The position numbers and the translations under genes were made by a program. Below, piece by piece: positions 1 through 36,197 of a DNA stretch of 36,197 nucleotides. Source of the stretch: Anaerolineae bacterium (lineage in GTDB: Bacteria; Chloroflexota; Anaerolineae; B4-G1; SLSP01); contig PWVB01000503.1 in assembly GCA_003562365.1 (NCBI GenBank), positions 1 to 36,197 of the forward strand. The letters are read 5' to 3'. The notes under the pieces are model-generated. The model saw nothing but the letters and a program-made list of their open reading frames with translations. It was not told the DNA's origin and did not search any database. Positions within the stretch are counted from its first letter, which is position 1; each line of letters starts with the position of its first letter.

Positions 1-132
1 CTCGTTGACCGCAAAGACCGGCGTGATTTGAGCATCTTCCGTATTGGACTGGATATGATAGACCGTCATTTGACCAACCAGGAAGCCTTCGTTTTCCGTT
101 GGCTTCCCTACTTCTGGAAAAGTGTCAGGTAG
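1..132 (+). pseudogene. Transposase C-terminal fragment (cut by window edge)
   Basis: An open frame runs from the first base to a TAG at 130-132 and encodes 43 residues, including DRKDRRDLSIFRIGLD and an ending WLPYFWKSVR. The style (short basic and aromatic C-terminus, IS-rich surroundings) resembles the end of a DDE transposase of the IS4/IS701 sort, but no catalytic residue is in view, so the family is a guess. The stop codon lies 1 base before the stop of the facing IS630-like fragment, so two elements abut here. Whether the upstream part is intact cannot be seen. Confidence 0.45.
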
Positions 133-345
133 CTAGGCCTCCCGTCGGCTCCGCAAGGCGCCCAAGCACTCTTCGCGGACTTTCTTGAACCACTGGCTGA
201 CCGCGCCCGCCGTAACGCCCAGCGCTTCAGCTATCCGCGCTTGGGTCCAGCCCCCTTTGTGCAACTCCCACGCCCGGAAGCGTCGCCACTCCCAGTGGTC
301 GCGGAAGGAGTCCGGTATTTCGTTGCGTGCGTGTTTAGTATTCAT
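133..345 (-). pseudogene. IS630-type transposase, N-terminal HTH fragment
   Basis: The 70-residue frame starts at ATG 345 and ends at a TAG at 133-135. It contains a helix-turn-helix with WTQARIAEALGVTAGAVSQW at about residues 33-52, the usual N-terminal DNA-binding module of IS630-family transposases. The family normally continues for 250 or more residues with a DDE catalytic domain; here the frame ends immediately at the junction with the facing transposase remnant, so it is a truncated relic. It is also the right length for a small stand-alone HTH protein, which I consider less likely. Confidence 0.6.
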
Positions 346-349
346 ACCT

Positions 350-366
350 CCAGTCTACCAGACTGG
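350..366. repeat. Perfect 7-bp inverted repeat upstream of the IS630-like fragment
   Basis: CCAGTCT at 350-356 and AGACTGG at 360-366 are separated by ACC. The dyad sits 5 bases upstream of the HTH fragment's ATG, where an operator, a transposon end or an RNA hairpin could lie. There is no T-tract, so it is not a terminator. Function unknown. Confidence 0.5.
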
Positions 367-403
367 GGCCGTTTAAGTAATTGTGTCAGGATCAGGGATT
401 AGT

Positions 404-442
404 CAAAGCAAAAGGGCAAGCAGCGGATGTCTCTGCTTACCC
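404..442 (-). terminator. Rho-independent terminator of the ribosomal protein cluster
   Basis: On the minus strand GGGTAAGCAG (442-433) and CTGCTTGCCC (423-414) form a 10-bp stem with one wobble pair and a 9-base loop, followed directly by TTTTGCTTT. This is a textbook intrinsic terminator about 155 bases after the rpsI stop, and it probably ends transcripts of the cluster. Confidence 0.75.
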
Positions 443-469
443 TCCGAGCTTTATAGCTAGACTAAGTCA

Positions 470-524
470 AAGTGACGACTCTCCCCACTAAAGTGGGTAG
501 CTTCTCGGGACACGCTCGGCGTGG
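470..524. mobile_element. IS200/IS605-like end: two adjacent hairpins
   Basis: CCCACT-AA-AGTGGG (484-497) is flanked by GTGACGACT and by TAGCTTCTCGGGAC, and CACGC-TCG-GCGTG (511-523) follows at once. This arrangement resembles the right end of IS200/IS605 elements, where a GC hairpin lies a short distance from the cleavage site and overlaps the 3' part of the tnpB guide RNA. No tnpA or tnpB accompanies it here, so it would be a solo end. The assignment rests on memory of such ends and is tentative. Confidence 0.4.
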
Positions 525-596
525 AGCCTAACGAGTCTTCAACACATCAGCACCATCAACCCAACACGGCGATTGGATTGGGCAGTTGTGTCAGGC

Positions 597-983
597 CTAA
601 CGCTTCGTATACTGTGGCGCTTTTCGAGCGCGCTTGAGGCCTGGCTTCTTCCGCTCCTTCATCCGGGCATCCCGCGTCAGCAAATCCTGAGAGCGCAAGG
701 CCGCACGGTATTCGGGATTTACCTCCAACAGCGCCCGAGCAACTCCCATTTTGATAGCTTCGGCTTGGCCGGTGATCCCTCCCCCTTTAACCAAGACGGT
801 GACATCGAAACGGCCTTCGGTCTGAGTGGCCTCCAGGGGTGCCATAACGCTGCGCCAATCGTTGAGGCGACCGAAATACTCGCGGTAAGGCTTACCATTG
901 ACCAGAAACTGACCGCTGCCATCAGCGTGCAGACGAACCCTTGCAGTTGCCGTCTTGCGACGTCCCAAACCTTCGTAATACAT
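597..983 (-). CDS. rpsI: 30S ribosomal protein S9 (uS9)
   Basis: 128 residues, the usual bacterial length. It opens YYEGLGRRKTATARVRL, contains the GGGITGQAEAI block, and ends in the basic tail whose terminal Lys-Arg (QYTKR) reaches toward the P-site tRNA. It starts 10 bases after the rplM stop, with GGAGAG upstream of the ATG. It is the last gene of the cluster and is followed by the intrinsic terminator at 404-442. Confidence 0.97.
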   Translation of the reverse strand: MYYEGLGRRKTATARVRLHADGSGQFLVNGKPYREYFGRLNDWRSVMAPLEATQTEGRFDVTVLVKGGGITGQAEAIKMGVARALLEVNPEYRAALRSQDLLTRDARMKERKKPGLKRARKAPQYTKR

Positions 984-993
984 TCAGCTCTCC

Positions 994-1452
994 TTAGACA
1001 CGTGTGCTAAGCTCTAGCGGTTCTGGCTGCTGTGCTTCGTGGGGGTGTTCTGCCCCCGCATAAACTCGCAGCTTCTTCAGCTGGCGACGTCCCAACGGCC
1101 CTCGCGGAAGCATACCCTTGACGGCCTGCCGAATCACGCGATCCGGGTGTAACTCGAGCTGACGTCGCAACGTGATATCCCGGATGCCGCCCGGGTAACC
1201 AGTGTGCCGATAGTACCGTTTCTGGTCCAGTTTGCGTCCGGTGACGTGCACCTTCTCAGCATTCAAAACGATAACAAAATCCCCGACATCTTCGTGCGGC
1301 GTATATTGAGGCTTATGCTTGCCTCTGAGGATGCTAGCAATCTGTGTTGCTAACCGCCCCAGCGTCTGGTCGGTTGCATCGACAACGTACCACTTGCGCT
1401 TGACCTCGTCGGGCTTGGCGACATATGTCTTATATATTCTCGTGTTCTTCAC
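994..1452 (-). CDS. rplM: 50S ribosomal protein L13 (uL13)
   Basis: 152 residues, slightly longer than the common 142-150 because of an acidic/polar tail. Family landmarks are [16 protein letters not shown] near the N-terminus, [13 protein letters not shown] in the middle, and [21 protein letters not shown], the conserved C-terminal block. It binds 23S rRNA early in large-subunit assembly. It pairs with rpsI in the standard rplM-rpsI order and ends with TAA, showing that TAA is read as a stop in this genome. Confidence 0.97.
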
Positions 1453-1480
1453 TTCAATACTCCCTATCTGAGATAGATGC

Positions 1481-2209
1481 TCAATATGAAACCGCCCTCA
1501 AACAGAGGCCTTCCGCTGCTGCCGCCGGCCCTGCTTTCTGCCGATCTCGAGCATCAAGAATCTCCGAAAACGCTGCTGGGGTCATAGCTCCCTGACCCAC
1601 ACGGATCATCGTACCTACTAGCATCCGCACCATACGATACAAAAACGCATCTGCCTCAATCTCGAAGGTGATCCAAGGATCCCCAAACACCCAGATCGCC
1701 CGAAAAATCTGCCGAATCGAATTATGACCCTGAGGCGGCGAGCCGAATGCCAAGAAGTCCTGTCGCCCGACCAGACAACGAGCAGCCTGCTGCATAGCGT
1801 CTCTGTCTAGCGGTCGCGCGATATGCAAACTGTAACGCGCGTACAAAGGATGCCGAACTTCAGCCTGATAGATCGTGTACTGGTAACTACGGCTCAGCGC
1901 ATCAAAACGTGGATGAAACCCCGCATCAACCTCATCCAGCTGGAACACAACTATCTGCTCAGGAAGCAGGGCGTTCATCCCCCGCCGCAAGTCCGACAAT
2001 GGGTGCCGCCAAGCTGTGTCGAAGGCAATCACCTGTCCTTCAGCGTGCACCCCAGCATCGGTTCGTCCCGCCGCAAGAATCCGTATCTTCGTCCCAGTCA
2101 ATCGAGTCAGGATGTGCTCGATCTCGGCTTGGATTGTGGGAGCATTTTGCTGTATCTGGAAGCCCCCATACCCAGTACCATCATAACCGATGATCGCCTT
2201 AAGCCTCAC
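1481..2209 (-). CDS. truA: tRNA pseudouridine(38-40) synthase TruA
   Basis: 242 residues, near the usual 240-270. The catalytic Asp lies in [11 protein letters not shown] (about residues 47-57), and later blocks SYQYTIY and [17 protein letters not shown] fit the family. TruA converts uridines at positions 38-40 of the anticodon stem to pseudouridine. The start used is GTG at 2209; an AAGG lies upstream but the ribosome site is weak. Its place between rplQ and rplM matches Firmicutes-like order, without the ecfA/ecfT genes often found there. The 115 bases before it contain a CACTGCC/GGCAGTG inverted repeat (2233-2239 and 2269-2275). Confidence 0.93.
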
Positions 2210-2324
2210 GTTGCCTTGTTGCCCCTACTGTTCACTGCCCCGCTCCGATCATTGGTTTGACGAAGACCGGCAGTGGATGAACAAGACAGCGTTTAGCTCA
2301 GCAGCAAGCAGAAGCAAATCGTCG

Positions 2325-2714
2325 TCAAAACTCCTCAACCAACTCCAAAACCACGAGCTCTGCGGCATCCCCCTTGCGCAGGCCCAGCCGCATCAAACGA
2401 GTATAACCACCAGGACGATCGGCATAGCGTGGCGCAATCTCATCAAACAGCTTCTGCACCATCTGCGGATCATTCAACTGCGCTGCCGCCCGACGCCGCG
2501 CTGCCACCTCCTTGGCTGGCTCTTCCTCTGCCGCTACGAGGCCGCGTTTCGCCATCGTGATCAGCTTCTCAGTCTCACCTCGAATGGCTTGGGCTTTGGC
2601 TCGCGTTGTGCGAATTCGCTCGTGACGAAGCAGTTCCGTCACAAGATTGCGACGCAGAGCCTTCCGCTGCCCGGCGGACCGGCTTAGCTTCTTACCCGCG
2701 ACACGATGTCGCAT
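2325..2714 (-). CDS. rplQ: 50S ribosomal protein L17 (bL17)
   Basis: 129 residues starting MRHRVAGKKLSRSAGQRKALRRNL, the canonical L17 opening, then a LLRHERIRTTRAKAQ block and PRYADRPGGYTRLMRLGLRKGDAAELVVLELV, the conserved end. It lies near the polypeptide exit tunnel. It follows rpoA at a gap of 36 bases with GGAGGTTGAGGA before the ATG, as in other alpha operons. Confidence 0.96.
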   Translation of the reverse strand: MRHRVAGKKLSRSAGQRKALRRNLVTELLRHERIRTTRAKAQAIRGETEKLITMAKRGLVAAEEEPAKEVAARRRAAAQLNDPQMVQKLFDEIAPRYADRPGGYTRLMRLGLRKGDAAELVVLELVEEF

Positions 2715-2750
2715 TCCTCAACCTCCTGATCATAAAATGAGCCCCAGGCT

Positions 2751-3743
2751 CTACGCCTCAGCATCCTCCGCGGACGCCTCGTCTTCCGACCAGAACCCTT
2801 TGGTCTCCAACTGTTCTAGTAGTTCCTCAAGCGATTTCTCACCGAAATTCCGAATCGCCAGCAAAGCATCGGTGCCGCGCGTCAGCATCTCCAGCACTTC
2901 ACCAACGTTAGATATGCCTGTACGCTTAAGTGCATTGTAAACGCGCACGCCCAAACCGAGATCTTCGATAGGTGTAGCGTAAGCCTGATGGGGAATTTCT
3001 TCCTCCTCGGCTTCCTCTTCAACTTCTACCTCTTCTTCCAGTTCGGCACCGGCAACCAAACGCAAATGGGTCACCAGAACTCGCGCAGCATCTTTCAGCG
3101 CATCCAAAGGCGCAATCCGACCATCGCTCCAGATCTCCATCGTCAGGCGATCGTAATTGGTCAGCTGACCAACACGTGCCTGGTCGACGCGGAAATTCGC
3201 GCGCCGAACCGGACTGAAAAGCGCATCCACCGGCAATGCGCCGATCGGCATACGGCCCCGATCCTCTGCCGGCAGATACCCCCGCCCCTTCTCGACTGTG
3301 AACTCGAAGTCCAACTGAGCGTCGTCGCCATCTGCAGTAAAGAGATAGACATCAGGATTCAGAATTTCGATTTAGGGCGGAGCAATAATGTCACCAGCCG
3401 TGACCACGCCCTCACCCTCAACGCGCAAGGTCATATACTGAGGGCCTTCGCCCTCCATCAGAACACGAACCTGCTTCAGGCGAAGGATAATCTGAATCAC
3501 ATCCTCCCGAACCCCTGGCATTGCCGTGAACTCGTGTGGAACGTCCGTGATCCGCACGGCAGTAATCGCTGCCCCCTCCAAAGAAGAGAGAAGCACTCGG
3601 CGCAGGGAATTTCCCAACGTCATACCATAGCCACTCTCCAGCGGGCCAATCTTATATCGGCCATACTGTTCAGTGTTGACATCTACTTCGACTTTTGGCA
3701 GAACCGGCGCAGCTAACACATGACCTCCTGTCTGATCTAACAC
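2751..3743 (-). CDS. rpoA: RNA polymerase alpha subunit, interrupted by an in-frame TAA
   Basis: Alpha dimerises to nucleate RNA polymerase assembly and its C-terminal domain contacts UP elements and activators. The frame from ATG 3743 to TAG 2751 has 331 codons, but codon 124 (3374-3372) is TAA. Before it, residues 1-123 carry [20 protein letters not shown] and end [12 protein letters not shown]; after it the same frame continues [20 protein letters not shown] and the rest of the alpha-NTD, a very acidic linker and a complete alpha-CTD ([14 protein letters not shown]). No residues are lost around the stop, and homologues have Glu or Asp at this place, so a single GAA to TAA change explains it. 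The break falls inside the alpha-NTD, where two separate pieces should not fold well. Sequencing error, recent mutation or readthrough are all possible. Confidence 0.9.
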
Positions 3744-3812
3744 TCAGCCACCACACATTTGCCTCGGATCGGCTCGGAGCCTACCGCGGGCATTGATGTA
3801 GGGCTAAGGGTA

Positions 3813-4451
3813 TTAGCGCGAGTAGAAATCAACAATCATCTGCTCGTCAAAGGGGACGTCGATCTCTTGTCGAGTCGGCAATGCCAGCACCCGTCCCGAC
3901 AAGTCGTCCTCATTGAAGCTTAACCAGGCAGGCACCTCGCGCTGCCCAAGAAGGTCTCGACGTTCGCGGAAATAGTAATTGCGGCGGCTCTCCGGTCGAA
4001 CGCTGACGATATCTTCGGGTCTCACAAGATAAGACGGTATGTCAGTCTTACGCCCGTTAACCATAATGTGCCCGTGCTGGACCAGCTGGCGCGCCTGAGC
4101 ACGGGAGTCAGCTAGACCCAGCCGATAGACGACATTGTCCAAACGCTGCTCGAGCACACTCAGCAGATTCTCACTCGTCAGCCCGTCGCGTCCTTCCGCC
4201 ATCCTGACGTAGCGGCGAAACTGACGCTCAAGCACACCATAGATCCGCCGCGCCTGCTGTTTGGCTCGTAGCTGCAAAGTATAGTCAGAAGCCCTTCGGC
4301 GTCTGAACGCTGCTTGACGCCCGTGCTGACCAGGAGGATAAGACCGGCGTTCAAAGGGACATTTATCTGTGTAACACTTCTCGCCTTTTAGGTAAAGTTT
4401 CTGCCCTTCCCGTCGACAGAGCTTGCATACGGGTCCTGTTTGTCTTGCCAT
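3813..4451 (-). CDS. rpsD: 30S ribosomal protein S4 (uS4), zinc-binding form
   Basis: 212 residues. The N-terminus has the four-cysteine zinc form (Cys9, Cys12, Cys26, Cys31), then [11 protein letters not shown] and the S4 RNA-binding domain [32 protein letters not shown]4 nucleates 30S assembly on 16S rRNA and in many bacteria represses its own operon. It sits between rpsK and rpoA, the standard alpha-operon position. Confidence 0.97.
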
Positions 4452-4474
4452 AGTTTTCCTCTACCCCTCCACAA

Positions 4475-4885
4475 CTAGATGCGCCGCCGTTTGGGTGGAC
4501 GACACCCATTGTGCGGGATCGGGGTCGCATCCACGATGGAGCGCACGCGCAACCCCGCTGCAGCAATTGCACGCAGCGAAGCCTCGCGTCCGGGCCCAGC
4601 GCCCTTCACGAAAACATCAACCTCACGCATGCCATCATTGTTCATCGCATCTTGAGCCGCTCGCTCGGCAGCAATCCGCGCCGCAAAGGGTGTGCTCTTG
4701 CGAGTTCCCTTGAAGCCCACCGCGCCGGGTGTAAGCCAACGCAACACGTTGCCTTCCAGATCGGTAACGGTGATAATCGTATTGTTAAACGACGTATTGA
4801 TATGAATGCACCCCCGGGGTACGTTGCGCTTCACACGCCGCGTACGACCGGCTCGGGCTCCTTGTCGACTTTGACGTCTGGCCAT
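4475..4885 (-). CDS. rpsK: 30S ribosomal protein S11 (uS11)
   Basis: 136 residues. Core landmarks are [42 protein letters not shown] and the glycine-rich [13 protein letters not shown], ending [16 protein letters not shown]. It forms part of the platform of the small subunit near the mRNA exit. Gene order rpsM-rpsK-rpsD is standard. GAGGTTAC precedes the start. Confidence 0.97.
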
Positions 4886-4948
4886 GTAACCTCCTCAGTC
4901 TCCCTGCTCCATAATAATGCCAACACTCCCTGGCAATTAGGCTGCTGC

Positions 4949-5338
4949 CTATTTCTTCTTCGAACCACGCCGCCTACCACGTCCAGGCACCGTTCGCTTA
5001 GGTCCGCGCTTGGTGCGCGCGTTTGTGCGGGTCCGCTGGCCGCGCACCGGCAGATTTCGGCGATGGCGCATTCCACGATACGAGCCGATCTCAATCAACC
5101 GCTTGATATTCATCTGAACTTCGCGGCGCAGATCACCTTCGACGACGAACTCACGCTCGATGATCTCTCGCAGCGCGCTTACCTCGGACTCTGTGAGTTC
5201 CGTATCACGCTTATCAGGGCTGACACCGGCACGCTCCAGAATCGAGTTACTGGTATTACGGCCGATGCCATAGATGTACGTCAGGCCAACCTCAATGCGC
5301 TTGTCTCGTGGCAGGTCTACCCCTGCTATACGAACCAT
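4949..5338 (-). CDS. rpsM: 30S ribosomal protein S13 (uS13)
   Basis: 129 residues beginning [26 protein letters not shown], with the [25 protein letters not shown] block near residues 93-115 and a basic tail GRRRGSKKK that contacts the P-site tRNA. It is in the subunit head and bridges to L5. AGGAGG lies upstream of the ATG, and rpmJ precedes it by 42 bases. Confidence 0.97.
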
Positions 5339-5380
5339 TGTTGTTCGAACCTCCTATGAACTACCCGCTGACGGATGATG

Positions 5381-5494
5381 CTACCCCTGGCGTTGTTTAT
5401 GCTTGGGGTTCTCACAGATCACCCGCACAACACCTCTACGTCGGACAATCTTGCACTTGGGACAACGTTTTTTCACCGATGGCGACACCTTCAT
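5381..5494 (-). CDS. rpmJ: 50S ribosomal protein L36 (bL36), zinc form
   Basis: A 37-residue gene read directly from the sequence: [15 protein letters not shown], then [20 protein letters not shown], then a final QG and TAG at 5383-5381. It keeps the Cys11-Cys14-Cys27-His32 zinc ribbon, so it is the zinc-containing (C+) paralogue. AAGGAGATAAGATA sets the ATG at 5494. L36 is one of the last proteins added to the large subunit. It lies in its usual place ahead of rpsM, but infA, map and adk, its common upstream companions, are missing. Confidence 0.96.
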
Positions 5495-5606
5495 TATCTT
5501 ATCTCCTTCGCATTAGCAAACTCAAGAGCGTAACGTCTGAGTTCCGTCAATCATCGTTCCAGAGCCACCAACCTCGCGCCTTGAACGGGACGTGAAGCAG
5601 TCTTAC

Positions 5607-5615
5607 AGTATACCA
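5607..5615 (-). promoter_or_regulatory. Candidate extended -10 promoter for rpmJ-rpsM onward
   Basis: The minus strand reads TGGTATACT: a -10 hexamer TATACT (5612-5607) with a TG one base upstream. No good -35 was seen at 16-17 bases. It lies in the 207-base gap between secY and rpmJ, about 113 bases before the rpmJ start, and shares ATGGTATA with the rpoB and rpsL promoters. Confidence 0.45.
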
Positions 5616-5701
5616 TACTTTGGCCCCAAGGGTACCGGGCCTGCAAAATCACAGCGCAAGATAGCCACCCGCTTGCTGACCACAACTATTATCGGATCGG
5701 G

Positions 5702-7015
5702 CTAGCGCAGGAACCCCTCATAGTTACGCATCAGTAGTTGCGACTCCAACTGCCGCATCGTATCCACCACTGTACCCACAACAATCAGCAGCCCCGCACT
5801 TTGAATCAGCATCACGTTCGAGACCATAAAAAGGCCAATGATATAGGGCAGCACAGCAACAACGCCAAGAAATAGCGCCCCCACTAGTGTAATTCGCTTA
5901 TAGACACCCAGGATAAAGTTCTCAGTATGCTGCCCAGGCCGCACACCAGGTATGAATCCGCCCTGTTTCTGCAGCATTTCGGGCAGATTCTGCTGCTCGA
6001 CCATAACAAAAGTGTAGAAGTACGTGAAACCTACAACGGCCAGAAAGTAGATGGGGGCATACCACGGATTCTGACCACTGAAGTAGTCCACTGCCCCGAG
6101 AGCCAGGTTCCGAATCAGTGGATTGGTGGAGTTCAGGAAGAACTGCGCGATCACTGCCGGAAAAGCCAGAATAGACTGCGCGAAGATCAGCGGGATCATT
6201 CCTGCGGTGTTGATCTTAAGCGGGATATAGGTGCTTCCCCCGCCATAGACCTTCATACCGCGTACTCGCTTTCCATACTGCACACGGATCCGCCGCTCGC
6301 CTTCCTGAACAAAGACGATGAACAGCATCGTCAAGACCGTGATTATCAGGAAGATCACGATGCCCAAAAACCCGTCTGTCTGCCCAATGCTCTGCACATT
6401 AGCAGGCACTCGAGACACGATCCCACCGAAGATGATCAAGGAGAGACCATTACCAATGCCCTGCTCGGTGATGAGCTCGCCTAGCCAAACGGCAAACATC
6501 GTGCCGGCAGTCATCGTCAGCATCATCGTGATCGTTGGAAGTGTCCTACCAGGCCCCCAGCCGAAATTCGGGAGAATTGGTCGCACCCCGATAGCTGCTG
6601 AACTGAAGAGCTGAGCTTGTCCAAAAGCCTGCAGAGCCGCCAGCGGCACAGTCAGATAGAAGACCCATTGATTCATCTTACGCTGGCCTTCTTCTCCCTC
6701 CTCCTGGATACGCTGCTCAAGGGAGGGAAAGATCGGCAGCAGCAATTGCATCACAAGCGATGCGGTAACATAAGGATAGACACCGGCGGCTAGGACAGAG
6801 AAGTTCGCCACTGCCCCACCTGACAGCAGATTTAAGAGCTCTGCAAACTGGCTGATCCCCGTAGCCTGTTGAAAAAAAGCACTGAGGGCCTGTCGGTCCA
6901 CACCGGGCACCGGGATGTTTGAAGCCATCCTGAAGATGACCAGGATGAGAAGCGTGTACAACATCCTCCGGCGTAGATCCGGCAGCTTAAAAGCGTTACG
7001 CAGAGCCTCAATCAT
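5702..7015 (-). CDS. secY: Protein translocase subunit SecY
   Basis: 437 residues, the normal size, with ten predicted membrane segments. It forms the protein-conducting channel of the Sec pathway in the cytoplasmic membrane. Family blocks include IPVPGVD near residue 35, PYVTASLVMQLLLPIFP (TM2 region), GIGNGLSLIIFGGIV, and GVYKRITLVGALFLGVVAVLPY toward the C-terminus. The gene lies after rplO, the usual spc position, with a 91-base gap. No adk or map follows. Confidence 0.97.
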   Translation of the reverse strand: MIEALRNAFKLPDLRRRMLYTLLILVIFRMASNIPVPGVDRQALSAFFQQATGISQFAELLNLLSGGAVANFSVLAAGVYPYVTASLVMQLLLPIFPSLEQRIQEEGEEGQRKMNQWVFYLTVPLAALQAFGQAQLFSSAAIGVRPILPNFGWGPGRTLPTITMMLTMTAGTMFAVWLGELITEQGIGNGLSLIIFGGIVSRVPANVQSIGQTDGFLGIVIFLIITVLTMLFIVFVQEGERRIRVQYGKRVRGMKVYGGGSTYIPLKINTAGMIPLIFAQSILAFPAVIAQFFLNSTNPLIRNLALGAVDYFSGQNPWYAPIYFLAVVGFTYFYTFVMVEQQNLPEMLQKQGGFIPGVRPGQHTENFILGVYKRITLVGALFLGVVAVLPYIIGLFMVSNVMLIQSAGLLIVVGTVVDTMRQLESQLLMRNYEGFLR

Positions 7016-7106
7016 TGTCGTCCTCCCGTGTGATTCGGAGCTTGACCCTGAGCCGCCATTCGATCACTGGCGCTGGAAACCTCATATCGACGACGCCCCC
7101 ACATCG

Positions 7107-7589
7107 TTAGCGCGTACGATAGCCGCCCCGCTTCCAGGGCAGCAACTCCACTGAGCCACCAGCGGCCTCGATCTTCTTCTTGGCAGACTTCGATACGCGA
7201 TGGACCTTGATATGTAGTGGCCGGTCCAGCTCGCCGCGCCCCAGGACCACCACGAGGTCCTTAACATCACCAATCAGCCCCACCTCGATCAAGGTAATCG
7301 GAGAGACCTCCGCCTCCGCTTCAAAGCGCTCGGCGAGCTGATCCACATTTACCGGCTCAAACTCAACCTTGTACGGGTTGAAAAAGCTGTACCCACGCAC
7401 AAAGGGGAGCTTCCGAACCAGGGGCAGCTGTCCTCCCTCAAAGTATGGAGGAACACCACCACCACTTCGAGCGTTCTGGCCTTTGGTTCCCCGACCAGCT
7501 GTCTTGCCCTGACCAGCCGAGATGCCTCGTCCAACACGCTTGCGGTCCTTCTTGGACCCCTCTGCTGGGTGTAGCTCATGTAACTTCAT
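7107..7589 (-). CDS. rplO: 50S ribosomal protein L15 (uL15)
   Basis: 160 residues. The N-terminus has the expected glycine/lysine-rich, extended segment (KRVGRGISAGQGKTAGRGTKGQNARSG split over residues 17-43) and FEGGQLPLVRKLPFVRGY, then a globular C-terminal domain ending AAGGSVELLPWKRGGYRTR. It is a late-assembly 50S protein. It starts 101 bases after the rpmD stop and precedes secY. Confidence 0.96.
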   Translation of the reverse strand: MKLHELHPAEGSKKDRKRVGRGISAGQGKTAGRGTKGQNARSGGGVPPYFEGGQLPLVRKLPFVRGYSFFNPYKVEFEPVNVDQLAERFEAEAEVSPITLIEVGLIGDVKDLVVVLGRGELDRPLHIKVHRVSKSAKKKIEAAGGSVELLPWKRGGYRTR

Positions 7590-7690
7590 CCAGTAACCTC
7601 CAGCTCATTGAAAGCACAACACCGCTATACGGGTGCTTGCACCTTGAGATACCCAACACTGCTCACGCACCTATGGGTCGACAGACGTGC

Positions 7691-7879
7691 CTAGGACGCA
7701 ACTTCTTCTACCTCGACCAGGTGACCAATGCGCTCAACCATACCTCGCACGGCAGAGTTATCGGGCTGCTCAACCGTCTGTTGCATCCTGCGCAACCCTA
7801 AAGACTGAACCGTCCGTTTCTGCCGAACGGAACACCCAATAGGACTCCGGACGAGCTTGATTCGTAGCTTTTTGACCAT
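7691..7879 (-). CDS. rpmD: 50S ribosomal protein L30 (uL30)
   Basis: 62 residues from ATG 7879: MVKKLRIKLVRSPIGCSVRQ, then LGLRRMQQTVEQPDNSAVRGMV, ending in VEVEEVAS. An in-frame ATG 7 codons upstream exists, but the chosen start matches the family and has GGAGGGAGTC in front. The ATG overlaps the rpsE stop by one base (TGATG), which suggests translational coupling. Confidence 0.94.
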   Translation of the reverse strand: MVKKLRIKLVRSPIGCSVRQKRTVQSLGLRRMQQTVEQPDNSAVRGMVERIGHLVEVEEVAS

Positions 7880-8454
7880 CAAGACTCCCTCCGACGCCAA
7901 AAGGGCATAACCTCTGCCACCGGCTTATCCCGCTCGTCAGCGACCTGCTCGACCCGTCGAAGCTGATTCAGCCCATCCATCGTCGCCTGAACCACATTGA
8001 CCGCAGTCGAACTGCCCAATGACTTCGTCAACACGTCGTTGATCCCTGCAGCGCTCAAAACAGCCCGTACACCACCGCCAGCGATCACACCGGTTCCCTG
8101 CGTAGCAGGACGCAACAACACTCGGGCACCGCCACATCTTCCGATCACCTCATGAGGAATTGTCGTACCCTCCAGAGGTATCGGATGCATGTCCTTGCGC
8201 GCCCGTTGCGTAGCTTTGGTGATTGCATCGGGCACGGTACGTGCCTTTCCGATCCCGAAACCAACCTGTCCGCGGTTGTCACCGACAACGGCCGTCACAC
8301 GGAAGCCAAAAGTGCGACCACCTTTGACCACCTTGGAGACACGCGTGATGTCAACAACGCGTTCATCCAGTTCCTCGCGCTCCTCTTCAAACTGACGATT
8401 GCGAGACCGACGCCGCGAACCCGATCCTGAACTACCTGTTTTTCGTTCTGCCAT
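7879..8454 (-). CDS. rpsE: 30S ribosomal protein S5 (uS5)
   Basis: 191 residues from ATG 8454, chosen over an upstream start because GGAGGAAGT precedes it. After a basic, low-complexity N-terminal stretch come VVDITRVSKVVKGGRTFGFRVTAVVGD, GIGKARTVPDAITKA and GGARVLLRPATQGTGVIAGG. S5 lies at the mRNA entrance and helps decoding accuracy. It is followed by rpmD with a one-base overlap. Confidence 0.95.
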   Translation of the reverse strand: MAERKTGSSGSGSRRRSRNRQFEEEREELDERVVDITRVSKVVKGGRTFGFRVTAVVGDNRGQVGFGIGKARTVPDAITKATQRARKDMHPIPLEGTTIPHEVIGRCGGARVLLRPATQGTGVIAGGGVRAVLSAAGINDVLTKSLGSSTAVNVVQATMDGLNQLRRVEQVADERDKPVAEVMPFWRRRES

Positions 8455-8502
8455 ACTTCCTCCAGCCGGACGCGACCCAACCAGGCGCACCGCTATCTTA
8501 GT

Positions 8503-8871
8503 CTAGAATTTCAGCCCAACCTCACGCGCCGCCTCAGCCAGGGCTTTTACCCGACCATGATACTTATAGCCGCCGCGATCGAAAACGACTTGTTCAATGC
8601 CTTTTTTCAATGCCCGCTCAGCGACAAGCTTGCCAACAACACTCGCCTGATCGACTTTCTTGAGCCCCGCGACCCGATCGCGAACTTCGGGATCAACGGA
8701 GGAGGCTGAGGCCAGCGTTGTACCGGCACGGTCATCAATCACCTGCGCATAAATGTGCTTCAGACTACGAAAGACATTTAGACGTGGACGTTCTGGCGTC
8801 CCTTCCACCCGTCTACGGATATGCTTATGACGCCGAGCTCGGGCTTTCTCACGATTCACTTCTGGTTTCAT
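8503..8871 (-). CDS. rplR: 50S ribosomal protein L18 (uL18)
   Basis: 122 residues: [35 protein letters not shown] (residues about 9-43), the centre LASASSVD, and a C-terminus [28 protein letters not shown] typical of L18. It binds 5S rRNA with L5 and L25. It lies between rplF and rpsE as usual. Confidence 0.97.
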
Positions 8872-8957
8872 AGGCTTTCCACCCTCAGTACCACGCTCCT
8901 AAATCCTCTGACTATCCGCACGGCCTCAAGACAGATAAACGCGCCAGCCTGTCAACA

Positions 8958-9503
8958 CTAGATGGCCTGGCCGGTCTTCCCAGCCTTGCGGCGTACGACC
9001 TCACCTTGATAACGGATACCTTTGCCCAGGTAAGGTTCCACAGGACGCCACGCCCGAATCTCGGCGGCGATGCGTCCCACCAACTCCTTATCATAGCCCC
9101 TCACGGTCACTGTGCTGGCGCGGGGATTGGCCTCGAACTCGATTCCGTGCGGTGGTTCCACCACCACCGGATGGGAAAACCCAAGGCTCATCACTAGATT
9201 CTGACCCTGAAGCTCTGCCCGGTATCCCGTGCCCTGAATCTCCAGTGTCTTGCTATATCCTTCAGTGACCCCAATGACCATATTGTTGATAAGTGCACGT
9301 GTTAGCCCGTGAAGCGCCTTAAAGAAACGCTCGTCGTTTGGGCGATCGACCGTGACGCTCCCATCATCGAGGATGATCGTCATCTCAGAATGAAACTCCC
9401 GGGTCAACTCTCCCTTAGGGCCTTTGACCGTGACCACGCTGCCGTCGATCATGACGTCGACCCCCGCAGGCACAGGCACCGGCATTTCACCTATTCGAGA
9501 CAC
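8958..9503 (-). CDS. rplF: 50S ribosomal protein L6 (uL6)
   Basis: 181 residues with the two repeated L6 domains: MSRIGEMPVPVPAGVDV then LTRALINNMVIGVTEGYSK, and a second domain ending VEPYLGKGIRYQGEVVRRKAGKTGQ, the family signature near the sarcin-ricin loop. Standard spc position between rpsH and rplR. Confidence 0.97.
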   Translation of the reverse strand: MSRIGEMPVPVPAGVDVMIDGSVVTVKGPKGELTREFHSEMTIILDDGSVTVDRPNDERFFKALHGLTRALINNMVIGVTEGYSKTLEIQGTGYRAELQGQNLVMSLGFSHPVVVEPPHGIEFEANPRASTVTVRGYDKELVGRIAAEIRAWRPVEPYLGKGIRYQGEVVRRKAGKTGQAI

Positions 9504-9590
9504 AGTTTACCTCCCTATCACAACGCCGCAGCAAGTGATGCGCAGCAGGTCTGTCGCCAGAAACAGTATTGATCCGCCGTTGAGCACAGC

Positions 9591-9998
9591 TCACCAAACG
9601 TAACACAGCACCTCACCACCCACATTCAGGCGCCGCGCCTGCTGGCCCGTAATCACCCCCTTTGGGGTAGAGAGCACAGCAATGCCCATACCACTGCGAA
9701 CCCAGGGAATATCCTGCACAGACGTGTAGATGCGGCGCCCTGGCTTGCTGACGCGTTTCAAATCCGTTATTACTGCACGCTGGTGCTTTAGATCTCCAAC
9801 GTACTTCAGATCCATCACCAGGACCTTGAACTTCCCACTGTCAACCACGCGATAGTCATCTATATAGCCTTCATCCTTAAGAATCTTGGCAATAGACACC
9901 TTCATCCTGGATGAGGGCATTGAGACCGTCGCATGCTTTGCCATCAAAGCATTCCGCACCCGTGCCAGCATATCGGCAATTGTATCTGATGTTGTCAT
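9591..9998 (-). CDS. rpsH: 30S ribosomal protein S8 (uS8)
   Basis: 135 residues beginning [25 protein letters not shown] with [14 protein letters not shown], and the conserved C-terminal [34 protein letters not shown]8 binds the central domain of 16S rRNA and in E. coli represses the spc operon. It starts 12 bases after the type Z S14 gene. Confidence 0.97.
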
Positions 9999-10010
9999 CC
10001 TAGCACCTCA

Positions 10011-10193
10011 TTACCAGCTGGACTTGACCAAGCCAGGGATCTTACCCTCCAAGGCCAGTTCACGGACACAGATTCGGCACATACCAAAACGGCGGTAGTA
10101 TCCTCGCGGTCGACCACAGCGAGAGCAACGATTGCGAACTCGCACTTCGTATTTACGCCGGGTTTCGCGAATTGGCATACATGTTTTCGCCAT
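10011..10193 (-). CDS. rpsZ: 30S ribosomal protein S14, type Z (uS14)
   Basis: 60 residues, the short zinc-dependent form. The zinc ribbon is CSRC plus CRIC (about residues 23-26 and 39-42), and the end [11 protein letters not shown] is canonical. It acts in the head of the small subunit. It lies between rplE and rpsH in spc order. The N-terminal six residues (MAKTCM) are a little unusual; a start at the second Met is possible. Confidence 0.95.
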
Positions 10194-10217
10194 ACGTAAC
10201 TCCTTGTCTAGACTCCT

Positions 10218-10754
10218 TTAACGCTGAAACGGCATCCCCAGCATCTCAAGTAGGCGCCGGGCTTCCTCATCGGTCTCAGCCGTTGTATTAATCGAGATTT
10301 CCATACCCCGAATCTTATCAATTTGATCGTAGTCAATCTCCGGAAAGAGAAGTTGCTCACGCAACCCCAATGTATAGTTGCCCCGACCATCCAGCTTATC
10401 GGGCACTCCCCGGAAGTCGCGGGTTCGGGGCAATGCAACGCTGATCAAACGATCTAAGAACGCCCACATCCGCGCGCCCCGCAGTGTCACCTTGGTGCCA
10501 ATCGCCCGTCCCTCGCGCAGTTTGAAGTTCGCAATGGACTTGCGGGCCCGCGTGACAACTGGCTGCTGACCCGTCAAGATCCGCAGGTCGTTGGTCGCAT
10601 ATTCCAGAGCCTTTGGATTGTCCAAAGCCTCGCCCACACCGATATTCAGCACCACCTTCCGTATCCGGGGTATCTGCATTACGTTCTCGTAGCCGAACTC
10701 CTTAAAGAGTGCCGGCGCAACTTCGTCACGGTACGATTTTTCTAGCCGTTGCAT
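10218..10754 (-). CDS. rplE: 50S ribosomal protein L5 (uL5)
   Basis: 178 residues from ATG 10754; an ATG three codons earlier is one base from AGGAG and is less likely. Blocks are [49 protein letters not shown] and [20 protein letters not shown]5 contacts 5S rRNA and the P-site tRNA. The AGGAG overlaps the rplX stop codon, so the two genes are likely coupled. Confidence 0.96.
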
Positions 10755-10766
10755 TGTCCCCATCTC

Positions 10767-11087
10767 CTAATCCACCGCCTCACCACATTTGCGGCAGAGA
10801 CGCACCTTGCGACCATCCACCTCTCCATAGCCCACCCGCGTACGTTCGTCACAGACAGGGCAAACCAACATTACATTCGAGAGATGCATGGGGGCCTCAA
10901 ACCGTACACGCCCTCCCTGGGTCTGGGAGCGGCCAGCCTGCTGTGCGCTCTGGTGCTTGATCATGATATTCAGACCAGAGATCACAACCCGACCGTCCTT
11001 CGGCAACACGCGCATCACTTCACCACGTGCTCCGAGTTCGTCCCCGGCGATTACCTCGATGGTGTCACCTTTTTTTATCCGATTCAT
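10767..11087 (-). CDS. rplX: 50S ribosomal protein L24 (uL24)
   Basis: 106 residues from ATG 11087, with AAAGGAAAAAAA in front; a longer frame upstream overlaps rplN and is not used. It begins [24 protein letters not shown] (KOW motif) and ends with two Cys pairs, CPVC and CRKC, which would form a zinc ribbon absent from E. coli L24 but present in several other phyla. It initiates 50S assembly. Confidence 0.95.
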
Positions 11088-11109
11088 TTTTTTTCCTTTA
11101 CTACCGACG

Positions 11110-11481
11110 CTACAACACCTCGGGCGCCAGCGACACAATCTTCATAAAGCCTTTTTCACGCAGCTCACGGGCAACAGGCCCGAATATACGCGTCCCTCGC
11201 GGGTTCAATCCGGCACTATCCAAGATGACCGCAGCGTTATCGTCGAAGCGGATGTATGAGCCGTCCGGACGACGATACTCTTTAGCGACACGGACGATTA
11301 CAGCCCGAACCACTTCTCCTTTTTTTACTGAGGAGGTCGGCGCCGCCCCCTTGACCGTGGCAACAATCGAGTCTCCGACAGAACCGTAACGGCGCCTCGA
11401 CCCACCGAGCACACGGATACACAACAACTCCTGAGCCCCGGTATTATCAGCAACTTTTAAGCGCGTTTCTCGTTGAATCAT
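11110..11481 (-). CDS. rplN: 50S ribosomal protein L14 (uL14)
   Basis: 123 residues, standard length. Landmarks: [49 protein letters not shown], and [29 protein letters not shown]. It lies at the subunit interface and binds 23S rRNA. Gene order rpsQ-rplN-rplX is standard. Confidence 0.97.
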
Positions 11482-11505
11482 TGCACGACTCCCTATAAAG
11501 CCCGC

Positions 11506-11757
11506 CTAGACGGCGCGCTCCATGATTTCCTCCACAGCCCAGCGCTTACGTCGGCTGTAGGGACGGGTCTCCACGATCTGGACCGTGTCACCAACCTGAC
11601 AACCGTTAGTTTCATCGTGCGCCATATACTTCTTTGCGGAACGCACCACCTTCTCATACAACATATGGCGATAACGCCGCTCCACAGATACCACTACGGT
11701 CTTGTCCATTTTGTTGCTGATCACCGTACCGACCAGCCGTCGTCGTCGTTCTTTCAT
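11506..11757 (-). CDS. rpsQ: 30S ribosomal protein S17 (uS17)
   Basis: 83 residues from ATG 11757: [31 protein letters not shown], then [31 protein letters not shown], a clear S17. The ATG overlaps the rpmC stop by four bases (ATGA), and AAGGAG lies 7 bases in front, inside rpmC, so translation is coupled. The open frame extends upstream but that part overlaps rpmC in another frame. Confidence 0.96.
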
Positions 11758-11972
11758 GCCGCCGCTCCTTCTTTCTCCTCCGCATCCAGCTCGCGTTCCC
11801 GCAGGACCGTCAGGATACGCGCAATGTCCTTGCGGACGGCGCGCAGTCGATTGTGATCCTGCAAGCTGCCAGCATACCACTGCTGGCGCAGGTTAAACAA
11901 TTCACGACGGGCCTCCTGCAGGCGAGTGCGCAACTCTTCAGACTGAATTTCTCGAATTTCACTTGCGCGCAT
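11754..11972 (-). CDS. rpmC: 50S ribosomal protein L29 (uL29)
   Basis: 72 residues from ATG 11972, which has AGGAG seven bases upstream; a GTG two codons earlier is too close to that site. It reads [31 protein letters not shown] and continues as a helical hairpin with a charged, acidic C-terminus. L29 lies by the exit tunnel. It overlaps rpsQ by four bases. Confidence 0.95.
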
Positions 11973-11974
11973 AC

Positions 11975-12409
11975 TCACTCTCCTGCCTCATCACCACCAT
12001 ACTCGATACGGGTGATCACCTGGGTCTTGATCGGCAATTTGTGAGCAGCAAGCTGCAGTGCCTCGTAGGCGATCTCCTCCGGCACTCCGCCGATCTCAAA
12101 CATCACCCGTCCTGGGCGAACTACGGCCGCCCAATACTCAACCTCCCCCTTACCCTTACCCATCCGTGTCTCAGCGGGCTTGCTGGTGATGGGCTTGTCC
12201 GGGAAGATACGGACCCAGTACTTACCCCGGCGACGCATATGCCGCACGATGGCGCGCCGCGCCGCCTCGATCTGACGCGCAGAAATCCAGGAAGGCTCCA
12301 GCGCCTGCAGCCCATAGTCACCAAAGTCGACTCGGACGCCGCGACTCTCCTTGCCCTTCATCCGCCCGCGATGCTGTTTACGGTATTTGACGCGCTTCGG
12401 CATCAACAT
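11975..12409 (-). CDS. rplP: 50S ribosomal protein L16 (uL16)
   Basis: 144 residues, [19 protein letters not shown] at the start, then [44 protein letters not shown] (split over residues 30-75) and [30 protein letters not shown] lies eight bases before the first ATG. It supports the peptidyl transferase region and tRNA accommodation. It ends two bases before rpmC. Confidence 0.97.
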
Positions 12410-12462
12410 AACTCGATCTCCTTACCCCAACCTGGCCTCAACCAGCGCTTAGCCCCTGAGGC

Positions 12463-13155
12463 CTAGCCTGGCGAGGTCGCCTCTTCTGCGACCGTCGATC
12501 GCTCAGGCAGAATCTCACCTCTGTAAATCCATACCTTGACGCCAATCCGGCCGTAGCTGGTGTAGGCATGTTCTTGAGCATAATCGATATCTGCCCGTAA
12601 AGTCTGTAATGGCACGCGACCCTCACGCATCCAGGTTCGCCGAGCCATTTCAGATCCCGACAGTCGACCACTGCACATCACCTTGATGCCCTCCGCGCCA
12701 GCGCGCATAGCCTGACGCAGGGCGCGCTTCATCGCCCGGCTGTGGTAGATGCGCTTCTCTAACTGAGCAACGATGTTCTCAGCAACCAGCTTGGCATCGA
12801 GATCCGGTTGCTCAACCTCCTGGACGTCGATGTGGACCCGCTTACCTCCAGTGAGCTCCTCCACATCCCGACGCAGCCCTTTGACATTTTCCCCCTTACG
12901 TCCAATCACCACACCTGGACGGGAGGTCCAGACGGTGATGTTCACCTGATTGGGAGGAAAGCGCTCAATTTCTACTCGAGATATGCCGCTCTGTCCGTCA
13001 CGAGACCGTTCAGACATCTGCGCATAGATCAGGCTGCGGATCTCCTGATCCTCATGAAGCAGGTCAGCGTACTCACGCCCCTCAGCAAACCATCGGGATT
13101 TCCAATCCCGAATCACCTTCAGACGAAAACCATAGGGATGAACTTTGCGCCCCAA
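12463..13155 (-). CDS. rpsC: 30S ribosomal protein S3 (uS3), TTG start
   Basis: 230 residues if translation begins at TTG 13155. This start gives the family opening (Met)GRKVHPYGFRLKVIRDWKSRW and has a perfect AAGGAGG six bases upstream; the upstream ATG in the same frame would overlap rplV and add 13 residues foreign to S3. A KH domain follows (VVIGRKGENVKGLR) and the C-terminal domain contains SGRLSGSEMARRTWMREGRVPLQTLRADIDY. S3 is at the mRNA entrance and has helicase activity. Confidence 0.96.
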   Translation of the reverse strand: MGRKVHPYGFRLKVIRDWKSRWFAEGREYADLLHEDQEIRSLIYAQMSERSRDGQSGISRVEIERFPPNQVNITVWTSRPGVVIGRKGENVKGLRRDVEELTGGKRVHIDVQEVEQPDLDAKLVAENIVAQLEKRIYHSRAMKRALRQAMRAGAEGIKVMCSGRLSGSEMARRTWMREGRVPLQTLRADIDYAQEHAYTSYGRIGVKVWIYRGEILPERSTVAEEATSPG

Positions 13156-13171
13156 GATAAGCCTCCTTAGC

Positions 13172-13531
13172 CTACGAGTCCAGTCGTTCTTCAAGAACCA
13201 CCGTGATGTGCGAAGAACGCTTGCGGATCGGGCGATATCGACCCCGACTCCCCCAACGCGCTCTCCAGCCCTTGCCGGGCATCACACCCGGGCCTTCATC
13301 AGCGACGATCTTGGCAATGTACAGACTGTTGACATCCAACCCCAGCTCATCAGCATTGGCCACGGCGGAGCGAATCAGCTTGCGGACCGGAACTGCGGCA
13401 GCGTGGGGCATCATACTCAACGCATCCATCGCGTCGTGCGCAGCCATTCCCCTCAAAGCATCAATCACACGTCGCACCTTTAGTGCCGACATCGGTATGT
13501 GTTTCGCTTTAGCTTGAGCCGTCTCGAGCAT
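13172..13531 (-). CDS. rplV: 50S ribosomal protein L22 (uL22)
   Basis: 119 residues: AKAKHIPMSALKVRRVIDALRG, SAVANADELGLD, and the C-terminal hairpin RARWGSRGRYRPIRKRSSHITVVLEE, which lines the exit tunnel. It starts four bases after rpsS stops and ends 16 bases before the rpsC TTG. Confidence 0.97.
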   Translation of the reverse strand: MLETAQAKAKHIPMSALKVRRVIDALRGMAAHDAMDALSMMPHAAAVPVRKLIRSAVANADELGLDVNSLYIAKIVADEGPGVMPGKGWRARWGSRGRYRPIRKRSSHITVVLEERLDS

Positions 13532-13535
13532 ATGC

Positions 13536-13823
13536 TCACCTCACCATTACCCGGACCTTCTTCTCCCTGGCCACGTGGCCACGGAAGGTCCGCGTCGGTG
13601 CAAACTCACCCAGTCGATGGCCAACCATATTCTCGGTGATATAGATCGGCACGTGACGGCGGCCATCATGGACCGCCAAGGTGTGCCCAACCATCTGCGG
13701 AAAGATGACCGAGGCCCTCGACCAAGTACGAATCACCCGCTTGCTACCGGTCCGATTCATCTCCTCGACCTTCTGCAATAGCTTCGAATCTACGTACGGC
13801 CCTTTTTTCAAGGAACGTGACAT
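13536..13823 (-). CDS. rpsS: 30S ribosomal protein S19 (uS19)
   Basis: 95 residues: [66 protein letters not shown] across residues 34-77, ending [16 protein letters not shown]. It forms a complex with S13 in the subunit head. Standard order rplB-rpsS-rplV. Confidence 0.98.
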
Positions 13824-13840
13824 GTCAAATTCCTCCCTTA

Positions 13841-14692
13841 CTAACGGCGGCGGCGGCGGCCACCTTGGCGGCGACGCCGAACAATGTACTTGTCTGTATC
13901 TTTATTGTGACGGGTCTTCCTACCAAGCGTCCGCCAGCCCCACGGCGACTTCGGACCAGGCATACCGATGGGCGATCGACCCTCTCCACCACCGTGTGGA
14001 TGATCGCGTGGCGACATCGCCGATCCGCGCACAGCTGGGCGCCAACCCAACCAGCGCTTGCGCCCAGCCTTGCCGAGCTTCACATTCGCGTGATCCACAT
14101 TGCCGACTTGACCTATGGTGGCCATACAAGCCTTACGAACCAGACGAATCTCACCGCTAGGCAAACGAAGCGTCACGTACTTACCCTCACGGGCCATGAG
14201 TTGGGCTGCAGCACCAGCGGCACGCACCATCTGACCCCCGCGTCCAGGATTGAGCTCCACGTTATGCACCAACGTGCCCAGAGGAATGCGCTCCAACGGC
14301 AACGCATTGCCAACCCGAATCTCGGCTTCCTCACCGGAGCTAATAACTTGATCCCCAACCCTGAGACCCAAGGGCGCTAGAATGTAGCGCTTCTCACCAT
14401 CAGCATAGACCAACAAAGCGATACGCGCCGAGCGGTTAGGATCGTACTCAATCGAATCAACCCGTGCCGGAATGTCCAGCTTGTCACGCTTGAAGTCGAT
14501 CAGTCTATACCTCCGGGCGTGTCCACCGCCTCGATGGCGCACAGTGATGCGACCATAGGTATTGCGACCGGACTGCTTAGTCAGCGGACGAACCAGACTC
14601 TTTTCTGGCTTGGTGCGCGTAATCTCCTCATAGGTCTGTCCCGTCATCCCACGACGACCGGGCGATGTTGGCTTAAACTTCTTAATTGCCAT
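13841..14692 (-). CDS. rplB: 50S ribosomal protein L2 (uL2)
   Basis: 283 residues from ATG 14692 (GGAGGCG upstream); the open frame runs 21 codons further but there overlaps rplW. It begins [18 protein letters not shown] and contains the C-terminal block [20 protein letters not shown] with the functionally critical His. L2 is needed for subunit joining and peptidyl transfer. The tail is strongly basic. Confidence 0.97.
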
Positions 14693-14694
14693 TG

Positions 14695-14982
14695 TTACGC
14701 CTCCAACTCCTCTATACGTTGCCCGGGAACCAAGGAGACAATCGCTTTCTTCCACGGTCCTCGGCGCATCACACCACGCCGCCCACGCTGCTTGTTGATC
14801 TTGCCGGGCATCACCATCGTCCGCACGCGTTGGACATCGACACCGTAAATATCCTCAACAGCACGTGCGATCTCCAGTTTGTTCGCATGAAGATGTACAA
14901 CAAAGACATATTTATCTTGCTCACGCAGGATATAGGCTTTCTCGGTTTCCAGCGGTCGTATAATAATATCATAGACACTCAT
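14695..14982 (-). CDS. rplW: 50S ribosomal protein L23 (uL23)
   Basis: 95 residues: [46 protein letters not shown] over residues 25-58, then a basic loop with [22 protein letters not shown]23 is the docking site for trigger factor and SRP at the tunnel exit. It ends two bases before the rplB start. Confidence 0.97.
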
Positions 14983-14987
14983 CGATC

Positions 14988-15644
14988 TTACTCCTCAACT
15001 CCAACTGCACGACGAGCTGGCACCCCGAGCACCGAATCGATTACCGCCAGGGAGGCCATCGGAATGATCAAGACATCGGCAGTCAGAAGATCACGGATGT
15101 TGAGATAATGAGCGCGCAGGGTCCGCGCCGTAGGCAGGTTACGCACCGACAGCTCAACTGGCGTATTGCGATCCGGCAACAGTATCAATGTCTTACCCTG
15201 ACCTGCTGAGAGCAGGTTCAACGTCTTGACTATCTCCTTGGTCTTCGGAGCATCCATCTTCAACTCATCCACGACCACAACCTGCTGCTCGGCGGCTTTC
15301 ACGGAAAGCGCCGCCCGCAACGCCGCGCGCCGCATCTGCTTGGGCATCTTTTTCGCGTAGCTTCGGGGCTTTGGCCCGTGAGCAATGCCGCCGCCGACAA
15401 AGATGGGGGCGTTCCGACTGCCATGACGCGCGCGTCCGGTCCCCTTTTGACGATACCACTTTGACTTCGACCGATTGTTTTCACTGCGAGTCTTCGTACT
15501 GTGCGTTCCCAAGCGCGCATTGGCTAGCTGGCGTACCAGCGCCTGATGCATCAAAGGTACGTTCACCGGGGCCTCAAAGATCTCCGGGCGCAACTCCACC
15601 TCTCCGACCTTCTCCCCTTGCATATTGACAACGGGAATCTGCAT
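14988..15644 (-). CDS. rplD: 50S ribosomal protein L4 (uL4)
   Basis: 218 residues from ATG 15644, which has GGAGGCTAGG in front and follows the rplC TAG by one base. Blocks: VPLMHQALVRQLANARLGTHSTKTRSE, the tunnel loop KQKGTGRARHGSRNAPIFVGGGIAHGPKPRSY (split over residues 61-95; here written YRQKGTGRARHGS), and the C-terminal LNLLSAGQGKTLIL. In E. coli L4 represses the S10 operon; see the structured gap before rplC. Confidence 0.96.
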   Translation of the reverse strand: MQIPVVNMQGEKVGEVELRPEIFEAPVNVPLMHQALVRQLANARLGTHSTKTRSENNRSKSKWYRQKGTGRARHGSRNAPIFVGGGIAHGPKPRSYAKKMPKQMRRAALRAALSVKAAEQQVVVVDELKMDAPKTKEIVKTLNLLSAGQGKTLILLPDRNTPVELSVRNLPTARTLRAHYLNIRDLLTADVLIIPMASLAVIDSVLGVPARRAVGVEE

Positions 15645-15645
15645 C

Positions 15646-16293
15646 CTAGCCTCCTCTGGCAACCTTCTGTTTGCGGGCGCCCTTCACCAGAACCAAGCCC
15701 CCTTTCGGCCCAGGTACAGAGCCACGCACGGCCAAGAGATTACGCTCAGGATCGACCAGCACGACTTCCAGATTCTGAATCGTTGTGCGCCTATTGCCCA
15801 TATGACCGGGCATCTTCTTACCCTTAAAAACCTTACCCGGCGTCGCACACGCACCAATGGAACCCGGAGCTCGCTCCCGATCCGACTGACCGTGTGTGCG
15901 AGGGCCGCCAGCGAAACCCCAGCGTTTTACGACGCCGGCAAACCCGCGGCCTTTTGATCTTCCCTCAACATCAACGCGCTCACCCGGCTCAAAGACATCC
16001 ACCAGGACCTTGTCGCCTAGACTATATTCGTCGTCTGCCGCAGCTCGCAGTTCGCGGAGATGCCGCACGTGAGGTGCCCCGGCCCGCGCCAGATGACCGA
16101 GCTGACCCTTAGTCAAATGCTTGGACTTGGCTGCGCCAAAGCCCAGCTGCACCGCCCTATACCCATCCCGCTCCGGCGTACGAACCCCTGTCACGTAGCA
16201 TGGTCCAGCCTCAACGACGGTAACGGGCACAGCGGTTCCATCTTCTCGGAAGACCTGGGTCATGCCCACCTTGCGTCCTAAAATCCCTTTCAT
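15646..16293 (-). CDS. rplC: 50S ribosomal protein L3 (uL3)
   Basis: 215 residues beginning [19 protein letters not shown], with [17 protein letters not shown] and [17 protein letters not shown]3 starts 50S assembly and its extension reaches the peptidyl transferase centre. GAGGAGGACAGG precedes the ATG. Unusually for an S10 operon the gene is separated from rpsJ by 223 bases. Confidence 0.97.
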
Positions 16294-16516
16294 CCTGTCC
16301 TCCTCGGGACTGCCAGCGGCCGTAGTCAGTCACAATCCCCTGGTAGACTGGGATAGCCCCATCCCTACCTCAAGACCGGGCATCTGACCGCCCACTTGAC
16401 ACGCCACATCATCCCAGTTTCTTCCACACTATCCCCCTGACCATCGACCCAACGCACCTACGAGCCAACGGCCAGGGGGCAGTATGTGAGTTTCTATGTA
16501 AGTAAGACTAAACGAG
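16294..16516 (-). promoter_or_regulatory. Structured leader between rpsJ and rplC
   Basis: This is the longest gap inside the S10-spc-alpha run. In transcript direction it first has a hairpin CCCCCTGGCC (16479-16470)/GGTCAGGGGG (16442-16433) with a 27-base loop and a further CACA/TGTG pairing outside it. Nearer the gene there are overlapping pairs: GGGAT (16365-16361) can pair with ATCCC (16354-16350), which can instead pair with GGGAT (16339-16335); CAGTC (16350-16346) can pair with GACTG (16331-16327), which can instead pair with CAGTC (16312-16308). No open frame and no T-run terminator was seen. Autoregulation by L3 or L4 is a guess. Confidence 0.45.
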
Positions 16517-16825
16517 CTACAGTTTAATCTCGATATCGACACCTGCCGGCATATTGAGGCGCATAAGCGTATCAATCGTCTTCGAATCCGGATCTTGGAT
16601 ATCGATCAGGCGCTTATGGGTACGAATCTCGAAATGCTCGTGCGAATCCTTGTCGATAAACGGTGAGCGGCGAACGGTAAAGCGTTCAATCCTGGTCGGC
16701 AAGGGTACAGGACCCGCGACACGAGCACCAGTCCGCTCTGCAGCTTCAACGATGCGGCGAGCTGACTCATCCAGAATCCGATGATCGTATCCCTTCAACC
16801 GAATGCGAATGCGTTGTTTAGCCAT
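16517..16825 (-). CDS. rpsJ: 30S ribosomal protein S10 (uS10)
   Basis: 102 residues: [66 protein letters not shown] over residues 41-76, ending [12 protein letters not shown]10 also takes part in transcription antitermination as NusE. It follows tuf by 23 bases, so the str and S10 operons are continuous here. Confidence 0.98.
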
Positions 16826-16848
16826 AAACCACCTAACTGGTAGAAATT

Positions 16849-18072
16849 CTAGCTTTCGAGGAGCTTAGTGATCACGCCAGCGCCAACAGTCAAGCCACCC
16901 TCCCGGATCGCGAAACGGGAACCGGCCTCAAGGGCCACCGGGCTGATCAGTTCAACGGTCATTGTCGTATTGTCACCCGGCATAACCATCTCCACGCCCT
17001 CAGGCAACGTCACACTGCCGGTGATGTCCATCGTGTTAATGTAGAACTGCGGCTTGTAGCCGGTGAAAAACGGCTTGTGCCGTCCGCCCTCATCCTTACG
17101 AAGCACATAGACCTCAGCCTCGAATTTGCGCTCCGCCTGAATGCTACCAGGTGCCGCTACAACCACACCCCGCCCGACCTCATCCTTACCGACACCACGT
17201 AAGAGCAGTCCAGCATTATCTCCGGCGCGAACAACCTCAAGCACCTTGTGGAACATCTCCATTGAGGTCACCACCGTCTTGCGGGGCTTCTCATACATAT
17301 CGCCCACCAGTTCGACCTCGGTATTGGGCTTCAGCGTGCCGCGCTCGACACGTCCTGTCACCACCGTACCACGGCCCTTGATGGAAAAGACATCCTCAAT
17401 TGGCATTAAGAACGGGCGGTCCTCATCGCGCTCTGGAGTCGGAATGTACTCATCTACGACCCGCATCAGCTCCCAGATCGCCTCGTACGCAGGATCATCA
17501 GGATCCTCGGTCTCGCAGGACAAGGCTTCAAGCGCCGAGCCCTGAACGATAGGTGTCTCATCACCGGGAAATTGGTAGCTGCTCAGCAGCTCACGAATCT
17601 CCAGGTCGACAAGCTCTAGCAGTTCCGGATCATCCATTAAGTCGACCTTGTTCAAAAAGACCACGATCGCCGGAACCTCAACCTGACGCGCCAACAAAAT
17701 GTGCTCACGAGTCTGGGGCATCGGACCGTCCACAGCCGAGACAACCAGAATCGCACCATCCATCTGCGCCGCGCCCGTGATCATGTTTTTGATATAATCG
17801 CGATGACCCGGACAATCCACGTGCGCATAATGTCGATTCTCCGTCTCGTACTCAACGTGTGAGATCGCGACAGTCAGAATCTTGGTCGCGTCACGACGGA
17901 ACATCTTGGCGTCAGCCTTAGCAACTTCATCGTAACCCTTGAAACTCGCCCACCCCCTGGTGGCCAGCGTCCGCGTGATCGCCGCGGTCAGAGTCGTCTT
18001 ACCATGGTCGATATGACCGATGGTGCCGACATTTACATGTGGCTTCGTGCGCTCAAAAACCTCTTTAGCCAT
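16849..18072 (-). CDS. tuf: Elongation factor Tu with an unusual switch I
   Basis: 407 residues. GTPase motifs: GHIDHGKT (19-26), DCPGH (86-90), NKVD (141-144) and GSA (178-180); domains 2 and 3 follow, with [28 protein letters not shown]-Tu delivers aminoacyl-tRNA to the ribosome. The switch I segment, nearly always RGITI before HVEY, reads [13 protein letters not shown] (63-75): the Mg-binding Thr (67) is kept but Arg-Gly is replaced by Lys-Ile. DCPGHRDY replaces the common DCPGHADY. AAGGAG lies nine bases before ATG. The 140 bases up to fusA hold only a small CTGCA-CGAA-TGCAG hairpin (18180-18167). Confidence 0.95.
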
Positions 18073-18212
18073 TGCTCTGCTTCTCCTTATTCTGCTTTGA
18101 GAGTCTTGCTTCGGATTAGTTCAGTACCCTCTGAGACCGTAAGTTGTGTTCAGCTGCGCTGACACCTGCATTCGTGCAGCTTCGCCTACCGTAAAACTCA
18201 GGCGTTCAAGCT

Positions 18213-20276
18213 CTACACGATAGCATCCATTTGCCGGGAATCCACCGGTTCATAGTGGTGGAACTCCATTGTGAACGTACCACGTCCCTGCGTCATACTT
18301 CGCAGATCGGTAGCATACCCAAACATCTGCGCCAACGGCACAAAAGCCCGAACCGCCTGACCAGCACCCGGACGGGGCGCCATTGACTTGATGTCCGCAC
18401 CACGGGCGTTTAGATCGCCCAACACCTCACCAACAAATCCTTCCGGCATCACCACTTCTACGCTCATCAAAGGTTCCAGCAGAACCGGCTCTGCCGATTC
18501 GATGGCCCGCCGGAAGGCCTGCGCAGCAGCAGCTCGAAACGCCATCTCAGTAGACAGTGCCTCGTCGGCCCTAGCGTCCAGAAGACGGACCTCAATCCCC
18601 ACCAAAGGATACCCAGCCAAGAAACCACTGTCCAACGACTCAAGCGCCCCAGCTCTGATCGCCTCAACATACTCCGGCGCCAGGTCCTGCGGACGCAGTT
18701 GACTCGCAAATTCCGACGCTTCCCCTACATCAGCCGGGCTGACTTCCAACACAACCCGCGCATATTGAGGTTTACCGGCCAGCATACGGTCGAATACCAC
18801 TTCTGCCCGACCAGTTTGCGTCACGGTCTCCTTATAGGCTACCCTCGGCTTCCCAACATTAGCTGCTACCCGGAACTCCCGCAGCATCCGATCCACAAGA
18901 ATCTCTAGATGCAGCTCCCCCATCCCGGAGAGAATTGTCTGTCCCGTGGCCTCATCCAGCCGAACCCGAAAGGTCGGATCCTCCTCAGCCAAATGCTCCA
19001 GTGCCTCATTTAAGCGTTCTTGATCCGCGACAGTCTTGGGCTCCACCGCAACCGAAATCACTGGCTCGGGAAAGCGGATAGCCTCAAGGACGATCGGCGC
19101 GTGCATCGCTGAGAGTGTATCGCCTGTGATGGTGCTTTTTAAGCCAACTGTCGCACCGATGTCACCAGCCTGCAACTCCTCTACCTCCTCGCGGCGATCA
19201 GCGAACATCCTCAACAGTTTCGGGACACGCTCACGGGTCTGCTTCCCAGGATTGAGGTAGACATTGCCGCGTTTCAGGCAACCGGAATAGACTCGCAGAT
19301 AAGCCAACCTTCCTGCATAAGGATCCGTAGCTATTTTAAAGATCAGAGCTGCAAGCGGAGCCGATGGATCCGCAGGCCGTTCCTCGATCTGCCCGTTCTT
19401 TGGGTGCTCTCCCTTCACTGGCGGAATCTCCACCGGCGAAGGCAGCAGATCTACCACGGCGTCCAGCAGAGACTGTATCCCCTTATTGCGCAAGGAGGAG
19501 CCACACAGCACCGGCTGTATCTGACCCGCGATTGTTGCCTTACGCAACGCACTGCGCAGATCATTGGACGGGATCTCCTCACCTTCCAGATAACGAAGCA
19601 TCAACGCATCATCTGTCTCCACGATTGACTCCACCATCGCCTGGCGAGCATCTTGCACAATCGGGAGCAGCGTATCAGGGACCGGCACAAAATCCGGTTG
19701 CCGTCCCAGATCGTCGGACCAGACAACGCCTCGCCACTCAATCAGATCAACAACACCCTGAAACGTTGACTCAGCCCCGATAGGCCATTGAATGGGCACC
19801 GGATTTGCTTTGAGACGATCGTGGATTGTCTCCACGGCGTGAGCAAAATCTGCCCCCAGTTTGTCCATCTTATTCACAAAAGCGATCAGCGGAACACTGA
19901 AGTCCTGGGCTTGGCGCCACACCGTTTCAGACTGCGGCTCCACACCAGCGGTGCCGTCAAAAACCACAATCCCACCGTCCAGAACCCGCAAGCTGCGCTG
20001 CACTTCGGCGGTGAAGTCGATGTGGCCCGGCGTATCAACGATGTTGATCTGACAGCGGCGCCAGAAACAAGTGACCGCAGCGGAGGTGATGGTGATGCCG
20101 CGCTCGCGCTCCTGCGCCATCCAGTCGGTAATCGTGGTACCTTCATCCACATTACCAAGCCGATGGGTCCGCCCGGTGTAGAACAGAATGCGCTCGGTCG
20201 TCGTTGTCTTGCCCGCATCAATGTGGGCAATGATGCCGATATTGCGTATATTCTCGAGTAAATGTGCTTCGGCCAT
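18213..20276 (-). CDS. fusA: Elongation factor G, divergent domain IV
   Basis: 687 residues, normal length. EF-G drives tRNA-mRNA translocation and, with RRF, ribosome recycling. The G domain is standard: [13 protein letters not shown] (17-29), RGITI (59-63), DTPGH (81-85), NKMD (135-138). Domain V ends [21 protein letters not shown]. Domain IV is atypical: the usual GG(R/S)GQ(Y/F) is LAGKPQY (499-505), and the tip loop GSYHEVDSSEMAF is [13 protein letters not shown] (568-580), so the tip His is missing. It may be an EF-G2-like protein occupying the fusA position of the str operon. No other EF-G is in the window. Confidence 0.93.
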
Positions 20277-20350
20277 CGCTTGGACCTCACTACACCCTTC
20301 TAGCGACAGCCTCTAGTAGAAATATGTCGCTCTAACTAGACAGAGCCACA

Positions 20351-20821
20351 CTACCAGCGCAGATGCGCAAACGCGCGGTTGGCCTCAGCCATCCTTAGCG
20401 TATCTTCGCGCCGCTTGACTGCAGCTCCCACTCCATTTGAGGCATCTACCAGTTCCGCGGCCAGCTTCGCAGCCATCCCACGTCCCGGTCGACTCCGAGC
20501 CGCAGCAAGAATCCACCGAATTGCCAAAGAGGACTGCCGGTACTCAGGCACCTCAACAGGAATCTGGTACGTTGCGCCCCCGACACGGCGTGGTTTCACC
20601 TCAACCGGTGGCATGACATTTCGCATGGCCTCATTGAACACCTCAAGCCCCGGCTTATTCGCCCGCGCCTCAGCAGTGTCCAACGCATCATACATAATCC
20701 GCTGCACGATACTCTGGTTACCACCCCGCATCATGCGGTTGATAAACTTCTGCACCGACACACTGCCGTAGCGGATGTCGGGCTCGATCTCGCGCTTAGG
20801 TGGACGGTTTCGTCTAGGCAT
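20351..20821 (-). CDS. rpsG: 30S ribosomal protein S7 (uS7)
   Basis: 156 residues: MPRRNRPPKREIEPD, VQKFINRMMRGGNQSIVQRIMYDAL, NVMPPVEVKPRRVGGATYQIPVEV and RWILAAARSRPGRGMAAKLAAELVDA. S7 nucleates head assembly and contacts the E-site tRNA. It lies 23 bases after rpsL and 74 before fusA. Confidence 0.98.
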   Translation of the reverse strand: MPRRNRPPKREIEPDIRYGSVSVQKFINRMMRGGNQSIVQRIMYDALDTAEARANKPGLEVFNEAMRNVMPPVEVKPRRVGGATYQIPVEVPEYRQSSLAIRWILAAARSRPGRGMAAKLAAELVDASNGVGAAVKRREDTLRMAEANRAFAHLRW

Positions 20822-20844
20822 ACTTTACTCCATCCTTACCACGA

Positions 20845-21261
20845 CTACTCGGCCTTCGTACCATATTTGGAACGCTGTTGGCCGCGGCCCTGAACGCCAG
20901 CGCAATCTAGTGCGCCACGCACAATATGATAGCGGACACCGGGCAAATCCCTGACGCGCCCACCCCGCACCAATACCACCGAGTGCTCCTGGAGATTGTG
21001 CCCCTCTCCGGGAATGTACGCCGTCACCTCGATTCGATTGGAAAGTCGAACCCGTGCAATCTTTCGCAACGCAGAGTTAGGCTTCTTTGGCGTTGTGGTG
21101 CGCACGATCGTGCAAACACCACGCTTCTGAGGGTTGCCCTCTGGAACACGTGAGCGCCGGCCGCCCTTTTGCGTATTGACATTGTAAGCTAGCGCCGGGG
21201 ACGCCGACTTCTCCGGCTTCGACTTGCGCCCCTTACGCACCAACTGATTAATTGTCGGCAC
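20845..21261 (-). CDS. rpsL: 30S ribosomal protein S12 (uS12), Arg at the K88 position
   Basis: 138 residues. [19 protein letters not shown] is followed by an insertion (about residues 24-44, [18 protein letters not shown]) compared with E. coli. The decoding motif [10 protein letters not shown] keeps the Lys equal to K43 (residue 60). At the K88 position the gene encodes Arg104 (codon AGG) in [10 protein letters not shown], with the neighbouring Asp retained. K88R is a known streptomycin-resistance change in other bacteria. AGGAGGAAAA lies before the ATG; a strong promoter lies about 175 bases upstream. Confidence 0.97.
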
Positions 21262-21332
21262 TTTTTCCTCCTAGACTCTCTTATTCCTCTAGAGGCCACC
21301 CCTGGAGCAGCAACCTCTTGTAGATTCCCACT

Positions 21333-21366
21333 GAAGAAGGCCATCTGCGACTGCGATGGCCTCTTC
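21333..21366 (-). promoter_or_regulatory. Hairpin in the str-operon leader
   Basis: On the minus strand GAAGAGGCCATC (21366-21355) pairs with GATGGCCTTCTTC (21345-21333) apart from one bulged base, around a 9-base loop. It is in the transcribed leader between the promoter at 21435-21462 and rpsL. No T-run follows, so it is not an intrinsic terminator; ribosomal protein control or RNA stability are options. Confidence 0.5.
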
Positions 21367-21434
21367 CTTGTCGACAGTGTAACGTTCACCTTGTGATGGC
21401 AGGGGTTATTGCTACCATCCTTATGCAAATGAGA

Positions 21435-21462
21435 AGTATACCATAAGGGTTGGAAAGGTCAA
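21435..21462 (-). promoter_or_regulatory. Sigma-70-type promoter for rpsL and the cluster
   Basis: The minus strand has TTGACC (21462-21457), a 16-base spacer, and TATACT (21440-21435), with an extended -10 TG. It is 37 bases after the rpoB stop and would give an rpsL leader of about 165 bases. Confidence 0.75.
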
Positions 21463-21499
21463 CTGCACCAAATGCAAACCGATCCCCCCTTCGCTACCA

Positions 21500-24400
21500 T
21501 TAGTCGCCTTGACCTTGCGGCGTCAATCCAAGCAGCCCCATACCCAGCTTCGGCAGCTGAGCGCGACGATCATCGCGACCGAACTGCAGGACCTCACCAG
21601 AATCCGTCACCGCTTCAACGGACAAGGCTAGACTCTGCAATTCCTTCACTAACACCTTGAAAGAGGCTGGGATACCAGGCTCCTCAATCGGCAGGCCCTT
21701 GACAATGGACTCATATGCTTTTACACGTCCCTGCACATCGTCCGACTTGATCGTCAACATCTCCTGAAGTGTGTAGGCAGCGCCATAAGCCTCTAACGCC
21801 CAGACCTCCATCTCGCCAAAACGCTGACCACCAAACTGCGCCTTGCCCCCCAACGGCTGCTGAGTGACCAGCGAGTAAGGCCCCGTCGAGCGCGTGTGAA
21901 CCTTGTCCTCCACCAAGTGCGAGAGCTTGAGCATATAGATCACCCCAACGGTGACCGGTTGATCAAACGGCTCGCCCGTTTTGCCATTGTGGAGCACCAT
22001 TTTGCCCAGGGTAGGCAAAGGAACGTCATGGGTCTGACTATACTGCGTCGCCTCCAAGACCACATCCTCATCAGAGAGGTCGGCCACCTCTTGCCCGCGG
22101 GCCTCCATCCACAGTCGCAGGCAGACGGCTTGCGCCTTACGATCAACTTCCTCACGGTCAACCAGAGCCCGTTCATTGTTATCAAAGGCAAGAATCTCGT
22201 CGGGATCGTAATCAGCTTCGCGCAGCCACTCACGAAGAGCAGAACGACGAGCATAGACGCGATCGTCTCGCAACCGATCGATATCATATCCCTTTGGGGA
22301 CAGCCATGAGGCAACGTAGACCAATCGCGCCTCCTCTTCATCCACCAAAGACTCCAGCGGATATTCCTGCGCCTTCAACCACGCCCAAGCGCGTTCCATC
22401 ACGTCATTCCAAGCCTGATCAATCAACCAGGCTCGGGCCAGCTCCGCCGCGATCTCCTGCTCGTCGGCTCCATCGAAGACCGGAGATACCGTGGTGAAGC
22501 CAAGTCGGTCCGCGGCCCACCCCAGATGGGTCTCCAGAACCTGACCGATATTCATGCGACCGGGAACGCCCAATGGGTTGAGGATGATGTCGATTGCCCT
22601 GCCATTTTCCAGGAACGGCATATCCTCCACAGGTACGATCTGAGAGATACCCCCTTTGTTACCGTGGCGCCCAGCCATTTTGTCACCTACAGTGACCTTA
22701 CGACGCTGGGCCACATTGACGCGTACAACCTTCTCCACGCCAGCAGGCAGATCACGATACTCCTCACGATCGAAGACCTTAACATCCACGACCTTACCAT
22801 TGGCGCCGTGAGGCATCCTCAGGCTGGTGTCCTTCACATCGCGTAGCTTTTCTCCGAAGATGGCCCGCAGAAGCTTCTCCTCCGGCGTCAACTCCTTCTC
22901 ACCCTTTGGTGTGATCTTGCCGACCAGGATATCTAGCGGTCCTACCTCGGCGCCAACGCGTACAACGCCTTCCTCGTCCAGATCGCGCAATGCCTCCTCC
23001 GAGACATTGGGAATCTCGCGAGTGACCTCTTCAGGCCCCAACTTCGTGTCCCGAGCCGACAGCTCGTACTTCTCAATATGGATTGAGGCAAACCTTTCTC
23101 GGCGGACCAGATCGTCACTCAGCAAAATCGCGTCCTCGAAGTTGCCCCCCTCCCAGGACATAAACGCCACGAGCACATTCTGTCCCAGAGCCAGCATCCC
23201 ATCTTCAGTCGAGGAACTGTCTGCTAGGATATCTCCCGCCTGAACGCGTTGACCCTTAAGCACAGTTGGCCGCTGGTCAATACAGGTGCTCTGATTGGAG
23301 CGCGAGTACTTCTGCAGCGGATATCTCACCGTCTCTCCGTCATCCTGCGCAACGATGATACTGTCGCCGGTGACGTGCAGTACAGTTCCCGCAGCTCGTG
23401 CAGAAAGCACGAGACCGGAGTTGCGCGCCGCAGCCTGCTCGATGCCTGTGCCGACCAACGGAGCCTCAGGACTGATCAAAGGCACAGCCTGACGTTGCAT
23501 GTTAGATCCCATCAAAGCCCGGTTGGCATCATCGTGCTCAAGAAAAGGAATCAAAGCCGCGGAGACGCCAACGATCTGAATCGGGGCAACATCGATAAAA
23601 TCGATCCGCTCGGGCGAGGCAAGCATAAAGCCATCGCCTTTGCGGGCGGCCACACGCTCATCGAGGAAGTACCCCGAGTCATCAAGAGTGGCGTTGGCCT
23701 GGGCGATCACGTAGGGCTCCTCTCGATCCGCCGAGAGGTACACGATCTCCTCTGAAACACGCGGCACCACGCGTATAGGATCTTGCAACGTCAGCGCCGC
23801 GAGCTTCTCTGCGATTTCCGGCGTCACCACCGTTCCCGCGGTGGCGACCACTTCGCCACTCTCAGGATCCTCAATATCCTCACGCAGAGTCTCGTCAGTG
23901 AGCTGCTCGATACTGTTCTGAACCGTCCTGATCACCCGGCGATAAGGCGTCTCAATGAAGCCCAATCCATTGACACGACCATAAGTACTCAGACGACCAA
24001 TCAGACCGATGTTTGGACCCTCAGGCGTCTCAATCGGGCATATCCGACCATAGTGACTATGATGCACGTCGCGCACATCAAAGCCAGCGCGCTCACGTCG
24101 GAGGCCACCTGGCCCCAGCGCAGATAGCGTCCGCTTGTGAGTCAGACTGGAGAGCGGATTCGTCTGCTCCATAAACTGCGAGAGCTGGCTAGAGCCGAAG
24201 AACTCGCGAATCGACGCGACAACAGGCCGGATATTGATCAGGCTCACCGGCGTAGGTGACTCATCGCGGATGCTCATTCGCTCCCGCACGACGCGCTCCA
24301 TACGCACCAGGCCAATGCGCACCTTGGCCTGAACCAACTCCCCCACAGTTTTGACCCGACGATTGCCGAGGTGGTCCATATCGTCAGGACCGGCGACCCC

Positions 24401-25402
24401 GTTATTGATGTGGATCATCCTGCGAACCAGAGCCACGAAGTCTTCTTTGGTGATCGTGCGGATGGACATCGGTACCGAGATCTGCATGCGCTGATTCAGC
24501 TTGTAGCGCCCGACCTCTTGAAGATTGTAGCGTTGTGAGTCAAAGAGCTGAGAGACAAGGTACTCCTGAGCATTCTCCAAAGTAGGCGGGTCCCCAGGGC
24601 GCATACGGCGATAGAACTCGATCAACGCCTCTTCTGCTACTGTGCGATCAGCTTTGAGATCCCAAACAGGCTCCTGGCGGATGGTGTCGGTAATCCAAGG
24701 ATGGTCGGGGTCGTTATCAGCCTCACTGAAGAGTTCCATCAACTCCTCATCCGTTCCCTCCGATAGGAGGCCAGAAGACAGCGGATCCTCGATGGCCGCT
24801 AAGGCACGCAAAAAGATCGTCACCGGAACGATACGCTTGCGATTAAAGCGCAATGTCAGGTATCCCGATTTGCGCGTCTCAAACTCCATCCAAGCGCCAC
24901 GATCCGGAATCAGCTTCGCGGTAGCAAGACGTCGCCCGCCTTCCTCCTCAACGCCGAAGTAAACACCAGGAGATCGGATCAACTGGCTTACGACAACTCG
25001 CTCCGTTCCATTAATAATGAACGTTGCGTTTTCGGTCATTGCAGGAAGATCACCCAGGAAGATCTCCTGTTGAACGATCTCACTGGTTTCCTTATTAACC
25101 AAAGCTACTTCGGAGTACAAAGGCACAGCGTACGTTAAGTCACGCTCAAGACACTCATGCTGATCGTGCTTTGGCTCGCCAAATCGATAGCGCAGGTCGA
25201 AACCCGCCTCTTCAGCCATACGCCCCGGCAGGTATAGGCTCAGGAGACCGTTAAAGCTATCAATGGGAGAAATCTCATCAAAGAGCTCGTACAACCCCTC
25301 CTTTTGCAGCCACTCATAGGACTGAAGCTGTAATTCCACCAAACCTGGCAGCGGCAGAGCGTTAGCAATACGTGCATAGGACTTGAGGTCAGCTAATGCC
25401 AT
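21500..25402 (-). CDS. rpoB: RNA polymerase beta subunit
   Basis: 1300 residues with all the usual beta landmarks: the N-terminal [23 protein letters not shown], the fork loop and rifampicin region [63 protein letters not shown], and the end [44 protein letters not shown] (split). Within the rifampicin region residue 412 is Glu (Asp516 in E. coli) and residue 425 is Thr (Arg529). rpoC, almost always next, is absent; rpsL comes 238 bases later. rplJ-rplL are not upstream either. It has its own strong promoter. Confidence 0.97.
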
Positions 25403-25505
25403 TCTTCACCCTTCCTCCTAGGATCCAAAACCCTGAATGTGCACCTGGAGTTAATTCTTAATCAGAGACAGCCATATACTATAGGATAAGGATATGCGAC
25501 AGGGC

Positions 25506-25533
25506 ATTATACCATGGCCCAGGTCTCCGTCAA
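25506..25533 (-). promoter_or_regulatory. Strong sigma-70-type promoter of rpoB
   Basis: The minus strand reads TTGACG (25533-25528), 16 bases, then TATAAT (25511-25506), preceded by TG one base upstream. It is the best promoter match in the window and lies about 100 bases before the rpoB ATG. The -10 neighbourhood ATGGTATA is shared with the rpsL and rpmJ promoters. Confidence 0.8.
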
Positions 25534-25560
25534 CATCAGATTAGACAGGAAAATCTGATG
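25534..25560. promoter_or_regulatory. 9-bp inverted repeat abutting the rpoB -35
   Basis: CATCAGATT (25534-25542) and AATCTGATG (25552-25560) form a perfect dyad with a 9-base spacer. It starts on the base next to the rpoB -35 hexamer and lies in the 232-base divergent gap between rpoB and the DinB-like gene. There is no T-run on either side, so a regulator binding site fits better than a terminator. Confidence 0.45.
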
Positions 25561-25634
25561 ACCAATTCGACTTACACAGTCACCAGACTAGACTTACAGC
25601 CCATCCATCGTCCTTAGAGGAGAGGAACGCGAAC

Positions 25635-25868
25635 ATGAACGAGCAGCACATGAAACAACAGATGCTGACACAAGCAGAGCTGCTCCGCTACTTGGTGACC
25701 AATATGACACCTGAACAAGCTCGGTGGCGACCTGCTGCGGATCGCTGGTCAGTCCTGGAAGTAGTCAAGCACCTAGCGGACGAAGAGCAAGCGGACTTTC
25801 GCGAACACCTGGATATGATCCTGCACCGACCTCAAGCGGGGTGGTCAGAGATCCAACCAATGAAGTAA
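25635..25868 (+). CDS. Short DinB-like protein (probably truncated)
   Basis: 77 residues from ATG 25635, preceded by GAGGAGAGG. The sequence LLRYLVTNMTPEQARWRPAADRWSVLEVVKHLADEE resembles the first helices of DinB/YfiT-like four-helix metalloenzymes, with the metal-ligand type His in VVKHLADEE. Family members run to 150-170 residues; here the frame stops after WSEIQPMK, where relatives continue with the third and fourth helices, so it is either a 3'-truncated relic or a shortened form. Divergent from rpoB, 130 bases before the protease gene. Confidence 0.6.
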   Translation: MNEQHMKQQMLTQAELLRYLVTNMTPEQARWRPAADRWSVLEVVKHLADEEQADFREHLDMILHRPQAGWSEIQPMK

Positions 25869-25877
25869 TTTTCAGCC

Positions 25878-25905
25878 TTGTCCCGTAGTCTAAATCATGG
25901 ATACT
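25878..25905 (+). promoter_or_regulatory. Possible promoter of the HtrA-like gene
   Basis: TTGTCC (25878-25883), 16 bases, GATACT (25900-25905), each matching the sigma-70 consensus at four of six positions. It starts just after the DinB-like stop and about 95 bases before the protease start. Weak evidence. Confidence 0.3.
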
Positions 25906-25998
25906 CGATCATCAATGGGCCACAAGCAGATGATGCGACACACAGTAGCTTCGACAGGTTCGAGAAACTGAACCGAGAATAGAAAGGGTTGAGCCAAA

Positions 25999-27228
25999 AT
26001 GAGACAAACACAAAGAAATCGAAAAGATGCCTACTATATCCTCCTCCTGACCCTGTTGCTCCTGCTACCAGCGACCGTCGCTTGCATACCGCTGGCTGCG
26101 CAGCCTCCTGATGTGGCGCAGCCTTTGGAGGCCACGGAGCAACTGCAGACGATAACGCGCGAGCTGAGGTCTGCCATTGTACTAGACAGCAACGGAGAAA
26201 TGCCTGTGACGCAGACAGCGTCTACCTCTGCGGCAGCAGCAGCGCAGGTAGATCTGCAAGAGACACTGACCCACCTCTATCGACAGGCGAATCCCTCAGT
26301 CGTGTACATCCTCGTAACCTCCGGCGGACCGCTCTCTACGCTCAGCGGTCGTGGCAGCGGCAGCGGCTTCATCTACAGTGAGGAAGGCTATATCGTCACC
26401 AATAACCACGTCGTGGACTCTGGTGCGCAGTATGAAATTGTCTTCTTCAATGGCGATCGCCAGCGGGCTCAGCTGCTGGGCGCCGATCCTGACAGCGACC
26501 TGGCAGTGTTGCAAGTCGACGCGCTGCCGACGGGCGTGGCAGCTTTGCCTCTGGCCGATGGGTCAGCGATTGAGGTCGGTCAATTCGCAGTCGCCATTGG
26601 TAACCCCTTCGGGGAGCAGGGCTCGATGTCTTTGGGCATCATCAGTGGCCTGGGACGCAGCCTACCATCGCAAAGAACCACGGGCGTCGGCAGCACCTAC
26701 TCACTGCCGCAGGTCATCCAGACCGACGCGCCGATTAATCCCGGCAACTCCGGTGGACCGTTGCTCAATTTGAGCGGCGAGGTGATCGGCGTCAACGCCG
26801 CTATCGCCACCGCAACGGGCACCAACTCTGGCGTGGGCTTCTCGATCCCGGTAGACGTCGTCAGGCGGGTCGTGCCAAGCCTGCTTGAGACCGGCGAGTT
26901 TCGTTATCCCTATATGGGTCTAACCTTCGCCGGCGAGATCACACTGGACGCACAGGAGGTCTACGGCCTCTCACAGACTCAGGGTGCCTATATCCTCAAT
27001 GTGATGCCAGGCAGCCCCGCGGAGCAGGCCGGCCTGATCGCCGCGAACGCTCAAACCGGACAAGGCGGCGATCTGGTCATCGAGATCGACAGCCAACCAA
27101 TTCGTGACTTCTCGGACCTCAACACCTACCTGGTCCTTGAGGCAGAGGTCGGGCAGACGATCGAGATGACCGTATTGCGCAGCGATACAATCCTAACGCT
27201 ACCACTCACCCTCGGCATGCGGCCCTAA
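25999..27228 (+). CDS. HtrA/DegP-type serine protease with one PDZ domain
   Basis: 409 residues. An N-terminal hydrophobic segment (13-28) ends in Thr-Val-Ala-Cys29, close to a lipobox, so it is either a lipoprotein or anchored/secreted. After a low-complexity linker comes the trypsin-like domain: catalytic His137 in NNHVV, Asp167 in DSDLAVL, Ser251 in NPGNSGGPL. A PDZ domain (about 305-405) contains AYILNVMPGSPAEQAGL and GDLVIEIDSQPI. Such proteases degrade or process misfolded envelope proteins. AAAGGG lies upstream. It converges on the repeat-protein gene and no clear T-rich terminator separates them. Confidence 0.93.
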   Translation: MRQTQRNRKDAYYILLLTLLLLLPATVACIPLAAQPPDVAQPLEATEQLQTITRELRSAIVLDSNGEMPVTQTASTSAAAAAQVDLQETLTHLYRQANPSVVYILVTSGGPLSTLSGRGSGSGFIYSEEGYIVTNNHVVDSGAQYEIVFFNGDRQRAQLLGADPDSDLAVLQVDALPTGVAALPLADGSAIEVGQFAVAIGNPFGEQGSMSLGIISGLGRSLPSQRTTGVGSTYSLPQVIQTDAPINPGNSGGPLLNLSGEVIGVNAAIATATGTNSGVGFSIPVDVVRRVVPSLLETGEFRYPYMGLTFAGEITLDAQEVYGLSQTQGAYILNVMPGSPAEQAGLIAANAQTGQGGDLVIEIDSQPIRDFSDLNTYLVLEAEVGQTIEMTVLRSDTILTLPLTLGMRP

Positions 27229-27239
27229 AGGCCCTAAAC

Positions 27240-27278
27240 ACCCAGATTCAGCAGTAGTATTAGGAACGCCATCTGGGT
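27240..27278. repeat. 8-bp inverted repeat between convergent genes
   Basis: ACCCAGAT (27240-27247) and ATCTGGGT (27271-27278) bracket a 23-base loop in the 117-base gap after the htrA stop. No T-run follows on either strand, so it would be a poor intrinsic terminator. Confidence 0.35.
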
Positions 27279-27345
27279 CGGGCCAGAGCAACAGAGCGCG
27301 CGCGAAGGATGATGGACAAGCCCCAGGGGTTCGCGGTAATAAGAG

Positions 27346-28044
27346 CTAGTCAAAGATTCGGGCGCGGAACTCCATAAGAGTGGCCCGGATGTTGGCCAGC
27401 ATATCCTGTAACGCCGGTTGCTCGTCAGGCGAGATGGTGAGATCAACCGGAATCCGGACCGGCATCTCGACTTCAAATGGAAACTTCATAATTACCGGGA
27501 TAGCAACGGTCGTGCTCACATCGACATTCGTGTCAACATAGACATTCGTGTTCACGGGGACCTGAAACGTCTGCCGGCCGATCACCGGAACGTTGATAAC
27601 CACGGGAACCATCCCCCGGAAGGGCACATTGCCCTGAAAGGGAACGCTACCCTGAAACGGGAAGCGGATTGTCTGGCTGATCGGCACAGTACCCGTGTAG
27701 ATGATAGTGTCGGAGAAGACGTAGCTGAAGTTGAAGTCGCCAAAGGCGGCCTCATCTAGGCTTACGATAGCAGCGTCGAGAATCTCCCGACCTGCCTCCC
27801 GAGTTGAAAGCAGTCTCTGAATCAGCAGCGCGTTTATCGCCAACGAGAGCAGGGCAAGCAGCAGGGAGAAGACGGCAACCGTCGCCAGGATCCAGCGATA
27901 GCGGTGCGGGCGCACCTCAACACCGTGTGCCGGCGTCTTCCACTCCGACGACACAGGGCGTCCTTCCACTTCTTGCGATGCTGACACAGTTGCTGGCTCC
28001 TCACGGCATCTCTGATACGCTTCCGGATCTCGGGCGTTCATCAT
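27346..28044 (-). CDS. Membrane-anchored protein with short beta-type repeats, unknown function
   Basis: 232 residues from ATG 28044, with AGGAG seven bases upstream; the open frame runs further but overlaps the transporter gene. A charged cytoplasmic N-terminus (1-50) is followed by one membrane segment (51-77) and an outside domain. Residues about 118-200 are a run of strand-like units with Val-Pro/Ile-Pro every 5-6 residues, including FPFQGSVPFQGNVPFRGMVP, and then alternating Val/Thr/Asn. The end (205-232) looks helical. I do not recognise the family; the pattern recalls LEA- or AsmA-like strand repeats. It begins 40 bases after the FHA transporter gene stops, so the two are likely cotranscribed and may act together. 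Confidence 0.7.
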   Translation of the reverse strand: MMNARDPEAYQRCREEPATVSASQEVEGRPVSSEWKTPAHGVEVRPHRYRWILATVAVFSLLLALLSLAINALLIQRLLSTREAGREILDAAIVSLDEAAFGDFNFSYVFSDTIIYTGTVPISQTIRFPFQGSVPFQGNVPFRGMVPVVINVPVIGRQTFQVPVNTNVYVDTNVDVSTTVAIPVIMKFPFEVEMPVRIPVDLTISPDEQPALQDMLANIRATLMEFRARIFD

Positions 28045-28084
28045 TGACGGGCTCCTGTTCGGACAAGACTCCGCGGCGTAACCA

Positions 28085-31000
28085 TCAAACCACGTCCTTA
28101 CGCTTCTGAAAGACGATAACTGCGCCAAGCAGCACGGCGTCGATAATGCCCATAAAGAACCAAGCCCCAGTGACGCTGGTACCATAGATGAAGCTGAACT
28201 TCTCCCAATAGCTTTTCAGCATCCCCTCAGCTCCACTGATGGCACGTTGTCGATCCTCTTGCGAATCCTGGTAAACGCCCAGCGCGTCCTCCCAAAGATT
28301 CATCTCCTCCTGCCACTCATCCATACACGCCTCCATCTCGCTTCCGGAGGCAGTAGCCTGGGCGCTGCAGCTATTCAGCCCATCGCACGCATCGCTCAGG
28401 CCGACCCATAGGTCCCTAAGGCCCGTCTCACATTGGGCAAGCCCATCCTGGTGACCCACCAGGGCCTGACGGAAGGCCTCACACTGTTGGATCGTCGTCT
28501 GGAAGTTCTGCTGCGAGCACGGAGAGGCCGGGTCGAAGGGAAGCGGCTCATGTTGGCTTGGTACGGGCTTCGGCGGGACCTCACACACCACATCGGGAGT
28601 CGTAGAGACCTCAAAGCAGGCCTCAGGGCTGGGCATATCAGGGGCCACGGGAGCATCGACAACGGCGCCCCACGGCACGGATTGCTGAATCCGAGCAATG
28701 ATGCCCTCCTCCAGCCCTTGGTTGCTGCGATAAGCTACGTCCTCAAAGGTGCGCCCCTCGGGTTTGTCCAGCCCGAAGAACTCAGGATTCAGGATACCGG
28801 GGAAGTCAGCACACAGTGTGAACGCATTGGGACCCATACAAGCACAGGCTACTACCTTCTCGTCATTAGAGGCCTGGAGCCAACTGTGCCAGCCGCGCTC
28901 TGAATGGTCGAGGGTGCGCTCCGGAGGCCAGCAAACATCATCGACCAGTTGCTCACCAACTCCAGAGAGTCGCACGAAAGCCCCAAAGGCCCAGCGTGTC
29001 GTGGCGACGGCGCTGATGGTGCGTCCGCCAGGGATAAGATCAAGCGGCATCAGCGCACCGGCGAAAAGAAACTGCGGAACCAATACCAGGATTACCAACA
29101 GCAAGGCCACCATCTGGTTGGGAGCTCCCGCGGAGATGGCCAGCCCCATCAGATAACCCGATAGCGAGCCCAGGAATAGGGTGATGAAGATGCCCACCCA
29201 GGCTCCAAAACTCAGCTGCGGCGGCGCAAAGCCAACGAAGAGCCACTTGGTGAACAAGAAGACCACTGCCTGATAGAACGCGAGCGCCAATCCTACCCAG
29301 AGCTTAGAGAGGATATACGGCGTGATCTTCAGCGCAATAGCGCGCTCGCGCTTATAGATATCGATCTCTTTGACGATCTCCCTTACACTGGCCATAGCAC
29401 CCACAAGAATGGAGATCAGGCCGAGCATAAACAGCATCGTGACGATATTGAACGCGTCGCCCAATACAGGGCTGAAAAGCTGTCGTCCCCACATAAAATC
29501 GGCCAGTCCGATGACCGGCGAGAGCGCCAGCATCAGGGCTAAGCTAGCCTTATCCTGAATCATAATATTCAGATTGCGCGCCGAGAGGATAAGAAACTGA
29601 CGGAGAGCCGAGATCCGCTTGACCGGCTTTTGGCGGCGAGCAGCCCTTTCTCCAGCAGCTTGGTCCTCCTGGAGCCGGCCCAGTACATAAGCTTGGTAGG
29701 CCGGCGCGCGGCGGTAGCGCGTATCCCAGTCCTCGGGACTACCCCGCTGCTCGTCTTCCAGGATAGTGTAGATGTCATCAAACTCCATATCCTTGATGCG
29801 CCGCTCGTAGTCCGTACGATATTGATCAAAGTAGACCAGGGCTTCTTCCGGCGGACCAAAGAAGGCCACCCTACCACCGCGGACCAGGATGATCACCTTG
29901 TCACACATCATCACATTCTTGGTCGCGTGCGTGATGAGCAAAATGGTGCGCCCCTGATCCGCCAACTTACGCAGCAGGCGCATCATATTGTACTCGGTAC
30001 CTGGATCGAGCCCGGAGGTCGGCTCGTCCAGGAAGAAGAGACGCGGCTTCGTAAGCAATTCGACACCGATGGAAACACGCTTCAACTGCCCGCCCGACAG
30101 CTTGTGAATGGGCAGATCCTTGCGCTCTTCAAGATCCAGGTCGGTGAGCACCTCGGCGATCCGATGCTGACGCTCCTCAGGGGATGTATCCGCAGGCATG
30201 CGCAGCTGGGCCGCATAGTCAAGGGCCTTGTAGACGGTCAGCTCCGTGTGAACAATGTCCTTCTGCGGAACATACCCCATCTCGTTGCGAAACATATCGA
30301 AATTCTCATAAAGATTGATGCCGTTGGCCAAAACTGTCCCGTGGGTAGCCGGACGGAATCCGTTGATCGCATCCATTAGCGTCGACTTACCGGCGCCCGA
30401 AAGGCCAACCAGCGCTACGAACTCCAGTGGCTGGATGGAGAGCGAGATATCGCGCAGTAAGTTCAGATCCTTCGTGACCCACTTGTTGATCCGCATCACG
30501 TCCAGCTCGACGCCTTCATCGGCGAGCTGTTGAACCTGTCCAGCAGCCAAACGCAGCTTGACCGGTCCGATGTGGATCTCATCACCGTCGCTGAGCCAAG
30601 CCTCACCCTCGATCCGCTGGCCGTTGACGAAAACGCCATTGCTGCTCTTGAGGTCCTTGATCCGGCGACGGGTCCCCAAACGCTCGATCAACGCATGATA
30701 GCGGCTGACCCGGGGGTGATCGAGTGTGATAGCGTTGTCGCGCGCCCGTCCGATGGTTATGGACTCCTGCGTTTCCATAGACAGCATGCGCGTGACCCCT
30801 GACGGACGTGCCTGCTCACCCGGTACACTGGAAGAGGCGGCAGATGGCCCAACAGAACGAAAGACCACCGGCGGCGCGGGGCGCACGCTGACTTGCATCG
30901 GCGCGGTTGCTGGTGCAGGCCCGGGTGGTGTCACGGGTCGCACCGTGAAGGCGAACTCATGTAACTGTACGAGATCCCCGGGCTTTAACAACGCAGCACG

Positions 31001-31651
31001 GCGTGGTGCCAGGGGCTGCTCATTGAGGCGCGTGCCGTTGAGCGACCCCAGATCCATCACCACAACTTCTCCAGCCTCATCAATGGTGAGCGAGAGGTGG
31101 TGACTGGAAACCATAGGACTCTCAAGAATCACATCGTTGTCGGCGGCGCGCCCCACGGCGATCTCACGCGTGAGCAACGGATGTTCGCCTCGCTCTCCGG
31201 TTCTCAGGGTGACCTGCAGCACCCCATAAACGGACCGGGCATCTCGCGGTGCCGATCGCTGTAAACCTGGAGGCGGTGGCGCGGCGACCTGGTCCCCAAG
31301 CGTCTGAGGTTGCCTCACAGGCTGCTCTGGAGACGGGGATTGAGCCGCCGGGCCCGGCGCCAGAGTCACATGACACTGTCCTAGACGCAGCGTATCGCCC
31401 AGAACGAGGTTACGAGCTGCCCGCGGCGGCAAACGCTCTCCATTGAGGAACGTGCCGTTGGTTGAGTCAAGATCGATGATCCGATATCCCTCAGCCGTAA
31501 TGACCAACCGCGCGTGGTGTCCCGAGACCATTGCATCAGGCAGGACGATGTCGTTATCCGGGGCGCGCCCCAGGTTGATCTGGGGCTTGGTTGCAGTAAA
31601 GACCCGACTGCCCCTGGCCGTCTGCACATGCAGCACCAACTGTGCGTTCAT
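28085..31651 (-). CDS. ABC-2 type transporter with three N-terminal FHA domains
   Basis: About 1188 residues (ATG 31651 preferred, since an ATG three codons earlier is one base from GGGAGG; numbers below count from that earlier ATG). Three FHA domains at about 26-98, 166-238 and 300-370 each keep a G-R, S-x-x-H and N-G signature. The ABC ATPase has GLSGAGKST (419-427), LSGGQ (521-525), LFFLDEP (541-547) and the switch His578. An ABCG-like membrane domain follows, with about five segments in 705-875, then a 260-residue outside loop (900-1160) with 12 cysteines, and a last segment at 1163-1185. FHA domains bind phosphothreonine, so kinase control is likely by inference. Substrate unknown. Cotranscribed with the repeat protein. 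Confidence 0.93.
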   Translation of the reverse strand: MNAQLVLHVQTARGSRVFTATKPQINLGRAPDNDIVLPDAMVSGHHARLVITAEGYRIIDLDSTNGTFLNGERLPPRAARNLVLGDTLRLGQCHVTLAPGPAAQSPSPEQPVRQPQTLGDQVAAPPPPGLQRSAPRDARSVYGVLQVTLRTGERGEHPLLTREIAVGRAADNDVILESPMVSSHHLSLTIDEAGEVVVMDLGSLNGTRLNEQPLAPRRAALLKPGDLVQLHEFAFTVRPVTPPGPAPATAPMQVSVRPAPPVVFRSVGPSAASSSVPGEQARPSGVTRMLSMETQESITIGRARDNAITLDHPRVSRYHALIERLGTRRRIKDLKSSNGVFVNGQRIEGEAWLSDGDEIHIGPVKLRLAAGQVQQLADEGVELDVMRINKWVTKDLNLLRDISLSIQPLEFVALVGLSGAGKSTLMDAINGFRPATHGTVLANGINLYENFDMFRNEMGYVPQKDIVHTELTVYKALDYAAQLRMPADTSPEERQHRIAEVLTDLDLEERKDLPIHKLSGGQLKRVSIGVELLTKPRLFFLDEPTSGLDPGTEYNMMRLLRKLADQGRTILLITHATKNVMMCDKVIILVRGGRVAFFGPPEEALVYFDQYRTDYERRIKDMEFDDIYTILEDEQRGSPEDWDTRYRRAPAYQAYVLGRLQEDQAAGERAARRQKPVKRISALRQFLILSARNLNIMIQDKASLALMLALSPVIGLADFMWGRQLFSPVLGDAFNIVTMLFMLGLISILVGAMASVREIVKEIDIYKRERAIALKITPYILSKLWVGLALAFYQAVVFLFTKWLFVGFAPPQLSFGAWVGIFITLFLGSLSGYLMGLAISAGAPNQMVALLLVILVLVPQFLFAGALMPLDLIPGGRTISAVATTRWAFGAFVRLSGVGEQLVDDVCWPPERTLDHSERGWHSWLQASNDEKVVACACMGPNAFTLCADFPGILNPEFFGLDKPEGRTFEDVAYRSNQGLEEGIIARIQQSVPWGAVVDAPVAPDMPSPEACFEVSTTPDVVCEVPPKPVPSQHEPLPFDPASPCSQQNFQTTIQQCEAFRQALVGHQDGLAQCETGLRDLWVGLSDACDGLNSCSAQATASGSEMEACMDEWQEEMNLWEDALGVYQDSQEDRQRAISGAEGMLKSYWEKFSFIYGTSVTGAWFFMGIIDAVLLGAVIVFQKRKDVV

Positions 31652-31696
31652 AGCAGGCATACCTCCCGCCTCAGGATAAGGTCGATAGACCTAACC

Positions 31697-31724
31697 ACTA
31701 TAAGCGGATCCCACATCCCGTCAA
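31697..31724 (-). promoter_or_regulatory. Sigma-70-type promoter of the FHA-transporter unit
   Basis: The minus strand reads TTGACG (31724-31719), 16 bases, TATAGT (31702-31697), about 45 bases before the gene start. It separates this unit from the upstream exporter pair. The rest of the gap 31661-31822 holds no gene. Confidence 0.7.
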
Positions 31725-31822
31725 GGCACAACTTCATCCAACGGGTAGCGTCGGCAAAAGATCTGCAGAGTGACAGTCATCACAGCACCATCACCGCGAC
31801 TATGGCGCCGGGACTTCAGCAC

Positions 31823-33688
31823 TTATCCCCAAATCTTCCGCATCTCCTCACAGGAAGCCAACAGTACATCCAGGCAGCCTTGAGCCTCTACTTGCCCATT
31901 CTTAAGGACCAGGATGTGATCGGCGCGCCGCAGCGCAGGCCGCCGGTGGGAGACCACCAAGCAGGTCGCCGCCTCAGCTGCGTCGGTTCGTCTGAAGACG
32001 TTGTCCCACAGCGCCTGTTCGGTCTCCACATCGAGAGCACTGGACAGATCGTCGAAGACCAGCAGCTCGGGCTCGCGCACGAACATCCGCGCTGCGGCAG
32101 TGCGCTGACGCTGACCTCCTGATAACCTCACCCCCTTCGGCCCAATCATCGTATCCAGACCGTGAGGCATTCGTGAGAGATCGTGCGCCAGAGCCGCTAG
32201 GTGCAACGCCTTCAGCAGATCAACGCGATCCTCCGGTAGTCCCAAGAGGATATTGTCGCGTAGCGACGCGCTAAAGAGGGTAGGGATCTGCGCCGTGTAG
32301 GCGCTACGCGGCGGAACGAGAAAGGAGGCCGGATCGTCCACCGGGGCGCCGTTCCAGAGCAGGCTCCCACGTGTCGGCGGCAGCAGCCCCAGCAGCGCCC
32401 GAAGCAGCGTCGTCTTGCCTGCACCAACTCGCCCAGTGATCACAACAAAGTCACCGCGCCGAAGCGTAAAGCTGACGTCGGCGACACCCTGCGGAGATCT
32501 AGCGCCCGGGCCGTTTGCGGCGATAGGGTGCTGGTAGGTCAGCCCCAGGACCGTCAGTGTCTTCAAGCGGTCGGCTGGGCTGCGCTCTGGAAGCGACAGG
32601 CCTGGCAGTGCACCTTGCAGATAGATGGGCTGATGAGTCACCAGCGTCTTGCCGGCAGGAACCCCCGTCGATGCCTCAGCTGGTTCCTGAATCAGGGCGT
32701 CGATCCGCTGGAAGGCGACCCCAACTTGCTTGAAACGCGCCGTAAACCCTCCGGCCTCGACAATCAACATAGTGAAACTATCCAGACAGGTGATGAATAG
32801 GGCGAAGTCACCGACCGTGAAGGCGTCGTTCCGCATCAACCCAGCGACCAGTATCAGAATCACGCCGGTGCTTAACGCACCGGCCTCCTCGCACATGGCG
32901 TAGAGCATCTGATTCAGCGTTCGATCGCGGACCATAGCGTGCTGTCGCCGCCGTCCCAACGTGTCCACGTGCGCCGCCACGTAGGACTCGGCGCCAGCTA
33001 CTTTCACCGCCTGCACTGCACCTAGTATCTCATTCAGCGCCCCACTCACCTGGGAAGTGGCCTGCCGACTGGCCCGACGATAGCGCTCCGCATGCGAGCT
33101 GGCAACCCGCGAGATTAGGATCACGCCCACCAGCGGAAGCAGTGAGAGCAGCGCGATGCGCGCCTCGATCGAGATCATGATCCCCAGAGCCACGGCAGTG
33201 TAGCTCAGCACTGCGATCTGGTCTGCCAACCATGCCATCAGGTCCTCCACCTCGCCTACGTCATCACGCAGCGTGTTGATGGCCTCGCCGGGTGAGCTTT
33301 GAACAGCCTGCGCTCCGGGACGGTTCAGGATGTACGCCAGCAGATTGCGGCGCAACAGGCTGCCCACAGTGAATTTCTGGCGTGCACTTACCACGGCGCC
33401 GGTGGCAATCGTGAAGATGTGGAACCCCCGCGTCACCAGCACAACGATGATGAGGCCGGTGATGCCGAATCGAAAAGGTTGATCGCCAGTGATGGTATCG
33501 AAGAAGGCCTTGAGCAGAAGACGAGGCGCCAACTCCATAATATGGATCACCAACCAGACGCCCAGATAGGCAGCGGAGAGCCACGGCTTATAGGTGATGA
33601 GCCGCCACACACGTCGACCCATACCCAGTCCGACCTTTCTGGTCAACCCCGGGGGCCTCGTTGTCGGTTCTGTCGTTACAGCCGTCAT
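31823..33688 (-). CDS. ABC exporter half-transporter, subunit with degenerate Walker B
   Basis: 621 residues from ATG 33688 (AGGAG nine bases upstream; a TTG two codons earlier is too close). A six-segment exporter membrane domain (about 35-315) is followed by an ATPase: GRVGAGKT (419-426), LSGGQ (522-526), Walker B LLVFDD (542-547) with Asp in place of the catalytic Glu, and SHR with the switch His (581). The ATPase is preceded by a loosely conserved linker. It starts 33 bases after the partner gene. The degenerate Walker B and intact signature complement the partner, as in heterodimeric exporters. Substrate not predictable. Confidence 0.92.
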
Positions 33689-33720
33689 TGTCAATATCTC
33701 CTAAGAGGTGGCGTCTGCGA

Positions 33721-35529
33721 TCAGACGAGCACGTCCTGCAAACCTGTCTGTAAAAGATGATGAAAGTGGGAGGTGGGATCTTCGGCCAGCTGGGCACGAT
33801 CCCCGATTTCCCGAACCCGTCCCTCCTCAAGTATCAGAATCTCGTCAGCCCGCTGGATGGTATTGAGACGATGGGCAATGATGATACCCGTGCGCTCTTT
33901 CAGCAGCAGGTCAATCGCGCGCTCGATCAGGTGTTCGGTCGCCGGATCCAGTCGCGACGATGCCTCATCCAGGATCACCAGGTCGGGATTCGTCAAGAAG
34001 ACCCGGGCGAACGCCAGCAATTGAGCCTGTCCTGCCGAAAGCCCACTGCCGCCAGAACTCAGCGCCGTATCGAGTCCCTCAGGCAAACTGTCCAGCCAGG
34101 GCCCCAGTCCAAGATCGCGAAGCACGGCATCGATGGTAACATCGCTGATCCCAGGCTTGAAAAGCGTCAGGTTCTCACGCACGCTGGTCTGAAAAAGCTG
34201 TACCTCTTGGGTGACCAGAGCCACCCGTTGGCGTACCGCATCCAGGGAGACCTCCGGCAGCGGCATCCCTCCAAGGCAGACCTGTCCAGAGACGGGATCG
34301 TACAAGCGTAGCAGCAGGCGCGCTAGGGTCGTTTTGCCACTGCCGGTGCGTCCCAGCAGTCCCAGCACCCTCCGTGGTGCCAACTGGAAGCTGAGATCAC
34401 TGAGCACTTTATCTTCGTTCATAGCCGCACCGTCTATCTCCGTCACCACATCCGTCTCCACGTTATGCTTTGTGACGGGATCATTGTATGCAAACGAGAC
34501 ATTATGAAACGCAACGCCCAAAGCACCATCCGGCAACGGACTGCCGCGCCCGGGGGACAACGCTGACCGCAGCCCGAAGAGCGCCTGAATACGGGTGATG
34601 CTGGCCTCGGCCTGCTGCAGATCCGTCAACTGCCAGCGAAGCTCGGCGATCTGCCCGAACAGCAAGCCCACATAATCGGTAATCAGGTAAGCGGTGCCGA
34701 TCGTGATCTCCCCACGGAACCAGAGATAGCCCGCCACACCGAAGGCCAAGCACTCTCCCACAGCCACCAGGGCGGCGTTGGTCATCCAACCTGAATAGCC
34801 AGCCAGGTTGGCATTCCTATCGACGGGCAACCAGCGCCGGAGATACTTGTAGAAGCGACGCATCACATAGGATTGAGCCCCGTTGGCACGGATGTCCTCG
34901 GTACCGGAAAGCTGCTCACCCATAAAACCATAGAACTGCGCGCGCATCTCTTGGAGCCGAGCATAGAACGGGATGGTAAAGTTGCGCAGGCGCATCAGGA
35001 TGATGAGCCCCGCAATTGCGTAGAGGGTGAAGATGACACTCACCAGCCCCCCCTCACGGAACAGCAATACGAGCACCCCAACCGCCAACACACCGTTGCC
35101 GATTGCATTGATGACTAAGCCGGAGAAGAAATTGGAGAGCGCGTCGACATCGCTGTCAATGCGCTCCACTAGTTCACCGGGCGTATGGGCTTTGTGAAAG
35201 CCCATATCGAGTCCCAGGAGATGGCGCAGCAAGTCCAACCGCAGCGCGTTGGTGGCGGTCCAGGCCACCGTCTCGGCAACATAGACGTTGATCACAGTCA
35301 ACAGCTGGGTCGCTGCCGCGATGGCGAGGAATGCCAAGCCGTTGCGGAGTAGCGCGGTGAGTGGCGCACCTGTAAGCGCTTGATCCAGGAACACCCGTAT
35401 GATCTGGGGGTTGACCAGCCGCAGCACGACCTTCAGCGCTAACAGAACCCCAAGGATTGCCATACGAGGTCGCTGCGTCCGCAGATAGGTGCGCAATAAT
35501 GTCCAGTATTGCCTAATCGGAAGTTTCAT
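33721..35529 (-). CDS. ABC exporter half-transporter, catalytic-Glu subunit
   Basis: 602 residues. Membrane domain about 20-310; ATPase motifs GRTGSGKT (393-400), Q-loop Gln441, signature LSAGQ (497-501, Ala for Gly), Walker B LVILDEAS with Glu522, switch His553 in AHRLNTI. An insertion with an acidic stretch lies around 352-373 before the ATPase proper. The intact Glu with an altered signature predicts the opposite half of the active/degenerate pair formed with the downstream gene. No clear Shine-Dalgarno or promoter was found: the upstream DNA is the tnpB relic, so its native promoter may have been displaced. Confidence 0.92.
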   Translation of the reverse strand: MKLPIRQYWTLLRTYLRTQRPRMAILGVLLALKVVLRLVNPQIIRVFLDQALTGAPLTALLRNGLAFLAIAAATQLLTVINVYVAETVAWTATNALRLDLLRHLLGLDMGFHKAHTPGELVERIDSDVDALSNFFSGLVINAIGNGVLAVGVLVLLFREGGLVSVIFTLYAIAGLIILMRLRNFTIPFYARLQEMRAQFYGFMGEQLSGTEDIRANGAQSYVMRRFYKYLRRWLPVDRNANLAGYSGWMTNAALVAVGECLAFGVAGYLWFRGEITIGTAYLITDYVGLLFGQIAELRWQLTDLQQAEASITRIQALFGLRSALSPGRGSPLPDGALGVAFHNVSFAYNDPVTKHNVETDVVTEIDGAAMNEDKVLSDLSFQLAPRRVLGLLGRTGSGKTTLARLLLRLYDPVSGQVCLGGMPLPEVSLDAVRQRVALVTQEVQLFQTSVRENLTLFKPGISDVTIDAVLRDLGLGPWLDSLPEGLDTALSSGGSGLSAGQAQLLAFARVFLTNPDLVILDEASSRLDPATEHLIERAIDLLLKERTGIIIAHRLNTIQRADEILILEEGRVREIGDRAQLAEDPTSHFHHLLQTGLQDVLV

Positions 35530-35550
35530 CGAAATTCGGCGCTGGGAACC

Positions 35551-35566
35551 ACCCGCCCAAGCGGGT
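35551..35566. repeat. Small hairpin upstream of the exporter gene
   Basis: ACCCGC-CCAA-GCGGGT is a perfect 6-bp inverted repeat 22 bases upstream of the exporter ATG, between it and the tnpB relic. It could influence translation of the exporter mRNA or be part of the old element. Confidence 0.35.
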
Positions 35567-35606
35567 AGAGGAAAGCGCCTTCTCCTTTCTGGGGCAACAT
35601 CTCACG

Positions 35607-36197
35607 ATGTCCCATCACCACGACCCGGAGGGCTGGCTGGGCGTTCATCTGGATAGTATCACAATCGCTACCTCCAGCGACGGGGACGTATGCAGCGGCG
35701 AACCTCGGAAGCACCAGCGCCAGGGGTTCGCTGAGCGCCGCGCCACACTGCCACCGGTAGGCACCAAGCGCGCCAAGCGCAGACGCAGACACCTGTCGGG
35801 CCGACCGTACTGCTCTCCAAACGACACCAACCACCGCATCAGCAAGGCTCTTGTGGAAACCGACCAACGCACCGGGTGCGGTATCGTCCTGGAGAATTTG
35901 AGCGGTATTCGCCAACGGACCAGGGCTAGACACGACCAGCGCAGAAAGCAGCATACCGAACCTTGTTACCCAATGCGGTCGTCTGTGGCCTACAAAGCAC
36001 AACGGGCTGGCGTTTGCGTCCAGCGGATTGATCCGCGCTATCGCTCTCAGGGTTGCTCCGTTTGTGGTCATACTAACCTCGCCAACGGTCCTACGCGTGA
36101 CGACTTTGTCTGTTCAAGCTGCGGGTTCGCTGCCCAGGCAGACTCCAGCGCGGCGATGACCATCGCCGCCAATGCCGCCGTCAAAGGGCCTATGATC
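35607..36197 (+). pseudogene. tnpB: TnpB (IS200/IS605) relic, 5'-truncated and cut by the window edge
   Basis: The + frame is open from 35517 to the end of the window, first ATG at 35607. Homology to TnpB starts with DPEGWLGVHLDSITIATSSDG, the RuvC-I region, where the catalytic Asp of GVDLG is His (codon CAT, 35646-35648). It continues with GTKRAKRRRRHLSG, DTNHRISKALV, the RuvC-II block IVLENLSGIR (Glu kept), VAYKAQRAGV, a Cys4 zinc ribbon CSVC/CSSC, and RuvC-III Asp in FAAQADSSAA. The N-terminal RNA-binding half is missing, and several conserved residues are altered without frameshifts. Probably a decaying relic; a nuclease-dead regulator is the alternative. An antisense frame over the same bases has no support. 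Confidence 0.85.

Follow-up and report, generated by a model that had tools for sequence, protein, structure and literature searches.

In the Anaerolineae genome analysed here, rpoB, the gene for the beta subunit of RNA polymerase, is followed directly by the str operon, and rpoC, which encodes the beta' subunit, lies intact at a separate locus. The junction is shared by 58 of the 96 genomes of the class that were classed, the present one included, and the separate loci have separate conserved promoter-like sites and conserved leader hairpins. In nearly all bacteria rpoB and rpoC lie side by side, an adjacency often explained by a need for equal amounts of beta and beta'. The explanation put forward here, a relocation of rpoC together with separate control by promoters and leaders, is one that we regard as probable when taken as a whole.

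Organization of the rpoB locus

The window, i.e. the whole stretch of 36,197 nucleotides that was analysed, contains rpoB and then, on the same strand and as identified by profile searches, rpsL, rpsG, fusA, tuf and rpsJ (Table 1). That rpoB is not followed by rpoC had been proposed in an earlier reading of the sequence (the original prediction), and this is borne out: rpsL comes next after 238 bases, and rpoC is located on contig C557. The window contains neither a canonical rpoBC operon, with rpoC directly 3' of rpoB on the same strand, nor a fused rpoBC gene, beta and beta' being encoded by open frames of 1300 and 1447 codons on two contigs. The intergenic bases had been said to hold the rpsL promoter and a leader hairpin ahead of the str operon, and a promoter-like site and an inverted repeat are found there. 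The -35 box of the rpsL promoter-like site begins 38 bases past the rpoB stop codon. No terminator was found between rpoB and the rpsL promoter in the window; one is present in some relatives, for example G009 and G010. On the 5' side of rpoB, a TTGAC-N16-TATnnT site was found in 15 of the 18 scored loci of the window's family, no such site being picked for G014, G020 and G023. Elsewhere in the window, positions 28085-31660 of the minus strand encode a 1191-amino acid protein that combines three FHA stretches with an ABC ATPase domain and a membrane domain of the ABC-2 type.

Table 1. Features of the rpoB locus, in positions of the window
Feature	Position	Strand	Evidence or remark
HtrA/DegP-like protease gene, divergent from rpoB	25999..27228	plus	TIGR02037 277 bits (below the cut-off of 416); Trypsin_2 and PDZ domains
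Candidate rpoB promoter, TTGACG-N16-TATAAT, TGG before the -10 box	25506..25533	minus	131 bases 5' of the start codon
rpoB, RNA polymerase beta subunit, 1300 aa	21500..25402	minus	TIGR02013 1511 bits (cut-off 801); Pfam Rpb2 domains
rpoB-rpsL intergenic stretch, 238 bases; position of rpoC in linked relatives	21262..21499	minus	
Candidate rpsL promoter, TTGACC-N16-TATACT, sigma-70-like	21435..21462	minus	TTGAC[C/G]-N16-TAnnnT in 18/18 family loci
rpsL leader hairpin, GGCCATC-N9-GATGGCC (inverted repeat 21339-21361) and outer pairs	21334..21366	minus	
rpsL ribosome-binding site, AGGAGG	21267..21272	minus	AGGAGGA kept in 18/18 family loci
rpsL, ribosomal protein S12	20845..21261	minus	TIGR00981 210.5 bits
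rpsG, ribosomal protein S7	20351..20821	minus	TIGR01029 192.5 bits
fusA, elongation factor G	18213..20276	minus	TIGR00484 895.6 bits
tuf, elongation factor Tu	16849..18072	minus	TIGR00485 646.8 bits
rpsJ, ribosomal protein S10, next same-strand gene past tuf	16517..16825	minus	TIGR01049 148 bits

In other phyla rplJ and rplL often lie upstream of rpoB. In the window rplJ-rplL is not located directly 5' of rpoB, where the divergent HtrA-like gene is found instead; the absence of both genes had been predicted, and they were traced to contig C394 of the same genome, in the order nusG-rplK-rplA-rplJ-rplL. Neither gene is in view in any of the 16 linked genomes of the class (those with rpoC past rpoB) with at least 3 kb of sequence visible upstream of rpoB, and among the 30 rpoB-rpsL genomes for which 3 kb could be viewed on that side, one or the other is seen with rpoB in a single case. 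This one is G063, with nusG-rplKAJL matches near rpoB at its locus L144. Among the named linked loci the figure is 32 of 55, including L015 and L044 of Chloroflexi. Since the linked genomes of the class are also without rplJ or rplL in view, the separation of these genes is probably older than the departure of rpoC and not part of the same event.

Distribution of the junction

Searches for rpoB and rpoC were performed on the window's own genome and 98 relatives, and 95 rpoB regions were fetched; the figures given apply to the matches listed. Of the 96 class genomes that were classed, 58 are rpoB-rpsL, 11 are unlinked in another way, 19 are rpoB-rpoC (G090 being counted here on the strength of its rpoC locus) and in 8 the contig ends early; G008, G018 and G043 fall outside the classing, their rpoB place not being listed or their region not fetched. 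In the 57 other rpoB-rpsL genomes the two matches are separated by 56-449 bases in 56 cases and by 2853 in one. Eight named public loci of the class give five cases of rpoB-rpsL (L003, L004, L005, L007 and L016, of which L007 is probably the same record as the G093 locus, with which it agrees in length and coordinates), three that end early and none with rpoB-rpoC. Where both genes are on one contig, they are about 144 kb apart in G056, 1.1 Mb apart in G207 and 2.7 Mb apart along the contig in G073 (1.7 Mb if circular). This agrees with the earlier claim that the beta and beta' genes are unlinked, as they are by lying on separate contigs here.

The window comes from a draft of 570 contigs, so that an assembly or binning artefact at 21262-21499 had to be considered. 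Its probability is negligible. The sharing of rpoB-rpsL by 57 relatives of the class and five named public contigs excludes an assembly join, rpoB and rpoC are far apart in the three single-contig cases, and the promoter-like site, leader hairpin and ribosome-binding site are kept past rpoB in every one of the 18 family loci. Relatives in which rpoC stands between rpoB and rpsL had been named as an observation that would refute the original prediction, and they do occur (19 of 96); they point to the ancestral order and not to an artefact.

Outside the class, linkage is the rule. A draw of 131 genomes from the phylum yielded rpoB in 128, of which 16 are members of the class, the window's own genome included, and 112 are not. 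All 16 class members have rpoB and rpoC on different contigs or far apart, and 106 of the 112 others are linked, 104 by coordinates and two (G112 and G118) by reading the rpoB end; the remaining six end at or shortly past rpoB (G110, G121, G132, G172, G202 and G223). The 72 named loci from outside the class comprise 67 linked ones, three that end, L080 with a 3.2-kb gap and L079, which lacks rpoC in 2.6 kb downstream. The last of these, a contig of a Spirochaetaceae metagenome-assembled genome, has open frames other than rpoC in the 2.6 kb past rpoB.

The rpsL leader

The GGCCATC..GATGGCC hairpin is found in 18 of 18 family loci, which were not selected for it. By exact stem, it is found in 14 of the 19 rpsL loci of families f2 and f3, against none of 15 linked loci. 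These two sets are the unselected evidence for the stem; in the A1 alignment the seven core pairs are invariant, partly by construction, as its rows were gathered by exact stem match. In the outer pairs, three are changed on both sides, a number reached by 12 of 500 shuffles. Model R2, built on this hairpin, matches the window's own genome with an E-value of 3.9e-17, the own sequence being part of the model, and gives a match at E < 1e-7 in 43 of 48 genomes, including 10 of the 15 outside its alignment. In G006, G007 and G033 the match is on a contig other than that of rpoB, which suggests that the hairpin may travel with rpsL. An Rfam search of the window and of L083 gave no family at the gathering threshold. 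Past the stem the window reads TTCTTC, a weak T-run, and no terminator of this kind was called on the minus strand; relatives vary in this stretch.

Leaders of rpsL with hairpins occur in distant groups and have no common sequence or structure, as described in PMC2965389 (Genome Biol. 2010), in the main text of which a word search for "Chloroflex" gave no hit. Like the attenuators presented there, the leader described here contains a conserved hairpin before the ribosome-binding site; unlike them, it has its own near-invariant stem, GGCCATC/GATGGCC, with the weak T-run.

The rpoC locus and its leader

Among the matches listed, the window's own genome has a single rpoC, intact on contig C557, with its ATG at 28331 and the NADFDGD motif; the contig stops 160 bases past the gene. 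A TTGAC..TATnAT promoter-like site is present 5' of rpoC in 17 of 17 family loci, the automatic site picker having chosen other sites for G000 and G001. It is followed by a leader hairpin, GAAGCGCTGAG..CTCA.GCGCTTC, with a T-run after it in many genomes: TTTTTTG in G010, G012 and G013 and TTTTATTT in the own genome, the run being missing in some others. A hairpin plus T-run between promoter and start codon is the arrangement of an attenuator, and the rpoC leader may be classed as a putative one. Across the window's order, 7 of the 11 pairs of the hairpin are changed on both sides, in 15 cells, a score that none of 500 shuffles equals, although the rows had been pre-selected by fold and start motif, a choice that biases the covariation towards structure.

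Model R1, built on the rpoC leader, finds a match just 5' of rpoC in 42 of 48 genomes. Sixteen genomes lie outside its alignment, two of which (G015 and G019) have no rpoC match among the matches listed; 11 of the other 14 have an R1 match before rpoC, that of G037 only at an E-value of 0.02, and none is found there in G001, G002 and G043. The model also missed G004, which is itself in the alignment. A leader shared by rpoB and rpoC is not claimed: R1 has no match at an E-value of 0.05 on contigs known to hold rpoB in the 48 genomes. Stems of the form GAAGCGG..CCGCTTC, resembling that of the rpoC leader, are present in some rpoB leaders (G005, G006, G014, G020 and G023).

New neighbourhoods of rpoC

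The 66 rpoC loci that were fetched include the second copy of G085 and the linked G090. The genes ftsY and prfB are located 5' of rpoC in 9 of them, while on the 3' side there is an S1-like gene in 5, a gyrA-type gene in 6, a class A penicillin-binding protein (PBP) gene in 7 and an ECF sigma factor gene in 16; these names were taken from one representative each, and S1, Xer and PBP do not reach the cut-off (NCBIfam equivalog or subfamily) set for their best-scoring models. In the 16 fetched family members besides the own genome (L185-L199 and L184), the ECF sigma factor gene lies 105-379 bases past rpoC in all 16, a weak, anti-sigma-like zf-HC2 match follows in 15, and a bactofilin-like gene is also found past rpoC in 14, again named from one representative.

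A possible landing site is seen when G070, with the order ftsY-prfB-xer-rpoC-gyrA, is compared with two linked genomes that have no rpoC at this place: G071 (ftsY-prfB-gyrA) and G048 (ftsY-prfB-ORF-gyrA). Among the 18 linked genomes searched, prfB has a gyrA-type gene no more than 5 kb away only in these two, on which the empty site therefore depends; in the linked G074, G086 and G095 the contig ends at most 0.5 kb past prfB. The RpoC of G070 (L231) is the only one among the 55 rows of the alignment with GADFDGD in place of NADFDGD. The Xer gene, which lies just 5' of rpoC in 8 of the 66 loci (G049, G053, G058, G059, G070, G093, G094 and G096), is a conceivable but unproven agent of the move. 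In these eight, rpoC is 9-185 bases past xer and no convincing leader was found, which indicates that unlinking does not as a rule entail an rpoC leader.

Ancestral order and number of events

In 15 of the 16 linked loci where the contig continues, the order is rpoB-rpoC-rpsL-rpsG-fusA; the exception, G076, has no rpsL in the 3.5 kb past rpoC, and three more linked contigs end. As most linked relatives have this order, rpoC left that site, and its removal from between rpoB and rpsL is the simplest reading. Trees were calculated from 55 rows, leaving out G051, G066, G067, G087, G091, most of the window's order, RpoB rows of 700 amino acids or less and RpoC rows of fewer than 900. All 33 unlinked rows fall into one clade of the RpoC tree (SH-aLRT 99), with 16 linked rows on one side (91) and the two rpoC genes of G085 as a pair (100) next to the unlinked clade. 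In the RpoB tree the labels are mixed, with 6 changes, of which the starred branches force only one; holding the unlinked rows as one clade gives a p-AU of 0.443, and holding them together with G085 gives 0.603 and a likelihood better than that of the free search. FusA, S7 and S12 combined (43 of the 55 rows, those with more than 400 residues) show 7 label changes in the free tree and a p-AU of 0.662 for the unlinked rows and G085 as one clade. With all four proteins and 55 rows there are 5 changes, and the same clade has a p-AU of 0.327, 21 log units worse. A FastTree calculation on the four proteins places linked G074 with unlinked G059 and G094 (0.939) and linked G085 with unlinked G057 and G092 (0.996), a mixing of labels that speaks against a single event. 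Alignments dominated by rpoB are reported in PMC10608941 to mislead in Chloroflexota phylogeny.

One relocation is the best fit and is regarded as the likeliest history, more than one split or a transfer of rpoC being less probable. If rpoC had left the array several times independently within the class, the label changes required by the three free trees would be accounted for, and so would the new neighbourhoods of rpoC, which vary between groups (ECF sigma, PBP, S1, gyrA). We consider this unlikely, given that RpoC of the 33 unlinked genomes forms one clade, that none of the three data sets rejects a single clade and that deep lineages have some of the ftsY-prfB, S1 and gyrA neighbours in common.

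A displacement of the native gene, in which an unlinked rpoC of one source spread by horizontal transfer or derived from an old duplicate and the native linked gene disappeared on several occasions, would explain why linkage divides the RpoC tree cleanly but the labels are mixed in the trees of RpoB and of the four proteins. The genome of G085 would also fit, as it contains two full rpoC genes, 69% identical and both with NADFDGD (L181 and L166, on contigs C1 and C72), one past rpoB and the other beside yvcK-gap. However, these copies are sisters, and grouping the unlinked copy alone with the other unlinked genes gives a p-AU of 0.040, by which an ancestral duplication, tested on the G085 copies, is weakly rejected; within the unlinked clade, moreover, many shallow groups are recovered by both the RpoB and the RpoC tree. 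Displacement is judged quite improbable, and a single relocation is retained. A second rpoC-like match besides the one past rpoB is also present in G164 (C1, a single contig), G114 (C7 and C33) and G118 (C4 and C6). G118 had been a candidate for an unlinked genome outside the class and was rejected, as rpoC starts past its rpoB; its copy on C4 is probably a second rpoC.

Proposed history and control

According to the relocation model, rpoC would have moved out of an rpoB-rpoC-rpsL-rpsG-fusA-tuf array in an ancestor of most of the sampled Anaerolineae-type Chloroflexota, leaving rpoB directly before the str operon as the remnant. Its first new place was probably between prfB, accompanied by a Xer-type recombinase gene, and a gyrA-type topoisomerase gene, and it would have moved again later. 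The move probably took place via a duplicate copy that outlived the original, as genomes with two rpoC genes suggest; the sister relation of the G085 copies and the weak rejection of an ancestral duplication count against this route. In the window's order, the conserved sites are consistent with rpoC being transcribed from a promoter of its own through a leader that contains a terminator-like hairpin, and with rpsL likewise having a separate promoter and a second leader hairpin; both hairpins may act as attenuators. Promoter strength and leader control, in place of one shared mRNA, would then keep beta and beta' matched. A more speculative proposal, to which we give little credence, is that an autoregulatory leader was gained after the departure of rpoC: its hairpin would detect free beta' or RNA polymerase itself and control termination ahead of the gene, so that beta' is matched to beta in this way and no longer by co-expression from a single mRNA.

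Comparison with known arrangements and significance

Departures from the plain rpoB-rpoC arrangement are the cyanobacterial rpoC1/rpoC2 genes and the fused rpoBC of Helicobacter and Wolbachia, in which the parts stay neighbours or are fused; unlike these, the rpoC described here is undivided and far away. Breaks and insertions in the rpoB-str cluster are known, for instance the disconnection of rpoBC from str in Gammaproteobacteria, and rpoBC is treated as one operon in PMC8046335, where a word search of the main text gave no mention of Chloroflexi. As in the cluster described there, rpoB, the str operon and rpsJ are in their usual order here; in contrast to it, the break is inside rpoBC, with rpoC gone and rpoB and str still together. 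The accessible parts of PMC2837039 and PMC3879981 contain nothing on the position of rpoC in Chloroflexota, and no published description of unlinked rpoB and rpoC in this phylum was found in the open-licence literature searched.

The rpoC leader is a candidate for a new regulatory RNA ahead of an RNA polymerase gene, and the split of rpoB and rpoC, as a rare genomic change, can serve as a marker in Chloroflexota phylogeny. The split may also change how beta and beta' are balanced, as the original prediction had stated and as we infer from the sequences. With a large group of bacteria without rpoB-rpoC adjacency and with linked relatives at hand, the explanation of this adjacency by a need for equal amounts becomes testable.
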